DNA from: Bacillus sp. SJS
GTDB taxonomy: Bacteria > Bacillota > Bacilli > Bacillales > Bacillaceae
DNA: 64,000 nt
Direction of reading: 5' to 3'
Assembly (NCBI RefSeq): GCF_000732485.2
Contig: NZ_JAQV02000003.1
Coordinates: 1-64,000, forward strand
Below, in pieces: positions 1-64,000 of the stretch. The translations under genes were made by a program, and so were the position numbers. A model generated the notes under the pieces. The model was not told the origin of the DNA. It searched no databases and worked only from the letters and a program-made list of their open reading frames with translations. Positions within the stretch are counted from its first letter, which is position 1, and every line of letters starts with the position of its first letter.

Positions 1-284
1 GGGACATATCCTTGAGAAAGCCACATCATCCGAACGCTGTCTGTAAGGAGCCCCTCTATTTTTCTGCCAGAAAATACAGATTGAGTATAGGCACACAAGA
101 TAATTTTCATCATCATTCTCGGGTGATAAGCTGGACATCCGGTCTCTCGCACGAAACCAGAAAAGGCTTCATTGGGGATCTGTTCAACCATATGATGGAC
201 GGTGTAGGCGATATCTTTTTCATCGAGTTTCATTTCTAAATCTAAGGGCAAAACAATTTGGTCCATGTTATACTGTTTATACAT
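1..284 (-). mobile_element. IS1182-family transposase, 5' part (cut by window edge)
   Basis: The reading frame starts at ATG 282-284 behind a GGAGG site (292-296) and runs off the window after about 94 residues. It opens MYKQYNMDQIVLPLDLEMKL and contains CPAYHPRMMMKIILCAYTQS, SGRKIEGLL and RMMWLSQGY, the N-terminal hallmarks of IS1182-type DDE transposases (family recognition by memory). The catalytic domain lies outside the window, so intactness cannot be judged. The element sits directly behind xerD, where B. subtilis relatives carry drm/deoB, so it interrupts an otherwise conserved neighbourhood. Confidence 0.85.
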
Positions 285-373
285 AAGGGCACCTCCGATA
301 GTTATTGTGTGGTAACTTTAATTTTATCAGAAGGTGTCCTTATATTCTTCATTAAAAAATGAACACTAAACAT

Positions 374-442
374 AAAAAGAGAGGCCGTCGCAAACTTAAT
401 TGCGACGGCCTCTCTTATTTACTGAGATTTGTCCCAGCCTCT
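374..442 (-). terminator. Hairpin and presumed IS end between xerD and transposase
   Basis: Perfect 14-bp stem (379-392 with 401-414, loop 393-400) followed on the minus strand by five T (374-378): a rho-independent terminator for xerD or part of the IS terminus. Immediately after the xerD stop codon comes GAGGCTGGGACAAA (minus strand), which resembles terminal repeats of IS1182/IS1272-type elements. The outer end of the element is therefore probably at the xerD stop. Confidence 0.7.
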
Positions 443-1333
443 TTACGCTCTTGGATGAAACTGCTGATACACATCTTTTAATCTGGTTTTTGTCACATGT
501 GTATAAATTTGTGTAGTTGAAATATCTGCGTGGCCAAGCATTTCCTGTACAGCCCGCAAATCTGCTCCATTCTCGAGCAGGTGCGTTGCAAATGAGTGCC
601 TTAATGTATGAGGTGTCAATTCCTTTTGAATCCCTGCTTCAAGAGAAATTTTCTTAAGATTCTTCCAGAAACCCTGTCTGGTAATGCGTTTGCCGTGGTG
701 ATTCAGAAAAAGAGCGTCCGTCGTTTCTTTTCTGCTGGCAAGCTTGACACGGCCTTTTTCTAAATAATCATGTATGGCACCGGCCGCTGTACGTCCAATC
801 GGCACGATGCGCTCTTTGCTTCCTTTCCCAAAGCAGCGGATAAAGCCCATTTCCAGATGCACATCTGCTAAATTAAGCTCCGTCATCTCACTGACACGTA
901 TTCCTGTTGCGTACATGAGTTCAAGCATCGCTTTATCTCTGTATCCAAAGGGGGAATTCATGAGCGGCGTGTCCATCAGTTTCTCAACTTCCTCAAGGGA
1001 TAAAACTTTAGGAAGGGTCCGTTCAACCTGTGGTGTTTCAATATGGACAGAAGGATCCTGATCAACAGCTCGTTCACGAAGCAGAAATTGATGAAAAGCC
1101 CTTATGGAAGCAATATGACGTGCAATGGTCTTACTCGATTTGCCGCTCTCTTTTAGCATCTTTAAAAAATGGATAATGTGGACTCTTGACACCTTATTCA
1201 GGCTGTCCAATTCCTGCCCAGCCAAAAAAAGAAGATAATTTTTTAAATCTCTTTCATAGGATACAACGGTATTATGCGATAAACCCCGTTCTACGACCAT
1301 ATAATGAATGAAATCTTTCAGCTGATCATTCAC
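443..1333 (-). CDS. xerD: Tyrosine recombinase XerD
   Basis: 296 aa, the usual XerD length. N-terminal SAM-like core-binding domain (about 1-85) and C-terminal catalytic domain (about 105-290). Catalytic set visible: R146 (ATGIRVSE), K170, H242-x-x-R245 ([10 protein letters not shown]), H268 (LGHADI) and nucleophile Y277 (TQIYTH). With a XerC partner it resolves chromosome dimers at dif. It is the last gene of the yqzK-xerD unit (6 bp apart) and is followed by an IS element rather than drm. Symbol by synteny with fur/yqzK; XerC-type paralogues look similar but sit elsewhere. Confidence 0.93.
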
Positions 1334-1339
1334 ATTCCT

Positions 1340-1567
1340 CTACTCCCCATCTGAATAAAAGAAGAAAAGACGGTTCAGCCATTGATCAGGCTGATTCTCA
1401 ACCATCTTTGTTACCTTCAGCGCCGATCCTTCAGGAGGATCATACCGATGGTAATCCTGATACTCTAAGTTAATCCAAATAATAGCATAGTAGAAGAGAA
1501 TCGTAAATCCAGTAAAGACGATGAATACTTTAAACATGTCCAGTCCCGTCTGCAAATATCGTTTCAT
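1340..1567 (-). CDS. yqzK: YqzK family small membrane protein (DUF4227)
   Basis: 75 aa with one predicted transmembrane segment (about residues 12-33, VFIVFTGFTILFYYAIIWI) and a charged C-terminal tail. Matches the YqzK/DUF4227 family by position between fur and xerD and by general sequence. Function unknown. Good ribosome site (CGGAGGG, 4 nt before ATG). A TATAAT element at 1607-1612 on the minus strand lies about 40 bp upstream; its -35 box is weak. Probably co-transcribed with xerD. Confidence 0.8.
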   Translation of the reverse strand: MKRYLQTGLDMFKVFIVFTGFTILFYYAIIWINLEYQDYHRYDPPEGSALKVTKMVENQPDQWLNRLFFFYSDGE

Positions 1568-1651
1568 GACGCCCTCCGAAGTCTTGTCTCATTTTTTTGA
1601 TACTTCATTATATGCCGGAACGCCTTGCTTTTATACGACACGGAAGGCAAG

Positions 1652-1683
1652 AAAAAAGACCTTTCCGTGAAGGGAAAGGTCTT
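1652..1683 (-). terminator. Rho-independent terminator of fur
   Basis: Perfect 11-bp stem (1656-1666 with 1673-1683) and a six-T tail on the minus strand (1652-1657), 9 bp after the fur stop. Confidence 0.85.
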
Positions 1684-1691
1684 ATGTATTC

Positions 1692-2156
1692 TTATTCGCT
1701 TTGTTCCTGATCTTCTTTTTTCTGCTGGCATTTTACGCAGATTCCGTGAAAGGTAAGACGGTGGTCCATTATTTTAAACTTCCAATCTCTTTCCACGATT
1801 TCTTCTACATCCTCAAGCAAGTCATCTTCAATTTCAGCTACTGCTCCACATTCAATGCACACTAAGTGGTGATGAAAATGAGCTGCTCCCTCTTTTCGCA
1901 AATCATAACGGGATACACCATCACCAAAGTTTATTTTATCGATAATTTTCAGTTCAGTCAGTAATTCAAGCGTCCGATAGACCGTTGCTAATCCTATTTC
2001 CGGAGATTTTTCCTTAACGAGGAGGTAAACATCTTCGGCACTCAGATGGTCTTCTTCATGTTCGAGCAAAACCCGAACGGTCGCTTCACGCTGTGGCGTT
2101 AACTTATAGCTAGAAGAATGGAGCTGCTTTTTTATCCGGTCAATGCGGTTTTCCAT
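1692..2156 (-). CDS. fur: Ferric uptake regulator Fur
   Basis: 154 aa from ATG 2156; an upstream in-frame ATG is disfavoured because GGGAGGAAATCGTTC places a strong ribosome site right before this one and B. subtilis Fur begins identically (MENRIDRIKKQL). Winged-helix DNA-binding domain 1-85 with recognition region GLATVYRTLELL; metal-binding HFHHH at 93-97; structural zinc cysteines C100/C103 and C140/C143. Iron-dependent repressor of siderophore and iron-uptake genes. Transcribed from its own promoter with a PerR box, so oxidative stress should feed into iron control. Confidence 0.95.
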   Translation of the reverse strand: MENRIDRIKKQLHSSSYKLTPQREATVRVLLEHEEDHLSAEDVYLLVKEKSPEIGLATVYRTLELLTELKIIDKINFGDGVSRYDLRKEGAAHFHHHLVCIECGAVAEIEDDLLEDVEEIVERDWKFKIMDHRLTFHGICVKCQQKKEDQEQSE

Positions 2157-2188
2157 GAACGATTTCCTCCCTCGCCGCTTCCTCAACC

Positions 2189-2217
2189 ATTATAGCAGAA
2201 GAGCGAAAGGGTTCCAA
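2189..2217 (-). promoter_or_regulatory. Sigma-A promoter of fur
   Basis: Minus strand -35 TTGGAA (2212-2217), 17-bp spacer, -10 TATAAT (2189-2194), 32 bp before the fur ATG. Confidence 0.8.
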
Positions 2218-2240
2218 CTAAAATAATTACAATTAGAACT

Positions 2241-2255
2241 TTATAATAATTATAA
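2241..2255 (-). promoter_or_regulatory. PerR box upstream of fur
   Basis: TTATAATAATTATAA is an exact 7-1-7 match to the PerR consensus TTATAATNATTATAA. It lies 24 bp upstream of the -35 element, with a second, weaker match (9 of 14) at about 2221-2235 next to the -35. PerR control of fur is established in B. subtilis; here it is inferred from the site. Confidence 0.8.
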
Positions 2256-2269
2256 AAAGAAAATAATTA

Positions 2270-2920
2270 TTATTTATTAACAAGCTGCACAACAGCCTTC
2301 ATAAGTTCCGGAGAAGCAAATGCTTCCAGGACAGATGCTCCAGCAATCATAACCATGATTCCTGCAAACACAGCTGCGTACTTCGAAAAGGATTGAAGCG
2401 GAGAGTCAAGCAGATTTCTCTTTTTATTTAATAAGTACATGGCAAGTTTAAGAGAAAAAGAGATGGCTGCAGCACTCAGCACGATAAAGGCCGGAATGAT
2501 CAGAATATTTTGCGGCAGGATGGAAACAAACGAGAGGACGAACCCATTCCAGCCCATTTGATTAACAAGAAAACCGACGGTAAATCCGACTACCATTCCT
2601 TTCAGGAACAGCATAATGAGAATAATAGGAAGCCCAATAATGGAAATACCGAGAATCCAAATTAACCCGAGATATTTAATGTTGTGCATAAAGCTTTGCT
2701 GAAACATTTCGGTGGAATCTGCAACTTTTCCGTCCGTAACCTGTCCAAAAAATCGGCTGAGGTAAAAAAACAAGTCTTCCTTCTGTGTGAAGGTCATGCT
2801 GTTTACAATGATCGCGCCGAATATAACCCCCATCATGAACAGTACACATACAAATAAATAAATGGATGATTGCTGTTTTATGTGATTCGCGATGAATACT
2901 TTCATCGGCTGTTTTTTCAT
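2270..2920 (-). CDS. spoIIM: Stage II sporulation protein M
   Basis: 216 aa from ATG 2920 ([17 protein letters not shown]); the ATG at 2926 is only 2 nt from GGGAGG, while 2920 has an 8-nt spacing. Five to six hydrophobic segments fit a polytopic membrane protein (e.g. [20 protein letters not shown]). SpoIIM is part of the SpoIID-SpoIIM-SpoIIP engulfment machine in the mother cell (family knowledge). Next to fur as in B. subtilis. A sigma-E-like -10 (CATACAAT, 2970-2977 minus) lies 50 bp upstream, without a convincing -35. Confidence 0.92.
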
Positions 2921-3110
2921 ACGCATGTCCTCCCAACCTTAATTTAATAGAGTTTATGCGGCTGAAAGGATTGTATGCAAGAAAAGCGTCTTTCACAAAT
3001 TTTACTGCCATATAGATGGGGAATGTCATTTAAGCATCCGTGCACGTACCTTTCATAACGGCTGGGTGTCCATTTTACTTTCCGGCCAGCAATTCGTAAC
3101 GGCACGCTTT

Positions 3111-3156
3111 TAAAAAAATAGAAAAGCCCTTAAGGAATTTAATCCTTAAGAGGCTT
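3111..3156 (-). terminator. Terminator of the phoX-like gene
   Basis: Minus-strand stem of about 12 bp (3143-3155 with 3125-3136, loop TTAAAT) followed by a T-rich tract (3111-3124), just downstream of the stop at 3171. Confidence 0.75.
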
Positions 3157-3170
3157 CCTAAGTCGGGCAT

Positions 3171-5591
3171 TTAGTTTTTCATATAAGCGATGGAGGCTTT
3201 ATCTGCATCAATATAATAGCCTCCGCCAACGTGAAGCTTGTTGCCATCTACAGAATAAACACGCGCCATGCTGCCTTTTTTCAGCGTTTTAGCGGTTTTT
3301 CCATCCTTCATTATAGAAACGTCTTTCTTCAGCATAACCATTCCTTCATAGTACAAAGCCTTGCGGTCTTGCTTTACGTAGTAGCCATTGCCAACGTTAT
3401 ATTTGCCGTCTTCCATACCGTACACTCGAATGGCTTCTCCAGCTTTAAGAGTTTTAAATACTTTTCCGTCAGTTGAATACATCTCCATTGACGATTTAAG
3501 AAGGATTCTTCCGTTATAAACGGCCCCTGCTTCGTCTTTTTTCACATAATAGCTGCCGCCGACATTATAGTAATCTTTCATTTCTCCGTATACCCGGTAG
3601 AATCCTTTTTTAAGAGAAGCTGCTTTTGTCATTGTGCCCGAGGCATCCATTTTATACATTTGTACCGGTTTATTCACGTTCATACGGCCAATCGGATAGT
3701 TGTGGACAGCGACGCTGCCGGCTTTAACGGATGGGAAACCATCGACATAGCCTACGCCCCCCGTTTTGTTAATCCCGATCTGTTTTTCCATTTCGGCAAT
3801 CAGCTGATCTTTGTTCACCGCAGTGATCGGGAAGTCTTTTAATCCATCCCCTGGATGCTGGAAATTACTTAGCATATAAAAGTGATTCATCATGTTCTCA
3901 ATCATGCGAAGACCTGTCGCTTCTGCACCGGCAGGAACCGATAAAAGACGCTCAAGTTTTTTCTTGTCAAGGTCATATGCCCATACAAAATTGTTCGTGT
4001 GCATTCCGCTGTCTTCCCCAATTAAAAGGGCGTTCATTTCAGCTGAATACGTCAGGTTATCCGGATTAGCCACTTTATCAGGATTCGCCGTATTTCCGTA
4101 GGCGTCCGCTTGAGTCATATCTTCACCAGTCAGAAGACCATTGATCGATTTAGCTGCATAGGCACTGTTAATCGGTGCGCCAGTCTGATCTTTTTGTCCT
4201 TCTGCAAGATTTAATTCATAGGTTACACCGGATTTAATTTTCGGCAGCTGGATATGATCTGCAGGCTCTTTTCCTGTTGCATCTTTCTCCATTGTTTTAG
4301 ACACATCAGACATAGCTACATATACTTTATTTTCCTTAGGATTGAACGCCAAACCTTCCATTTTATTCCATTCGGAAGTAGCACCCATCATGGCTGCATA
4401 GCGGCGGGGCTCCAGGAAAGCAGCTGCTTTTTCCATATTTGGTTTCAGCTTCAGGTATTCAGTGTTTGCATTTGCATATGTTTTAACTGCTGTGAAGCCC
4501 TCTTTCGGTGTATCGGAAACTTCAAAAATACTGCTGAATTTTGTACCGCTGTCGATGATCTGCTTCACTTCGGAATCCGTTCCATGGCCCAGGCGAATCC
4601 ATTCCATGTCACCGGAACCCCCATTTTCGGTTCCAGTCTGTTTGAATTTAGACGCATAAAGTGTTCCTGAAGATAGATCTTTTTCCTTATCGGCTACATA
4701 CATAAACATCATCGTATTCCCGCCGTCATCACCGAAAAACGCCGTGCGGTTGTCAGGCATGACCGTCATTTGCTCATGTGAAAAGCGGCCTGTGCTGTAG
4801 TGTTTAACCACTTCAGTCTCTCCGCCTTCTTTCACTGTAATTTCAGGAATCCATCCATAGTAGTATGGGTTGGCTTTCTTTTCATCTCCGAAGTAAAGCT
4901 TAGCGAAACTGGCTGTTTGTGCATAAGTTTTGGATTTTGTATCTTCGAAGCTTCTGGCATCCGGCTCATATTCCTCTGATCCTAAATGTGTGCCCCACGG
5001 AGATAGAGACCCGTTGCAGGGAATCCAGATTCCGTTCACATCAGAAAAATCGATTTTCTCAACTTTTTCAGGAGTTAATTTTCCCGTTTTTGGATCCTGC
5101 TTCATTTTTGAAAGGGACATGGACGCCGGCACCAGGCCATATGCTGATTTACCGGCAGCATCAAATGTTTGATATTCATAGTGCGTAATCATATAAATTT
5201 CATTTCCTACATGCAGCATGCTGTTGGAATCAGGGGCATCGGAAACGTAAGGAGTCGGTTTTCCTTCAACGCTGTTATCCATAATGACGTTTCCATTCAC
5301 ATCGATTGGAGCGCCTGCAGCAATCATTTCTCCTTTGTTCACAGCCACTTTGTCCTCAGATTTGAAGAGGCGGTTATAAGAAAGCGGGTAATTTTCTTTT
5401 AGGCCGTTGCTGTATGTCACTTCGATGGATGCTTTTGTATAAGTGTCCACCATTTCAGGAATCGTCTTTGGTGCCTGCATGCCTTTGTATTCAATCGATT
5501 TTACTGTTACTGGTCCGCTTGCAGCTCCCGCAGAAGTGAAAACCGGTACCATTAAACTAATAGTCAGTGCCGCTGCCATTCTTTTTTTCAT
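3171..5591 (-). CDS. Secreted PhoX-family (DUF839) phosphatase with C-terminal repeats
   Basis: 806 aa from ATG 5591, chosen because AGGGGGA precedes it with good spacing and a signal peptide begins there (MKKRMAAALTISLMVPVFTS, cleavage near A24). Residues 191-212 carry the PhoX/DUF839 hallmark (PCNGSLSPWGTHLGSEE); the body fits the PhoX beta-propeller, a calcium/iron-dependent alkaline phosphatase fold. From about residue 645 come three ~57-aa repeats ending YNVGGSYYVKKD, YNVGNGYYVKQD and LHVGGGYYIDAD, probably SH3-like wall-binding modules. Substrate unproven. An 11-bp-phased PhoP-like repeat lies upstream. It occupies the place of mle/ans genes in B. subtilis. Confidence 0.85.
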   Translation of the reverse strand: MKKRMAAALTISLMVPVFTSAGAASGPVTVKSIEYKGMQAPKTIPEMVDTYTKASIEVTYSNGLKENYPLSYNRLFKSEDKVAVNKGEMIAAGAPIDVNGNVIMDNSVEGKPTPYVSDAPDSNSMLHVGNEIYMITHYEYQTFDAAGKSAYGLVPASMSLSKMKQDPKTGKLTPEKVEKIDFSDVNGIWIPCNGSLSPWGTHLGSEEYEPDARSFEDTKSKTYAQTASFAKLYFGDEKKANPYYYGWIPEITVKEGGETEVVKHYSTGRFSHEQMTVMPDNRTAFFGDDGGNTMMFMYVADKEKDLSSGTLYASKFKQTGTENGGSGDMEWIRLGHGTDSEVKQIIDSGTKFSSIFEVSDTPKEGFTAVKTYANANTEYLKLKPNMEKAAAFLEPRRYAAMMGATSEWNKMEGLAFNPKENKVYVAMSDVSKTMEKDATGKEPADHIQLPKIKSGVTYELNLAEGQKDQTGAPINSAYAAKSINGLLTGEDMTQADAYGNTANPDKVANPDNLTYSAEMNALLIGEDSGMHTNNFVWAYDLDKKKLERLLSVPAGAEATGLRMIENMMNHFYMLSNFQHPGDGLKDFPITAVNKDQLIAEMEKQIGINKTGGVGYVDGFPSVKAGSVAVHNYPIGRMNVNKPVQMYKMDASGTMTKAASLKKGFYRVYGEMKDYYNVGGSYYVKKDEAGAVYNGRILLKSSMEMYSTDGKVFKTLKAGEAIRVYGMEDGKYNVGNGYYVKQDRKALYYEGMVMLKKDVSIMKDGKTAKTLKKGSMARVYSVDGNKLHVGGGYYIDADKASIAYMKN

Positions 5592-5635
5592 GTCCATCCC
5601 CCTAAAAGTATGTAAATGCTTTACACCCTTCATTT

Positions 5636-5663
5636 AATCAAAGGATTGTAAATTTTTTGTTAC
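5636..5663 (-). promoter_or_regulatory. PhoP-box-like direct repeats upstream of phoX-like gene
   Basis: On the minus strand three hexamers GTAACA, TTTACA, TTGATT occur at an exact 11-bp period (5-bp spacers), matching the TT(A/C/T)A(C/T)A-N5 pattern of PhoP boxes, 45 bp before the start codon. Seen directly; regulation by PhoPR is inferred. No clear -10 was found. Confidence 0.5.
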
Positions 5664-5853
5664 CTTTTGTATAATTTTATCTAAATTTTCAATCAGCATA
5701 ACAGCCTATTTTTAATCTCTTAAACTCAAAATCATGAAAAATCGTGGTTAGAGTAAAAAATTCAATGATCACGAAGGGAAAATGATTAGATAGAAGGAGC
5801 TATAATGCGGACCTTCCTTAAGGAGTCAGGGACACTCTCTAAATTCGATGCAA

Positions 5854-5888
5854 AAAGGCAGCCGGATCATTTTGCACGGCTGCCTTTT
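5854..5888 (-). terminator. Terminator of nudF-yqxK operon
   Basis: Perfect 11-bp GC-rich inverted repeat (AAAGGCAGCCG with its complement), followed on the minus strand by five T, 15 bp after the yqxK stop. It may also work in the opposite direction. Confidence 0.8.
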
Positions 5889-5901
5889 CCGCTTACCTTA
5901 T

Positions 5902-7068
5902 TTACGTTTGATCAATTCTGCCGTACACACCGCCTCCGCCGCCTAATACAGCAAGCTTCCCAGATCTTGCGTCAGCGATAAGTCCTGCTATCTTTTTAGG
6001 AATAATACGAGCAAGATCATCCTTCGCAACACGGTGAAGAATATCCATTTCTGTACCGAAATGGTCTTTCAGCTTCATTAGCGTTTTCGGTCCCACTCCT
6101 GGTATGAATTGAAGAGGTACCTGGTGGATATATGGCGGACGCATGTCTAGATTTCCAGGTGAATTTGCAAGTTCCTTTAGTCGGTCACTGACGCCCTTCA
6201 CGACTTTCTTTGAGTGGCATTTTGGGCAGACTGTGACTACATGGGTCATGACTGCACCACAGCCTTCACATACAGTGTGGTGATATTTTCCGAGAAGCGG
6301 ATTAAGACCGTAATTTGCAAGGATCGTTCTCCCCTTCTCATTTTTAAGAGCCAGCAGTAATTCTTTAAAGGAAGGTTCCATCAATTGCAGCTTCTGATAT
6401 TCTCTTGCTATTTTCCCTGTTGAATGCGCATCTGAATTTGTTACAAAAGGATACTCAGCAAGCTCTGCAATGGCGGACGCCATTTCTGTATCCGCGCTTA
6501 AACCCAATTCCACCGCGTCAATTAAACCCGGATCAAAGACCTCCGTTAATGATGTTTTCACTCCCCTTCCATACAAGCTTTTGTATGGAGTAAAAATATG
6601 AGCGGGAATGAACAATCCGCCCAGCTCTTTGACCATTATCTGAAGGACTTTTCCTGAAGCATAGACTCTTTGAGAGCTCAGCGTATTATTCTTCATATAG
6701 TGTGAGATCCACTCTGAGAATTCTTTCATTGTTTTTAAGTTCGGAAAATAGACGAGGACATGTATCGGTCCGGAGCAATTTTCGTCATAGATCTCGAGCT
6801 CTGACCCCAGGATCAGAGTCGTGTTTTGAAATCGGATTCCACCGCCTTCAAGCTCTATGCATACGCCTGCTTTAAGCAGCTTATCTGCCTCTTCGAGAAC
6901 CTCCGGAACATGTGCATCGATAATGCCAATCACATCCATCCCCTTCTCTTCACTGGCTGCCGTCAAAACAGAAGAAAGCGTCAAAGCTCTGGAAGCCGTT
7001 ATCTTGACCGGTTTTCCCGACATGGAAGAGCCGATATGAACGTGCAGATCGGCAAAAAACTCCTTCAT
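5902..7068 (-). CDS. yqxK: Endonuclease Q family protein YqxK (PHP domain)
   Basis: 388 aa. PHP metallo-hydrolase domain about 1-230 with H9-x-H11, GSELE (88-92) and NSDAH (211-215); zinc ribbon with C267/C270 and C281/C284; helix-hairpin-helix 318-340 (FIPGVGPKTLMKLKDHFG). This domain order is that of EndoQ, which cuts 5' of deaminated bases in DNA (known for archaeal and Bacillus pumilus members). Older annotations call it a helicase; no helicase motifs are present. Start codon overlaps the nudF stop by 4 bp (ATGA), so translation is probably coupled. Confidence 0.85.
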   Translation of the reverse strand: MKEFFADLHVHIGSSMSGKPVKITASRALTLSSVLTAASEEKGMDVIGIIDAHVPEVLEEADKLLKAGVCIELEGGGIRFQNTTLILGSELEIYDENCSGPIHVLVYFPNLKTMKEFSEWISHYMKNNTLSSQRVYASGKVLQIMVKELGGLFIPAHIFTPYKSLYGRGVKTSLTEVFDPGLIDAVELGLSADTEMASAIAELAEYPFVTNSDAHSTGKIAREYQKLQLMEPSFKELLLALKNEKGRTILANYGLNPLLGKYHHTVCEGCGAVMTHVVTVCPKCHSKKVVKGVSDRLKELANSPGNLDMRPPYIHQVPLQFIPGVGPKTLMKLKDHFGTEMDILHRVAKDDLARIIPKKIAGLIADARSGKLAVLGGGGGVYGRIDQT

Positions 7069-7619
7069 TTTCCCTTCATTGCTTGACGCAGCTGTAAGTA
7101 TTGAACAGCGTAGGCCGTTTTCGCATCATAAATTCGCCCATTTGCCACCATTTCCTCTGCTTTTTCAAGCGTCACTTCCATTAATTCCACAAATTCATCC
7201 TCGTCAAGGCTTGCTTTGTTTTCTAAAGGAATTAAGTCTTCCGTTATGTATAAATGAACCAGTTCATCCGCAAAACCTGGTGATGTATAGAACGAAATAA
7301 GATGGTCGATACTTCCTGCTGTATAGCCTGTCTCTTCCTCAAGCTCACGAACTGCCGTTGTTTCGGGTTTTTCGCCTTTTTCCAGTTTTCCAGCTGGAAT
7401 TTCAACCAGGGTCCGTTCAAGCGCCTTGCGGAACTGCTCAACCATCAGTATTTTCCCATTGCTTGTAAGAGCAATCACAGCTACTGCTCCAGGATGCTTA
7501 ATGATTTCACGCTTTGACGTTTTTCCGTCCGGAAGTTCAACTTCCTGTACATATAAATCAATGATTTTGCCTGAATAAATTTGCTCGGATGAAAGTTCTT
7601 TCTCTCTTAAATGCTCCAT
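7065..7619 (-). CDS. nudF: ADP-ribose pyrophosphatase NudF (Nudix)
   Basis: 184 aa from ATG 7619 (MEHLREKELSSEQIYSGKII) behind ACAGGAG; the longer frame has no matching ribosome site and B. subtilis NudF has about this length. Nudix box from G77 to G98 with RELEEETG at 91-98. Hydrolyses ADP-ribose to AMP and ribose-5-phosphate (family). First gene of a two-gene unit with yqxK and divergent from mciZ, exactly as in B. subtilis. Confidence 0.92.
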   Translation of the reverse strand: MEHLREKELSSEQIYSGKIIDLYVQEVELPDGKTSKREIIKHPGAVAVIALTSNGKILMVEQFRKALERTLVEIPAGKLEKGEKPETTAVRELEEETGYTAGSIDHLISFYTSPGFADELVHLYITEDLIPLENKASLDEDEFVELMEVTLEKAEEMVANGRIYDAKTAYAVQYLQLRQAMKGK

Positions 7620-7654
7620 CTTTTCAGCTCCTGTCGTAATATTCACCGTATCTT

Positions 7655-7662
7655 CATACATT
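7655..7662 (+). promoter_or_regulatory. Sigma-E-like -10 element before mciZ
   Basis: CATACATT matches the sigma-E -10 consensus CATACANT, 38 bp before the mciZ ATG; an ATA (7639-7641) upstream is 13 bp away, shorter than the usual spacing, so the -35 is doubtful. mciZ is sigma-E dependent in B. subtilis. Confidence 0.4.
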
Positions 7663-7700
7663 TTATCATAACCCCTTTTAAACGAAAGGAACGGGACCGC

Positions 7701-7823
7701 ATGAAAATATACAAACTGGAAAAAGGGATCATCCTTGTCGGGAAAGCATGGGAAATCAGAATGAAACTAAAGGAATACAGCAAGCAATTCACAACTGTCA
7801 AGGAATGGATTGACAAAACATAA
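7701..7823 (+). CDS. mciZ: MciZ, peptide inhibitor of FtsZ in the mother cell
   Basis: A 40-aa frame starting MKIYKLEKGIILVGKAWEIR and ending EWIDKT. It has the same length as B. subtilis MciZ and shares its core (KG-x-x-LVGKAWEIR-x-KLKEY), recalled from memory. MciZ caps FtsZ filaments and blocks a second Z-ring during sporulation. AAAGGA lies about 11 nt upstream. The location between divergent nudF and yqkF is conserved. Easily missed by gene callers because of its size. Confidence 0.9.
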   Translation: MKIYKLEKGIILVGKAWEIRMKLKEYSKQFTTVKEWIDKT

Positions 7824-7896
7824 GACAGGCTTCCCGTTTGCAATTTCATCACCGGTATACTACTGTCAGAATAGATAGGACAGGAGGGAAACGCTG

Positions 7897-8817
7897 ATGG
7901 AAAAAAGACAAATCGGGCGCTCCGATTTATATGTGAGCAAAATGGGGCTGGGCTGCATGTCACTTGGCAAGGACGAGTCACATGCGAGAGCCATTATTGA
8001 TGAAGCGATTGAACTTGGAATTAATTATTTTGATACAGCCGACCTCTACGACTTTGGTTTAAATGAGGAATTTGTAGGCCGGGCCATTCAAAACCGCAGA
8101 CAGGACCTGATCATCGCGACAAAGGCAGGGAACCGCTGGGAGGAAGGTAAAGACGGCTGGACATGGGACCCCTCCAAATCCCACATCCAAAACGCAGTGA
8201 AAGACAGCTTGCAAAGACTGGGAACCGATTATATTGACCTTTATCAGCTGCACGGAGGGACAATCGAGGACAATATAAATGAAACGATTGAAGCCTTTGA
8301 AGAACTGAAAAAAGAAGGCCTAATACGGGAATACGGCATTTCTTCCATTAGACCAAATGTAATCAAACAGTATCTTGAGAAATCATCAATTGCCTCTATT
8401 ATGATGCAATACAGTCTAGTTGACCGGAGACCGGAGGAATGGTTCCCCCTTATTGAAGAACATGGAGTCAGCGTGATTGCACGAGGGCCGCTTGCTAAGG
8501 GAATTTTGTCAGATAGAGAACTGGAGCAGGCTGGTTCAAGTATAAAAGATAAAGGATACATGAGTTATTCTTTTGCTGAGCTTGCTGAATTGCGTGCACA
8601 ATTAAAAAAAGCGGTACCGCGACACTCTTATACAGAGGCAGCCCTCCAATATTGCCTGGCTTCACCAGCTGTTGCAGCTGTGATTCCCGGAGCAAGCAAG
8701 GTTTCGCAGCTGAAGCAGAATGCAGCGGCTGTGAACGCAGAACCCCTTATTAATGAAGAAGTCGAGCTTCTCCGCAAAATAAGCAAGGCCGATCAATACG
8801 AACAGCATAGAGAATAG
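7897..8817 (+). CDS. yqkF: Aldo/keto reductase YqkF
   Basis: 306 aa, the usual size of the family. AKR catalytic tetrad visible in DTADLY (Asp and Tyr), ATKAG (Lys) and YQLHGG (His); NADPH-binding residues in the C-terminal third. Good ribosome site (GGAGGG). B. subtilis YqkF is NADPH-dependent with an unsettled physiological substrate. Monocistronic: a terminator follows at once. Confidence 0.9.
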   Translation: MEKRQIGRSDLYVSKMGLGCMSLGKDESHARAIIDEAIELGINYFDTADLYDFGLNEEFVGRAIQNRRQDLIIATKAGNRWEEGKDGWTWDPSKSHIQNAVKDSLQRLGTDYIDLYQLHGGTIEDNINETIEAFEELKKEGLIREYGISSIRPNVIKQYLEKSSIASIMMQYSLVDRRPEEWFPLIEEHGVSVIARGPLAKGILSDRELEQAGSSIKDKGYMSYSFAELAELRAQLKKAVPRHSYTEAALQYCLASPAVAAVIPGASKVSQLKQNAAAVNAEPLINEEVELLRKISKADQYEQHRE

Positions 8818-8820
8818 AAA

Positions 8821-8858
8821 AAAAGCTCTGGCCGCTAATGGATCAGAGCTTTTTTGTA
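8821..8858 (+). terminator. Terminator of yqkF
   Basis: 10-bp stem AAAAGCTCTG with its complement, then T6, directly after the stop. Confidence 0.85.
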
Positions 8859-8937
8859 TCTTTTTTTTTATCGATGGATGAATTCTTCTCCAAAAAGGGT
8901 ATTGAAATCGTAAATAACTCTTTGGAGGTACATAGGA

Positions 8938-9726
8938 ATGACAAACAGTTCGGTAAAAAACACGAAGGTTGCCATCGTTTCAGGCGGAGGATCCGGTATT
9001 GGAAAAGCAGCGGCCCTAAAATTTGCACGTGAAGGAATCCGCGTTTGTATATTGGATTTGGATAAGGAAAGCGCGCTTGAGGTAAGAGATGAAATTAATC
9101 AATTTGGCGGGGAAGCCATTGCGATTGAAACGGATATGGCGGATGAATCGATGGTTAAGGCTGCAATTGAAGAGGTTAAAAACCATTGGGGTAATTTAGA
9201 CATTATCTTTAATAATGCAGGAATAAATGGCGTCTTCTCATCAATTGAAGAAATGGAAGCAGACGATTGGGATAAAACGATCCAAACCAATTTGAGAAGT
9301 ACGTTTCTATTTGTGAAATACAGCATTCCTTTGCTTAGAGAAAACGGGGGCAGCATTATCATTACCAGTTCCATTAACGGGAACCGCATCTATAAGAACT
9401 TCGGGATGTCCGCTTACAGCACAACGAAAGCGGCTCAGGTTGCCTTTATGAAAATGGCCGCGCTGGAATTGGCTCAATTTAAAATTAGAGTCAATGCCAT
9501 CTGCCCGGGTGCTATTGACACAAATATCGATGCTTCAACTGAAAAACAGGAGAACCTGAAAGAGGTAGAAATTCCGGTTGAATACCCGGAAGGCAATCAG
9601 CCTCTTGCTCAAGGCTCCGGTCAGCCTGAACAGGTAGCCGATCTGGTTTATTTTCTTGCATCCGAACAGTCCTCTCATATCACCGGTACGGAAATTTATA
9701 TTGATGGGGCAGAGTCCCTGCTATAA
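8938..9726 (+). CDS. Short-chain dehydrogenase/reductase
   Basis: 262 aa classical SDR: TGxxxGxG-type motif GGGSGIG near residue 17, NNAG near 90, catalytic YSTTK, and C-terminal ITGTEIYIDGAESL. Strong ribosome site (TGGAGG). Substrate not predictable. Single gene between two terminators; not part of the conserved yqk order, so probably a local insertion. Confidence 0.85.
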   Translation: MTNSSVKNTKVAIVSGGGSGIGKAAALKFAREGIRVCILDLDKESALEVRDEINQFGGEAIAIETDMADESMVKAAIEEVKNHWGNLDIIFNNAGINGVFSSIEEMEADDWDKTIQTNLRSTFLFVKYSIPLLRENGGSIIITSSINGNRIYKNFGMSAYSTTKAAQVAFMKMAALELAQFKIRVNAICPGAIDTNIDASTEKQENLKEVEIPVEYPEGNQPLAQGSGQPEQVADLVYFLASEQSSHITGTEIYIDGAESLL

Positions 9727-9736
9727 CGACTAACGA

Positions 9737-9759
9737 GGGCGGAGCATTCCGCCCTTTTT
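9737..9759 (+). terminator. Terminator of SDR gene
   Basis: GGGCGGA-GCAT-TCCGCCC stem followed by T5. Confidence 0.85.
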
Positions 9760-9786
9760 CAATGTGTATCCATTGGATAAACCTTC

Positions 9787-10170
9787 TCATTTCTCTTCCT
9801 GCTTTTCTTCTCTTACTCTTAGCCAAGTTCGAATTTCAGCAGCCGTTGCAGTTGGGTTCTCCATCTGAAGAACAACCAGCTTGTATTTTGGATGGCCATC
9901 CAGCTCCAGCTGAAGCAGAGGTCCTCTCCCGCTATAGGAAAGAAAATACCATTCATCCCTGTATTTAAAGCTCTCTTCATAAATATGGAGAAAGGATATA
10001 GATGTCCCCGGCATCCTCAGCATCCATCTTGGAGCTTCAAATTGATCTACATAGACCTGGCTGATTGTTTCGAAAGGAATGCCGAGATTCATTTTAAAGG
10101 CGAAAAATCCGGTGAGGCCAGTTAAACGAACAACTGCTTTGTCTTTTTTCAGTTCTATGATTCTTCCCAT
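9787..10170 (-). CDS. Hypothetical cytosolic protein
   Basis: 127 aa from ATG 10170 (MGRIIELKKDKAV); a GTG at 10182 is the alternative, and neither has a strong ribosome site. No signal peptide or membrane span. Alternating short hydrophobic stretches (AVVRLTGLTGFFAFKMNLGI, KLVVLQM) suggest a beta-rich fold, possibly PH-like, and a charged C-terminus RTWLRVREEKQEEK. I do not recognise the family. Codon use is like the neighbours. It stands alone between the SDR gene and the CoA-transferase genes. Confidence 0.6.
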   Translation of the reverse strand: MGRIIELKKDKAVVRLTGLTGFFAFKMNLGIPFETISQVYVDQFEAPRWMLRMPGTSISFLHIYEESFKYRDEWYFLSYSGRGPLLQLELDGHPKYKLVVLQMENPTATAAEIRTWLRVREEKQEEK

Positions 10171-10210
10171 TGCTTCCCGCACTCTTCTTTAAAAAATAGC
10201 TCTTTTAAAC

Positions 10211-10283
10211 TTGGCTGTTGATTTCCACTGCAGGCGCTCCAATCAACAGGTGTCAAAGATCAACACTATGCTTTAACACAGCC
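10211..10283. repeat. Decayed copy of interspersed hairpin repeat
   Basis: Contains TTGATTTCCACTGCAG next to GCTCCAATCAA, flanked by GGCTGTT and AACACAGCC. The same two core strings flank a longer body at 24631-24747, so this looks like a copy with its centre deleted. A third short copy is at 60161-60225. Confidence 0.65.
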
Positions 10284-10284
10284 A

Positions 10285-10324
10285 AAAAATAAGGCAGAAC
10301 AGGGATTTACCCCCGTTCTGCCTT
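10285..10324 (-). terminator. Terminator of the thiolase-scoA-scoB operon
   Basis: AAGGCAGAAC...GTTCTGCCTT stem with inner GGG/CCC pairing, followed on the minus strand by a T-rich tail, 7 bp after the scoB stop. Confidence 0.8.
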
Positions 10325-10330
10325 TGCAGG

Positions 10331-10999
10331 TTAATAGGCTTCGAGAATTATGTCGTCTCCTGCTATTAGTTCAGGCTCAGTCGAATTTATTATATCTTCG
10401 ATTGTATACCCTTTTGCGATTTCCACCAATTTTAGTCCAAGTTCGGTAACATCCAGTACAGCCCGGTCCGTAATAATACGGTGTACGACCTTTTTTCCTG
10501 TAAGAGGCAGTGAGCACTCTTTTAGAATCTTCGGAGAACCGTTCTTGCTGACATGCTCCATAATGACGATGATCCGCTGTGCGCCATGAACAAGGTCCAT
10601 CGCACCGCCCATCCCTTTAATCATTTTACCAGGTATCATCCAATTGGCCAGGTCTCCCGTTTCTGATACTTCCATCCCGCCTAAAATAGCCAGGTTCACA
10701 TGGCCTCCCCGAATCATGCCAAACGATTCGGCGCTATCAAAATAGGAAGCTCCTGAAATGGCGGTGACCGTTTCTTTCCCGGCGTTTATCAAATCAGGAT
10801 CTACATCGCCGTCTTCAGGATAGGGTCCGATGCCGAGAAGGCCGTTCTCCGATTGCAGCACAACCTGTTTGTTTTCCTGGATATAATTTGCAACAAGGGT
10901 CTGCATCCCGATTCCAAGATTCACGTAGAAGCCATCTTGAATTTCTCTTTCCGCACGCTTTGCTATTTTTTCTCTGACCAGCACTTTATCTTCAATCAT
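10331..10999 (-). CDS. scoB: 3-oxoacid CoA-transferase subunit B
   Basis: 222 aa. Contains [12 protein letters not shown] (active-site Glu that forms the CoA thioester) and the glycine-rich [12 protein letters not shown], both typical of the beta subunit of succinyl-CoA:acetoacetate transferase. Works as a heteromer with ScoA to turn acetoacetate into acetoacetyl-CoA. Last of three genes, 12 bp after scoA; the scoA-scoB-thiolase set plus divergent HMG-CoA lyase makes a route from leucine or acetoacetate to acetyl-CoA. Confidence 0.92.
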
Positions 11000-11011
11000 G
11001 ACCGTTCCCCC

Positions 11012-11707
11012 TCATCCCGTTTTCTTTACAGTCCGGCGCTCGATTTTCTTCTGCTGCTCTCCGACTATGAGACGCTGTATGTAAATCCCTGGAGTGTGGA
11101 TTTGATCCGCTCCAATTAATCCGGTCTCAATAAGCTCCTCCGTCTCTGCGATCGTTATTTTACCGGCTGCTGCCATCATCGGATTAAAATTACGCGCGGT
11201 CTTGTTGTAGATAAGGTTCCCCATTTTATCAGCCCGGTACGCTCTTACAAGGCTGAAGTCAGCTGTGAGCGCTTCTTCCAGAACATATTCTTTTCCGTGA
11301 AAGGATCTCGTTTCTTTTCCTTCCGCTATCTCAGTCCCGTATCCTGCCGGAGTAAAAAAGGCTGGAATACCCGCTCCGCCTGCACGGATCTTTTCTGCCA
11401 GTGTACCCTGCGGAAGAAGCTCGACTTCGAGTTCACCTGCGAGAACCTGCCGCTCAAATTCTTTATTCTCACCGACATAGGAGCTGATCATCTTCTTTAT
11501 TTGCTTGTTTTTCAGCAGCAATCCAAGACCCCAGTCATCCACACCGCAGTTGTTCGAAATAACCGTCAAATCTTTTACACCCGTTTCAGCTAAAGCCAAA
11601 ATTAAGTTCTCGGGAATCCCGCAAAGCCCGAATCCTCCGACCATTAAGACCGCACCATCGCGGATATCCTCTACTGCCTTTAAAGAAGAATGATAAACCG
11701 GCTTCAT
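11012..11707 (-). CDS. scoA: 3-oxoacid CoA-transferase subunit A
   Basis: 231 aa. N-terminal [19 protein letters not shown] is the CoA-binding GGFGxxGxP motif of the alpha subunit; also [12 protein letters not shown] and [15 protein letters not shown]. Partner of ScoB. Good ribosome site (GGGAGGG) 15 bp behind the thiolase stop, so translated as part of the same operon. Confidence 0.92.
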
Positions 11708-11721
11708 TCCGTTCCCTCCCT

Positions 11722-12912
11722 TTAGTTTACGCTCTCAACAATTGTCGCCACACCCTGTCCGCCGCCAATGCACAAGGTGGCGAGGCCTTTCTTGGATCCT
11801 CTCCGCTTCATTTCATGAATCAGGGTAACAAGGATTCTCGCACCGCTCGCACCAATCGGATGTCCAAGAGCAATGGCTCCTCCATTGACGTTTAAAATCT
11901 CTTTATTAAAATGAAGCTCTTTATCCACCGCCAGTGTCTGCGCCGCAAATGCCTCATTGGCTTCGATTAATTCAATTTCGGAAAGCTCAACGCTCGCCCG
12001 TTCCAGTGCTTTTTTTACCGCTTTGACCGGCCCGATTCCCATAATGCTCGGGTCAACACCGGCGTTTCCGTTGGCTAAAATTTTCACAAGCGGTTTTACG
12101 CCCAGCTCTTCGGCTTTCTCGCGGCTCATCACAACAACCGCAGCTGCTCCATCATTAATTCCCGACGCATTCCCTGCGGTAACGCTTCCATCCTTTTTGA
12201 ACGCAGGACGCAGCTTGCCAAGCCCTTCTGCCGTTGTCCCTTCCCGCGGATATTCATCTGTATCAAAAATGACAGGTTCTCCCTTTCGCTGCGGAATGCT
12301 GACGGACACAATCTCATCCTTAAATGTTCCTTCCTTAACGGCGCGTACCGCTTTCGCCTGGCTTTCTGCCGCAAACTGGTCCTGTTCTTCTCTCGTAATG
12401 CTATATTGATCAGCCAGATTTTCAGCTGTCATTCCCATATGGTAATCATTGAACACACAAGTCAAACCATCAGAGGTCAGGCTGTCTACAAGCTTTTGAT
12501 CGCCCATACGGAAACCATCCCGTGCGCCTTTAACCAAATAAGGAGCCTGGCTCATATTTTCCATTCCTCCGGCAACTATTACATCTGCTTCCCCAGCTGC
12601 AATTGCCTGGAATGCAAGATGGACAGCTTTTAATCCGGATCCGCATACTTTATTTATGGTCATCGATGGAATATCCTCTGGCAAACCGGCTTTCATTGCA
12701 GCCTGTCTGGCAGGGTTTTGTCCGATCCCTGCCTGCAGCACATTTCCCATGATGACTTCGCCTACATGCTCCGCAGAAACGCCGGCTTTTTCCAATGCAT
12801 CTTTAATGACGATGCCTCCAAGCTCAGGTGCCGAAACCCCCTTAAGTGCACCACCAAAGCTTCCTAAAGCCGTTCTCACTGCGCTTACGATTACGATTTC
12901 TTTTGCATTCAT
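11722..12912 (-). CDS. Acetyl-CoA C-acetyltransferase (thiolase)
   Basis: 396 aa from ATG 12912 ([20 protein letters not shown]); the ATG at 12921 is too close to AAAGGGG. Nucleophile Cys in [10 protein letters not shown] near residue 88, His in GHPIGASG and second Cys in CIGGGQG near the C-terminus. Degradative or biosynthetic thiolase cleaving acetoacetyl-CoA; operon context with scoAB favours degradation. First gene of the operon and divergent from HMG-CoA lyase across a 117-bp region without a convincing promoter pair by eye. Confidence 0.92.
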
Positions 12913-13029
12913 TTTTTCCATCCCCTTTGCAAAAATTCCAATACTCTGAAAATACCATTTGCTTTCCCCTTTATTTTCCTACTAAAATAACAATATGTAA
13001 ACCCTTACAATTTGAAGGAGGCACGTAAT

Positions 13030-13941
13030 TTGAACTTTCCCGAAAGAGCACATCTCATTGAAGTCGGACCAAGAGACGGGCTGCAAAATGAGAAAAACTT
13101 AATTCCTACTGAAAGCAAGCTACAATTTATCAAGGCTTTGAAGGAAGCTGGCTTTAACGAAATGGAGATTACCTCCTTCGTTTCCCCAAAATGGGTACCT
13201 CAGATGGCGGATGCCGAAGAGATTGTAAGATTTGGCTCTGCTGCTGGCAGAAGCATCGTTCTTACACCCAATGAAAAAGGCCTTCAAAAAGCATTGGACA
13301 ATGACTGCCGAGCTGTCGCCTTCTTTGTCGGTGCAAGCAATACATTCAACCAAAAAAACATTAACCGCACAACAGAGGAAAGCATGAATTCGCTCCTTCC
13401 GCTACTAGCAAAAACGAAGGATCGCGGTCTGTTCATTCGTGCCTGCATATCTACATCCTTCTATTGTCCGTACGAAGGAAAAATCGAAGAAGAACCTGTT
13501 CTTGAAATCTGCCGTCAGTTCGCTGATGCAGGAGTGGATGATTTAAGTGTTGCCGATACAATCGGGATGGCCCATCCTCAGGAGGTCTACTCCCTCTTTT
13601 CCCGCTTAAAGCAGGAATTTCCCGAAACCTTAATCACCGCTCATTTTCATGATACGAGGGGACTTGGACTCGCAAATGTGCTGGCTGCTTTACAGGCTGG
13701 AGTCGACCGGTTCGATACCTCTGCCGGCGGCCTTGGCGGATGTCCATTCGCTCCCGGAGCAAGCGGCAATGTCGCGACAGAGGATGTTCTTTACATGCTT
13801 CAGGAGATGAAGATCGAAACCGGGATTTCACTTGAGAAGGTTTTAAAGGCGGTAAACAGCATTGAGCCGTTTCTTAATAAAGCGATTTCCAGCAAGCAAT
13901 ATACGCTATGGAAAGCCCAAACGGCAGAAAAAGCGCAATGA
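13030..13941 (+). CDS. yngG: Hydroxymethylglutaryl-CoA lyase
   Basis: 303 aa from TTG 13030, 8 nt after AAGGAGG; the TTG at 13012 would put that ribosome site inside the gene. HMGL/DRE-TIM barrel: VGPRDGLQNE (Arg-Asp pair), TAHFHDTRGLGLAN (metal His) and signature GGLGGCPFAPGASGN with the catalytic Cys. Splits HMG-CoA to acetoacetate and acetyl-CoA, the last step of leucine breakdown. No methylcrotonyl-CoA carboxylase genes are nearby, so the upstream steps must lie elsewhere. Confidence 0.93.
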   Translation: MNFPERAHLIEVGPRDGLQNEKNLIPTESKLQFIKALKEAGFNEMEITSFVSPKWVPQMADAEEIVRFGSAAGRSIVLTPNEKGLQKALDNDCRAVAFFVGASNTFNQKNINRTTEESMNSLLPLLAKTKDRGLFIRACISTSFYCPYEGKIEEEPVLEICRQFADAGVDDLSVADTIGMAHPQEVYSLFSRLKQEFPETLITAHFHDTRGLGLANVLAALQAGVDRFDTSAGGLGGCPFAPGASGNVATEDVLYMLQEMKIETGISLEKVLKAVNSIEPFLNKAISSKQYTLWKAQTAEKAQ

Positions 13942-13947
13942 TGCATC

Positions 13948-13975
13948 GACACTCTCAGGGGGTGTCTTTTTTTTT
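13948..13975 (+). terminator. Terminator of HMG-CoA lyase gene
   Basis: Short GACACT/GGTGTC stem with a nine-T tail. Confidence 0.75.
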
Positions 13976-14060
13976 AGCACATTGAGGAGGACGTATTATT
14001 TTTAATCTTTTCAGCATACATGTAAAATGTGACAAAAACCTTTTAAAGGGGGAAAAACCA

Positions 14061-14996
14061 ATGAAGAAGCTTGTAATCGGACTTGGTGCAGCCCTCTCTT
14101 ACATCGTTTCTGTCGGGTTCTTTTTCACTCATATGATGATGTATTCGAAAAAGAAAACGGATGAAGAGATCATCGAAAAGGAAAAACTCGGCGGCCATTT
14201 TGTCCAAAAGGATTTCGATGAGCTTGAGAAGAGGAACGTGAGCATTCCTTCCAGGTTTGGGTACAGCATTAAGGGCTATCTGATCGCTCCGTACAAAGAG
14301 AAAAAATTTGTCATCGTCAGCCATGGTGTCACGATGAACCGGTATAATTCCATTAAGTATATGAATCTGTTCCTTGACCGGGGCTATAACGTCCTGATCT
14401 ACGATCACCGGCGGCATGGTGAATCCGGAGGGAAGACAACGAGTTACGGCTATTATGAAAAATTCGACCTGCGCTCTGCCGTCCATTGGCTGAAGCATCA
14501 ATACGGTGAAAACATTACCCTTGGCATCCATGGGGAATCCATGGGTGCCGTATCCATGCTTCTATACGCCGGCATTCTGGAGGACGGGGCTGATTTTTAC
14601 ATAGCGGATTGCCCATTCGAGGATTTGGAGCAGCTGCTTCTTTACCGCCTTCAAGCTGAAATCCGCATTCCTAAATGGCTTGTCATGCCAATCGCCCGTC
14701 TTTTTCTTAAATGGCGTGACGGGTATAACATGGATGAGGTTTCACCCATAAAAATCATAGACCAAATTCAAAAACCTATCCTTTTTATTCACGGAAAAAA
14801 AGATGGGACCATTCCCTTCTCTTCCTCTATTCATTTGTATAAGCAAAAACCCGGTTTAAAAAAGATCTATATCGCTGAGAATGCAGAACATGCGATGTCC
14901 TTTACGATGAATCAGGCTGAGTATGAACAAAGGATTAAGCTCTTTCTTCAGGAGAGCGGCATCGAAGAAAAAGAACTGACTGAGCTGGACATTTAG
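14061..14996 (+). CDS. yqkD: Membrane-anchored alpha/beta hydrolase, YqkD paralogue 1
   Basis: 311 aa. N-terminal transmembrane anchor (about 4-25), then alpha/beta hydrolase: HGVTMNRYN oxyanion region, YDHRRHGESGGKTTSYG, nucleophile Ser in GIHGESMGA, late Asp in GKKDGTIP and His in NAEHAMSF. Strong likeness to B. subtilis YqkD (serine hydrolase of unknown substrate). A second copy at 16671 is highly similar. GGGGGA ribosome site. Confidence 0.88.
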   Translation: MKKLVIGLGAALSYIVSVGFFFTHMMMYSKKKTDEEIIEKEKLGGHFVQKDFDELEKRNVSIPSRFGYSIKGYLIAPYKEKKFVIVSHGVTMNRYNSIKYMNLFLDRGYNVLIYDHRRHGESGGKTTSYGYYEKFDLRSAVHWLKHQYGENITLGIHGESMGAVSMLLYAGILEDGADFYIADCPFEDLEQLLLYRLQAEIRIPKWLVMPIARLFLKWRDGYNMDEVSPIKIIDQIQKPILFIHGKKDGTIPFSSSIHLYKQKPGLKKIYIAENAEHAMSFTMNQAEYEQRIKLFLQESGIEEKELTELDI

Positions 14997-15013
14997 TTGT
15001 CCACTTCAGTCAG
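14976..15013 (-). terminator. Hairpin at converging ends of yqkD1 and small membrane gene
   Basis: 15-bp arms (14976-14990 with 14999-15013, two mismatches), overlapping the yqkD1 stop. A T-rich run follows only on the minus strand, so it should end transcription of the 15023-15205 gene. Confidence 0.6.
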
Positions 15014-15022
15014 CTCTGCACG

Positions 15023-15205
15023 TCAATACTTTTCCATTCCTCTGCTTTCTCTTCGCTTAAACTTTTTATGATAGTATACATACAATCCCGCCCCAAGAAG
15101 AAACACGCCTGCAAACACCCAAATCGGAATTCCCCAGTAATAAACTCCTCTAAAAGCCATTCCCAAAAACATGATAGCGTCCCACAAAGAATCTAACTTC
15201 GACAT
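15023..15205 (-). CDS. Small membrane protein
   Basis: 60 aa with one long hydrophobic span (WGIPIWVFAGVFLLGAGLYVYY, split here by description at residues 24-45) and a basic tail KKFKRRESRGMEKY. AAAGGAG lies 7 nt before the ATG, and a terminator follows, which supports a real gene. Family not recognised. Confidence 0.6.
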   Translation of the reverse strand: MSKLDSLWDAIMFLGMAFRGVYYWGIPIWVFAGVFLLGAGLYVYYHKKFKRRESRGMEKY

Positions 15206-15316
15206 CTCCCGCTCCTTTTTACCCTAATTTTACCTTAAAGTGGATTTTTTTGTCATACTTTCTGGATTTGCTGTATGATATGGATTAGAAAATCTCGCAA
15301 AATAAAGGAGACTAAA

Positions 15317-15793
15317 ATGGAATTACAAAAATACCAGCCCCATCATATTGAAAGGCTTCAAGAGTTCAGCCTCCCGCCAGAGCAACTGCCATTCACTTCC
15401 CTGCCGATTAACAGGCTTGAAGGCTCCGCAGGCGAGCACCCAATTGTCATTTTGAATCAGGGAATACCAGTCGGCTTTTTTCTTCTTCACTCCAGTGAGA
15501 GAGTGCGCGAATATACAGATCTCCCAAAACGGATGCTATTAACCTCCTTCTCTATTAATTTCTCTGATCAGGGGAAAGGGTATGCTAAAGGAGGACTGCA
15601 GCTGTTAAGTGACTTTGTTCAGCAGGAATTTCCAGAGTGCCTGGAAATAATATTAGCTGTCAACCATAGAAATCTCGCTGCACAAAATCTATATAAAAAA
15701 GCAGGATTTCTTGACACAGGCAATCGTAAAAACGGCAGGATTGGAGAACAATATATTTTAAAACTGCCGATCGAGAATGCAAAATGCGTTTAG
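15317..15793 (+). CDS. GNAT family N-acetyltransferase
   Basis: 158 aa from ATG 15317 (MELQKYQPHHIERLQEF) behind AAAGGAG; the longer upstream frame has no ribosome site. Acetyl-CoA-binding region INFSDQGKGYAKGGLQLL (Q-x-x-G-x-G/A loop) and the typical NHRNLAAQNLYKKAGF near the C-terminus. Substrate unknown. Overlaps the next gene by 10 bp, so the two are translationally coupled. Confidence 0.85.
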   Translation: MELQKYQPHHIERLQEFSLPPEQLPFTSLPINRLEGSAGEHPIVILNQGIPVGFFLLHSSERVREYTDLPKRMLLTSFSINFSDQGKGYAKGGLQLLSDFVQQEFPECLEIILAVNHRNLAAQNLYKKAGFLDTGNRKNGRIGEQYILKLPIENAKCV

Positions 15794-16461
15794 TATTAAT
15801 CGGAGGGGGATACGCCAGGGAGGATGATCAGTTTCCCATTAATCAACGTTTGGCGGAACTGACAGGAAAAGAGAATCCTGAAGTCTTATTTATACCAACT
15901 GCCGCAGCAGATGATGAAGACTACATAAATGAATTCCGCGGAGTTTTTGAAAATCGTCCTCGGTGCAAGGTCTCCGTCTTGCGCACGGGTTCCCGCAGCC
16001 CTTCTGACTCTGAAGTAAAGAAAGCCATTCATGCTGCTGACTTGATTTATCTTGGCGGCGGGAACTATTTGAATATGATGGAGAGATGGAAAAAATGGAA
16101 AATCGATTACCATTTAATCCAGGCTCTCCAAACCAACACATTAATTGCCGGAATCAGTGCCGGAGCCATTTGCTGGTTCAACAGCGGACTTCGCTCTGAT
16201 TATGAAGGAGATGGCTACATGGAAAGTGAGGGCTGGCATATAATCGATGCTGTTTTTTGTCCGCATTATAATCAGCCTGAACGTGCGGATGCATTTTACT
16301 CCCTTATGGAACAGTCAGACAGAAAAGGCATCGCAATTGAAGATGACTGTGCCTTGTATCTAAACGGAGACTCCTATGAAATCATAGGTTCTCCATCAAA
16401 AATTCATACGTTTGGCGAGCTGGCATTCAATCAGCATGCCCGAATTACCCATCCTACTTAA
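15784..16461 (+). CDS. Peptidase E-like protein (family S51)
   Basis: 225 aa. Class I glutamine-amidotransferase-like fold with the S51 nucleophile elbow GISAGAICW (Ser), a LGGGNYLNM motif and a late CPHYNQPER with His. Dipeptidase E relatives cleave Asp-X dipeptides; cyanophycinase-like members also exist. Starts inside the acetyltransferase gene, implying joint expression. Function beyond the family is not predictable. Confidence 0.82.
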   Translation: MRLVLIGGGYAREDDQFPINQRLAELTGKENPEVLFIPTAAADDEDYINEFRGVFENRPRCKVSVLRTGSRSPSDSEVKKAIHAADLIYLGGGNYLNMMERWKKWKIDYHLIQALQTNTLIAGISAGAICWFNSGLRSDYEGDGYMESEGWHIIDAVFCPHYNQPERADAFYSLMEQSDRKGIAIEDDCALYLNGDSYEIIGSPSKIHTFGELAFNQHARITHPT

Positions 16462-16670
16462 CACTTTTAACCCATGGAAAAGCTGAGGCCTTCACTGCAT
16501 GACATGGAAATGAATGATGAGGAAAGAGATGATACCCGCTAAACCCCTATATCAGAGAACCGGATTCGGTTAGGTTAATAGAACGTACGAAAGAACCCCC
16601 TATTTCTTTCTTTTCAATCTTTCAATCGTTAAACTAGATATAGACTATGTCCTGAATGGAGGATGCAAAA

Positions 16671-17585
16671 ATGAAAAAGCTATGGATCGGCCTCGGCATC
16701 GCCCTCTCATATATCTTCATCGTCGGCTTCTTTTTCACGAATATGATGATGTTTATTAAGAAGCGGACAGACGAAGAAATTCTGGAGCGCGAAACACTGG
16801 ACGGGCATTTTATTCAAAAGGATTTCGATGAACTGAAAAAATCAGAAGTGACGATTCATTCTACCTACGGATACGACGTCAAAGGCTATCTCGTCGCCCC
16901 TTACGAGGAACGCAAATTTGTCATCATCTGCCATGGTGTTACCGTAAACCGCTATAATTCAGTCAAATACATGAATTTGTTTTTAAAGCGCGGCTACAAT
17001 GTCCTGATCTATGATCATCGCAGACACGGCGAATCAGGAGGAAAAACAACAAGCTATGGGCACTATGAAAAATATGATTTGCAGTCTGTTGTCCATTGGC
17101 TGAAAAATCAATACGGCCAGGACATTACCTTAGGAATTCACGGAGAATCCATGGGATCGGTTACGATGCTTCTTTATGCGGGGATGCTGGAGGACGGCGC
17201 TGACTTCTACATTGCCGACTGTCCATTCGACAGCCTGGAAAAACAGCTGCTCTACCGTCTGAAAGTAGAATTCCGTCTGCCCGGCTTTCTCATCATGCCG
17301 ATTGCCCGTCCTTTCATGAAATGGCGCGATGGATACTCGATTAACGAAGTTTCTCCCATAAGTTTTATTGATCAGATTAAGAACCCCGTCCTTTTTATTC
17401 ACAGCAAAGACGATGCTTACATTCCATCTGAATCGTCACAGCTGCTGTATGATAAAAAAAATGGCGCCAAGAAAATCTACTTTGCCGAAAAAGGTGACCA
17501 TGCGATGTCGTTTACGGAAAATCGGGCAGAGTATGAGCGGATTTTGGATGAGTTTTTAGAAGAGACTGTGTCGGCAAGTAACTAG
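16671..17585 (+). CDS. yqkD: Membrane-anchored alpha/beta hydrolase, YqkD paralogue 2
   Basis: 304 aa from ATG 16671 (MKKLWIGLG), 7 nt after GGAGG; an ATG at 16656 lacks a site. Same architecture as the 14061 gene: N-terminal anchor, YDHRRHGESGG, nucleophile in GIHGESMGS, Asp in SKDDAYIP, His in KGDHAMSF. Long identical stretches indicate local duplication, with the acetyltransferase-peptidase pair between the copies. Confidence 0.88.
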   Translation: MKKLWIGLGIALSYIFIVGFFFTNMMMFIKKRTDEEILERETLDGHFIQKDFDELKKSEVTIHSTYGYDVKGYLVAPYEERKFVIICHGVTVNRYNSVKYMNLFLKRGYNVLIYDHRRHGESGGKTTSYGHYEKYDLQSVVHWLKNQYGQDITLGIHGESMGSVTMLLYAGMLEDGADFYIADCPFDSLEKQLLYRLKVEFRLPGFLIMPIARPFMKWRDGYSINEVSPISFIDQIKNPVLFIHSKDDAYIPSESSQLLYDKKNGAKKIYFAEKGDHAMSFTENRAEYERILDEFLEETVSASN

Positions 17586-17611
17586 ACAGCTTATGCAAAT
17601 CTGGGAAAGCC

Positions 17612-17636
17612 GGGTCTTAAGCAAAGCTTAGGACCC
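17612..17636 (+). terminator. Terminator of yqkD paralogue 2
   Basis: 11-bp stem with one mismatch (GGGTCTTAAGC/GCTTAGGACCC), then a T-rich tail TTATCTTTATTTTC. Confidence 0.7.
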
Positions 17637-17885
17637 TTATCTTTATTTTCTTCCTGCCTGCCACTTCATTCCCCATCCATAAGCGCAGTCCATTTTTTAT
17701 GACCCTGAAAATATTCAACCAGGCCCCTGACATTAAAGGTCTGATCCTGGACATTTTCAATCATGGCTATCGCACACATCTAAAGACGCCATTATGCATG
17801 GAATACGGTCAAAAACCTTCCTGGCAGCAACAAGTATAAGCATGAGGGGCTTCATTTAGATGAAGAAGATTAAAGGAGAATCGGT
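17637..17885. other. Intergenic stretch with short unassigned frame
   Basis: No normal gene. On the minus strand 17666-17764 encodes 32 residues beginning MIENVQDQTFNVRGLVEYFQ and ending in a stop, with a protein-like composition but no ribosome site; possibly a gene remnant. Nothing else recognised. Confidence 0.35.
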
Positions 17886-18770
17886 ATGCTGAATGCAAAA
17901 GATTCGATAAAAAACCCACCAAACAACAAAATGATTCTCATCACCGGTGCCTCAAGCGGATTTGGAATGCTCACTTCCCTTGAATTAGCCAAAAAAGGCC
18001 ACAACGTGATTGCAGCTATAAGAAATATGGATAAATCAAAGGAACTTTTAAAACTAGCAGAGCAAGGCGGGTGTTCAGAAAAGATTTCGATCCATCCTCT
18101 GGATGTGACCAGTGCTGACTCGATCGAGGCACTCCAGCAGTTTCTGAAAAAGATCCGAAAGATTGATGTCCTGATCAACAACGCGGGATTTGCATTCGGA
18201 GGATTCAGTGAGGAAATTACGATGCTTGAGTTTAAAGAACAATTCGAAACGAATTTCTTTGGTGCTATCGCGGTAACTCAGGCTGTTCTTCCTTTCATGC
18301 GCGCCCAGAAAAGCGGAAAGATCATCAGCATGAGCAGCATAAGCGGACTGATCGGCTTTCCGGGTCTGTCCCCTTACGTCTCATCCAAGCATGCATTAGA
18401 GGGATTCAGTGAAAGCCTTCGTTTGGAAGTGAAACCGTTTGGCATTGATGTCATGCTGATTGAGCCGGGATCCTTTTCAACGAACATTTGGACAACCGGG
18501 AAAAAGGTGGCGGAAGTATCCATGGACCCGCATTCTCCCTACTTTTCTTATATGACAGGAATTGAAAATGAGCTCAAACGGGGAAGCGCAAAACATGGGG
18601 ATCCGATGGATGTGGTGCAATTAATAACTGTTCTATGCGAAAAACGGAGGGTGTATAAGCTCAGATATCCGATTGGAAAGGGAGTCCGCTTAACACTCCT
18701 TTTAAAAAGAGTATTGCCTTGGCGTATTTGGGAATCCATTATTCTACGCAGACTTTTGCCGAAAAAATAA
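17886..18770 (+). CDS. Short-chain dehydrogenase/reductase (YusZ-like)
   Basis: 294 aa. TGASSGFG cofactor motif near residue 20, NNAG near 97, catalytic Tyr-Lys in YVSSK near 162-166. The extended basic C-terminus (KRVLPWRIWESIILRRLLPKK) is typical of the YusZ-type/retinol-dehydrogenase-like group and may associate with membrane. AAAGGAGA ribosome site. Substrate unknown. Confidence 0.83.
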   Translation: MLNAKDSIKNPPNNKMILITGASSGFGMLTSLELAKKGHNVIAAIRNMDKSKELLKLAEQGGCSEKISIHPLDVTSADSIEALQQFLKKIRKIDVLINNAGFAFGGFSEEITMLEFKEQFETNFFGAIAVTQAVLPFMRAQKSGKIISMSSISGLIGFPGLSPYVSSKHALEGFSESLRLEVKPFGIDVMLIEPGSFSTNIWTTGKKVAEVSMDPHSPYFSYMTGIENELKRGSAKHGDPMDVVQLITVLCEKRRVYKLRYPIGKGVRLTLLLKRVLPWRIWESIILRRLLPKK

Positions 18771-18800
18771 AAAAGAACCCGTCCATCATGGGTTCTTTAA
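18771..18800. terminator. Bidirectional terminator
   Basis: AAAGAACCC...GGGTTCTTT stem between converging SDR and DUF4395 genes with A/T runs on both sides. Confidence 0.8.
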
Positions 18801-19216
18801 ACGCGGCTTGACTGTCTGCGTTGACGGTATTGCTGCCATTGGAAGCGGATAAAGCATCCAATGCAGAAGCCCAGTATTGCTATAAAGGCTGAGAGGGCAA
18901 CCATTGCCGTAAAAACATAAGCCAGAGTCATCCAATTCATGACGTACCCAATATAGCCAAGAGCAAGACAGCTAACGGCTATCGCCTGGTTAAACTGCTG
19001 CTGATCAAAATCCTCCGGAATGTATGCGGATGGCGGTTTTCTCAGGAACAGTCCGGCCGTCTTCATGACCGGATTAAATTTAAAAATCAAGCCCATCAAT
19101 CCTGCTGCTAACGGTATAAGCAGTATCCATCCCCATCCAGTAAGCCATGCTGCTAAAACAGAAAGTACGATGAACCATTGATTGGTCATAACGAGAGGTT
19201 TCGGAATGGTTTTCAT
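18797..19216 (-). CDS. DUF4395 family membrane protein
   Basis: 139 aa with about four hydrophobic segments: two near the N-terminus (FIVLSVLAAWLTGWGW, LLIPLAAGLMGLIF) and two in the C-terminal half (MTLAYVFTAMVALSAFIAIL, GFCIGCFIRF). Fits DUF4395. 35 bp downstream of the MFS gene with its own AAGGTGGG site, so possibly in the same transcript. Function unknown. Confidence 0.75.
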   Translation of the reverse strand: MKTIPKPLVMTNQWFIVLSVLAAWLTGWGWILLIPLAAGLMGLIFKFNPVMKTAGLFLRKPPSAYIPEDFDQQQFNQAIAVSCLALGYIGYVMNWMTLAYVFTAMVALSAFIAILGFCIGCFIRFQWQQYRQRRQSSRV

Positions 19217-19251
19217 AAAAAACCCACCTTACTGATTGGAATATACGTATT

Positions 19252-20511
19252 TTACACCATTCTTTTCTTTTTGGGAAACTTGCTGTTTTCTTTCTCAAGC
19301 TTCAAGTAAACGACAGATCCAGCCAGCGAAAAAAAGCTCCCCAATATGATCACAGCATGTGTACCTGCCCTTTCAGCCAAAAAACCCGCCATAAAGGCCG
19401 CGAGCGGCATAAGTGCCCATGTCATAAGCCTGCTTGTTGCCTGAACTCTCCCCAGCAAATGATCCGGTGTAAAATCTTGCCTTATTCCGGCGATACAAGG
19501 ATTCATCACCGCAGCGGCTGCCGTTCCAACTGCATTCAGTATGAGCAGCAAAAAGAATTGTTCGGTCAGACCAAATAGAAAAATGGAACACCCGCCTATA
19601 AAAGATGAGAGAAAGAGCAGCTTTCGATTTGATATCCTTTTTTTGAAGAGTCCTGCCGCCATGGCCCCCGCTACCGCGCCAGCTCCGCTGAAGGAGAGCA
19701 GCAGTCCGATTTCCCATTCAGAAAGACCAATTGTATCTTTCAAATGAAAAATCAGCATCGTCACAAAAAGAGTTGTTCCAACTACAGACAGAAGCAGCGC
19801 CATGTTCGTATAAAAAATAGGCTTCGTCTTTATGACAAATTGAAAGCCCTCCACTGCATCATTCAAAAAGGAGTGCTTTACTTTTTGAGAAATAGGAATG
19901 GATTTAATCGGGATCAATAATATGAACAAATACGCGATGAAAAAGCTAACACTGTTGATCAGCAATCCAATACCAGGATTGTACAAGCTTATTACCAGCC
20001 CGCCAATGGCCGGTGCCATTAGGACGGATGTGTTAAGGATCGCTGAATTAATGGAATTTACGGCCTGTAGATCGATTTTTCTTACGAGTTTTGGTATATA
20101 GGCAAACTGCGCAGTCTGATACACCTGGCTAAAGATTCCGATTACAAAAACACTAAAGAACAAATGCCAAATTTCCAAAGCACCAATAAGATGCAGAGTA
20201 CCCAAGATGCCTGTTAAAAGACATCTCCCTGCATCACAGATCAGGAGAAGCCTCCTTCGGTCCATCCGGTCTGCCAGGATCCCTGCCGCCGGCTGAAAGA
20301 GTATTGGCAGACGTTCGGCGGCAGCGGCAAATCCCATCATTAAAGGCGACCCCGAAAGAGCGAGTACGATCAGCGGTACAGCGATCATATAGATCTGGTC
20401 TCCGAAAAATGAAATAAAATTACCGCTCAAAAGCTTCAGGATGTTTCTATTTTTCTTTAGCTCCAATTTTGCTTCCCCAATCACATAAGCACGTTCCCCC
20501 ATCCATATCAC
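19252..20511 (-). CDS. MFS transporter (MFS_3 / enterobactin-exporter-like)
   Basis: 419 aa with 11-12 hydrophobic segments. Loop 2-3 motif GILADRMDRRRLLL is the MFS A-motif (GxxxDRxxRR). Resembles drug or siderophore exporters of the EntS/MFS_3 type. Overlaps the end of the upstream regulator by 4 bp (ATGA), so regulator and pump are made together; the regulator probably senses the exported compound. Substrate unknown. Confidence 0.83.
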   Translation of the reverse strand: MIWMGERAYVIGEAKLELKKNRNILKLLSGNFISFFGDQIYMIAVPLIVLALSGSPLMMGFAAAAERLPILFQPAAGILADRMDRRRLLLICDAGRCLLTGILGTLHLIGALEIWHLFFSVFVIGIFSQVYQTAQFAYIPKLVRKIDLQAVNSINSAILNTSVLMAPAIGGLVISLYNPGIGLLINSVSFFIAYLFILLIPIKSIPISQKVKHSFLNDAVEGFQFVIKTKPIFYTNMALLLSVVGTTLFVTMLIFHLKDTIGLSEWEIGLLLSFSGAGAVAGAMAAGLFKKRISNRKLLFLSSFIGGCSIFLFGLTEQFFLLLILNAVGTAAAAVMNPCIAGIRQDFTPDHLLGRVQATSRLMTWALMPLAAFMAGFLAERAGTHAVIILGSFFSLAGSVVYLKLEKENSKFPKKKRMV

Positions 20512-21563
20512 TTCCTGTCCAGAAATTGGTTGAGTTCTTCAGAAAGCGCTTGAAGCGAGACCTGTCTCAGGAAGTACTTAGACTCTTTTACTTCCACGAG
20601 CCTTGCTCCTTTAAGCGTTTTTAAATGATGATGAATCGTCGTTTTTCCCATCCCAAGTTCATCTGTTACTTCCTGCAGCGTCCGCCCTTTAACGGAGAGC
20701 ATTTTAATGATTTTCAATCTGATTTCATCTCCAAGCGCTTTATGTTTTTGAACGAGCGAAGCAGGCGGAATGAATGGATCATTCGGATAGATGCTTTCAT
20801 TGGATGCCGGATAAAAAAATACTTTCGTGTCTTCAAAATCCGCTTCAATATTCCACGGACGGTAAATGGTGTGGGGAATGAGCAGAACGTGATGAATACT
20901 CGGCTCAGGAGGATAAATCCTCCCCTCAGTCGCCCATTCTACAAACGGCTCAGGTTTCATTTTCGCGGCCATCTTGCTTTTCGATTCAACATCTCTTTTC
21001 AGGATTCTGTTAATTCTTTCTTCATCAGGCTTCACCGCCGCTTCATACCAGCCGGTAAGCATATGTAATAAATGCTTCTTCAGCTTTCCCGGATCCTCCT
21101 TGCACACCAGCTCAATATAAGCCGGGAAGAACGGATTCCAGCTTGCCGCTTTCTGCAGCTCAAGCAATGACGCTTCATCTCCCCCCGCAGCTTCTTTTCT
21201 CGTTTTCTGTAAGCGAGAGCCAAGGAATGGGAGACAAATACATTTGAATGCTTCATCTGAAAGGGAATTTATGGAGGCTGCGAACGATGAAAGATCCTCA
21301 AAGTCCTCTTCATGCAGCAGCTGAAGAAGCGCCTTCCATGTGTTGTTTTTCTCTGCATAATCAAGATGATCCAGCATCTCTTCCTGAAGAGAATCTTTTA
21401 TTCTCTTCCACTCTGACTCCGGCTGCTCCAGGGTTTTAATCAGCGGCGTGTTCGTAATGGCGGTAATTCCGAGTGCAGCCTCCCATAGCAGTGAATAACG
21501 GACCTCAACCTGGTAGGTTTCACGTTCTCTTCCTGTTTCAAAAACAAATTCCATTTCCATCAC
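20508..21563 (-). CDS. ArsR-family regulator with long N-terminal domain
   Basis: 351 aa, about three times a plain ArsR protein. C-terminal winged helix at about 265-345 (HKALGDEIRLKIIKMLSVKG, LGMGKTTIHHHLKTLKGARL). The first ~250 residues are alpha-rich with no cysteine metal site visible, presumably a ligand-sensing domain. First gene of the operon with the MFS pump; inverted repeats sit in its promoter region (21574-21616), consistent with autoregulation. Confidence 0.8.
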   Translation of the reverse strand: MMEMEFVFETGRERETYQVEVRYSLLWEAALGITAITNTPLIKTLEQPESEWKRIKDSLQEEMLDHLDYAEKNNTWKALLQLLHEEDFEDLSSFAASINSLSDEAFKCICLPFLGSRLQKTRKEAAGGDEASLLELQKAASWNPFFPAYIELVCKEDPGKLKKHLLHMLTGWYEAAVKPDEERINRILKRDVESKSKMAAKMKPEPFVEWATEGRIYPPEPSIHHVLLIPHTIYRPWNIEADFEDTKVFFYPASNESIYPNDPFIPPASLVQKHKALGDEIRLKIIKMLSVKGRTLQEVTDELGMGKTTIHHHLKTLKGARLVEVKESKYFLRQVSLQALSEELNQFLDRK

Positions 21564-21573
21564 CTCTCTTTTT

Positions 21574-21616
21574 ATTCTATATTTTTAGAATTGTATATTC
21601 AATAAAAATAGAATAT
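21574..21616. promoter_or_regulatory. Candidate operators of the ArsR-type regulator
   Basis: Two inverted repeats in AT-rich DNA upstream of the regulator: ATTCTA-N6-TAGAAT (21574-21591) and ATATTC-N10-GAATAT (21595-21616). They share GAAT/ATTC half-sites. Operator role is inferred from position. Confidence 0.5.
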
Positions 21617-21697
21617 TTTTGAAAAATCTTTGAACAGAAGGGATTTTTACCTTTTACAGCGAAAGAATGCTGAAACGAAAGAAAGAGGTTGGAGAGA

Positions 21698-22471
21698 TTG
21701 ATAGACTGCTTTCAAATCCCAATGAATGCGTTCAACGAGGAGCGGACCATCCGTATATATCGGCCTCCCTCCTACTCAAGCAGCAGCAAAAGCTATCCTG
21801 TCCTCTACTTGCATGACGGACAGAATGTTTTTACAGATGAATTGGCTGTTGGCGGCGTATCTCTTGAATTGGCGAAAGAATTACATAATAAACAATATGA
21901 AATCATTATTGTGGCTATTGATTTGAATCCCGCCGGAGAAGAACGAATCAACGAGTTATGCCCATGGGTCAGCGGGCCATACAGCGAAAAACTGCTTGGC
22001 AGAAAAAGCCTGGCCGGAGGGAAAGGATCCGCCTATCTTGATTTTATCGTTCATGAGCTGAAGCCCTGTATAGATCATTCATACCGGACCATACAAGACC
22101 AAACCTTTATGGCCGGCATTTCATTAGGCGGGTCCCTTTCGGTTTATGCAGCGTGTAAATATCCGCATATTTTCACGAGAGTGGCAGGGCTTTCCTCTGC
22201 TTTTTACCGCAATCAGGAAGAAATGGAGAAGCTTTTGAAAGAGGCTGACTTTGCTTCATTAAACCGTCTCTATTTGGATTGCGGGACGAATGAGGGCGGC
22301 GAACATTCAGCCATCAGTGAGGAGTTCTTATCCTCCAATCAAAGAATTTTCGAGATTCTGAGAAAGAAAACGAAGGAATCAAGATTTGAAGTCATCAATC
22401 AGGGACGTCATCACTATTCGGATTTTAAAGAAAGATTCCCCCTGGTTTTAGAATATTTGCTGAAGCCTTAA
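21698..22471 (+). CDS. Esterase-family alpha/beta hydrolase (pfam00756 type)
   Basis: 257 aa from TTG 21698, 9 nt after AAGAGG; TTG 21689 is an alternative with no room for a site. Core motifs: YPVLYLHDGQNVF, nucleophile Ser in AGISLGGSLSVY, DCGTNEGG and catalytic His in GRHHYSDFKERFP. Resembles IroE/Fes-like and esterase D-like enzymes. Divergent from the regulator/exporter operon, so a role on the same compound is possible but unproven. Confidence 0.8.
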   Translation: MIDCFQIPMNAFNEERTIRIYRPPSYSSSSKSYPVLYLHDGQNVFTDELAVGGVSLELAKELHNKQYEIIIVAIDLNPAGEERINELCPWVSGPYSEKLLGRKSLAGGKGSAYLDFIVHELKPCIDHSYRTIQDQTFMAGISLGGSLSVYAACKYPHIFTRVAGLSSAFYRNQEEMEKLLKEADFASLNRLYLDCGTNEGGEHSAISEEFLSSNQRIFEILRKKTKESRFEVINQGRHHYSDFKERFPLVLEYLLKP

Positions 22472-22495
22472 AATTTATAACCAACTTCTTTATCC

Positions 22496-22523
22496 AAAGG
22501 ATGCAATGGCTGCATCCTTTTTT
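22496..22523 (+). terminator. Terminator of esterase gene
   Basis: AAAGGATGCA-ATGGC-TGCATCCTTT stem with T6. Confidence 0.88.
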
Positions 22524-22565
22524 GTACGCTCTGAAATTTAGGCTGATATTCTTCTCTTTCGCCCA

Positions 22566-22594
22566 TTGACATGATCTTCCACAACTTATATAGT
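22566..22594 (+). promoter_or_regulatory. Sigma-A promoter of the GntR-ABC operon
   Basis: -35 TTGACA (22566-22571), 17-bp spacer, -10 TATAGT (22589-22594). Confidence 0.85.
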
Positions 22595-22613
22595 TAGTTA
22601 CATAAGTAATTAA
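22594..22613 (+). promoter_or_regulatory. GntR-type operator dyad
   Basis: TTAGTTAC-ATAA-GTAATTAA, a dyad with one mismatch covering the end of the -10 and the start site, the usual place for autorepression by YtrA-type GntR proteins. Confidence 0.65.
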
Positions 22614-22641
22614 CCAAACAACTAAAGGAGGTATTGTTCAC

Positions 22642-23004
22642 TTGATAGATGACAGCCGTCCAATTTACGTACAGATTGCAGAAAGAATTGAAAATGACAT
22701 CATTGAAGGCGGCCTGCCTGAAGAATCACAAGTCCCCTCAACCAATCAGTTCGCGGCTTTTTATCAAATTAATCCGGCTACAGCCGGTAAAGGAGTCAAT
22801 TTATTGGTCGATCAAGGAATTCTCTATAAGAAAAGAGGAGTTGGCATGTTTGTCGCTTCAGGGGCTCTTGAAAAGTTAATGGAAAAAAGAAGAGAACAGT
22901 TCTTCGAGCAATACATCAAAACGATGCTTCATGAAGCTGAAAAAATAGGCATTACAGCAGATCAGCTGAATGCGATGATTCAAAAAGGGGCGAGCATGCG
23001 ATGA
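22642..23004 (+). CDS. GntR/YtrA-family transcriptional regulator
   Basis: 120 aa from TTG 22642 behind a perfect AAAGGAGGT. Winged helix about 8-75 (SRPIYVQIAERIENDIIEGG, VPSTNQFAAFYQINPATAGK) and a short coiled C-terminus (MEKRREQFFEQYIKTMLHEAE, described at residues 77-97), typical of the small YtrA/YhcF subfamily that governs adjacent ABC transporters. Overlaps the ATPase gene by 4 bp. Confidence 0.9.
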   Translation: MIDDSRPIYVQIAERIENDIIEGGLPEESQVPSTNQFAAFYQINPATAGKGVNLLVDQGILYKKRGVGMFVASGALEKLMEKRREQFFEQYIKTMLHEAEKIGITADQLNAMIQKGASMR

Positions 23005-23897
23005 ACCATATATTAGAGGTAAAAGAACTTACAAAAACGTACGGAAAGACCGAAGCCGTTAAGGATGTAAGCTTTTCATTAGAGCCGGGTAAAATTTATG
23101 GACTTCTGGGGAGGAACGGTGCAGGAAAAACGACCATCATGAATATGATTACGGCACGGCTTTTTCCAGCAAGCGGAGACATCCGGATTTTCGGGGAAGA
23201 TCCATATGAGAACCGCGGCGTACTCAGCCAAATCTGCTTCATTAAAGAAAGCCAGAAGTACCCTGATACGTTTAACATTTCGGATTTATTTGATATTTGT
23301 TCTTCTGCTTTTCCAAACTGGGATCAGGAATATGCCGACTCTTTAATCAAAGATTTTAACCTCCCTCTTAAGCGGCGGATGAAAAAGCTTTCCCGCGGCA
23401 TGCTCTCCTCTGCAGGCATTATTGTCGGGCTTGCCAGCAGAGCACCTCTTACGATATTTGATGAACCATACCTTGGCCTTGATGCCGTCGCCAGAAATAT
23501 TTTTTACGACCGCTTAATTGAAGACTATAGCAGCCATCCCCGCACCATTATCCTATCGACGCACCTAATCGATGAAGTCAGTAAAATTTTGGAGCACGTC
23601 CTTGTCATTGATCACGGGAAGCTGATTATGAATGAAGAGGCAGATGCTATTCGCGGCAGAGCCTATACGGTCGTCGGACCTTCAATGAAAGCGGCTGAGT
23701 TTACAAAAGGGAAAAATATATTGAAAAGCGAAGCAATTGGAGGACTTGTTTCCGTTACTGTACTGGGCCGGCTGAGTCCGACAGAAAGACAGAACGCTGA
23801 TCAGCTTGGACTGGAGCTTGCCCCGGTATCCCTGCAGCAGCTGATTATCTATTTAACGAGTGCTTCAGCAGAATTAAAGGAGGAAAAGGCACAATGA
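23001..23897 (+). CDS. ABC transporter ATP-binding protein
   Basis: 298 aa. Walker A GRNGAGKTT near 38-46, signature LSRGMLSSAG (degenerate LSGGQ), Walker B LTIFDEPYLGLD, and switch His in STHLIDE. Belongs to the YtrB/YhcG type with a C-terminal extension after residue 215. Paired with GntR regulator and permease by 4-bp overlaps on both sides, so one operon. Probably responds to cell-wall-active compounds, as YtrABC-type systems do; not proven here. Confidence 0.9.
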   Translation: MNHILEVKELTKTYGKTEAVKDVSFSLEPGKIYGLLGRNGAGKTTIMNMITARLFPASGDIRIFGEDPYENRGVLSQICFIKESQKYPDTFNISDLFDICSSAFPNWDQEYADSLIKDFNLPLKRRMKKLSRGMLSSAGIIVGLASRAPLTIFDEPYLGLDAVARNIFYDRLIEDYSSHPRTIILSTHLIDEVSKILEHVLVIDHGKLIMNEEADAIRGRAYTVVGPSMKAAEFTKGKNILKSEAIGGLVSVTVLGRLSPTERQNADQLGLELAPVSLQQLIIYLTSASAELKEEKAQ

Positions 23898-24580
23898 ACC
23901 CAACTGCTGCCGTAATGAAAATTCATTTAAGATACAAACTTACGCTTTTATATTTACCATGGATTATCAGTCTCTCAAGCCTTGCTATTAACTTTCTCGT
24001 TGCTTATCTGATTCAAACCGAAGAGGGATTTTATACAGGAGGAGTCATGACTATTTTTGTGTTTATGTTTGTTTCAGGCATTGTCATTCCCTCTCAAACC
24101 TTTCCTTTTTCCCTCGATTTGAGTTTGCGGAGAAAGGATTACTTTAAAGGAACCATCTCTATTTTCTTCCTTACAAGCATGGTGACTGCTGTTCTGCTTT
24201 CTCTCTTTTCTATTATTGAAAGCCGTGTCACTGCCGGCTGGGGCTTCAATATTCACTTTTTCAGTCTGCTCGATGTGTTTAGCCAAAATCCATTTTGGCA
24301 GCTGTGGATCTTTTTTGTCCTATTAGTCTATAACTTTATGTTCGGGTTTCTTATAGCCGGTCTGTACCAGCGTTTTGGAAAAAACGGACTGTACCTTTTC
24401 TTCTCTATTCTCGTACTTCTTCTAACAGGTTTAAGCTTAGTCTTCACCTACTTTCAATGGTGGGCCCCATCTTTTGGGTATATAGCAGACCATCCAACCG
24501 CTGTTTCTTTATGGATTCTTCTCATCAGCCTGATCTTTCCTGTTTTCGCTTATTTGCTTCTTCGAAGGTCTTCCATCTAA
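23894..24580 (+). CDS. ABC transporter permease
   Basis: 228 aa with six hydrophobic segments (first about 19-38, last about 204-222). No similarity I can name beyond ABC-2-like permeases of GntR-linked systems. It is the third gene of the operon and would form a homodimer with the ATPase encoded upstream. Confidence 0.8.
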   Translation: MNPTAAVMKIHLRYKLTLLYLPWIISLSSLAINFLVAYLIQTEEGFYTGGVMTIFVFMFVSGIVIPSQTFPFSLDLSLRRKDYFKGTISIFFLTSMVTAVLLSLFSIIESRVTAGWGFNIHFFSLLDVFSQNPFWQLWIFFVLLVYNFMFGFLIAGLYQRFGKNGLYLFFSILVLLLTGLSLVFTYFQWWAPSFGYIADHPTAVSLWILLISLIFPVFAYLLLRRSSI

Positions 24581-24630
24581 TTTCCAAACAGGGCTGTCCA
24601 TAACCCCACTTGCTATTTAGATTTGTTTAG

Positions 24631-24747
24631 GCTGATTTTCACTGCAGGGCTCCCTCATCCAGGGGCGGGCAGTAAGCCTCCTCTGGCTTAAGCGCCTGAC
24701 CCTGTCCCGCTGTTCCCGCCGGAGTGTCGCCCTTCCGCTTCAATCAG
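24631..24747. repeat. Long copy of interspersed hairpin repeat
   Basis: 117-bp imperfect palindrome. The ends pair (CTGATTTTCACTGCAGGGC against GCCCTTCCGCTTCAATCAG) and the GC-rich middle holds GGGGCGGGCAGTAAGCCTCC and CCCGCTGTTCCCGCCGGAG. The end motifs recur without the middle at 10211-10283 and 60161-60225. I recall similar elements between genes in many Bacillaceae genomes; function is not known to me. Confidence 0.7.
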
Positions 24748-24760
24748 AATGACTCTAATT

Positions 24761-24797
24761 ACAGGGAAACGCTTAGAATGCGTCTCCCTGTTTTTTA
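24761..24797 (+). terminator. Terminator after ABC operon
   Basis: CAGGGAAACGC/GCGTCTCCCTG stem with one mismatch and T6, downstream of the repeat. Confidence 0.8.
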
Positions 24798-24875
24798 TCA
24801 GACTGGACGCCCTGCATTCCTTCGTAATCAGTACTGCGCGCGAAAGAAATAGATTAATTTCCCATTGTATGAGCC

Positions 24876-24907
24876 AAAAAAAGAGAAGCGCCTAAAGCGC
24901 CTCTCTC
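24876..24907 (-). terminator. Terminator of yqkB-yqkC
   Basis: Minus-strand stem AGAGAGGCGC/GCGCTTCTCT (loop TTTAG) followed by T7; 2 bp after the yqkC stop. Confidence 0.85.
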
Positions 24908-24908
24908 C

Positions 24909-25151
24909 TTAAAGTACATCCGTTACATCTTCCATATTTTCGCGCATCCAGGTGATCGCATCATCAATCGTCGGAAATTCCTGGGCCTGGAACGTCATTT
25001 CGTCCTGCAGGAGCCAGACATTCTTTTGCTCGTCATGGATTCCTCCGATTGACCAGTGCATCAGACTGAATGGATGATTGTTGTTTAAAAATGATACCCA
25101 TGTTTTGTCCTGGGCAATGTTTTTCATGGATTGGAATTTGTCTTTTTTCAT
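24909..25151 (-). CDS. yqkC: YqkC family small protein
   Basis: 80 aa, soluble, acidic C-terminus ([13 protein letters not shown]). Contains [20 protein letters not shown], a DUF2552-like pattern. Follows yqkB by 10 bp as in B. subtilis. Function unknown; pairing with an Fe-S-fold protein is conserved. Confidence 0.8.
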
Positions 25152-25161
25152 GGTGTCTTCC

Positions 25162-25485
25162 TCACTTAACGACTAAACTCATGCGCGGATTGAGCATTTG
25201 TGACGGGCTTTTCAGCGCAAAGGTATTGGCGGATTCAAGAAAATCAACGGTCATGTTTTCATCTAAAAAGACCATTTTTGTCTTTTCCAAATAGACCGGT
25301 TCAAAATTGGTTTCGATCTTCAAATCATCCTCTTCTGTTTCCTTCACAAGCCAAAGTGCTGCGACCCCTGATACGACACAGCCGCATCCCTCTGTATCAT
25401 ATTTCAGCTTCAAATGAGCTTCCGGGTTTTCACTTAATCTTGGCGCAATTCGTTCTATTGCCTTTTCTGTAAATGTTACATTCAT
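25162..25485 (-). CDS. yqkB: YqkB, HesB/IscA-like fold protein
   Basis: 107 aa from ATG 25485 ([17 protein letters not shown]), 8 nt after GAAGGTG; the frame extends to a GTG at 25494. Iron-sulphur biogenesis (HesB-like) fold, with [13 protein letters not shown] retaining cysteines in the first half, but the C-terminal CxC pair of true A-type carriers is absent. Thus probably not a standard Fe-S carrier. Confidence 0.85.
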
Positions 25486-25626
25486 GTCCTGCACCTTCTT
25501 TTAGATGATGTATGGACAGTGTACCACAATCTTTGGTTTAACGCCCTACTTGTGCAAAGGACCGTTGCTTTTTCAGATGGTTGGGATTAACATTAGAGTA
25601 TCTTTTTTCTGGAAAGGAGGACACTC

Positions 25627-25839
25627 GTGTCTAAAGTTCAAATCAAAATACTGGATAATGGCCCTTTCCGTGTAACTGGAGATGTGGAGCTTGTGGATGC
25701 AGAAGGCAATGTGTATCCGGCCAAGCCCGCTTTTTCCTTGTGCCGCTGCGGTCAATCTCAAAACATGCCGTATTGTGATGCTACTCATAAAGGCAAATTT
25801 GACTCATGCGTGCGCGCTGAAAAAGAACTGGATTTATAA
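25627..25839 (+). CDS. CDGSH-type iron-sulphur protein
   Basis: 70 aa from GTG 25627 behind AAAGGAGG. CRCGQSQNMPYCDATH is the C-x-C-x2-S-x3-P-x-C-D-x2-H ligand set that binds a redox-active 2Fe-2S cluster (mitoNEET fold). Single CDGSH motif. Likely cytosolic. Followed 16 bp later by the HPr-like gene, so probably a two-gene operon. Confidence 0.88.
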   Translation: MSKVQIKILDNGPFRVTGDVELVDAEGNVYPAKPAFSLCRCGQSQNMPYCDATHKGKFDSCVRAEKELDL

Positions 25840-25855
25840 TTAGGGGGATGGGGAA

Positions 25856-26092
25856 ATGAAGGTTCGCGTTTTAAAGCCTGTTTTTGCCGATTCAGCAAGC
25901 AAGCTGGTTCATACAGCTAATCAGTTTGAGGAAAGAATCCTTATTAAAAAGGAGCATTGGGTCATTGACGCAAAGAGTTTGCTTGGCGTTTTGGCTCTAT
26001 CTCTTCAGCCTGGCGAGACAGTTGAAATTGATGCTGAAGGCAATTCAGCTGCTGGCGAAGCGTTCATCGAACTTGGGCTTTTTGAAAAGTAA
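25856..26092 (+). CDS. HPr-like protein lacking the phospho-histidine
   Basis: 78 aa. The C-terminal two thirds follow HPr (ASKLVHTANQF, DAKSLLGVLALSLQPGETVEI). The HPr active-site string IHARPA is replaced: aligning ASKLVHTA to ATLLVQTA puts Phe at position 15 and Asp at 17. The regulatory Ser46 context KS-L-L-G-V is kept. It cannot carry PTS phosphate on His15, and, like Crh, might act only through serine phosphorylation. GGGGA ribosome site. Confidence 0.78.
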   Translation: MKVRVLKPVFADSASKLVHTANQFEERILIKKEHWVIDAKSLLGVLALSLQPGETVEIDAEGNSAAGEAFIELGLFEK

Positions 26093-26104
26093 TCCGTAAA
26101 AGCA

Positions 26105-26138
26105 AGGACCAATTGGCCTCTTCCAATTGGTCTTTTCC
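26105..26138. terminator. Bidirectional terminator
   Basis: GACCAATTGG-CCTCTT-CCAATTGGTC stem with T4, between the HPr-like gene and converging yolD-like gene. Confidence 0.8.
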
Positions 26139-26141
26139 CGC

Positions 26142-26477
26142 TCAATCCCCGCACTCCTCAATCTTCACAACGCTCTTGAGCAAAATGGTCTGCCGCTTTC
26201 CTTCTGTATTTATAATACGGATTGCCTGTTCAAGCTGGTCGAAAAAATGAATAGATCCGGTGTACGGAACGAGCTGCTCATGCTCGTGAACGGTGAAACG
26301 CAGCGGATGATGATTTTCCATTGCGATGCAGATGATTTCGTTAAACTGCTCGAGCTGCTGCTCATCCATTTCCGGCTTCGCTGTATACCGCTCTTCCTCT
26401 TTCCATTGCCGAAGCAGCTTTACGTGCTCAGGCAGCATCATAGATGTCCATTTGATGTTTCCCCGGTCGCGGATCAT
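26142..26477 (-). CDS. yqjX: YolD-like protein (YqjX)
   Basis: 111 aa. YolD family: RDRGNIKWTSMMLPEHVKLL near the N-terminus and EEERYTAKPEMDE. These proteins are encoded beside UvrX/YqjW-type Y-family polymerases and are SOS-induced; their role is thought to be regulatory. 18 bp behind the polymerase gene in one operon. Confidence 0.88.
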   Translation of the reverse strand: MIRDRGNIKWTSMMLPEHVKLLRQWKEEERYTAKPEMDEQQLEQFNEIICIAMENHHPLRFTVHEHEQLVPYTGSIHFFDQLEQAIRIINTEGKRQTILLKSVVKIEECGD

Positions 26478-26495
26478 GTTCCTTCTCCTCCTTCC

Positions 26496-27752
26496 TTATG
26501 CTTTGTGCCCGCCTACAAGTGTAGCCCGGTGTCTTGCCGTTCCCGCTTTCGTGTAGGAAACCGCCCGGAGCAGGGAATCGGAGCCGTATTTGCTTCGTAT
26601 GGAGTCCATGACATACCCGAGCTCGCGCTGCTTTTCCCGGTTTGGCTGAAACAGATTCAGCTGGCTTTCCGTGTCCTCTTCGATGTTGGAGAGAGCAATG
26701 GAAATTTTCCGTACGGTCTTTCCGTCATAAAATTCCTTAAAGAGCTCCAGGCAGGTTCTGTAAAGATCCATCGTAATGTTCGTAGGCTCCTCCATCGTAC
26801 GGGAGCGGTAAAAGCCTCCGCCTAATTCATCCTTGCTGTAGCCGATGCCAAAACTGATGGTGCGGCCGGCCCGGGAGTGATGGCGCGCTCTTCTCGCCAC
26901 CTCCTCGCACATCTCAAGAATGACATGCTTCACCTCTTCCGGATCCGTGTAGTCGCGCATGAGAATCTGGCTTTTCCCAAAGCTGATCTGCCCCTGCATA
27001 ATCGGTTCGCCGATATCGGACAAATCCACACCCCAGGCATGGTAGTAAAGCTGATTACCCATAATGCCGAATTTCTTCTCCAGCCTTTCAAGCGGATAAT
27101 TGGCCAGCTGGCCTATGCTGAAGATTCCCATCCGGTTCAGATTTTTCTCCATCCTGCCGCCAATGCCCCACATTTTGCTCAAAGGCTTCAGGCTCCACAG
27201 CTTTTTTTCTACATCATCATACGTCCATTCGGCCACACCCGTTTTCTTCGCGTCAATATCAAGGCAGACTTTGGACAGGAGCATATTCGGCCCGATACCG
27301 ATCGCGCACGGCAGCTGAAATTCCCGCTCCATTTCATTTTTAATCTTCCAGGCAATCGTATGGGCGTCGCCCCACAGGTGCTCGACACCGTCGACCTGGA
27401 TAAAGCTTTCGTCCACACTGTAAATGTGAATCGCTTCTCTCGGCACATAGCGGTGAAACATTTTGGAAAGTTCAGTGGAAATGCGGATAAACATCGCCAT
27501 TTTCGGGTTCACAACGTGGATCCGGGGATCATCCGGGATTTCAAATTTTCTCGATCCAGTTTTAATATTGAAGTCCTTTTTCAATTGGGGAGATGCGGCC
27601 AGTACCACACTGCCCTGCCGTTCGGTGTCCCCGACGACAGCAAGATAGCAGGTATGCGGATCCAGTCCCATCAGGACGGCCGCGCAGCTCGCATAAAAGC
27701 TTTTCATATCAACGCAAAGGATTTTCTTTTTGGGAAGCTGGTCATAATCCAT
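26496..27752 (-). CDS. polYB: Y-family DNA polymerase PolYB (UvrX/YqjW type)
   Basis: 418 aa from ATG 27752 (MDYDQLPKKKILCVDMKSFY), 8-9 nt after GGAGGGG. Catalytic carboxylates in CVDMKSFYASC and YSVDESFI; helix-hairpin-helix near 185-215 (MWGIGGRMEKNLNRMGI); C-terminal clamp-binding motif QLNLF. Error-prone translesion polymerase, in operon with yqjX. The promoter region has two LexA-like boxes, so DNA-damage induction is expected. Confidence 0.92.
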   Translation of the reverse strand: MDYDQLPKKKILCVDMKSFYASCAAVLMGLDPHTCYLAVVGDTERQGSVVLAASPQLKKDFNIKTGSRKFEIPDDPRIHVVNPKMAMFIRISTELSKMFHRYVPREAIHIYSVDESFIQVDGVEHLWGDAHTIAWKIKNEMEREFQLPCAIGIGPNMLLSKVCLDIDAKKTGVAEWTYDDVEKKLWSLKPLSKMWGIGGRMEKNLNRMGIFSIGQLANYPLERLEKKFGIMGNQLYYHAWGVDLSDIGEPIMQGQISFGKSQILMRDYTDPEEVKHVILEMCEEVARRARHHSRAGRTISFGIGYSKDELGGGFYRSRTMEEPTNITMDLYRTCLELFKEFYDGKTVRKISIALSNIEEDTESQLNLFQPNREKQRELGYVMDSIRSKYGSDSLLRAVSYTKAGTARHRATLVGGHKA

Positions 27753-27771
27753 CGCACTTACCCCTCCAATA

Positions 27772-27826
27772 AGAATATGTGTTCGTAGTTCTATTATACC
27801 GCTAATCATAATCGAATAAACGTTCG
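27772..27826 (-). promoter_or_regulatory. SOS promoter of polYB: two LexA-like boxes around a -10
   Basis: Minus-strand CGAACGTTTATTCG (27813-27826) and CGAACACATATTCT (27772-27785) each match the CGAAC-N4-GTTCG box with G-to-A in the second half (and one more change in the second). A TATAAT (27793-27798) lies between them. The -35 is poor. Confidence 0.7.
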
Positions 27827-27965
27827 TCTTCAATGGTATTTTTTGCCGAACAGTGAAAAAGTGAGGATTTTCCATAAGCGAACCGTTCCATCTGCTGAAA
27901 AATCTTTTTTAACAGAAGGAGTTATCTTATAATGTGAGGAAATAGAAAGCAGGTGACGATTGACG

Positions 27966-28172
27966 ATGCAAAGGGAATGGCTCGAGAAAATGCTGAACCG
28001 TGCCTTCAGGCAGTATGGACGCGACTTAGAGGAGCACCCGCTTCCCGAAAAAGAAATGGCTTCATTTATGAAGGATATAGAACATATAAAGGATGAGGAA
28101 ACGGAATATTACGAAGTTATGGAAGATCTCGTGTATGAATATATGGTGAATAAGGATGACTGCAGGTTCTAA
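27966..28172 (+). CDS. yqzH: YqzH family protein
   Basis: 68 aa from ATG 27966, 9 nt after AGGTGA. Acidic helical protein (WLEKMLNRAFRQYGRDLEEH; YEVMEDLVYEYM). Position next to the polYB unit matches YqzH of B. subtilis. Function unknown. Ends one base into the next frame, so it likely forms an operon with the DinB-fold gene. Confidence 0.75.
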   Translation: MQREWLEKMLNRAFRQYGRDLEEHPLPEKEMASFMKDIEHIKDEETEYYEVMEDLVYEYMVNKDDCRF

Positions 28173-28192
28173 TGCGAAGCAGGGGTGATGAA

Positions 28193-28732
28193 ATGAGTCT
28201 GGGAACCGTGTATCTCAATGTTGTGATCAACCGCTTTAAAGCTGTAAAAAACTTAGGTGACCGGGCAATGGAGCAGTTGAATGCACAGGATTTGCATTGG
28301 AAGCAAAACGAAGAAACAAACAGCGCTGCAATCATTGTCAAGCATATGAGCGGCAACATGGTGTCCAGATGGACCAACTTCTTCACAGCAGACGGTGAAA
28401 AACCGGACCGCAGCCGTGAGCAGGAATTCCTGAACGATCTGGGAGATAAAGCGGCTGTCATGCAGGTTTGGGAAACCGGCTGGAATGTATTGTTTCGTAC
28501 ACTGCATCAGCTTACGGAGGAAGATTTGCTAAAAGAAATCTATATCCGGGGCGAATCCCACATCGTGTTGGAAGCAATTGAAAGGCAGATGGCCCACTAC
28601 GCGTATCATACTGGTCAAATTGTACACATTGGAAAGGAACGGAAGGATGCAGCGTGGAAAAGCTTGAGTATACCGAGGGGAGAGTCGGAAACTTTTTTGA
28701 AGGAAATGCTTGAGAAACATCGGAAGAGCTGA
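28193..28732 (+). CDS. DinB-fold protein (DUF1572)
   Basis: 179 aa from ATG 28193 (MSLGTVYLNVVINRFKAVKN) behind AGGGGTG. Four-helix DinB-like fold with the metal-binding histidines in IVKHMSGN and in MAHYAYHTGQIVH near 128-140. DUF1572 subgroup; enzymatic role unknown (relatives include bacillithiol/mycothiol transferases). Confidence 0.82.
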   Translation: MSLGTVYLNVVINRFKAVKNLGDRAMEQLNAQDLHWKQNEETNSAAIIVKHMSGNMVSRWTNFFTADGEKPDRSREQEFLNDLGDKAAVMQVWETGWNVLFRTLHQLTEEDLLKEIYIRGESHIVLEAIERQMAHYAYHTGQIVHIGKERKDAAWKSLSIPRGESETFLKEMLEKHRKS

Positions 28733-28757
28733 AGCTTGATTGGATGCTGCAGACAAT

Positions 28758-29015
28758 CTTCTTTTTCCGGCCGGTATCTGGCCTTTTCCAGCCGGCCGCC
28801 TTCTCTTTCCGGCCAAAACCCACACGATTCCAGCCGTTCCGCCTTCCTTTCCAGCCAAACTTCTTTTTCCAGCCGATACCGACCCTTTTCCGGCCGGCCG
28901 CCTTATGTTTCCAGCCAAAACCCACATGATTCCAGCTGTTCCGTCTTCCTTTCCAGCCAATCTTATTTTTCCAGCCGGTCCCGTCCCTTTTCCAGCGGCC
29001 GGCCACAATCTGTTT
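28758..29015. repeat. 102-bp minisatellite built from 21-bp subunits
   Basis: About 2.5 copies of a unit that starts CTTCTTTTTCC at 28758 and 28860 and CTTATTTTTCC at 28962: exact 102-bp period. Inside each unit the core TTCC(A/G)GCC recurs at 21, 21, 21, 21 and 18 bp. All spacings are multiples of three, so several frames stay open on both strands; the resulting low-complexity peptides lack ribosome sites. GC-rich against AT-richer flanks. Confidence 0.85.
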
Positions 29016-29056
29016 CCGGGCTGAAAATTTTCCACACCCTATACTAATCCACATAA

Positions 29057-29087
29057 AAAAACCCGTACCAATACAGGTACAGGTCCT
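29057..29087 (-). terminator. Terminator of acetyltransferase gene
   Basis: Minus-strand CCTGTACC/GGTACGGG stem followed by T7. Confidence 0.75.
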
Positions 29088-29099
29088 TCTTCTACCATT

Positions 29100-29618
29100 T
29101 TATTCAGCCTGCAGCGCAACCCACTCTCTCCGCAGAATCCCCATCACAATGCGGTCAAATGCTTTTCCGTCTCTGAGGACGGTTTCCCTCAGCCGTCCTT
29201 CTTCTTTAAAGCCTGCTTTGCGGTAAGTACGAATGGCTGGTTCATTGTATGAAATCACATCAAGTCCAACACGGTTCAGATTCAGCTCGTAAAACGCGTA
29301 TTGGAGAAGCAGCTGAAGCGCTTCAGCACCGTAGCCTTTTCCACGGTGTTCTTCCTCGCCGATTCCGATGGCAAGGAGGGCGCATTGATTATTCCACTCG
29401 ATGCTGTGAAGTGCGGCAAATCCGAGAAGCTGATCTTCTTCATTTGTTCTGATCCTGAATTCAAGTGCTTTTGAAGGCGATTCCGGAACCTTTGGAAAAG
29501 CGTAATCGGTATCGACCATTCTCAGGTAATGACTGTTTCTCCAAGTTTTCATTTCCTCAATATCTGAACTTCTAGGCGCTGCAAGGCTTATAGCTGTTCC
29601 AGTAAATAAATCGATCAT
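29100..29618 (-). CDS. RimJ/RimL-type GNAT acetyltransferase
   Basis: 172 aa. GNAT core with acetyl-CoA loop IGEEEHRGKGYGAEAL and C-terminal NLNRVGLDVISYNEPAIRTY followed by KAGFKEEGRLRE, typical of the RimJ/RimL/SpeG-like subgroup. Target unknown. Monocistronic. Confidence 0.87.
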   Translation of the reverse strand: MIDLFTGTAISLAAPRSSDIEEMKTWRNSHYLRMVDTDYAFPKVPESPSKALEFRIRTNEEDQLLGFAALHSIEWNNQCALLAIGIGEEEHRGKGYGAEALQLLLQYAFYELNLNRVGLDVISYNEPAIRTYRKAGFKEEGRLRETVLRDGKAFDRIVMGILRREWVALQAE

Positions 29619-29772
29619 TTGATGTATGTCCCCCTCATTTTGGGGGCTCAGACGGTGCCGGCCCCGCTTTTTTTAAAATTGGTATTCAGCACGGCAATCA
29701 TAGGCGCATCTCCTCTTGTTAAGATATGTGAATTATATGACAATTCAGCGTGTAAATCAACGGAAAATGGCA

Positions 29773-29778
29773 TATAAT
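29773..29778 (+). promoter_or_regulatory. -10 element before the 29804 gene
   Basis: TATAAT 25 bp before the ATG; no good -35 seen. Confidence 0.4.
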
Positions 29779-29803
29779 GGATCAAGAATAGGAGGACGGG
29801 TGA

Positions 29804-30241
29804 ATGAAGGCTACTGTCAGACAGGGTGCGGTTTATGCTGTGTTTTTATTTTTAGCGGGATGGTTATTGCTAAGCGGTGCACAATTCGGATTGACATTAG
29901 AAAAAGAAGCGGCAGAAACGTATGAGATGAGAACGTATCATGCCTTTCTGGCTCTCTTTCCCATAGGTGCAGGGATGCTGTTTGCCGTCCCGGAAGTGAT
30001 GTTGGATTTTTGGAGAGAAGGACGCTGGAAGATTAATTGGCTTAAACTTTTAATAGTCGGACTCCCTCTCGCGTACTTGACTGGAGGAAGTCTGCAATTC
30101 CTGACAGGAGCAAATCTGCTGCCATTTTCTGATTTTTTCACAGGGGGATACGGGACCCTTCAAGGTCTTACGATTAGTACCATTTGTGCCACCGCTTTTG
30201 GATACACTCTGCTTTCAAGCGTAAGAAAGCAGCCCGGCTAA
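29804..30241 (+). CDS. Hypothetical four-TM membrane protein
   Basis: 145 aa with four hydrophobic segments at about 9-27, 45-66, 78-97 and 115-137. Ribosome site AGGAGG 8 nt before ATG. No conserved motif that I recognise. Converges on the first CYP102A gene with only 14 bp between stops. Confidence 0.7.
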   Translation: MKATVRQGAVYAVFLFLAGWLLLSGAQFGLTLEKEAAETYEMRTYHAFLALFPIGAGMLFAVPEVMLDFWREGRWKINWLKLLIVGLPLAYLTGGSLQFLTGANLLPFSDFFTGGYGTLQGLTISTICATAFGYTLLSSVRKQPG

Positions 30242-30255
30242 GAGCTGCTTTCACA

Positions 30256-33200
30256 TTATTTTCCTGGCCATACATCCTTCGCAAATCGCCCCTGCTGATG
30301 AAGATCAGCAAGCCAAGCGGCCGCCTCTTCCTCTGAGGCATTTTTTACTGCCTGGTAACTCTCTTTCAAAGCCCCTTCAACGTTCGGCGCCATTTTACTG
30401 CCGTCCCCGCATATATAGAGGTGTCCATTTTTCTCCAAAAGAAGGGCAATCAGCTTGGACGCATGTTCTTTAATCAGTTGCTGCACGTAAATTTTCGCGC
30501 TGCCTTCCTCACGGGAAAAGGCGGTGTGCAAAAAGACAAGCCCGTCCTTTTCCGCTTCCTTTAGCTCCTGCTCATAAAGAAAATCGTGTTTGCTGTTTCT
30601 GCAGCCGAAATAAAGATGGGCAACACCAAGCTTGCAGCCTTGCTCCTGAAGAACACGGCGTCCCTGGAGAAAGCCTCTGAATGGTGCAACTCCGCTGCCC
30701 GCCCCGACCATGATGATCGGCGTCTCCGGATTCGCAGGGCGTTGGAAGCCGTTTAGCGGTTCTCTTACGAAACATGCAACCTCGTCTCCCGGCAGCAAAC
30801 CGGCAAGATAGCCAGATGAGACCCCCTTGTATTCCCCAGCACCGCTCCATGCTTGCTCCTTCAATACGCTGACGGTCAGGCTGACTCTGCCGGGGAACTT
30901 ATCCGGGGAGCTGGAGATGGAATAATAACGGGGCTTTAATGCAGGAAGCATGCCAATGTACCGCTCAAACGAGAGCTCGCACGCCATGTATTTTTCCAAT
31001 AGCTCAAGAATTGAAATTCGTTTAGCCAGGATGTCCTCCTGGTATCTATTTAGCATGGCCTCAAGCTCAACCTTATGAGGAGGACAAACTGTAGCCTCCG
31101 TGAGGGCTTTAAGCTGATTTCTTGTCACAGGGTGCTGCAGCTCCACACATGCTGAAAGCAGCTTTCGAACTTCAATGGGCTGGCCCATAGGCAAGTGAGA
31201 AGCTCCTTCTCCTTTAAGGACAACCGTTTCCCGGCCGGATAGACGAAAACGGCGGAGCACGCGATTTACGGATTCAGGACTGTTGCATGGCAGGATTCCG
31301 ATATGGCCCCCTTCCCTGTAGTTCACATCTTTCGGCAGCGAAATTTCAATGTAACGGGTACTTCTGGCGCTTAAAGACGACTGCAGCTCCTTATTTACCG
31401 CGATCTTCGCTGCAAACGCCTTGTACACTTCTGCCATGGGGGCCAGGGTGTCGCCGCTTACAAATTCCACGGTCAGTTTATCCGATTCCTCTAAGCTCTC
31501 AGCCTGAAGCTCTATGTGAAAATGGGAGGCAAGTGAAGGCCATAGCTCACGTTCCCATTCTTTGTATTCTCCATAAAGATCCGTGTCTGCATCTCCTTGA
31601 CCAAGTCTTGCAATCCGAAGTGCCCCTTTTTCCTCAAGCTTCTGATCAATATAGACAGGAATTCGCTGATAGGTAGCGGACCAGCTTCGGTCTCCGCAGC
31701 CAAAGACTGCAAAGGCCACCCCACTCATTTCCGCTGCATTTGCCTCAGCCACCCAGCTGATAAACTTCCTTGCATGATCCGGCGGGCTCCCGTTATAGGA
31801 AGAGGAGATGATGATGACAGCCCCCTGATTCGGCAGCCTGCACACGAAATCATCGAGCGGGCCGATTTTGACTTGAAAACCGAGGCCGGCCGCCCTTTTC
31901 GCCAGCTGTTTAGCGAGCCCTTCCGAGGTACCCATATTTGAACCATAGAGAATAAGAAGCGGGGACCCGTGTGAGTTCTCTAATTTGGATTGAATAGACG
32001 GAATTACTGATTCTTCGATAGACTTTTCCATATCAGGAGCGGGACCAATCCATTTCTTTCTCGTTTTAACCTTCATGGTAAACCCGTTCGGCTTCCAGCT
32101 AAGAGTCTCTTTGATATCAAGCTGATAATCTGTATGATCAATGAAGTCAAAATGCTTCAGCAGCAAGCCGAGGACCAGCGTGGCCTCATGAAGGGCAAAC
32201 TGCTGTCCGATACAGGCCCGCTGGCCGTTTCCAAAAGGTTTGAACGCATGGGGGGGAATCGTGCTCATATCCTCAAATCTCTCTGGCGTAAAGTCGGCTG
32301 CATCGTCGCCCCATACACTTTTATCACGGTGGAGCCGGGGAATCAGAACGGTTACTTCCTGTCCTTTTTCAAGCGCAAATCTCCCGCCGATTACTTCCGG
32401 TTCTTTGGCGTAAAGGGAAATAGCGGGAGCTGTAGGCCAGAGGCGAAGCGTTTCATTTAGAATCATTTGAACATATTTCAGTTTTTTAACCTCTTTATAT
32501 GTTGGGACAGACGATGTTAAAACGCGGTCCGCTTCCTCCTGAGCTCTTTGCAGCACGTGTTTATTCTTAAGAAGCAGGTAAAAAGCAAAAGACAGAAGAC
32601 CGCTTGTTGTTTCATGGCCGGCGATTAAAAATGTAAGGATCTGAAACCGGATGTTCTCATCGTCAAGCAGCTCCCCCGTCTCGGGATCCGTGTTTCGAAG
32701 CATGCGGGACAGCAGATCGTCTGCCCATTCCGCTTCCGGAAGCCGCTTCCTCTCTTCAATCACTTGATCGACCAGATTAAACATTACCTGGATGTGGGCC
32801 TGAAATGACGCTTCTTTCTCTGCAAACAGCGCGGCCTCTTTTTTTGAGCGTATGAGCTTGCTCATCGCATCACTAAGAGCTGCTCCCATGCTTTCTATGA
32901 AAGGATGGAATTGCTCGCGATAAAAGCTGTTGAACCGGTAGTTAAAACCGCAGAGACCGATTGTATCCAAAGTCAGCCTCGTCATATCTTCTGATACATC
33001 AATTGAATCTCCCTCATTCATACGCTCCCATTTTTGCAAAAGCTGGACCGCAATGTCGATCATCATCGAATGATAGCCTTTCATCGCCTTTTGACTGAAG
33101 CATGGAAGAAGAATATGATGAGCCTTTTTCCAATTTGGCTCATGCGTCCAGCTTGTAAAAAGACCATCTCCCGATAACGGCCGGAGGTTTTGCAAGGCAT

Positions 33201-33423
33201 GGCTCACGCTTTTATCAAAACGGGATTCATCGAATACTTCTGAGGCAAGCTTATGATTCGAGATGAAAATTGTCGCATTTTTGGGCCTGTCGAATTGAAA
33301 AATAGGCCCTGCCCTTTCCGATACTTTCATAAGGGATTGAACCAGTTTTTCAGGGTTCAGCACCGGCCGGGCATGATTGGAACTTTTCAGCTCAAGCTTT
33401 GGAACACGGCTTCGCGGTGTCAT
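30256..33423 (-). CDS. Bifunctional P450/NADPH-P450 reductase, CYP102A copy 1
   Basis: 1055 aa, the size of P450 BM3. P450 domain 1-~470: I-helix AGHETTSG near 268-275, ExxR in NETLRLWP, heme-binding [10 protein letters not shown] with Cys near 404, and the substrate-gate Phe in [11 protein letters not shown] flavodoxin domain from about 490 ([14 protein letters not shown]), FAD/NADPH domain to the end ([36 protein letters not shown]). Self-sufficient subterminal hydroxylation of fatty acids. Has its own upstream region and lacks a Bm3R1-type operator, unlike copy 2. Confidence 0.95.
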
Positions 33424-33610
33424 CTGATGATACCTACTTTCGCTTATAATTCAAGCTTTACTCCATGAATCTCATGTTTTTCTCCCATTTAGAATCTATC
33501 ACGTTAAAGATTTGCTATAACCATATGCGTTTATACTTTTCAAACCAAAAGAATGATATATAAATATGCAGAATCTCTCATTTTGTGTGGACAATCGCTC
33601 TAGCTCGCAC
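33424..33610 (-). promoter_or_regulatory. Upstream region of CYP102A copy 1
   Basis: AT-rich 187 bp between the terminators of copy 2 and the ATG of copy 1. A TTGAAA followed 18 bp later by TATAGC on the minus strand is a possible promoter. No copy of the 20-bp palindrome found before fatR. Confidence 0.4.
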
Positions 33611-33634
33611 AAAAAAAGACCGGATTATTCCGGT
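33611..33634 (-). terminator. Second terminator after CYP102A copy 2
   Basis: ACCGGA-TTAT-TCCGGT stem followed on the minus strand by T7. Confidence 0.7.
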
Positions 33635-33663
33635 TCCGGCCCTTCCTGCCAATATTTTCATAG

Positions 33664-33704
33664 AGAAACAAGAGAAAGCAGCCCTTGTATTCCGGCTGCT
33701 TTCT
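33664..33704 (-). terminator. First terminator after CYP102A copy 2
   Basis: GAAAGCAGCC/GGCTGCTTTC stem followed on the minus strand by a T-rich stretch; it begins inside 10 bp of the stop of copy 2. Confidence 0.8.
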
Positions 33705-33710
33705 TCCCTG

Positions 33711-36700
33711 TTATTTGCCTGCCCATACATCCTTTGCAAAACGGCCTTGCTGCTGAAGGTCAGCGAGCCATTTTTCTGCGTCTTCTTCAGAAGCATTTTT
33801 TTCTGTCTTATAGCTCTCTTTCATAACCGTTTCCACATCCGGAGCCATTTTGCTGCCATCTCCGCATATATAGAGGTGTCCCTTAAGATCAAGAAGCGAT
33901 ATTAAATGGGGAGAATCCTCTTTCATCAGATGCTGAACATACGTTTTGGCCATGCCTTCCTCACGAGAGAAAGCGGTATGAAGGGTTACCAAGCCATCCT
34001 TCTCCGCGTCAAGGAGCTCCTGCTCATACAAATAATCGTGCTCTCTCGCTCTGCACCCGAAATAGAGATGGGCTTCTCCGAGCTTGTATCCCCGCTCCTT
34101 TAAAGCACGCCGTCCCTGTAAAAACCCTCTAAAAGGAGCAATTCCCGTACCAGGGCCTACCATAATGATTGGCGTTTCAGGATCCGCAGGACGTTCAAAA
34201 CCGCTTTGAGGCTCTTTGACAAAACACGTTACCCGGTCTCCCGGGAGCAAGCGGGCAAGATAGCCAGAAGCGACTCCATTGTATTCACCCGTTCCGCTCC
34301 AAGCCGTATCCTTTAATACACTTACCGTCAGGCTCACTTTTTCAGGAGACATTTCAGGTGAGCTGGAAATGGAATAATAGCGCGGCTTCAGTGATGGAAG
34401 CAAATTCAAGAACTGTTCAAACGGAAGTTCACATGCCATGTATGTTTCCAAAAGCTCGAGCATCGTTACCCGTTTTGCTAGTATTTCTTCCGGATAATTG
34501 GCGAGCATTGCTTCAAGCTCCATGCGATGCGGCGGACAAACATTTACAGCAGCCAGTATTTTAAGCTGTGATCTCGTGACCGGCTCTTGAAGTTCCACAT
34601 ATTTGGAGAACAGCTCCCGAACTCCAATAGGATGACCCTTCGGCAAATGGGAGGTGCTTGCTCCTTCCCCATTCAAAAGAAGCTGTTCCTGTCCATTCAA
34701 GCGGAAGCGGCGCAAAACACGGCTGACGATCTCCGGGCTGTTTTTAGGAAAAATTCCAATGTGCCCGCCTTCTTTATAACCTATGCCCTCAGGCAGAAGT
34801 AATTCAATATGGCGGGTGCTGCGCCCGCTTACTTCAGATTGAAGCTCTTTTGCCGCACTTACTTCAGCTGTAAAAGCGTTATAGGATTCGGAAAGGGGGA
34901 CAGCCGTTTCACCTGTAACAAATTCTACTGACAAACCTTCACCTGCCGCAGGTTCTTCCGCAGGCAGCTGAACTCTAAAATAGGAAGCAGCGGATGGCCA
35001 AAACTCTTCCTGCCACGCTTCATAATCCCCATCAAAATCAGCGTCTGCATCTCCTTCTCCCTTCAGCGCAAAGCGGATGGCGCCTTTTTCTTCTAAAGTC
35101 CGGTCAATAAGATCGGGAATACGCTGATACGTACTTGCCCAGTTGCGGTCCCCGCAGCCGAATACCGTATATTGCACACCCTTCACTTCATCCGAATCTG
35201 CTCCCCTCAGCCATTCGGTAAACTTCTGGGCGTTGTCAGGAGGATTGCCGTTGTAGGACGCGGAAAAAATAACAACCGCGCCTTCCCGAGGCAGTCTTCC
35301 CGTATATTCATCAAGCGGAGCGGCTTTTGCATTGAAACCATACCTTACCCCTTTTTCTGCAAGCTCCATTGCCAAGCCTTCGGATGTACCCATATTTGAG
35401 CCATACAGAACGAGCAATGGTGTTTGATGAGCATTCTCTGGAAGCTTAGAGACAGCCTCCTTCTTGTTTGCTTTCATAGATCCCTCTGGCTGTACAGCAA
35501 AGCCCATCCATTTTTTTCGGGAGTTCACCTTCATGGTAAACTGATTTGGCTTTAAGGTGAGCGTTTCTTTCACATCCAGCTCATAGCCGGTATGATCTCT
35601 AAAATTAAAATGCTTTAGGAGCAGCCCCATGACGAGGGTGGCTTCATGAAGAGCAAACTGCTGGCCGATACAGGCGCGCTGCCCGTTTCCGAACGGTTTG
35701 AAAGCATGCGGAGGAATCGTGCTCATATCCTCGAACCGCTCAGGCTTGAACTCTTCGGCATCTTCCCCCCAAACGGAACGATCGCGGTGAAGCTGCGGAA
35801 GGAGAACGGTTACTTCCTCTCCTTTTCCAATGGAATACTCTCCTCCAATGACTTGATCCTCTTTCGCATAGAGGGAAAAAGCAGGAGCGGTTGGCCAAAG
35901 TCTAAGTGTTTCATTTAGGATCATCTGAACATATTTCAGCTTCTTGACCTCTTTGTAGCCTGGAACAGAATCCGTCAAAACACGGTCGGCTTCTTCCTGC
36001 GCCTTCTTTAATACGTCTGGATTTTTCAGCAAATAATAAAAAGCAAAGGATAGCATACCGCTCGTGGTTTCATGGCCTGCAATGAGGAACGTGATAATCT
36101 GGAATCGGATATTTTCATCACTTAGCCCTTCCCCTGTTTCCGGATCCTTGCTTCTCAGCATGTGGGAGAGGAGATCGTCTGCCCATTCCTGCTCGCGCTG
36201 TTCTTTCCGTTCCTCAATGAGCTGGTCAACCAGACTGAACATGGATTGAATGTTTTGCTGAAAAACTTCTTCTTTTTCTCTCAAAAAAGCTTCATCCGTT
36301 TCCGTACGCTGAAGCTTGCTCATTGCTTCTCCAAGAGCACCTGTCATACTCTCAATAAATGGATGGAAGTTTTCCCTATAGTAGCTGTTGAACCGGTAGT
36401 TAAATCCGCAAAGTCCGATTGTATCAAGCGTCAGTCTTGTCATATCTTCGGAAACATCTACAGCGTCACCGGCATTCAGCCGCTCCCATTTTTGAACGAG
36501 CTGAATGGCTATGTCGGCCATCATATTATGGTAGCCTTTCATCGCTTTTTGGCTGAAGCTTGGGAGCAGGATATTGTGGGCCTTCTTCCAATTCGGCTCA
36601 TGCGTCCAGCTTGTAAACAATCCATCTCCTGAAAAAGCACGGACATTTTGAAGTGCCTGACTTACACTTTTATCAAACCTTGTTTCGTCTGAAACCTCCG

Positions 36701-36881
36701 CAGCAAGATCACGTCCTGACAAATAAACCGTTGATTGCGATGGTTTTTCGAACCGGAAAATGGGCCCCATTTTTTTAGCGATTTCCATAAGTGACTGAAC
36801 AGGTTTGGCCGGATTTAGAAGCGGAAGATGTCCATAGTCTCCCTGAAACTCCGGCATTGGAATTTTGCTCGTCGTGGTCAT
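33711..36881 (-). CDS. cypB: Bifunctional P450/NADPH-P450 reductase, CYP102A copy 2
   Basis: 1056 aa. Same domains as copy 1: gate Phe89 (FTSW), I-helix GHETTS 269-274, ExxR in NETLRLWP, heme Cys404 ([10 protein letters not shown]), FMN domain from about 493 ([14 protein letters not shown]), FAD/NADPH domain with [16 protein letters not shown] and [11 protein letters not shown]. 27 bp behind fatR and therefore in the fatR operon, like cypB (yrhJ) behind fatR in B. subtilis; de-repression by fatty acids is expected. The two copies are extensively similar along their whole length. Confidence 0.95.
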
Positions 36882-36908
36882 CGTGCATTCCTTCTTTCAG
36901 AGTGATTT

Positions 36909-37490
36909 TCAATCATGAATTCTGACAGCATCCCAGCAGCTTTCTTCAATCCCTTTCATTAGCTCGGGAGTTTCTTCAAGATGTCCAGCCCGTATAAGGC
37001 GGTGAAGCTCCAGAAACGATCCAAAAAAAATGGCGATTAAGCCGTTTGCCGGCAAATTGCGGATAATTTGTTTCGTCTTGCCTTTTTCAAAAAATTCATA
37101 AAGACCTGATAGGGCCTGAACAAATTGATTGGTGCTTTTCTCATTCAAAAAGTGAGCATGTGCATGATTTCTGATAAAACACAAAGCATGCTCATTCTCA
37201 TTTGTGAAAGATACCATTCCATAAAAAAAGTGCTGAAATTGCTCACGGGAATTTTCCGAATCTGCCGGGTATCCACTTCGAAGAGTTTGTTCAAAACGGC
37301 CGAGACATTGCTGAAACAGTACATTTCCGAGCGTCTCTTTATTCTCAAAATACCGGTAAATCGTCCCCGCTCCTACTCCAGCTTTTTCAGCGATTGCTGG
37401 AACAGCAGTGGCATCGAATCCTCTTTCAGCAAACAAAATGAGTCCTGCCTGCAATATTTGATTTTCTTTTCCTGCTGCAGCTGTAGCCAT
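36909..37490 (-). CDS. fatR: TetR-family repressor FatR / Bm3R1
   Basis: 193 aa. N-terminal helix-turn-helix ([20 protein letters not shown], then [15 protein letters not shown]). C-terminal ligand domain rich in Phe and His. Start ATG 37490 with GGAGGG 6 nt upstream. Fatty-acid-responsive repressor of CYP102A in B. subtilis and B. megaterium; a perfect copy of the known operator lies just upstream of its own start, so autoregulation is expected. Confidence 0.93.
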
Positions 37491-37509
37491 CCCAATCCCT
37501 CCAAAACAG

Positions 37510-37529
37510 CGGAATGAACGTTCATTCCG
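37510..37529. promoter_or_regulatory. FatR/Bm3R1 operator
   Basis: CGGAATGAACGTTCATTCCG, a perfect 20-bp palindrome, 20 bp before the fatR start. From memory this is identical to the Bm3R1 operator of B. megaterium. Confidence 0.9.
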
Positions 37530-37714
37530 TTCTTTTTAAAGTGTAATCCTTGGAACGCGCCGGCGTGAATAGAGCAGAAGAATGAAAATTTTCTGAGCTT
37601 AAAAACCCAGAATGTTCGTACAATCTGACTTTTCATACAAATAAAGGGAAGGAAAAGCGGAGGACGCTTGCTCAGCTGTGAGAGACGGTGAAGCAGCCGC
37701 ACAGCTAGCTACAT

Positions 37715-37748
37715 GAAAAAAGACCGGATAATGATTCCGGTCTTTTTG
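37715..37748 (-). terminator. Terminator of yqjP-yqjQ
   Basis: AAAGACCGG/CCGGTCTTT stem with T runs on both sides, after the yqjQ stop. Confidence 0.82.
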
Positions 37749-37763
37749 AAGCAGCCTAGCCTG

Positions 37764-38552
37764 TTATTTTTTATTAAACGCATTCCCTGCAAGTTTTTCC
37801 ACTAATCCCGGCGCGATCTGGTACATAGTGCTTCCTGCATTCATCCATCTTGGCAGGTTGATTTCCCGTTTATACTTACCCATCGAGCCAATCACTTTAT
37901 CTGCCACATAGTCCGGCGATAGCATCCATCGCTCCACGTTTTTTGTGTACTCGCCGCTTTCATCTGCCGTTTCAAAGAAATTAGTTTTTATCGGTCCAGG
38001 GTTAACGGTTGTTACCTTGATTCCGGTCCCGCTGCATTCCATCCGCAGACTGTTTGAGAACCCGAGAACGGCATGCTTTGTTGCCGCATACAGGCTGGAT
38101 TTAGGCGTAGCTATTTTCCCTGCTTGGGAAGCAATATTGATGATGTGACCGCTGCCTTGTTTTTTCATGGCGGGGAGCACAGCTTTTGTGCAGGCAATCA
38201 AGCCAAAGACATTGACTTCAAACATCCCTTCCATTTCCTGAAGAGTGGACTCTTCCACCGTCTTGAAGACCCCAAATCCGGCATTGTTAATGAGTACATC
38301 AATGCGGCCCGTCTCAGCCAGGAGCTGCTCGAAGACAGGTGAGATGCCTGCCGTATCCGAAACATCCATTTTCGCATACTTGGCTTCCGTTCCATACGTC
38401 TGTTTCAGCTCCATAGCGAGTGCATGCAGACGGTCTTCTCTTCTCGCAAGCAGCACAGGCACTGCACCGGCCGCAGCCGTTTTTCTGGCCATTGCTTCTC
38501 CAATTCCTCCGGAGGCTCCGGTAATGTAAACGACTTTATTTTTAAGATCCAT
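37764..38552 (-). CDS. yqjQ: Short-chain dehydrogenase YqjQ
   Basis: 262 aa. TGASGGIG (11-18), NNAG near 89, catalytic YAATK near 154-158. DltE/YqjQ-like SDR that also contains a C-terminal extension after residue 220. In an operon with yqjP 11 bp upstream, the conserved B. subtilis order. Substrate unknown. Confidence 0.88.
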
Positions 38553-38563
38553 TCTCCACCATC

Positions 38564-39523
38564 CTAAGCAAAATACATTCGGCTTTCTTTTGCACCGTTT
38601 GACGTAATTTTACCTAGATTCTCTAAATAATCCAACTGGGCAACTGTTTCAGACATAGTCAGCATCAGCTCTTTATGAAAAACGGTCGGAAAGAGCTCCG
38701 TGCATACCTGGAAAGCTGTCATTGGTTTCTGCACGAGCATTTTCCTTACTTCCTCTGCACGGTCACCCTGGCGCTTTTTCCGGTAATGAATGAGTTCGTG
38801 TGCATTCTCAATGATCTCCCCATGGCCGGAGAAAACTCTTGAAAGAGGAAGCTGAAGCAGCTTGTCGAACGTTTCGTTAAATTGAAGCTGCGGTTTAGGC
38901 CGCTCCGTTCCCTCCATTGGCGGCTCAAGCAAAGGATTAGCAGAGATTTTTTTCAAGAGGACATCCCCCCCGAACAGGAGGCCATCCGCTTCCCTGTATA
39001 GGGCGATATGTGATTGCGCATGGCCAGGTGTTTCCATTACACGGAAGCCCGGCATTCCTGGAACTTCATCTCCGCTGGTAATGGTTCCATCAAGAGAAAC
39101 GGTGCAGGAAAAGGCTAGGGACCGTTCTAAATTCTTAATGTATTTCAAGAAAACAGGATCCACTCCAAACTCAAGCAGCAGGCCCTGGAAGAAGGTTTTT
39201 TGATTCTCAAGAAATTCCTGATTCCTTGATAGCCAAGGCTCATTATACGGATGTCCGATAAATCTTGCCCCTTTTAATTCATCCAGGAGTCCTACATGGT
39301 CAGGGTGATGATGAGTGACAATGACCTGCTCGATATCTTCAAGCCGGTAACCGGCCTTTTCAAGCTGGATTTTTAAGGAGTCCAGGGCTTCTTCTGTTTT
39401 CGGACCTGCGTCAATTAACGTCAGAGCATCTCCCTTGTATACATACACATTGATGTCCCCTACCGGAAATGGCGTTGGGATCGGCATCGTGATTATGGAT
39501 TCCTGATTCAGTGATGAGTTCAT
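38564..39523 (-). CDS. yqjP: Metallo-beta-lactamase-fold hydrolase YqjP
   Basis: 319 aa. MBL motif HHHPDHVGL (the HxHxDH zinc site) near residues 71-79, GHAQSH and FSGHGEII further on; a winged-helix-like C-terminal domain ([20 protein letters not shown]) as in glyoxalase II-like MBL proteins of this type. AGGAG ribosome site. Specific substrate unknown. Confidence 0.87.
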
Positions 39524-39755
39524 CTTAATCGCTCCTACTTATTATTTTTCTATAATGAGCTCTTGATCGTTGCGGCGTTTAGCCTCTCCCCCTGATGGTC
39601 TGCTCAAACCCATTGACTGAGAATCACACAGACGTGTAAACTCTGTGTTTTAACCCGGGCTATTCCTGATACTTATGTATATGACTAGTTTACTCCGCTA
39701 ACTCTTTTTTGTCATTATATTCAAATAATTCAGCAAAATATTTTTCCAAAGCCTA
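39524..39755. other. Intergenic region between divergent yqjP and T-box
   Basis: No gene. An ACACAGA/TCTGTGT inverted repeat (about 39629-39651) is followed by only TTTT. AT-rich, with TATA-like elements near 39541-39551 that may serve yqjP. Confidence 0.4.
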
Positions 39756-39785
39756 TTGACTTTGGCTTGTCCACCCTTGCATAAT
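39756..39785 (+). promoter_or_regulatory. Promoter of the proI T-box transcript
   Basis: -35 TTGACT (39756-39761), 18-bp spacer, -10 CATAAT (39780-39785). Confidence 0.65.
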
Positions 39786-39792
39786 GGAGTAC

Positions 39793-40046
39793 AAATATAA
39801 ACGAGATATCGGAATCGGCGACGACCAGGATCAGTACATTCATCAATGGCGAAAGAGAGCACAGTTCACCGGCTGAAAGACTGTGCAGCCCGCTTGAGAA
39901 TCGAACCTACCCTGCCAGCTGCTAGGAAAACCTAAGCGCGGCCCGCGATAAAGGCAATGAGCTGGGTGCAGAACGTTTGCGCCAACTAAGGTGGTACCGC
40001 GGAACCTTTCCGTCCTTTTACTAGAGGATGGAAAGGTTTTTTGTTT
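39793..40046 (+). promoter_or_regulatory. T-box riboswitch, proline specific
   Basis: Leader of about 250 nt: stem I region 39800-39935, the conserved T-box AACTAAGGTGGTACCGCGG at 39984-40002 (TGGT pairs with the tRNA acceptor end) and a terminator AACCTTTCC/GGAAAGGTT with T6 at 40003-40046. The codon CCT at 39906-39908, after GAA and before A, fits the specifier position and reads proline, in agreement with proI downstream. Uncharged tRNA-Pro should allow read-through. Confidence 0.92.
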
Positions 40047-40073
40047 TTCAACTAAAAAGGAGGATGGAATGAA

Positions 40074-40910
40074 ATGAAAATAGGAGTAATTGGCGCAGGT
40101 TCAATGGCAGAAGCGATCATTTCCGGATTAATAAATGGGAATGTGGTCCGTCCTGGGAATATACATGTCTGCAATCGCAGCGACAGAAGCAAGCTTTTAT
40201 ATATGCAGGACCATTACGGGGTAAATGTGACTGAAAATAAAGAGGAACTGTTAGAGTGCTCAGAAATTATCATTTTGGCAATGAAACCGAAGGATGCTGA
40301 AGAAGCCGTTCTCTCCATCAGGCCTTACGTTAAAAAGCAGCTGTTCCTTTCCGTTTTGGCTGGAGTTACCATTCATACGATTCAGAGGCTGCTCGGTAAA
40401 ATGGCACCAGTTATACGCGCGATGCCAAATACCTCTGCCGCCATTCAAATGTCTGCAACTGCGATTGCTCCGAGTGAAGAAGTGACCATGCACCAGCTGA
40501 AAATGGCCAAACACCTCTTTGAAACGATTGGAATGGTTGCTGTCGTGGAGGAACACAGACTCGATGCTGTAACGGCTCTTTCCGGAAGCGGCCCTGCCTA
40601 TATCTATTACTTTATTGAAGCAATGGAAAATGCGGCTATGGAAATCGGACTTGACCAGGAGATTGCCAAAAGCTTAATTCTTCAGACACTTGCAGGAGCA
40701 TCCGAAATGCTGATGCAATCCGATAAGCAGGCTTCCCAATTGCGAAAAGAAGTAACGAGCCCTGGCGGAACGACAGAGGCCGGAATTGAGAAACTAAAGG
40801 ACTACCAGTTTAATGATGCCATCATTGCATGCGTGAAAAGAGCTGCCGAGCGCTCCGTTGAATTGCAGGCACAGGTTTCAAATGAGGAAAAAAAAATCAG
40901 AGAAGCTTAA
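40074..40910 (+). CDS. proI: Pyrroline-5-carboxylate reductase ProI
   Basis: 278 aa. Rossmann GxGxMA motif IGAGSMAEAII at 6-16; ALSGSGPAYIYYF and the C-terminal signature LRKEVTSPGGTTEAGIEKL typical of P5C reductase. Last step of proline biosynthesis, controlled by the T-box leader in front. AAAGGAGG ribosome site. A bidirectional terminator follows. Confidence 0.95.
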   Translation: MKIGVIGAGSMAEAIISGLINGNVVRPGNIHVCNRSDRSKLLYMQDHYGVNVTENKEELLECSEIIILAMKPKDAEEAVLSIRPYVKKQLFLSVLAGVTIHTIQRLLGKMAPVIRAMPNTSAAIQMSATAIAPSEEVTMHQLKMAKHLFETIGMVAVVEEHRLDAVTALSGSGPAYIYYFIEAMENAAMEIGLDQEIAKSLILQTLAGASEMLMQSDKQASQLRKEVTSPGGTTEAGIEKLKDYQFNDAIIACVKRAAERSVELQAQVSNEEKKIREA

Positions 40911-40941
40911 AAGGCAGTCCGCATTGTGCGGACTGCCTTTT
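40909..40941. terminator. Bidirectional terminator proI / quinone oxidoreductase
   Basis: 15-bp perfect stem (AAAAGGCAGTCCGCA and complement) with loop TTG between converging genes. Confidence 0.88.
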
Positions 40942-40954
40942 AAACCGTTGCATT

Positions 40955-41929
40955 TCATCTTACATCGAGCAAAACTTTTCCCGTACTCATCCGGCTTTCA
41001 ATTAGATCATGGGCTGCTGCTGCCTGTTCAAGAGGAAATCGGTTTCCTATTTCAATAGGTAAAACTCCTTCTTCAAAAAGGCTGAACACCTTTGACGCAG
41101 TATTTTGCAATAAATGAGGTCTTTTCTTCCGGGTTGTGCCAAAGCTAAAGCCTAAAACAGAGCGGCAGCTTGCATGAAGGTCGGACGTTTTAAAATGGCC
41201 TGCTTCCCCTCCTGCATTTCCAAAGTGAACAAGCCGGCCATAAGGAGCCAGACATGATAGACTTTTCTCTGAAACTTCACCCGAAATCGAATCCAAAATA
41301 ACATCAGCGCCCAATCCGCCTGTATATTCTGTAACAACCGGAGCAAAGTCCTCACTTTCCATACAAATCACATGATCAGCACCAGCCTGATAAGCAGCTT
41401 TGATTTTCTCAGCCCTGCTCACCGTTCCAATTACTTGGGAAGCGCCTAGGCGTTTAGCCAATTTAATGGCTGTCGTTCCGATCCCGCCTGCTGCAGCATG
41501 GATTAGCACCGTTTCACCCGCCTGAAGTCTGCCAACATCTGCAAGCAGCTGATAGGAAGTAAAAGAAACGACAGGAAATCCAGCAGCTGTACTCCAGTCC
41601 ATGCTCTCAGGAATAGCGAAGGTAAGCTGCTCATCCGCAACCGCGAACTCAGCATACGAACCGCTGGAAGGAAAAGCTATAACCCGCTGCCCCGGATGAA
41701 ATTTTGTTACCCCTTCACCCGTCCCCACGACTGTACCCGCTAAATCAAGACCGGGAATATAAGGAGTTTTGGCTCCTTTTTTACCGTATCTCCCTTTAAT
41801 ATCAGCAAAATTCACACTTGTTTTTTCTACCTGAATTAGTACCTCATGGGATGCAGGTTCCGGTGTTTCCCACTCTATGTATTTCATATGATCCGTACTG
41901 CCGAACTCCTCAACAATTATTGCTTTCAT
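40955..41929 (-). CDS. Zinc-free quinone oxidoreductase-like MDR protein
   Basis: 324 aa. GroES-like N-terminus (PYIPGLDLAGTVVGTGEGVT) and Rossmann domain with HAAAGGIGTTAIKLAKRLGA. No catalytic zinc ligands, as in NADPH:quinone reductases (QOR/CAA43093 type). Monocistronic between proI and yqjN, not in the B. subtilis order. Acceptor unknown. Confidence 0.87.
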   Translation of the reverse strand: MKAIIVEEFGSTDHMKYIEWETPEPASHEVLIQVEKTSVNFADIKGRYGKKGAKTPYIPGLDLAGTVVGTGEGVTKFHPGQRVIAFPSSGSYAEFAVADEQLTFAIPESMDWSTAAGFPVVSFTSYQLLADVGRLQAGETVLIHAAAGGIGTTAIKLAKRLGASQVIGTVSRAEKIKAAYQAGADHVICMESEDFAPVVTEYTGGLGADVILDSISGEVSEKSLSCLAPYGRLVHFGNAGGEAGHFKTSDLHASCRSVLGFSFGTTRKKRPHLLQNTASKVFSLFEEGVLPIEIGNRFPLEQAAAAHDLIESRMSTGKVLLDVR

Positions 41930-42014
41930 CTATGACACCCCTTTGTCTGACGGTCTGCTTTTATTTTATTCTCTTTTCCTTTTTTAGTAAATATATGTAC
42001 CAAAGCCACAAGCG

Positions 42015-42058
42015 TAAAAAAAGAAGAGGCAGCCACATGGCTCAGCCCCTTCTCTCTT
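42015..42058 (-). terminator. Terminator overlapping end of yqjN
   Basis: Imperfect minus-strand hairpin (GGCTGAGCC-ATGT-GGCTGCC core) followed by T7, overlapping the last codons of yqjN. Confidence 0.55.
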
Positions 42059-43679
42059 CCCAGCAGAAAAACTCTTTAATGCTCATTTCCAATATTTCCG
42101 GCAGCTGACTGAAGGAATACGGCAGGTATAGCCTTTCTGTCCATTGATGGGCATCGCGCCCAACCGGCCCGATATTGATAACCGGCATGTTTAGTTCCTT
42201 AATTTCCTTAACGGGCAAGGAATACCCTCTTTCATACACCGGCAAGCTTTTTGTAAACTTTGAGAGTGATTCATCTGAATCCTGCAGCTGTAGAAAGCTT
42301 AGATCGGAAAGACCCGGAAAATAAACTTGACGTTTTAATGAAATTCCATACTCTTTTTTTGCCAATGCTGAAACAAAATCCGCGATGTGCCGAATCATTC
42401 GATTTTCATTCGATGAAACTGCAGGATAAAACGGAGGGCCATAGAAAAGAATAATCATCGGTGAAAGCTCTTTACATAAGCCAGCCAGCTCAGCGGCAAT
42501 GCGGATCGAGGTTTGGCGTCCATCCGACTCACCTCCAGCCTCGGTATCAAGATTGGCAATTCTCCTTTCCACTTCCTGCTTCCCGGCTTTTTTCACTGCA
42601 TAACTGAAAAGTTCGTCATAGCTTATCACTTTAACCGAAAATGGCTCCGGCTTGTATGGAACTTTTGCAGAATAAGCATTGGCTCTATTTATATAATGCG
42701 CTTCGATTTCTTTCGCAGCGGTTTTGGCAGATTGAAGAAGCAGTTCATGAAGCTCTTCAAGCGGCCTCTGCATGGTTAAAACATTAAACAGGGATACCGC
42801 GATATGAGGAATCTGCACGGAATACTCCTCTTTCAAATCCTTTTGGAGCAAGCTCGTTGGAGGCGGTGTGACCTCTTCTTCCACCGTTTCACAGTACTCA
42901 TCATTCAATTCAAGCTGTTCGCTGATTTTGGATGCCATTAAATTAGCATTCAATCCGGAAAAAGGTTCTCCAACATGCGTCTCTTTCCCATAGCAAAGAA
43001 ATCCTGCAAGGACTTTTCCAATCGACCCTGTGTAAAGATAATAGTCCGGGTCATTCGGATATTTCGTAAACATCGGTTCTGAATTAATACACGCGATATA
43101 ATCCAGATGATGCTTTTCTTTTAAATCACTCAAAGCTTGTACCGCTGCAAGCATTCCTTCCGAGTTTACTTCTTCATCCGGAACCGTAAGAAGCAGCAGG
43201 TTTCCGTCGAACTCTTCTTTCATTGCCTTTTCAATTACACCCATTTGCACGGTCAGGCCCGCCTTCATATCCATCGTTCCCCGGCCAAACAGCCACTCTC
43301 CGCTTTCCAGCTCTTTCTGGACTTGTTCAGGCAGCCACTCTTTTTTTTCCTTAAGCGTATCAGTCAGCTCTTTCGGCCGGAATGCAAGATGCCGGAGTTC
43401 TCCATAATCAATCACTTCTACCGTATCAAAATGACTTAATAGTATGAGGGTTCTGTCAGTCTTCCCTTTCACAAGAGCCGTTAAAAAACGTCTGCCATCT
43501 TTAAGTGGATGAAGAGTTAAATAGTCCGGATTATGGTTGAAATAATTTGTCTGATTCAGCAAATACTGTACATATTCAGGAAACGAGGCTTCTCCAGCTG
43601 TTCCGGTTACACTATCGTATTCAACCAGTTTTGCTAATAATTCTGTTAGCTGTTCCTTTGTCTGCCATAATGTTTTCAT
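42042..43679 (-). CDS. yqjN: M20-family peptidase / RocB-like protein YqjN
   Basis: 545 aa from ATG 43679 (MKTLWQTKEQLTELLAKLVE) behind GGGGGGAG. M20 di-zinc site: SHFDTVEV, GRGTMDMKAGL, DEEVNSEG, NSEP; C-terminal NIGPVGRDAHQWTERLY. Relatives RocB/YqjN lie near arginine or proline genes and may hydrolyse a related compound; exact reaction unknown. Neighbour of proI in B. subtilis too. Confidence 0.87.
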   Translation of the reverse strand: MKTLWQTKEQLTELLAKLVEYDSVTGTAGEASFPEYVQYLLNQTNYFNHNPDYLTLHPLKDGRRFLTALVKGKTDRTLILLSHFDTVEVIDYGELRHLAFRPKELTDTLKEKKEWLPEQVQKELESGEWLFGRGTMDMKAGLTVQMGVIEKAMKEEFDGNLLLLTVPDEEVNSEGMLAAVQALSDLKEKHHLDYIACINSEPMFTKYPNDPDYYLYTGSIGKVLAGFLCYGKETHVGEPFSGLNANLMASKISEQLELNDEYCETVEEEVTPPPTSLLQKDLKEEYSVQIPHIAVSLFNVLTMQRPLEELHELLLQSAKTAAKEIEAHYINRANAYSAKVPYKPEPFSVKVISYDELFSYAVKKAGKQEVERRIANLDTEAGGESDGRQTSIRIAAELAGLCKELSPMIILFYGPPFYPAVSSNENRMIRHIADFVSALAKKEYGISLKRQVYFPGLSDLSFLQLQDSDESLSKFTKSLPVYERGYSLPVKEIKELNMPVINIGPVGRDAHQWTERLYLPYSFSQLPEILEMSIKEFFCWEERRG

Positions 43680-43845
43680 AAACTCCCCCCATTCTCCATT
43701 TGAATCCATTGTATAGAATTTACTAATAATTTCAACAGCTTTGGGGAGAAAATCTACTCTTACCAAGTATCCCGGGCAGATTAAGTGACTTGAAGGAATG
43801 ACGCTGGTATACTTTTTTTGAAATTATTTCATGGAGGCGAAAATC

Positions 43846-44865
43846 TTGAATCGAAAATTATTTGAACCATATAAGATAAAGAATGTAGAACTGAAAAATC
43901 GGATTGTGATGTCGCCGATGTGCATGTATTCATCCATCAATGAGGACGGAAAGCTTGAAAGCTTCCACCGCACCCATTACGTAAGCCGCGCAGCAGGCCA
44001 AACCGGTCTGATCATGCTTGAAGCATCTGCTGTTACGCCGCAAGGCAGAATTTCACCACATGATCTCGGTATTTGGAGTGATGAGCATACAGAAGGTTTT
44101 ACAAGCCTCGTAAAAGAAATAAAAAGCTATGGAGCTAAAGCGGCTATCCAGCTTGCTCATGCGGGACGAAAAGCTGTATTAAAAGAAGAAATTGCTGCTC
44201 CGACTGCTATCCCTTTTAATGAAAATTCAAAAAGGCCAGTAGCCATGACGAAAGAAAAAATCCAGGAAACAATCCTGGCATTCCGTGATGGAGCCCGCCG
44301 AGCGAAAGAAGCAGGATTCGATATTATTGAACTTCATGGTGCGCACGGCTATTTGATCAACCAATTCTTATCTCCATTATCCAATCATCGCGATGATGAA
44401 TATGGGGGTTCGGCTGAAAACCGCTACCGCTTCCTTAGAGAAGTAATTGAAGCCGTGAAAGAAGTATGGCATGGACCGATCTTTGTCAGGGTTTCTGCCA
44501 CTGATTACCACCCTGAAGGATTAACTCCGGATGATCATGTTGTATTCGCCAAATGGATGCGCGAGCAGGGAATCGACCTAATCGACGTAAGTTCAGGAGC
44601 TCTAGTACCGGCGGATATTCCGGTTTACCCAGGATACCAGGTTCCATTTGCAGAAAAAATCCGCCGTGAAGCTGAAATAGCAACAGGTGCAGTAGGTATG
44701 ATTACTCATGGTCTGCAAGCAGAGGAAATTTTGCGCAGTGAGCGGGCAGACTTAGTTTTCTTAGCCCGTGAGCTTCTGCGTGACCCTTATTGGCCGAGGA
44801 CTGCTGCTGAACAGCTTGGAACCTCAATTGAATCTCCCATTCAATATGAACGAGGATGGAAGTAA
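43846..44865 (+). CDS. yqjM: NADPH dehydrogenase YqjM (old yellow enzyme)
   Basis: 339 aa from TTG 43846 ([20 protein letters not shown]), 8 nt after TGGAGG; the upstream ATG at 43831 would lie inside the site. FMN-binding TIM barrel; Cys in SPMCMYSS (redox control residue of YqjM-type OYEs), HAGRKA, active-site His pair in LHGAHGY, and C-terminal YERGW (arginine finger of the dimer). Reduces activated C=C bonds and nitro compounds; induced by electrophiles in B. subtilis. Confidence 0.93.
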
Positions 44866-44886
44866 GTACTTTATTCCCCCCAAAAA

Positions 44887-44934
44887 AAGCATCTCAAATC
44901 GCACTGAATTCATGCGATATTTGAGATGCTTTTG
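44887..44934 (+). terminator. Terminator of yqjM
   Basis: Long stem AAGCATCTCAAATCGCA with its near-complement (one bulge) and T4, 20 bp after the stop. Confidence 0.85.
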
Positions 44935-45325
44935 CTTATTGATCCAGTTACCCTTAATTCAGGAGATACATCCTTATTGAAACCGATTAGGGACGTTTTA
45001 TAAGTAATATACTAAAAAACGAAATAGTTTGGATCATGTACGTAACATCTTTAAACAATATGAGTTTAAAAAGGCTCCCAAAATACCCCACACAATAGTA
45101 CACCTAATTCATTATCTTTCATCTAAACAGCAGGAAGACACAATTATTTTGAGGATCATTCGCGGAGGAGTTACAATTCTTAATGCCGCTAATTATTAAT
45201 ACTGAGTGCTGAAATGACAAACCAAACGAACTAAATTAGAGGAAGACATCAATAGAAGTTAACAGGTTGCTATATGAACAAACACTGCTCACCTTATATA
45301 AGGCGCTGGTTCAGCAATTAACGGT
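44935..45325. other. AT-rich gap with an unassigned 56-codon frame
   Basis: No recognisable gene in 390 bp. A plus-strand frame from TTG 45029 to TAA 45197-45199 encodes 56 residues (MDHVRNIFKQYEFKKAPKIP ...) with protein-like composition but no ribosome site. The stretch is more AT-rich than its flanks. Confidence 0.35.
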
Positions 45326-46021
45326 TTAATTAGCAAACAGAACACTCCAGGTTTTAGATCCAACAACCCCATCAGCAGATAAACCTTTCATTTGCTGAAA
45401 CGTTCTGACTGTCCTCTCTGTCTTCGCTCCGAAAATTCCATCTTCAGCCAGCTTAAAATTAAGCTTATTCAACTGTTTTTGCACTTCGACTACATACATC
45501 CCTTTCGAACCCTTTTTAATTAATTCTCCAGGGTATGGTTTAGAAACTTTGACAGGCGGCGGAAAAGGCATGCCGGACATCGTATCATACTTTGCCAAGT
45601 TGTTTCTCTCAATAATGCCAATTAGCTTTTCAGCATACTTTGGATCACTTGCATATCCCGCCTGCTGCAGAGCGGAACATGCCTTCTTGTAGTCTGTTTC
45701 TCCGAAAATAGGCGCGTATCTCGTCCCTCTTTTATAAAACTCTACCAGGTCTTTAATTGATTCATACCAGGTTGGATAGCGTTTGAAAGCAGAGGAAACC
45801 ACTCTCTCTTCTCCCTCCACATATTCAATGGTTCTAATCACAATGGATTGTCCTTTATAAGAGCCTTTAATTCCGAATAAGTTTAGAGCATTTTTTGCCA
45901 GAAAGCTTTCTCCCCAGCCAGTTTCAAGTATGGATTGAGCGATAAGCATAGAGGCAGATATATTCTCTTCCTTTTGTACTTTAAGAACATAAGGAAGCAT
46001 TAATTCAATAAAGTTTTCCAC
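45326..46021 (-). CDS. Glucosaminidase (GH73-like) with peptidoglycan-binding domain
   Basis: 231 aa. N-terminal GH73/FlgJ-like muramidase-glucosaminidase domain (1-140): SMLIAQSILETGWGESFLA with the catalytic Glu, NALNLFGIKG, AFKRYPTWYESI, and AGYASDPKYAEKL. Linker MSGMPFPPPVKVSKPYPGEL, then one PG_binding_1 repeat (KGMYVVEVQKQLNKLNFKLA, FGAKTERTVRTFQ). No signal peptide, like phage endolysins and spore-associated enzymes. Not part of the conserved yqj order; could be of phage origin. Confidence 0.85.
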   Translation of the reverse strand: MENFIELMLPYVLKVQKEENISASMLIAQSILETGWGESFLAKNALNLFGIKGSYKGQSIVIRTIEYVEGEERVVSSAFKRYPTWYESIKDLVEFYKRGTRYAPIFGETDYKKACSALQQAGYASDPKYAEKLIGIIERNNLAKYDTMSGMPFPPPVKVSKPYPGELIKKGSKGMYVVEVQKQLNKLNFKLAEDGIFGAKTERTVRTFQQMKGLSADGVVGSKTWSVLFAN

Positions 46022-46109
46022 AAACGTCTCTCCTTTCCAAAAAAGTTTAAAAAGATATTACATCATAAGCACATTTGCGGAAATGGTATGGATACTTGTA
46101 CGGGAACAT

Positions 46110-46148
46110 GAAAAAGAGGCCATGCCTTTTTTAAAAGGCCGGCCTCTT
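46110..46148 (-). terminator. Terminator of rpmG
   Basis: AGAGGCC/GGCCTCT stem, minus-strand T5 tail, after the rpmG stop. Confidence 0.75.
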
Positions 46149-46154
46149 CTTTCA

Positions 46155-46304
46155 TTATTTCGTTTCTCTGTGCAGCGTAACACGTTTCAATCTGGGACAG
46201 TATTTGTTCACTTCAATCCGGTCAGGATTGTTTCGTTTATTTTTAGTCGTAATATAATTCCGGTCTCCAGATTCAGTACATGCTAATGTAATATTTACAC
46301 GCAT
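46155..46304 (-). CDS. rpmG: Ribosomal protein L33, zinc-independent (C-minus) form
   Basis: 49 aa: begins [20 protein letters not shown] and ends RVTLHRETK. The zinc-ribbon pairs are broken: CTES in place of CxxC and CPRL in place of CxxC, so one Cys of each pair remains. Such C-minus L33 paralogues replace zinc-binding L33 when zinc is scarce. AAGGAGG ribosome site. The Zur box between -10 and start matches this role. Confidence 0.92.
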
Positions 46305-46331
46305 AGCCAATTCCTCCTTATGTAATATAAA

Positions 46332-46346
46332 ACGTAATTATTACGA
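46332..46346 (-). promoter_or_regulatory. Zur box before rpmG
   Basis: Minus-strand TCGTAATAATTACGT, 14 of 15 to the Zur consensus TCGTAATNATTACGA and flanked by AAA/TTT as in B. subtilis sites. It lies 9 bp downstream of the -10, where it would block transcription when zinc is plentiful. Confidence 0.85.
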
Positions 46347-46355
46347 TTTGTTTCC

Positions 46356-46384
46356 ATTTTACACATTTATAGAGCGCGGGTCAA
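46356..46384 (-). promoter_or_regulatory. Sigma-A promoter of rpmG
   Basis: -35 TTGACC (46379-46384), 17 bp, -10 TAAAAT (46356-46361). Confidence 0.8.
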
Positions 46385-46422
46385 CCTGATTAAAAGAAGT
46401 TCAGCTGAAGTTCACCCGCTGA

Positions 46423-47340
46423 CTATTTGACTTCTAGCCTGAGCAAATCCTCTGCAATAATCGTATCACTGAAGATCTTAACTGCCTCTTCCAAAAGTGT
46501 TCCAACCTGTTCTCCCTGATACCTTGCACTAATATGGGTAAGGACGAGTTGCTTCACTCTGCATTGTTTGGCTAGTTCTGCAGCTTGAATGGTAGTGGAG
46601 TGATAATATTCATATGCTAGCTTCTCATCCTCTTCTCCAAAAGTTGCTTCATGGATCAGCAAATCTGCATCTTCTGCAAGCTTTGCCAGCTGAGGACAGC
46701 TTCTTGTATCCCCGCAGATGGAGATGATTTTACCTTTTTTAGGCGGCCCGAGGAAATCGGAACCAAGAATAAGTTTCCCCTCTTCCGTTTCCAGGGATCC
46801 TCCTTCTTTTAATTTCTGATAGGCGGGGCCGGGTTTAATTCCTGCAGCCATAAGCTTATCGGCCATGAGTGTGCCGGGCTTATCTTTTTCGATTACTCTG
46901 TAGCCATAGCTCGGAAGCCCATGCTCAAGAAGAATGGCTTCAACGATAAACTGCTCATCCTCAAAAACAATACCTCCTTCACCTTCAATCACTTCAATCG
47001 GGTATCGTAAATGGGTCTGGCTATGAGCAAGTGCTGCTTTTACAAATTGAGTAATTCCCTTTGGCCCATATATGGTAAGAGGATCTTCTGCTCCCTGGAA
47101 TGAGCGGCTGCCCAATAGGCCGGGAAGGCCAAATATATGATCTCCATGCATGTGGGTGATAAAAATTTTCTCAATTTTACGGGGTTTTAATGAGGTGTGC
47201 AGGATTTGATGCTGGGTTCCCTCTCCGCAGTCAAACAGCCAGACGGTTCCCCGTTCTTCGAGCAGCTCCAGCGCCAGCGCAGAGACATTCCTTTGTTTGG
47301 ATGGCACCCCTGCTCCGGTTCCTAAAAATAATACGTTCAA
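46423..47340 (-). CDS. rnz: Ribonuclease Z
   Basis: 305 aa. Metallo-beta-lactamase zinc site HMHGDH (H63, H65, D67, H68) followed by [13 protein letters not shown], and [21 protein letters not shown]-like C-terminal ligands ([17 protein letters not shown]). tRNA 3' end maturation endonuclease. Next to zwf (divergent) as in B. subtilis. AGGAGG ribosome site. Confidence 0.94.
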
Positions 47341-47379
47341 CGTGAAGTCCTCCTAAGTACAATTCTTTCATCTAGAATA

Positions 47380-47594
47380 CATGAAAAAGAGAAGCATGCA
47401 CAGCGGACTGTGCATGCGATGGATAATGATTCCTGTGTTTTCAGCACTTCCTGAAGAGAAATGCGGTTTACTTTTCATTTAGCGCGTAAACAGGAAAATA
47501 TCCTGATGGATACGTCGCATTTACCCGGTGAAAAGAAGCCCCCATCGTTCTCTCCCATTGAAAAATATGAATTGAATGATCTCCTTTTATTATA
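47380..47594 (-). ncRNA. Putative small transcript between zwf and rnz, with 25-aa frame
   Basis: Minus strand: TATAAT at 47589-47594 (-35 weak), then about 170 nt, then a perfect 10-bp hairpin GCATGCACAG/CTGTGCATGC (47394-47417, 4-nt loop) followed by a T-rich tail (47380-47392). A frame of 25 codons (47468-47545; MGASFHRVNATYPSGYFPVY then ALNEK) has GGGAGAG 5 nt before its ATG. It may be an independent sRNA or microprotein, or a leader that terminates ahead of rnz, which starts 54 bp further on the same strand. Unproven. Confidence 0.45.
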
Positions 47595-47872
47595 CTCTTT
47601 GAAAAAAATTTTTGAAAATACTCATTAAAATTCATTGCGTTGCTACAAATACTTTTCTAAAGCTTAATTACAGCAATAATAATTGTTTTTCGGTTTCCAG
47701 TTCATACTAATGAGAGTAAAATTAGTTCAATTGTTTGCTTTAACCGGAATGAACCTTTAAAATTAAGAACCTGTACGGGACCTTTTTTAAAAGAGCATCA
47801 TTATGCTTATTCGGAATCGTGACTTAAGCCAAAGAACTGGCACTTGACTATATGAAAAGTGAGGTCTTTATT

Positions 47873-49360
47873 GTGAATACAGAACAAAATCCAAAAGCCG
47901 TAATTGTTATTTTCGGAGCGACGGGCGACTTGGCTAAACGTAAGCTCTATCCGTCCATCTATCAGCTTCTTCAAAATAATCGAATCGGCAAAGACTTTGC
48001 GGTCGTCGGAGTTGGCCGCAGACCTTGGACTAATGAAGAATTCCGCAAAAATGTGAATACTTCTATTGAAAATGCAGTCCCAGATCATAAAGAAATGGAT
48101 GAGTTCCTATCTCATTTCCATTATCATCCTTTCGATGTGACCAATCCTGAATCCTATCAAGAGTTAAAGGGATTGCTTGAAGAACTTGATCATACATATG
48201 ATAATCCAGGCAACCGGATGTTTTATATGGCAATGGCGCCTGAATTTTTCGGAACCATTGCCATTAACCTGAAAAACGAAGGGCTTACTTCTACGCAAGG
48301 ATGGAGCCGTCTTGTGATTGAAAAGCCATTTGGCACCGACCTGCCGAGTGCTCAAAAATTAAACGATGAAATTCGTGCAGCCTTCTCTGAAGATCAAATT
48401 TACCGGATTGACCATTACCTTGGAAAAGCAATGGTTCAAAACATTGAAGTCATTCGTTTTGCGAATGCCATCTTTGAACCGCTTTGGAACAACCGCTATA
48501 TCGCCAATATCCAGATCACTTCCAGCGAATCATTGGGAGTGGAAGACAGAGGCCGTTATTACGAATCATCAGGTGCACTAAAAGATATGGTTCAGAACCA
48601 TATTCTCCAAGTGGTTGCCCTGCTTGCCATGGAGCCGCCTATCAAACTGACCGACGAAGAAATCCGCAGTGAAAAGGTAAAAGTACTGCGTGCCCTTCGT
48701 CCCCTGAAGGAAAACGAAGTATCAGACTACTTTGTCCGCGGACAGTATGGAAAAGGCAGCATCCGGAACGAGGATGTTCCCGGCTACCGCGAAGAAAGCA
48801 ACGTGGATCCGAACTCCAATACGGAAACCTTTGTAGCAGGGAAACTGACGATTGACAATTTCCGGTGGGCAGGAACTCCAATCTATATTCGAACTGGTAA
48901 GCGGATGCCCGCTAAATCAACTAAAATTGTGGTTCAGTTTAAAGATATCCCAATGAATCTTTATTATAACAATGGAGATAGTATGCATCCGAACCTTCTT
49001 GTCATTAACATCCAGCCGGATGAAGGGATCACCCTTCACTTAAATGCAAAGAAAACCGGCGACGGTTCTTATGCCAGACCTATTAAGCTTGATTACTGCA
49101 ATAATTGCATCGATGGGATTAATACGCCAGAAGCCTATGAGAAACTGATTGATGATTGTCTTCACGGTGATGCAACAAACTTTACCCATTGGGACGAAGT
49201 AGCGTTAACCTGGAGCTACGTCGATACCATTGCCAAGGCCTGGTCCAGTGTAGCAGCAGAATTTCCTAATTATGCTGCTGGCACAATGGGACCGGCTGAT
49301 TCAGATGATCTTTTGGCAAAAGACGGTTATCATTGGTGGCCTGTAACAGACACAGAATAA
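47873..49360 (+). CDS. zwf: Glucose-6-phosphate 1-dehydrogenase
   Basis: 495 aa from GTG 47873, 8 nt after GTGAGG; ATG 47852 would leave the site inside the gene. NADP-binding FGATGDLAKRKLYPSIY near the N-terminus and the active-site signature RIDHYLGKAMVQN (about 187-199). First step of the oxidative pentose phosphate pathway; gndA lies 2.6 kb downstream on the opposite strand. Followed by a terminator. Confidence 0.95.
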   Translation: MNTEQNPKAVIVIFGATGDLAKRKLYPSIYQLLQNNRIGKDFAVVGVGRRPWTNEEFRKNVNTSIENAVPDHKEMDEFLSHFHYHPFDVTNPESYQELKGLLEELDHTYDNPGNRMFYMAMAPEFFGTIAINLKNEGLTSTQGWSRLVIEKPFGTDLPSAQKLNDEIRAAFSEDQIYRIDHYLGKAMVQNIEVIRFANAIFEPLWNNRYIANIQITSSESLGVEDRGRYYESSGALKDMVQNHILQVVALLAMEPPIKLTDEEIRSEKVKVLRALRPLKENEVSDYFVRGQYGKGSIRNEDVPGYREESNVDPNSNTETFVAGKLTIDNFRWAGTPIYIRTGKRMPAKSTKIVVQFKDIPMNLYYNNGDSMHPNLLVINIQPDEGITLHLNAKKTGDGSYARPIKLDYCNNCIDGINTPEAYEKLIDDCLHGDATNFTHWDEVALTWSYVDTIAKAWSSVAAEFPNYAAGTMGPADSDDLLAKDGYHWWPVTDTE

Positions 49361-49371
49361 TGTTTTTTGAG

Positions 49372-49394
49372 CGCCCTGCCTTGCAGGGCGTTTT
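49372..49394 (+). terminator. Terminator of zwf
   Basis: CGCCCTGC/GCAGGGCG stem with T4. Confidence 0.8.
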
Positions 49395-49421
49395 ATCCAA
49401 TACATAAGGGGGACTTTATTT

Positions 49422-50045
49422 ATGAAAATGTACGATGTATCCGCACCCATTTTCGAAGGAATGCCTGTCTATAAAAACAAGGAAGAAAAACAGCCCGTTT
49501 TAAACACGGCAACGAACGGCTATGTAACGGAAACACGCATCGCTATGGATTTGCACACGGGTACACATGTCGACTCCCCTCTTCACATGATTGTTGAAGG
49601 AGACACAATGGAATCAATTTCTTTGGACGATCTTGTCGGAGAAGCAAAGGTTTTTGATTTAACGCAAGTTGAAGACCGGATCCGTAAAGAAGATATCGAA
49701 AAATTTGATATTCAAAAAGGGGACTTTGTTCTTTTTAAAACAAAAAACTCTCTTGAGGACGCATTTAACTTTGATTTTATCTTTGTAGCTGAATGCGCAG
49801 CGAAGCACTTAAGTGAAATCGGAATCAGAGGAGTGGGGATTGATGCACTTGGTGTTGAGAGAAGCCAGGAAGGCCACCCTACCCACAAGACGCTATTCAA
49901 GCATGACGTTATCATTGTTGAGGGCCTTCGTTTGAAGGAAGTCAGGGAAGGAAGCTATTTTATGGTGGCAGCACCTTTAAAAATAGTAGGAAAAGACGCA
50001 GCGCCGGCCCGGATTCTTTTGTTTGAAGGATTGAAAGCAGAATAA
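49422..50045 (+). CDS. Cyclase-family protein (kynurenine formamidase fold)
   Basis: 207 aa. Metal-binding signature HTGTHVDSPLHM (HxGTHxDxPxH) near residues 46-57, typical of the cyclase/KynB family that hydrolyses amides or lactones. No kyn or polyketide genes nearby, so the substrate is unknown. AAGGGGGA ribosome site; single gene between two terminators. Confidence 0.87.
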   Translation: MKMYDVSAPIFEGMPVYKNKEEKQPVLNTATNGYVTETRIAMDLHTGTHVDSPLHMIVEGDTMESISLDDLVGEAKVFDLTQVEDRIRKEDIEKFDIQKGDFVLFKTKNSLEDAFNFDFIFVAECAAKHLSEIGIRGVGIDALGVERSQEGHPTHKTLFKHDVIIVEGLRLKEVREGSYFMVAAPLKIVGKDAAPARILLFEGLKAE

Positions 50046-50052
50046 CGGATAC

Positions 50053-50086
50053 AAGGCTGCCGGACAAGTCCGGCAGCCTTTTTTGT
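50053..50086 (+). terminator. Terminator of cyclase gene
   Basis: 13-bp perfect stem AAGGCTGCCGGAC with its complement and T6. Confidence 0.9.
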
Positions 50087-50132
50087 ATCTTCTTTATTAG
50101 AAAAACATGCCCTTATCAGAGCGTAATAGCTA

Positions 50133-50936
<804 letters not shown>

Positions 50937-51794
50937 TTATCGTTTTGTATAGCCGAGCAGAACGCCTCCTGCGATAATGAGCAGGCATCCGATGATCACA
51001 AATATGATTTGCTTTTTCGCTGATTTCTCCTGCAGCAGGAACAGGCCGCCAAGGGTTGAAATGACAATACCTGTTTGGGACAGGGAAAAGCTTGTTGCTA
51101 CACCTATTAGCGGCAGTGAAAGCAGCAGTCCCAGGTTACCTGCTGACCACCAAATCCCCGTCAAAATATTTCTTACTGCGTATTTGTTAAATGGCTTGCT
51201 TTTGATCGTGAGCACCACTGCTCCTGCAACCATACCGATTCCTTGAGGAAGAATCGCTGCCCATCCGTCAATTTCAAATTGCCGGATAATGACGACATAG
51301 CCAATATACCCAAGTGAAGAAACAAGTAAAATGAGCATTCCTTTTTTGAAATGCTTTTTGTCTTCTTCATTTTCTGCTTTTTGACCGATTGAAGTAAGCA
51401 CCACTCCAATAATAATCGCAGCTACAGCAATGGAACCTAAAATGATCGCTGATTTTGTATCCCATTCTTTAAAGAGCAATACCCCAAATAAGGTTGTACC
51501 CATTAACTGCAGACCCGTAGAAATGGGCACCGTTTTGGCAACCCCTATGTATTTGACGCTGGACAGCTGTCCGAATTGGCCAATAGCCCATAAAACACCT
51601 GAAACAATTCCAATTCCCCATGCTAAACCATTGATGTCGGGAAAGGTGAAAAAATAGGTCACGATGGCAAACAGCAGGGCGCCAATCGTTATTCCAAGCG
51701 TCTGGCTCTTAGCATCCCCGCCAAGTTTTACACTGATTAATACTAAGCTTCCCCACGTAATGGCCGGGATTAATGCTAATAAAATTCCTATCAT
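50937..51794 (-). CDS. glcU: Glucose uptake protein GlcU
   Basis: 285 aa with ten hydrophobic segments (GRP/DMT-type sugar transporter), e.g. MIGILLALIPAITWGSLVLI at the N-terminus, ending GVLLGYTKR. Imports glucose for Gdh. First gene of the glcU-gdh operon. A sigma-G promoter would be expected upstream (51795-51870) but I could not find a convincing match. Confidence 0.9.
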   Translation of the reverse strand: MIGILLALIPAITWGSLVLISVKLGGDAKSQTLGITIGALLFAIVTYFFTFPDINGLAWGIGIVSGVLWAIGQFGQLSSVKYIGVAKTVPISTGLQLMGTTLFGVLLFKEWDTKSAIILGSIAVAAIIIGVVLTSIGQKAENEEDKKHFKKGMLILLVSSLGYIGYVVIIRQFEIDGWAAILPQGIGMVAGAVVLTIKSKPFNKYAVRNILTGIWWSAGNLGLLLSLPLIGVATSFSLSQTGIVISTLGGLFLLQEKSAKKQIIFVIIGCLLIIAGGVLLGYTKR

Positions 51795-51932
51795 GATGAT
51801 CGACTCCTATTATTGCTATATCTATTGATATGGCTGGTGTTCTCTTATACTTCCTCAATTCTTCAAACTTCAAACATTCATAAGGACATGTATGAAAAAT
51901 TTTTACGGTTCTCAGGATCATTCTTACCATGC

Positions 51933-51968
51933 AAAAAAAAGGACCTGGCTTTATTAGTCAGCCAGACC
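51933..51968 (-). terminator. Terminator of gndA
   Basis: Minus-strand GGTCTGGCT/AGCCAGGTCC stem followed by T8. Confidence 0.8.
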
Positions 51969-51981
51969 CTTCACAAAAAAC

Positions 51982-53394
51982 TTATTTAGTCATCCATTCT
52001 GTGTGAAAAATACCTTCTTTATCAATTCGCTGATACGTATGAGCTCCAAAATAGTCACGCTGTGCTTGGATCAAGTTTGCTGGAAGCACCTCTGTACGGT
52101 AGCTGTCAAAGTAGGCAAGCGCACTTGAGAAGCCAGGTACGGCTACCCCGCGTTCAATCGCGACAGAAAGAGTTTTACGTAGGGAAACCTGATATTTTTG
52201 CACGATTTCTTTGAAATATGGATCAAGAAGCAGGTTGGAAAGATTCGCATCTCTGTCAAACGCTTCCTTGATTTGCTGAAGGAATGCTGCCCGAATGATG
52301 CATCCTCCTCTGAAAATCATCGCAATTTCACCATATTTAAGATCCCAGCCGTATTCCTCTGAGGCTGCCTTCATTTGGGCAAAGCCTTGTGCATAGGAGC
52401 AAATTTTACTCATAAACAGTGCCTGGCGGACCGCTTCGATTAGTTCTTGCTTGTCGCCCGTGTAAGTGCCTGCTTCAGGACCTGATAATACTTTGCTTGC
52501 CTTTACACGTTCGTCTTTCATAGCTGAAATAAAGCGTGAAAAGACGGACTCTGTGATGATAGGCAGCGGTACACCGAGATCCAATGCATTGCTGCTCGTC
52601 CATTTTCCTGTACCTTTTTGTCCAGCCGTATCCAAAATAACGTCCACTAGCGGCTTGCCGGTTTCGTCATCTTTTTTTGTAAAGATATCGGCTGTAATTT
52701 CGATTAGGTAGCTGTCTAGCTCCCCTTTATTCCATTCCGCAAATACTTCATGGAATTCCTCAGCAGATAGTCCCAGGACATTTTTCAAAAGGAAATAGGC
52801 CTCTGAGATGAGCTGCATGTCCCCGTATTCGATTCCGTTGTGGACCATTTTAACGTAATGGCCTGCGCCGTCCGGACCGATATAGGTTGTACAAGCTTCG
52901 CCATCTACTTTGGCGGAAATAGCCTCAAGAATCGGCTTTACGAGATCGTGCGCTTCTTTTTGTCCCCCAGGCATGATGGAAGGTCCTTTTAACGCGCCTT
53001 CCTCACCGCCAGACACACCTGTTCCGATAAAGTGAATTCCGCTCTCGGCAAGCTCCGAATTCCTGCGCTGTGTATCTTTAAAGAACGTATTTCCTCCATC
53101 GATCAGGATGTCGCCTTTATCCAAATACGGAAGGAGCGTTTCAATCGTTGCATCCGTTGCCGGTCCCGCTTTTACCATTAACAAAATTTTTCTTGGAGTT
53201 TCAAGCGATTGGACAAACTCCTCTATGCTGTATGTACCTTTTACATTCTTGCCTTCGGATTCTGCTAGGAAATCCTCTGTTTTATCAGAAGAACGGTTGT
53301 AAACGGATATGGAATACCCGCGGCTCTCAATATTTAAAGCTAAATTCTTACCCATAACGGCAAGACCAATCACACCAATTTGCTGTTTTGACAT
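51982..53394 (-). CDS. gndA: 6-phosphogluconate dehydrogenase (NADP)
   Basis: 470 aa from ATG 53394 ([20 protein letters not shown]) with GGAAAGGA upstream. NADP motif [20 protein letters not shown], active-site [13 protein letters not shown] with the catalytic Lys, and C-terminal [15 protein letters not shown]. Oxidative decarboxylation to ribulose-5-phosphate; functions after Zwf. The upstream frame extension lacks a ribosome site. Confidence 0.95.
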
Positions 53395-53487
53395 GTCAAA
53401 ACGTCCTTTCCTGTACGTATGGTTCGTTACAATCATGAAAATATCACACTTGCTCCTGTGCTTTCAAGCGAAGCGACCTGGAACGGC

Positions 53488-54738
53488 CTAATCCTTAGAG
53501 TCTCTTAGAAAATCTTTGTTAAAGCTCGTTCCGCTCGTATGGTCCTCATCTGTTCTTCCAGTCAATCCGCGTTTAATCGTATTTTTTCCAAATTTCCCGT
53601 TAATCTGGTCAAGTACATTCCAAAGCGGCTCTTCCTTCGCATCCTCCTGGTAGGAAAACAAATCAAGCTGTTTTACGGCTTCTTCTTTTTCAAGCAAGTC
53701 CATTCCGGTTATGCCAAGCAGCCGGATTGGTTCTCCTGTCCAGTGCTTATAAAATATCCGCTTTGCTTTCTCTTCAATATCGGATGCCCCCGCAATCGGA
53801 TTTTCAAGCTTTGCTGTGCGTGTGAAGGTCTGGCGATTACCATAGCGGATCATAACAGACAGTCTTGAGGCCAGAACATTTTTGCGGTTCATCCTTCTGC
53901 TTACCGATTCGGCAAGCTTCGAAATCAGTTTATCCAGTTCCCTCGGATTTGATGAATCTTTAGGAAGAGTAGATGAATTTCCAATGCTTTTAAAATCGTA
54001 TATGGAATCCGGATCAACATGACGGTCATCTATTCCCGATGCCCTTTTTTTCAGACGCTCCCCATTGATGCCAAGCAGTTCTTTTAATTTTCCATCCTCC
54101 GCCACTACAAGATCATGAATGGTGTGAATGCCGATTCCTTTCAGCTTCTCTCCCGTTTTCTCCCCGACTCCATGCATTTCTTCAACAGGCAGCGGCCATA
54201 GAAGCTGATTGAGTTCGCGCTTGCGGAGCACCGTAATGCCAAGCGGTTTTTTCATATTGGAAGCCATCTTAGCCAGAAACTTATTTGGAGCAATCCCTAT
54301 GCTCGAAGGGAGCATTAGCTCCTCAAGCAGCCTTGATTGAAGAGATTTGGCGATATCAATAGGGTTTTGGCCATTCGTATATTCGGTAATATCCATATAC
54401 CCTTCATCGATGCTCACAGGCTCAACCAATGGAGTATACTCTCTCAGCACGTCAAACATCGCTTTTGAGGACTGGCGGTAACGGTCAAAGTTTGGTTTCC
54501 TGACCACAAGATCCGGGCATAATCTTCTAGCCTGCCAAAGCTGCATCGTTGTTTTTACTCCGTATTTTCTTGCTTCATAGGAGCAGGTTACAATGATTCC
54601 CTTCCGTTCCTCTGCGTTCCCGGCTATCGCCACCGGCTTTCCTTTTAACTCAGGATCGTAAGCCATTTCAACTGAAGCATAAAAGCTATTCATATCGATG
54701 TGAAAAATGATGCGTCCTTTTTTCACTTCTCCCTGCAT
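53488..54738 (-). CDS. polYA: DNA polymerase IV (PolYA/YqjH)
   Basis: 416 aa from ATG 54738 (MQGEVKKGRIIFHIDMNSFY), 8 nt after GGGAAG; a GTG 9 bp earlier is too near. Catalytic HIDMNSFYASVE and VSIDEGYMD; HhH about 178-215 (MHGVGEKTGEKLKGIGIHTI); little-finger domain; clamp-binding QLDLF. Constitutive Y-family polymerase for translesion synthesis. No LexA-like box was noticed upstream, unlike polYB in this window. Confidence 0.93.
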   Translation of the reverse strand: MQGEVKKGRIIFHIDMNSFYASVEMAYDPELKGKPVAIAGNAEERKGIIVTCSYEARKYGVKTTMQLWQARRLCPDLVVRKPNFDRYRQSSKAMFDVLREYTPLVEPVSIDEGYMDITEYTNGQNPIDIAKSLQSRLLEELMLPSSIGIAPNKFLAKMASNMKKPLGITVLRKRELNQLLWPLPVEEMHGVGEKTGEKLKGIGIHTIHDLVVAEDGKLKELLGINGERLKKRASGIDDRHVDPDSIYDFKSIGNSSTLPKDSSNPRELDKLISKLAESVSRRMNRKNVLASRLSVMIRYGNRQTFTRTAKLENPIAGASDIEEKAKRIFYKHWTGEPIRLLGITGMDLLEKEEAVKQLDLFSYQEDAKEEPLWNVLDQINGKFGKNTIKRGLTGRTDEDHTSGTSFNKDFLRDSKD

Positions 54739-54876
54739 TCCGTTCACTTCCCTATTAAGGTCCTGCTTCTATTTTATCATATTTCATTTTTTTCTCTTCA
54801 GCTTGCTTAAAAAAGGATCAGAGTGGAAAGACTAGAATAATTAAGTGAAAGATGTTTATGATGGAGGATATCACTC

Positions 54877-55314
54877 ATGATGCGCGCGATGACGCTAATA
54901 ATCATTTTCTTACTCTTCCTATCCGGCTGCTCTTTTTTTGGCAAGCCTGCTACATACGGAGAAGAAGCTGCAAACTTTGCCTATGAACTGGCGGATGAGT
55001 CTGAACAGCTCTCGACTCTTTTCTATGATGCAGCTGATAGTGAAACGGCCAGGACAGAGCTTGAATCAATTTTACTCAGTATGAAAAACCAAATAAAAAC
55101 CTTTAATAAAATCCATGCACCTGATCAGATGACAGAGTGGCACCGGGATCTGTTGGAACAGAATGACCATGCCCTTCAAAACATTGAAGAGTATTTAACC
55201 GCTATTGAAAATAACACCTATACTGAAAATCTGAAAACCGATCCCGGATTGCCGAGGCAGGTAATGGTTATACAGAATATGGCTAAAAACATAAAAAATG
55301 ATGAGAAGAAGTAA
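54877..55314 (+). CDS. Lipoprotein (DUF6376-like)
   Basis: 145 aa. Lipoprotein signal peptide MMRAMTLIIIFLLFLSGC with lipobox LSGC (Cys18), then an acidic alpha-helical domain (ADESEQLSTLFYDAADSETA). Anchored to the outer face of the membrane. TGGAGG 9 nt before ATG. Similar small lipoproteins sit near polYA in other Bacillus. Function unknown. Confidence 0.78.
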   Translation: MMRAMTLIIIFLLFLSGCSFFGKPATYGEEAANFAYELADESEQLSTLFYDAADSETARTELESILLSMKNQIKTFNKIHAPDQMTEWHRDLLEQNDHALQNIEEYLTAIENNTYTENLKTDPGLPRQVMVIQNMAKNIKNDEKK

Positions 55315-55329
55315 TTCCATCACACATGC

Positions 55330-55361
55330 AAAAAGCATCCAGTCAAATGGATGCTTTTTCG
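55330..55361. terminator. Bidirectional terminator
   Basis: AAAAAGCATCCA/TGGATGCTTTTT stem; the stop of the CheW gene lies in its loop. Confidence 0.85.
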
Positions 55362-55825
55362 TTTTCTTCAATATTGAGGGTCAGTAATTCAGACTTTATG
55401 TCATCCAGTGCTTCCAAAGTACCGATGAATGAAGCGGGGTTAACCAGTGTAATCAGCCTGCTGTCCTTCATGGCAATGGAAGAGAACCATTTTGATGAGG
55501 CCCCTGCTCCAATCGGCAGCGGTTTGAGCTGTTCTTGTTCAAGCTCCAGTATTTCCTTTGCTTCACTCACTAGCAGTCCGGCTGTTAATTCATCCGTCTG
55601 AACCGTGATAATCTTTGCCTTTTCCAGCTCATTGTTCTCTATTTTCTTGAAAAGGCATGAAACGTCGATGACTGGGACCAATTCACCTCTGATCGGCATA
55701 ACACCCTTTACATAGTCCGGAAGATTGGGGATTGGTTTGAGATCAAGCACTTTCTCAATTGAGACAACATGCTCGATCGAAATCCCGAAATCTTCTCCTT
55801 GAGTTTGAAAAATTACCGCCTTCAT
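55343..55825 (-). CDS. CheW-domain protein, not linked to chemotaxis genes
   Basis: 160 aa single CheW domain: VIFQTQGEDFGISIEHVVSI, NLPDYVKGVMPIRGELVPVI (CheW signature G-x-x-x-x-R-G) and VSEAKEILEL. Ends with an acidic tail. Adaptor between receptors and CheA kinases by family. No che genes are near; it stands alone, which is unusual for a core coupling protein. The start region has only a weak ribosome site (GGGGCATGG). Confidence 0.83.
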   Translation of the reverse strand: MKAVIFQTQGEDFGISIEHVVSIEKVLDLKPIPNLPDYVKGVMPIRGELVPVIDVSCLFKKIENNELEKAKIITVQTDELTAGLLVSEAKEILELEQEQLKPLPIGAGASSKWFSSIAMKDSRLITLVNPASFIGTLEALDDIKSELLTLNIEENEKASI

Positions 55826-55971
55826 AATAGACCATGCCCCTTCCGATATTCATCGTATCTATCATACTATGGATTGGTTATCTGGAAAAGCCTCCCGGAT
55901 ATTTTTCGCAAAGCGGGACTTTATCCCTCTAAATATGGTAAACTATTCAAAACTTATCAGGAGGGGCTTCT

Positions 55972-56682
55972 ATGTACCGACCAGAAGCAGTGTCAGCAGC
56001 CTATGATTTTGTTAATGAGCATTACCCCGAATGCCAGGCAGCACTTTTAGCTGGAAGTACATCCAGAGGAGAAACGCGCCCCTTATCAGATCTCGACATC
56101 GTTATCTTTGTAACGGGAATTATCCGGTCGTACAGGGAATCTATCCATTTTAAAGGCTGGCCCGCGGAAATTTTTGTACACAGCCTTCTTTCGATAAACG
56201 AAATCTATGAAGCTGACCGGAAACGGGCGATTCCGAGCATGCAAAGAATGGTTTTTGAAGGGAAAATCATTAAGGATAATGGGATTGTATCTCAGTTGAA
56301 GAAGGAGGCAGAAATTCAGCTGCTAAAAGGACCTGATTCATGGCCGGATTCCATGATTAGAATGAAAAGGTACTTCATTACCGATGCATTAGAGGATTTA
56401 AAGGATAGCAGCTCAAGGGAAGAACAGCTTTTTATCGTTCAGGCGCTTACTGATCTTTTATATGAGTTTTATTTGAGAATGAACAGGCAATGGCTCGGGT
56501 CAAGCAAGTGGAAATATAGAACACTCGCTGCGTTTGATCCAGATCTCACGATTGATTTCATGGAGGCGCTGCACCGTTTTTACGAGAAGGGGGAAACCGG
56601 AAAGCTTCTCCAGCTGGCCGACCGGATATTGAAGCCTTTTGGCGGAAGGCTGTTTGATGGGTTTTCATTAGGAAAAGACTAA
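55972..56682 (+). CDS. Nucleotidyltransferase-domain protein (MNT type)
   Basis: 236 aa. Minimal nucleotidyltransferase motif GSTSRGETRPLSDLDIVIF (GS-x9-D-x-D) at about 27-45, with a third Asp/Glu near EIFVHS. C-terminal helical domain about 120-230 resembles HEPN/KNTase C-terminal parts, here fused in the same chain. Could modify an antibiotic or a nucleic-acid target; no toxin-antitoxin partner beside it. AGGAGGGG ribosome site. Confidence 0.78.
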   Translation: MYRPEAVSAAYDFVNEHYPECQAALLAGSTSRGETRPLSDLDIVIFVTGIIRSYRESIHFKGWPAEIFVHSLLSINEIYEADRKRAIPSMQRMVFEGKIIKDNGIVSQLKKEAEIQLLKGPDSWPDSMIRMKRYFITDALEDLKDSSSREEQLFIVQALTDLLYEFYLRMNRQWLGSSKWKYRTLAAFDPDLTIDFMEALHRFYEKGETGKLLQLADRILKPFGGRLFDGFSLGKD

Positions 56683-56718
56683 AAAAGCAGGGCCATCTCC
56701 AATCGGGACGGCCCTGCT
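56681..56718 (-). terminator. Terminator of yqjC-yqjD-yqjE
   Basis: AGCAGGGCC/GGCCCTGCT stem with T6 on the minus strand. Confidence 0.82.
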
Positions 56719-56724
56719 GTTCTA

Positions 56725-57843
56725 TTATGTTGCTGCTTCTTCGATTACCGCAACCACCATTTCAGCGGTTTTAACCAGTTCTTCGACTGGCATCTTTTCG
56801 TTAGTGGTGTGAATATCTTCATAGCCTACAGCGAGATTGACGGTCGGAACTCCATTTCCTGCAATGACGTTCGCATCACTTCCACCGCCGCTTGTAAGCA
56901 GACGGCTCTCACGGCCGATGGCTGCCGCAGCACGCTTCGCAACTTCGACAACGTGATCGCCTTCCCCGAATTTAAAGCCCGGGTACATAACCTGAATATC
57001 TACTTCCGCTTGACCGCCAAGTTCTTTTGCCGCCTCTTCAAACGCCCGTTTCATTTTTTCTACTTGGGCTTCCATTTTTTCAGGCACTAAAGATCTTGCT
57101 TCTGCCAGAATTTCTACATGGTCACAAACGATATTCGTTTGAGTGCCCCCTTCAAAGCGTCCGATGTTAGCCGTCGTTTCATCATCCAGACGGCCAAGAG
57201 GCATTTTAGAGATCGCCTTGGCAGCAATTGTAATCGCCGAAACACCTTTTTCCGGCGCTACTCCAGCATGAGCAGTTTTGCCTTTAATTACCGCTTTTAC
57301 CTTCGCCTGTGTAGGAGCGGCAACAATGATGTCCCCTACTTTCCCGTCACTGTCCAGTGCATATCCGAATTTAGCTGTCATCAGTTTAGGATCCAGGGCT
57401 TTTGCGCCGACAAGACCGGACTCTTCTCCGGCAGTAATGACAAATTCAATTTTGCCGTGCGGAATTTCTTTTTCTTTTAAAATACGGATTGCTTCAAACA
57501 TTGCAGCAAGACCCGCTTTGTCATCTGCTCCGAGAATGGTTGTACCATCTGTTACGATATATCCATCTTTAATGGATGGTTTAATGCCCTTGCCTGGTAC
57601 AACAGTATCCATGTGGGATGTAAAGTAAATCGGATCCACTCCATCTTTGGTTGCTTCCAGCGTGCAGATCAGGTTGCCTGCTCCATGCCCCGTTATGCCT
57701 GTCGTATCATCCTCCGTAACGTCCAGTCCAAGGCTTGCGAATTTTTCTTTCAGCACCTTCGCAATTTCTGCTTCAAACTTTGTTTCGGAATCGATTTTTA
57801 CCAATTCGAGAAATTCTTCTACTAGCCTGTCTTGATTTACCAT
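56725..57843 (-). CDS. yqjE: M20 peptidase, PepT-like (YqjE)
   Basis: 372 aa from ATG 57843 (MVNQDRLVEEFLELVKIDSE), 6 nt after CGGAGGG. Zinc ligands in TSHMDTVVPG, LGADDKAG, TAGEESGLVGA, DSDG and the late HTTNEKM. Family M20 aminotripeptidase/PepT-like. Last gene of the yqjC-yqjD-yqjE run, 24 bp behind yqjD. Confidence 0.9.
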   Translation of the reverse strand: MVNQDRLVEEFLELVKIDSETKFEAEIAKVLKEKFASLGLDVTEDDTTGITGHGAGNLICTLEATKDGVDPIYFTSHMDTVVPGKGIKPSIKDGYIVTDGTTILGADDKAGLAAMFEAIRILKEKEIPHGKIEFVITAGEESGLVGAKALDPKLMTAKFGYALDSDGKVGDIIVAAPTQAKVKAVIKGKTAHAGVAPEKGVSAITIAAKAISKMPLGRLDDETTANIGRFEGGTQTNIVCDHVEILAEARSLVPEKMEAQVEKMKRAFEEAAKELGGQAEVDIQVMYPGFKFGEGDHVVEVAKRAAAAIGRESRLLTSGGGSDANVIAGNGVPTVNLAVGYEDIHTTNEKMPVEELVKTAEMVVAVIEEAAT

Positions 57844-57867
57844 GGTGTTCCCTCCGTTTTCAATCAC

Positions 57868-59421
57868 TTATAGCGGAATATTTCCGTGTTTTTTATATGG
57901 CCGTGTCTCTTTCTTAGAAGAGAGCATGTCCAGTGCCTGAATAAGCTTAATCCTGGTTTCCCGGGGATCGATGACATCATCGACCATTCCCTGGCTTGCT
58001 GCTACGTATGGATTAGCGAATTTTTCACGGTATTCCTCAATTTTTTTTGCCCGTTCCGCTTCCGGGTCTTCACTGTTTTGAATGTCTCTTGAAAAAATGA
58101 TATTTGCCGCACCTTGGGGTCCCATCACGGCAATTTCAGCGTTCGGCCATGCGTATACCAGGTCTGCACCGATTGATTTGCTGTTTAGTGCTACATAGGC
58201 ACCCCCGTATGCTTTTCTTAAAATAACCGTAATTTTGGGAACCGTTGCTTCTGAGTATGCGTATAAAATTTTTGCTCCGTGACGGATAATTCCGCCATGC
58301 TCCTGTTTAACACCAGGGAAAAATCCGGTTACATCTTCAAATGTAATAATCGGAATGTTAAAGGAATCACAAAAACGGATAAATCTCGCAGCTTTGTCTG
58401 AAGAATCGATATCCAGTCCTCCAGCCATGTATTTCGGCTGATTGCAGACTAAACCGACCGTTTTTCCCTTTATCCGTGCAAATCCGACCACCATATTTTT
58501 GGCAAAGCCCTCATGGACCTCCATGAATGAATCCGGGTCCATAATATTATGAATGACGGTTCTTACATCATAGGGTCTGATCGCATCAAAAGGGATTAAA
58601 TCAGTTAAATCAGGACGGTAATCGCTCCCTTCAGGTTCTTCTTCATTTGGCGGCTTTTCTTCATTATTCTGAGGCAGATAGCTTAAAAGAAGCCGGACCT
58701 TTTCCAAAACTTCCTGCTCTGTCCCGCCGGAAAAATGGGCATTCCCGCTGACTGTATTATGTACATGCGCTCCGCCAAGATCTTCTGAGCTGATTTTCTC
58801 ACCAGTCACGGTTTCAATAACCTTCGGCCCTGTAATAAACATTTGGCTTGTTTTCTCCACCATGAAAACAAAATCAGTAATAGCCGGAGAATAAACCGCA
58901 CCGCCTGCACACGGCCCCAGAATAACGGATATTTGAGGAATGACCCCTGAATATATGCTGTTTCTGTAAAAAATGTGTCCGTAACCATCTAATGATACCA
59001 CACCCTCTTGAATCCTCGCACCTCCAGAGTCATTCAGCCCAATGAATGGAGTGCCGTTCTTCGCTGCAAGGTCCATCACTGCAGCAATTTTTTTTGCATG
59101 CATTTCTCCGAGCGCTCCGCCAAATACCGTGAAATCCTGTGAGAATAAATAAATGGGTCTGCCATTTACCTTTGCATACCCGGTTACCACTCCATCTCCC
59201 GGTCCTTTTTTGCCTTGGAGGCCAAAATCATTGCACCGGTGTTCAATAAACGCATTCAGTTCAACAAAGGTCCCCTCATCAACCAGTAGGTCAATTCGTT
59301 CTCTTGCCGTTAGCTTTCCCTTTTCATGCTGTTTTTCTATTTTATCATCTCCGCCGCCCATCTCAATCTCACGCCGGCGGTCATATAATTCGTTAATTTT
59401 ATCGTAAATATCCATATTCAT
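57868..59421 (-). CDS. yqjD: Acyl-CoA carboxylase beta subunit YqjD (propionyl-CoA type)
   Basis: 517 aa. Carboxyltransferase with the two crotonase-like halves; FVMVEKTSQMFITGPKV, GGAHVHNTVSGNAHF, and oxyanion glycines GAKILYAYSEATVPK / GGAYVALNSKS typical of PccB/MmdA. Starts in the stop of yqjC (ATGA overlap). No biotin carboxylase or biotin carrier gene in the window, so the partner subunit must lie elsewhere or the enzyme acts as a decarboxylase component. Confidence 0.92.
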   Translation of the reverse strand: MNMDIYDKINELYDRRREIEMGGGDDKIEKQHEKGKLTARERIDLLVDEGTFVELNAFIEHRCNDFGLQGKKGPGDGVVTGYAKVNGRPIYLFSQDFTVFGGALGEMHAKKIAAVMDLAAKNGTPFIGLNDSGGARIQEGVVSLDGYGHIFYRNSIYSGVIPQISVILGPCAGGAVYSPAITDFVFMVEKTSQMFITGPKVIETVTGEKISSEDLGGAHVHNTVSGNAHFSGGTEQEVLEKVRLLLSYLPQNNEEKPPNEEEPEGSDYRPDLTDLIPFDAIRPYDVRTVIHNIMDPDSFMEVHEGFAKNMVVGFARIKGKTVGLVCNQPKYMAGGLDIDSSDKAARFIRFCDSFNIPIITFEDVTGFFPGVKQEHGGIIRHGAKILYAYSEATVPKITVILRKAYGGAYVALNSKSIGADLVYAWPNAEIAVMGPQGAANIIFSRDIQNSEDPEAERAKKIEEYREKFANPYVAASQGMVDDVIDPRETRIKLIQALDMLSSKKETRPYKKHGNIPL

Positions 59422-59834
59422 TTCACATCATTCCCCTTTTTTTCACAAAGCTCTGTTAAAGTTCCGCCTGTTGATTTCGGGTGCAGAAACGCAATGGCAG
59501 CCCCTCCTGCACCTAAGCGCGGAGTATGGTCGATCATGTTAATGCCCTGCGTCTTCAGTTCTTCAATCCGTGCTGCAATGTTTTCTACTTTATAAGCTAC
59601 GTGATGAATTCCTTCGCCTCTTTTTTCAATAAACTTTGCTACCGGGCTATCGGAGGAAGTCGGCTCAAGCAACTCAATTTTTTGATTGCCCGCGTCTAAA
59701 AAAGCGACCTTGACCAGCTGGGAAGGCACTTCTTCCTCTCCAATGAGCTTCATACCTAATGTGGCTTCATAAAACGGCAGCGAATTCTGAATAGATGTTA
59801 CCGCGATCCCTATATGATCTACTTTTTTTATCAT
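59418..59834 (-). CDS. yqjC: Methylmalonyl-CoA epimerase YqjC
   Basis: 138 aa VOC-fold protein. Metal ligands His7 (VDHIGIAV), EGIHHVAYKV, and C-terminal TLTELCE; PRLGAGGAAIAFLHPKSTGG is the epimerase hallmark. Converts S- to R-methylmalonyl-CoA; with YqjD it forms part of a propionyl-CoA route, but no methylmalonyl-CoA mutase is nearby. Confidence 0.92.
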   Translation of the reverse strand: MIKKVDHIGIAVTSIQNSLPFYEATLGMKLIGEEEVPSQLVKVAFLDAGNQKIELLEPTSSDSPVAKFIEKRGEGIHHVAYKVENIAARIEELKTQGINMIDHTPRLGAGGAAIAFLHPKSTGGTLTELCEKKGNDVK

Positions 59835-59935
59835 GCTTTATCTCTCCCATGCTGTAAACGGATACATACATACATTCTCCAATATCCGCCTTGATTCCTT
59901 CTTATTCGAGTGAATCTCTTATTTCTGATTTGGTC

Positions 59936-59964
59936 TTGTCCGGAATTGAAATTCACGTTAAAAT
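59936..59964 (+). promoter_or_regulatory. Sigma-A promoter of prli42
   Basis: -35 TTGTCC (59936-59941), 17 bp, -10 TAAAAT (59959-59964). Confidence 0.6.
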
Positions 59965-59993
59965 GAAACTATTGATTTTTGGGAGTGATTGAC

Positions 59994-60095
59994 ATGTCCA
60001 ATAAAAAAGTCCAGAAAATTGTTGTGATGGTTATGCTGGGAGTCATGCTCCTGACAACGCTTCTAGCCGGATTATCAACTTTCATCGGGTTCTAA
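59994..60095 (+). CDS. prli42: Stressosome-associated miniprotein Prli42
   Basis: 33 aa: MSNKKVQKIVVMVMLGVMLL followed by TTLLAGLSTFIGF. Cytosolic basic N-terminus and one membrane span, the pattern of Prli42, the peptide that anchors the stressosome to the membrane in Listeria and is conserved in Bacillales (identification from memory). GGGAGTGA 6 nt before the ATG, own promoter and terminator. Confidence 0.83.
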   Translation: MSNKKVQKIVVMVMLGVMLLTTLLAGLSTFIGF

Positions 60096-60108
60096 ATAGG
60101 TGTTATAT

Positions 60109-60150
60109 AAAAGGATCGCTGCGGCAGATTTGCCTCAGCGGTCCTTTTTA
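60109..60150 (+). terminator. Terminator of prli42
   Basis: AAAGGATCGCTG with CAGCGGTCCTTTT, T5 tail. Confidence 0.85.
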
Positions 60151-60160
60151 TTTTTGCTTT

Positions 60161-60225
60161 GTTAGACTTGGCTTTGATTTTCGCTGCAGTCGTTCGCTCC
60201 AATCAGCCAACTTATTAGCTAACAC
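60161..60225. repeat. Decayed copy of interspersed hairpin repeat
   Basis: TTGATTTTCGCTGCAG close to GCTCCAATCA, between GTTAG and CTAAC, lacking the GC-rich middle present at 24631-24747. Confidence 0.65.
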
Positions 60226-60382
60226 GATTTTGCATATGATCGAAATCCGGAAACGTTCTGTTCACACCTGTTCTTGATTAATTAACTTTGCCGAAATTAA
60301 TTGATCGAAGAAGGAGAATTGAATAGTCGTAAAGAACTACATTCATGCAGGATATTAGCTTATATGGAAAGGAGAATGATGA

Positions 60383-60766
60383 ATGGAATTAGAACCCTGT
60401 TTTAATCATAATAGTGCAGCTGGAGCCCATACATGTGCTTATTGCATGAAACGGTATTGCAAGGAATGTTTTTTACTGCATACTTCTAGAAAGGTAGTGA
60501 TCTGCACCGGCTGCTATCAGAATATATCCAATCGAATTAAAAAAGTTTTCCCTTTGAACTTATCGCTGATCATCCTATCTGTATTATTTTTAATAGCCGT
60601 TCAAGTATGTTACTTTATAGAGCTTACCGACTTTTCAGCCACATTTATATCAACGCTATTTTTTACTGGTGCTGCCGTTTGGCAAATAAAAAAGCGAAAA
60701 ACTTACAGGGAATTTTTAATCTCAGAGAAATCTCCAGAAGCATTACATGCATCCCCATCTGAATAA
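60383..60766 (+). CDS. Membrane protein with B-box-like zinc finger
   Basis: 127 aa. Residues 5-45 hold C-x-N-H, CAYCMKRYCKECF, H and CTGC: a B-box/treble-clef-like arrangement of paired Cys/His zinc ligands. Two membrane spans follow (about 57-77 and 85-99), then a charged tail. AAAGGAGA before ATG. Role unknown; such proteins often precede rhomboid or transport domains. Confidence 0.7.
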   Translation: MELEPCFNHNSAAGAHTCAYCMKRYCKECFLLHTSRKVVICTGCYQNISNRIKKVFPLNLSLIILSVLFLIAVQVCYFIELTDFSATFISTLFFTGAAVWQIKKRKTYREFLISEKSPEALHASPSE

Positions 60767-60781
60767 TACATAACAGAACAG

Positions 60782-60812
60782 AAAAAACTCGCAAAAATTT
60801 GGCGAGTTTTTT
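60782..60812. terminator. Bidirectional terminator
   Basis: AAAAAACTCGC/GCGAGTTTTTT stem between converging genes. Confidence 0.87.
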
Positions 60813-60820
60813 AAATCCTT

Positions 60821-61333
60821 TTATTCGGTTGAAATGGCCCCTTTTTCCTTAGCCAGTGTTTCAAACGTTTGATTCGTATCGGTAATCCAGACTTTGGTTC
60901 CGATTGGAATCTTGGAAAAGAGCTGTTTAACTTCTTCATTGTGCATGCGGACACAGCCCTGTGTGACAAAGCTTCCGATGGATGATTCGCGATTCGTTCC
61001 GTGAATACCATATGTCCGTCCATCCGTTCCTTCTGCATCAAATCCGATCCATCGGGGACCGAGAGGATTTTTCGGATCTCCGCCGGGAATGTCTTTTTTC
61101 CGGTAGTATGGATCCACCGCTTTAACGACAATTGAGAATTCTCCCTCTGGTGTAAGCTTTGATTCCTTACCGCTGGCAACAGAGTAAATCTTCTGAATCG
61201 ATCCATCATCAATAAAAGCCATTTCGTTCGTTTGCTTATTTATAATCAGGTATGGATCTCCCTCAACCGGGTTATGTCCCAGCGGCCAAATCGGAGAAGC
61301 CATCAGTATGGAAAGAATCATCATCCATTTCAA
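60821..61333 (-). CDS. L,D-transpeptidase (YkuD domain)
   Basis: 170 aa from TTG 61333, 7 nt after AGAGGG; a GTG at 61342 is the alternative. Signal peptide MKWMMILSILMASPIWPLG. YkuD catalytic motif: HGTNRESSIGSFVTQGCVRM, with the His and nucleophile Cys (near residue 128). Makes 3-3 crosslinks or attaches proteins to peptidoglycan; outside the cell. Only one domain, no LysM. The ribosome site lies in the stem of the hairpin that follows yqjA. Confidence 0.88.
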   Translation of the reverse strand: MKWMMILSILMASPIWPLGHNPVEGDPYLIINKQTNEMAFIDDGSIQKIYSVASGKESKLTPEGEFSIVVKAVDPYYRKKDIPGGDPKNPLGPRWIGFDAEGTDGRTYGIHGTNRESSIGSFVTQGCVRMHNEEVKQLFSKIPIGTKVWITDTNQTFETLAKEKGAISTE

Positions 61334-61337
61334 AAGC

Positions 61338-61378
61338 AGCACCCTCTTTTTACTTATTATGAGAAAAAAGAGGGTGCT
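61338..61378 (-). terminator. Hairpin after yqjA that encloses the L,D-transpeptidase ribosome site
   Basis: 14-bp perfect stem (61338-61351 with 61365-61378), loop about 12 nt. On the minus strand the 5' arm AGCACCCTCTTTTTT begins 6 bp after the yqjA stop; the 3' arm AAAAAGAGGGTGCT holds the Shine-Dalgarno of the next gene. No T tail after the 3' arm, so it is a poor terminator but could hide the ribosome site. Confidence 0.65.
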
Positions 61379-61384
61379 CCATCC

Positions 61385-62341
61385 TTATTTCAGTCCTTTG
61401 AAATAACTTTTCATCACTAAATATTGTTCAAGCTCCCTCACAAGATGAAGAAGGGAAGCACGGGTTTCAAATTCTTCTCTTGTTTTCGGCAGCTCCATTT
61501 CCTGAAAGGATGCTTTCATATCGTGCAGCTTTCTTAAAAACATATGGGCGGTGTTTCCTGGATGAATATGCTCGCGCAGATCTTTAATGAAATCGGCGAT
61601 CATTTCCCCCTGTTCAACGGTAACGGATAAGTTTGAAATCAGCGGCAATAGCCGTTCAATTAATTCGAATTGTTTTTCTCTCATCCGAAAATAATGGTAA
61701 TACAGGTTTTCGTTCCGGAGGAAATGGTTTTCAACATCCCGGAAGGCAAGTGTTTTGGCTTCATGAATGAGACTCGCCGTTTCTGTTATCTCTTTGCCAT
61801 CCCATTGATTGTCCCCTTCAAGCAGATACAGCTCCATCTGGCAGAAAATCGAGGCAAAATTGGCTTCTATCTTTTTTTGATATGTTTCCAGCCTTCTGTC
61901 GACGCTCGGCATATAAAGGTTCATGATTAGGGCAACACCGATGCCTGTTGCAATCAGGGCAAGCTCGTTCAATATGAGCGGTAAAGTAATATGGTTGGAT
62001 GCGTATAAATGAAGAATGATGACAGAGCTGGTTACAATGCCTTCCTTCGCTTTTGCCATAACAGCTACCGGTATAAATAACAGCAGCATAAGTCCGATGA
62101 CTAGCGGAGAATAGCCGAACAGCTCAAAAAATGCGAATGAAAATATGATGGCGATGGAACACGCCAGAAATCTCGCCCATGAGCTTTGCAGGGATTTTTT
62201 CTTTGTTACCTGAATGCAGAGAATCGCAATAATTCCTGCTGAGGGGAAATTTTGAAGTCCGAACAATTGGGCTAGGCTGATCGCGGCAGCAGTTCCCAAT
62301 GCGGTTTTTATCGTTCTGTAGCCTATTCTAAATTGCTTCAT
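61385..62341 (-). CDS. yqjA: Aromatic acid exporter-like membrane protein YqjA
   Basis: 318 aa. Four to five hydrophobic segments in the first 145 residues, (KTALGTAAAISLAQLFGL, SAGIIAILCIQV, LACSIAIIFSFAFFELF, VIGLMLLLFIPVAVMA), then a helical cytosolic part 150-318 (DUF939/ArAE_1 and ArAE_1_C). Possible efflux protein; substrate unknown. Conserved next to the art operon. Confidence 0.85.
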   Translation of the reverse strand: MKQFRIGYRTIKTALGTAAAISLAQLFGLQNFPSAGIIAILCIQVTKKKSLQSSWARFLACSIAIIFSFAFFELFGYSPLVIGLMLLLFIPVAVMAKAKEGIVTSSVIILHLYASNHITLPLILNELALIATGIGVALIMNLYMPSVDRRLETYQKKIEANFASIFCQMELYLLEGDNQWDGKEITETASLIHEAKTLAFRDVENHFLRNENLYYHYFRMREKQFELIERLLPLISNLSVTVEQGEMIADFIKDLREHIHPGNTAHMFLRKLHDMKASFQEMELPKTREEFETRASLLHLVRELEQYLVMKSYFKGLK

Positions 62342-62396
62342 GCAAAAACTCCTAATTCTTGTTGTCCCTATATTGTAACCTAAAAAAGAACTGGTT

Positions 62397-62467
62397 CAAG
62401 CGGAAACGCCCCTCTCCTTTGACAAACACCTCGATTGGGTGCAGCAAAAGGAGGCGGGCGCCGCTTG
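62397..62467 (-). other. Long imperfect hairpin behind artR
   Basis: About 71 nt: outer CAAGCGG/CCGCTTG, middle CGCCC/GGGGCG and CTCCTTT/AAAGGAG, apex CACC/GGTG. On the minus strand a T6 run (62385-62390) follows 6-7 nt behind it. Probably the end of the art operon transcript. Confidence 0.55.
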
Positions 62468-62491
62468 CCAGCTCTATAGTCCGATACTAGT

Positions 62492-63214
62492 TTACAGCAT
62501 TTTGCTCAAAAAGTCTTGTGCCCTTTGTGTTTTAGGATGGGCAAAAAATTCCGCAGGAGGAGCATCCTCTACAAGGGCTCCGCCATCCAGGAAAAGGACC
62601 CGGTCCGCAGCTTCCCGTGCAAAGCCCATTTCATGTGTTACGATGATCATCGTCATTCCTGTATGTGCCAAGTCTTTCATTACATCAAGGACTTCTTTGA
62701 CCATTTCAGGATCCAGAGCAGATGTCGGCTCATCAAAAAGCATGACATCCGGGTTCATAGCAAGTGCTCTTGCGATCGCCACCCGCTGCTTTTGGCCCCC
62801 GGAAAGACGGCTCGGGTATTCATTTGCTTTATCGCTTAAGCCAACCTTTACAAGAAGCGCCTTCGCTTTTTCCTCTGCTTCTGCTTTTGACAGACCCTTA
62901 ACAGTAGTCGGAGCGTAAGTCAGATTTTGCAGCACTGTTTTATGAGGAAACAGATGAAAGTGCTGGAACACCATTCCTAAGTTCTGACGGATCACGTTAA
63001 TTTTCGCTTTAGGAGCCGTGACTTTTTCTCCGCCAATTTCAATTTCACCGCTCGTTGGCACCTCGAGAAGATTTAAGCATCTTAAAAAGGTTGATTTTCC
63101 TGAACCTGATGGACCAATAACCGCAACCACTTCTCCTTTATTTATGGATACTGAAATATTGTGCAATACTTCGTTTTTCCCGAAGGATTTATGCAGCTTG
63201 TCCACTTTAATCAC
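62492..63214 (-). CDS. artR: Amino-acid ABC transporter ATP-binding protein
   Basis: 240 aa. Walker [10 protein letters not shown] near 34-42, signature LSGGQKQRV, Walker [13 protein letters not shown], switch THEMGFA. Polar amino acid (GlnQ/ArtP/HisP) type ATPase. Overlaps the permease gene by 8 bp. In B. subtilis the orthologous operon (artPQR, yqiXYZ) imports arginine; specificity here rests on synteny. Confidence 0.92.
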
Positions 63215-63863
63215 TTTGTCTCAATCTCCTTTCAATCAGCTTGCCGATCATCGTAAGGATCATGACGAGAATGTAATAGATGAGCCCCGCGAATAAAAGC
63301 GGTTCAAAGTATTTATACATATCGGCACCGACTTGATAAGAGCGTCTCATAACGTCTCCAAGACCAATAACCGTTACGATCGCAGACTCCTTCGTCAGCG
63401 TAATAAACTCATTAACCAGGGCAGGCAGGATGTTTTTAAATGCCTGCGGGAGAATAATATCCTTCATCGTTTGATTGTACGGAACACCGAGAGCCATAGC
63501 CGCCTCGCGCTGCCCTTTATCGACAGCTAAAATTCCTGCACGGATCACTTCAGATATGTAAGCCCCTGAATTAAGGGTGAAAGCGGCAACTGCAGCCCAA
63601 TACGGTTCAATCGTACCGATAAATTGCGGAAGACCGAAGTAGATAATAAGCAGCTGCAGAACGAGAGGCGTTCCGCGAAAGATGGATGTATAAAAATCGG
63701 CCAGCCAATTAAGGGGCTTTATTCGGCTGATTTTAAGCAGAGCAAGGACGATTGCCCATGTAAATCCAAAAAGAGCGGAAAGAGCCACAAGCTTTAATGT
63801 GATGCCAAGTCCTCCCAGTATAAAGGGGATTGAACCTGAAATAGCTGAAAAATCGATATTCAT
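63207..63863 (-). CDS. artQ: Amino-acid ABC transporter permease
   Basis: 218 aa, five hydrophobic segments, HisM/ArtQ type. EAA loop [20 protein letters not shown] with [17 protein letters not shown]. Homodimeric permease with the neighbouring ATPase. Separated from the binding-protein gene by a hairpin. Confidence 0.92.
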
Positions 63864-63889
63864 CAGATCACTCCTTTCTACTTGTCAAA

Positions 63890-63922
63890 AGAAACGTTCA
63901 ACCTTCAGAGTTGAACGTTTCT
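63890..63922 (-). terminator. Intercistronic hairpin artP/artQ
   Basis: Perfect 11-bp stem GAAACGTTCAA/TTGAACGTTTC, minus tail TTTTGAC. Likely a partial terminator or 3' stabiliser that keeps binding protein more abundant than permease. Confidence 0.7.
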
Positions 63923-63927
63923 CCTAT

Positions 63928-64000
63928 TTATTCAGATTTTTGATCTTGGCCGAACCATTTCAGAACAAGCTTTTCCAATTCGCCGTTTTCTTTCATTTTA
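63928..64000 (-). CDS. artP: Amino-acid ABC transporter substrate-binding protein, C-terminal end
   Basis: Only the last 23 codons are inside the window (KMKENGELEKLVLKWFGQDQ, KSE, stop at 63928-63930). The -NGE-x-x-K-L-x-x-KWFG- ending is typical of periplasmic/lipoprotein amino-acid-binding proteins. Position before artQ and artR supports ArtP. Confidence 0.8.
   Translation of the reverse strand, partial: KMKENGELEKLVLKWFGQDQKSE

Follow-up and report, generated by a model that had tools for sequence, protein, structure and literature searches.

A dispersed intergenic repeat of Bacillus with a constrained nine-nucleotide core, a two-turn period and an orientation tied to replication

The window analyzed here, a 64,000-nt stretch of Bacillus sp. 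SJS DNA, carries a tandem array between two convergent genes. On the left lies a DUF1572/DinB-superfamily gene (28172–28732, plus strand), whose stop codon falls about 32 bp before the first core of the array, and on the right a GNAT acetyltransferase gene (29100–29618, minus strand), directly downstream of which stands an intrinsic-terminator-like hairpin (29061–29078, minus strand); both genes are outside the element. Measured by its cores, the array spans 28764–29021 on the plus strand and holds 2.5 units of 102 bp, while Tandem Repeats Finder places it at 28750–29001 (period 102, 2.5 copies, 85% match, 0 indels, score 371), starting in the tail of a preceding unit (28750–28763, plus strand; CAGACAATCTTCTT) that resembles the end of a fifth core plus the short spacer. 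The first unit (28764–28865, plus strand) has cores at 28764, 28785, 28806, 28827 and 28848 and ends in a 9-nt short spacer, AAACTTCTT; the second (28866–28967, plus strand) has cores at 28866, 28887, 28908, 28929 and 28950 and the short spacer AATCTTATT; the third is partial and degenerating (28968–29021, plus strand), with cores at 28968 and 28989 and a decayed core at 29013. The exact core TTTCCRGCC starts at 28764, 28785, 28806, 28848, 28866, 28887, 28908, 28950 and 28968, and weaker cores (ATTCC...) stand at 28827 and 28929, giving spacings of 21, 21, 21, 21 and 18 bp, followed by the same series again. Eleven exact cores occur in the whole window, nine of them inside the array, against 1.7 expected and a maximum of five in 100 shuffles. 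The initial annotation had described copies 102 bp apart, each with five TTTCC(A/G)GCC cores at just these spacings, and both statements are borne out. Elsewhere in the window, two adjacent genes on the minus strand (30256–33423 and 33711–36881; 1055 and 1056 aa) resemble fused P450-reductase paralogues of the CYP102 type, a reading made by eye from their translations.

But could the array be a heptad-repeat coding sequence, relic or live? The initial annotation had raised a relic as an alternative, and open frames do run through the array on both strands: the AGK-like minus-strand frame it pointed to is present (ORF 28529–29035), the spacings of the window array are multiples of three, and the variable core position falls at the wobble position of proline in an FPA frame. 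However, no array frame tested, the AGK-like frame included, matched Pfam or NCBIfam. Spacer changes are flat over the three codon phases (0.159, 0.161, 0.179), and within the core constraint is stronger at the wobble positions 3 and 9 (6.8%) than at position 6 (17%; P 0.001). The claim that all spacings are divisible by three is true of the regular stretch of the window array and not of the family, whose sister arrays include frame-breaking spacings of 17, 19 and 20 bp and whose counterparts in other genera keep a 20-bp period. With no codon rhythm in the spacers and a 20-bp period in other genera, the coding-relic idea fails; we reject it on these grounds, together with the constrained wobble positions, the frame-breaking spacings and the missing family match, and consider a coding origin hardly credible. 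As a separate observation, long open frames rich in AGK, GWK and FPA cross the array at 28512–29054 (minus strand) and 28740–29047 (plus strand); gene callers may label such array-spanning frames as hypothetical proteins, and annotations of this kind elsewhere may flag these repeats.

The window repeat is no lone minisatellite but belongs to a dispersed family. In the source genome (G000), BLAST and pattern searches located about 14 array sites at unrelated intergenic places with a common core and 102-bp plan, a count that rests on core searches and may miss arrays with other cores. This intergenic, non-coding family has the core TTTCCNGCC every 21 bp, five per 102-bp unit, with one spacing of 18 bp; in nearly all arrays of the genome the unit consists of four 12-nt spacers and one 9-nt spacer, and when the arrays are aligned core by core the consensus of the 9-nt spacer is AAACTTNTT. 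Spacers are common to the units within one array and differ from array to array, and spacings in sister arrays extend to 24 bp. The sites lie between predicted genes, one apparently pasted into a former gene, and convergent (for instance L187, by gene calls), divergent and tandem contexts are all found. Since every gene arrangement occurs around the arrays, no common regulated gene hints at a function. Collections of plasmids and phages gave no match to the window array. Adjacent to one array of the source genome (C15 near 364.2 kb; L190, 10169 onward) we noted a second array type with the core ATTTRGCC (ATTTRGCCGTTCC), oriented like the neighboring TTTCC array, with spacings of about 21, 21, 21 and 39 bp that by eye appear to sum to 102; a decayed copy is present in a congener (L273, G001).

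Comparison of adjacent units sets the core apart from the spacers. The eight fixed positions of the inner cores differ at 58 of 1176 comparisons (4.9% per site) and the spacers at 391 of 2352 (16.6%), a difference with a Fisher P of about 1e-25, to be read with the reservation that the compared pairs of units overlap and lack full independence. Core conservation is somewhat inflated because array detection uses core matches; partial controls for this bias are the restriction to inner cores and position 6, which is unscored in detection and behaves like spacer (25 of 147 differ, 17%). When arrays within a single genome are set side by side, 0.56 of spacer sites differ, against 0.08 of fixed core positions. 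Position 6 is A or G in about 95% of cores in the two strains of the species (G000 and G103) and mostly T, G or C in a more distant congener (G002), where the change covers orthologous arrays too and is thus concerted across loci. Such concerted change of the core at unrelated loci would fit either a reader common to them or recent exchange of sequence among them.

The history of the arrays can be followed in relatives. The second strain of the species, with a flank identity of about 98–99%, carries the same array sites on a chromosome-sized contig, and copy number differs between the two strains at most sites, largely by whole units: the window site has 12 cores in G000 and 17 in G103, and other sites have 29 and 14, 23 and 18, 21 and 37, 20 and 30, and 23 and 28, with some sites equal. 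Variation and conservation between strains, the joint absence of which the initial annotation had held to count against the element, were both found. Congeners carry arrays at part of the same sites. The closer one (G001, about 90%) has no array at the window site, with 127 bp in place of about 350 bp, nor at several other sites, whereas the window site of the more distant G002 holds 49 cores; in the genomes G003 and G004 the search gave no core arrays. The arrays are dispensable, because the window site of G001 is empty and G003 and G004 yielded no core arrays, and the differences among strains and congeners mean that arrays are gained or lost at fixed places. One such gain is visible in contig C18 of the source genome (L182, 9903–10060), where a piece is 89% identical to the window array and the next 74 bp are 86% identical to its terminator flank, so that the hairpin copy moved with the array. 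The counterpart in G001 (L275, 2200–2460) is uninterrupted sequence that looks like a gene; about 130 bp were lost locally at the insertion, which is present in both strains of the species. We read C18, from these alignments, as a single copying event of the window-locus array and flank with local deletion.

These observations speak for a minisatellite family that is neutral or selfish and involves no host protein, in which arrays would expand and contract by slippage and disperse by replication-linked template switching, would last in a single orientation because the other would be unstable at the fork, and the core would be kept as microhomology for slippage and switching. Copy-number changes between strains, largely by whole units, the loss or absence of arrays at orthologous sites, the duplicative insertion with deletion at C18 and the occurrence of arrays in all gene arrangements are what such a family would show. 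Against it stand the likeness of cores between arrays whose spacers have widely diverged, the shortness of nine base pairs of homology for homogenization, as is generally known, and the recurrence of a 20–21 bp spacing over many genera with different cores.

How widely the arrays are spread depends on the core that is asked for. The exact core gave array matches confined to two genera among 397 genomes of the order; the contig scan with this core returned mostly scattered matches in unrelated phyla, and the Bacillaceae-type matches were those followed. A relaxed core, TTTYCNGNC, found arrays in 12 genomes out of 249, which represent 11 of the 106 genera sampled (about 10%), a count that includes a probable coding repeat (L300, G198) and one genome unconfirmed by second scoring (G174). 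The cores of these arrays are mostly lineage-specific, for example TTTTCAGCC, TTTTCGGGC, TTTCCGGTC, TTTTCTGTC and TTTTCGGTC, and their mean spacings are 20.1–21.1 bp, with 20 bp the rule in some other genera. Pentamers with a super-period of 102 bp (G275) and of 103 bp (G116) come from two other families, one each. The arrays with lineage-specific cores may be called related in the sense of likeness in core and period, which does not imply descent from one ancestor. In L300 (9846–10022), an almost perfect 21-bp repeat lies beneath a 198-aa frame of the opposite strand; it is likely a coding heptad repeat with no relation to the family.

The orientation of the arrays is tied to replication and runs nearly always one way. 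Here, the replication strand is taken from the GC skew of the array flanks and not from mapped forks. In the window, GC skew is negative throughout and the array lies on the plus strand. Complete chromosomes show the rule directly: in the second strain, the arrays before about 2 Mb are all on the minus strand and those after it all on the plus strand, with a switch in the sign of the skew at 2.0–2.3 Mb. The strand with TTTCC is C-rich and lagging at each of the 14 sites in the species, at two more in G002 and at 25 of the 27 from other genera, hence at 41 of 43 in total. The probability of this outcome is about 1e-10 if orientation were random and about 3e-6 under a 65% lagging lean, the average of permuted motifs, by which composition alone would favor the observed polarity; both values are guides only, as sites derived from each other do not count as fully independent and the skew is small at a few sites. 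The two exceptions are the probable coding sequence L300 and L307 (G037, 9881–10036), the latter an apparently non-coding array that runs against the rule. Transcription does not explain the polarity, since at four sites (L302, L304, L118 and L288) both neighboring genes run along the TTTCC strand and the array nonetheless keeps to replication, as do the arrays at convergent and divergent sites.

Two transcript-level explanations meet this result. In the first, the GGCNGGAAA strand would be transcribed and folded, with a role in termination or in the stability of mRNA. In the window array, the minus strand does fold better than shuffles (z −4.9), and the mean over the arrays of the source genome is z −2.5; however, the arrays of G002 lack excess structure (mean z −0.26), tandem repetition itself biases folding z-scores, and the four sites with both genes on the other strand keep the replication polarity. 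The window array has no match in Rfam, and structure that is strong there and not across the family leaves an RNA-level element improbable. The second, a Rho/rut terminator with the C/T-rich strand as transcript, was rejected because the genes lie on the opposite strand at most tandem sites.

A polar guide for a DNA translocase or recombination enzyme, comparable to KOPS, SRS or Chi, would account for the strict polarity of the arrays and for the purine-rich GGCNGGAAA on the leading side. Isolated TTTCCNGCC outside arrays, however, are unbiased (52 lagging versus 45 leading in 1.46 Mb sampled), permuted motifs already average 65% lagging, and the motifs AGCGG (Chi) and GAGAAGGG (SRS) of B. subtilis do show skew in the same sequence. 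The idea is rejected for single motifs, as isolated cores are not skewed, and we regard such a guide as very improbable overall. Because isolated cores are non-polar, the polarity belongs to the array.

We tentatively favor, at a little short of an even chance, a STAR-like dispersed repeat whose core is read by a putative protein on one face of the helix and whose polarity is set by replication. The core would then be the recognition sequence of a putative sequence-specific DNA-binding protein. Bound on the same helix face and in head-to-tail order, this protein would form a polar nucleoprotein patch, and the orientation rule could arise in either of two ways: the patch may work, or be tolerated, only when it faces the passing fork in one of the two directions, or new arrays may be made by fork-linked copying that keeps their polarity. 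The reading is preferred because of the core constraint, the two-turn spacing over many genera and the concerted change of the core. The phased protein-binding array imagined in the initial annotation gains from the same core constraint, the 20–21 bp period across genera and the concerted core, but none of our searches turned up a known or proposed core-binding protein. The neutral, replication-shaped minisatellite is a serious contender that we rank close behind the core-reading protein, because the arrays are dispensable, are found in all gene contexts and lack a known partner. A further-reaching and rather unlikely extension is a candidate Bacillales chromosome system, in which a protein would read polar two-turn arrays on both arms, each with one and the same orientation toward the fork, and the core would co-evolve with it by lineage; if true, it might act, for example, as a distributed trap for backward-running forks or as a set of direction markers. 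Dispersed intergenic repeats, STAR elements among them, have been without known function since their first description; the family brings together three testable signs, namely a constrained core, helical phasing and an orientation tied to replication and not to genes. If the core has a binding protein, the arrays would amount to a new DNA element of chromosome scale in Bacillales; without such a protein, they would be a clean natural case of replication direction shaping the birth and survival of tandem repeats.

Finally, we would like to place the arrays among known systems. CRISPR arrays are unlike them, as the spacers here recur with the 102-bp unit and are not unique, and so are REP/BIME elements, as the core is non-palindromic and the sole inverted-repeat pair found in that region has no relation to the unit. 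With bacterial VNTR minisatellites they share a tandem copy number that differs between strains, largely by whole units, and they depart from them in a conserved core common to unrelated loci and a fixed orientation to replication. Plasmid iterons and iteron-like centromeres are head-to-tail sites about two helical turns apart, bound by protein on one face; the arrays resemble iterons as direct repeats at a period of about two turns (mean spacing 20–21 bp), yet they occupy about 14 chromosomal sites, and the window site is flanked by DUF1572 and GNAT genes, with no replication or partition gene beside it. KOPS, SRS and Chi are skewed single motifs whose orientation is tied to the direction of replication, a feature the family shares, except that only its arrays are polar and single cores are not. 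Searches of the open-access literature yielded no description of the core, the 102-bp period or strand-oriented intergenic repeats. The earlier statement that no described element is like this one stands for core, spacing and polarity and gives way for the general plan, which resembles the STAR elements of Staphylococcus (PMC3532100). In S. aureus these have the core TNTGTTGNGGCCC, spacers of 40–44 bp and 1–7 copies, and they combine a short GC-rich core, intergenic dispersal, locus-specific spacers and strain-variable copy number with no known function; the word 'orientation' is absent from the text of that paper (PMC3532100). The family shares the short GC-rich core, dispersal over about 14 intergenic sites, the locus-specific spacers and the strain-variable copy number, but has TTTCCRGCC, or GGCYGGAAA on the other strand, every 21 bp, a 102-bp pentamer and a replication polarity. 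As core, spacing and polarity differ, the array is not a STAR element.
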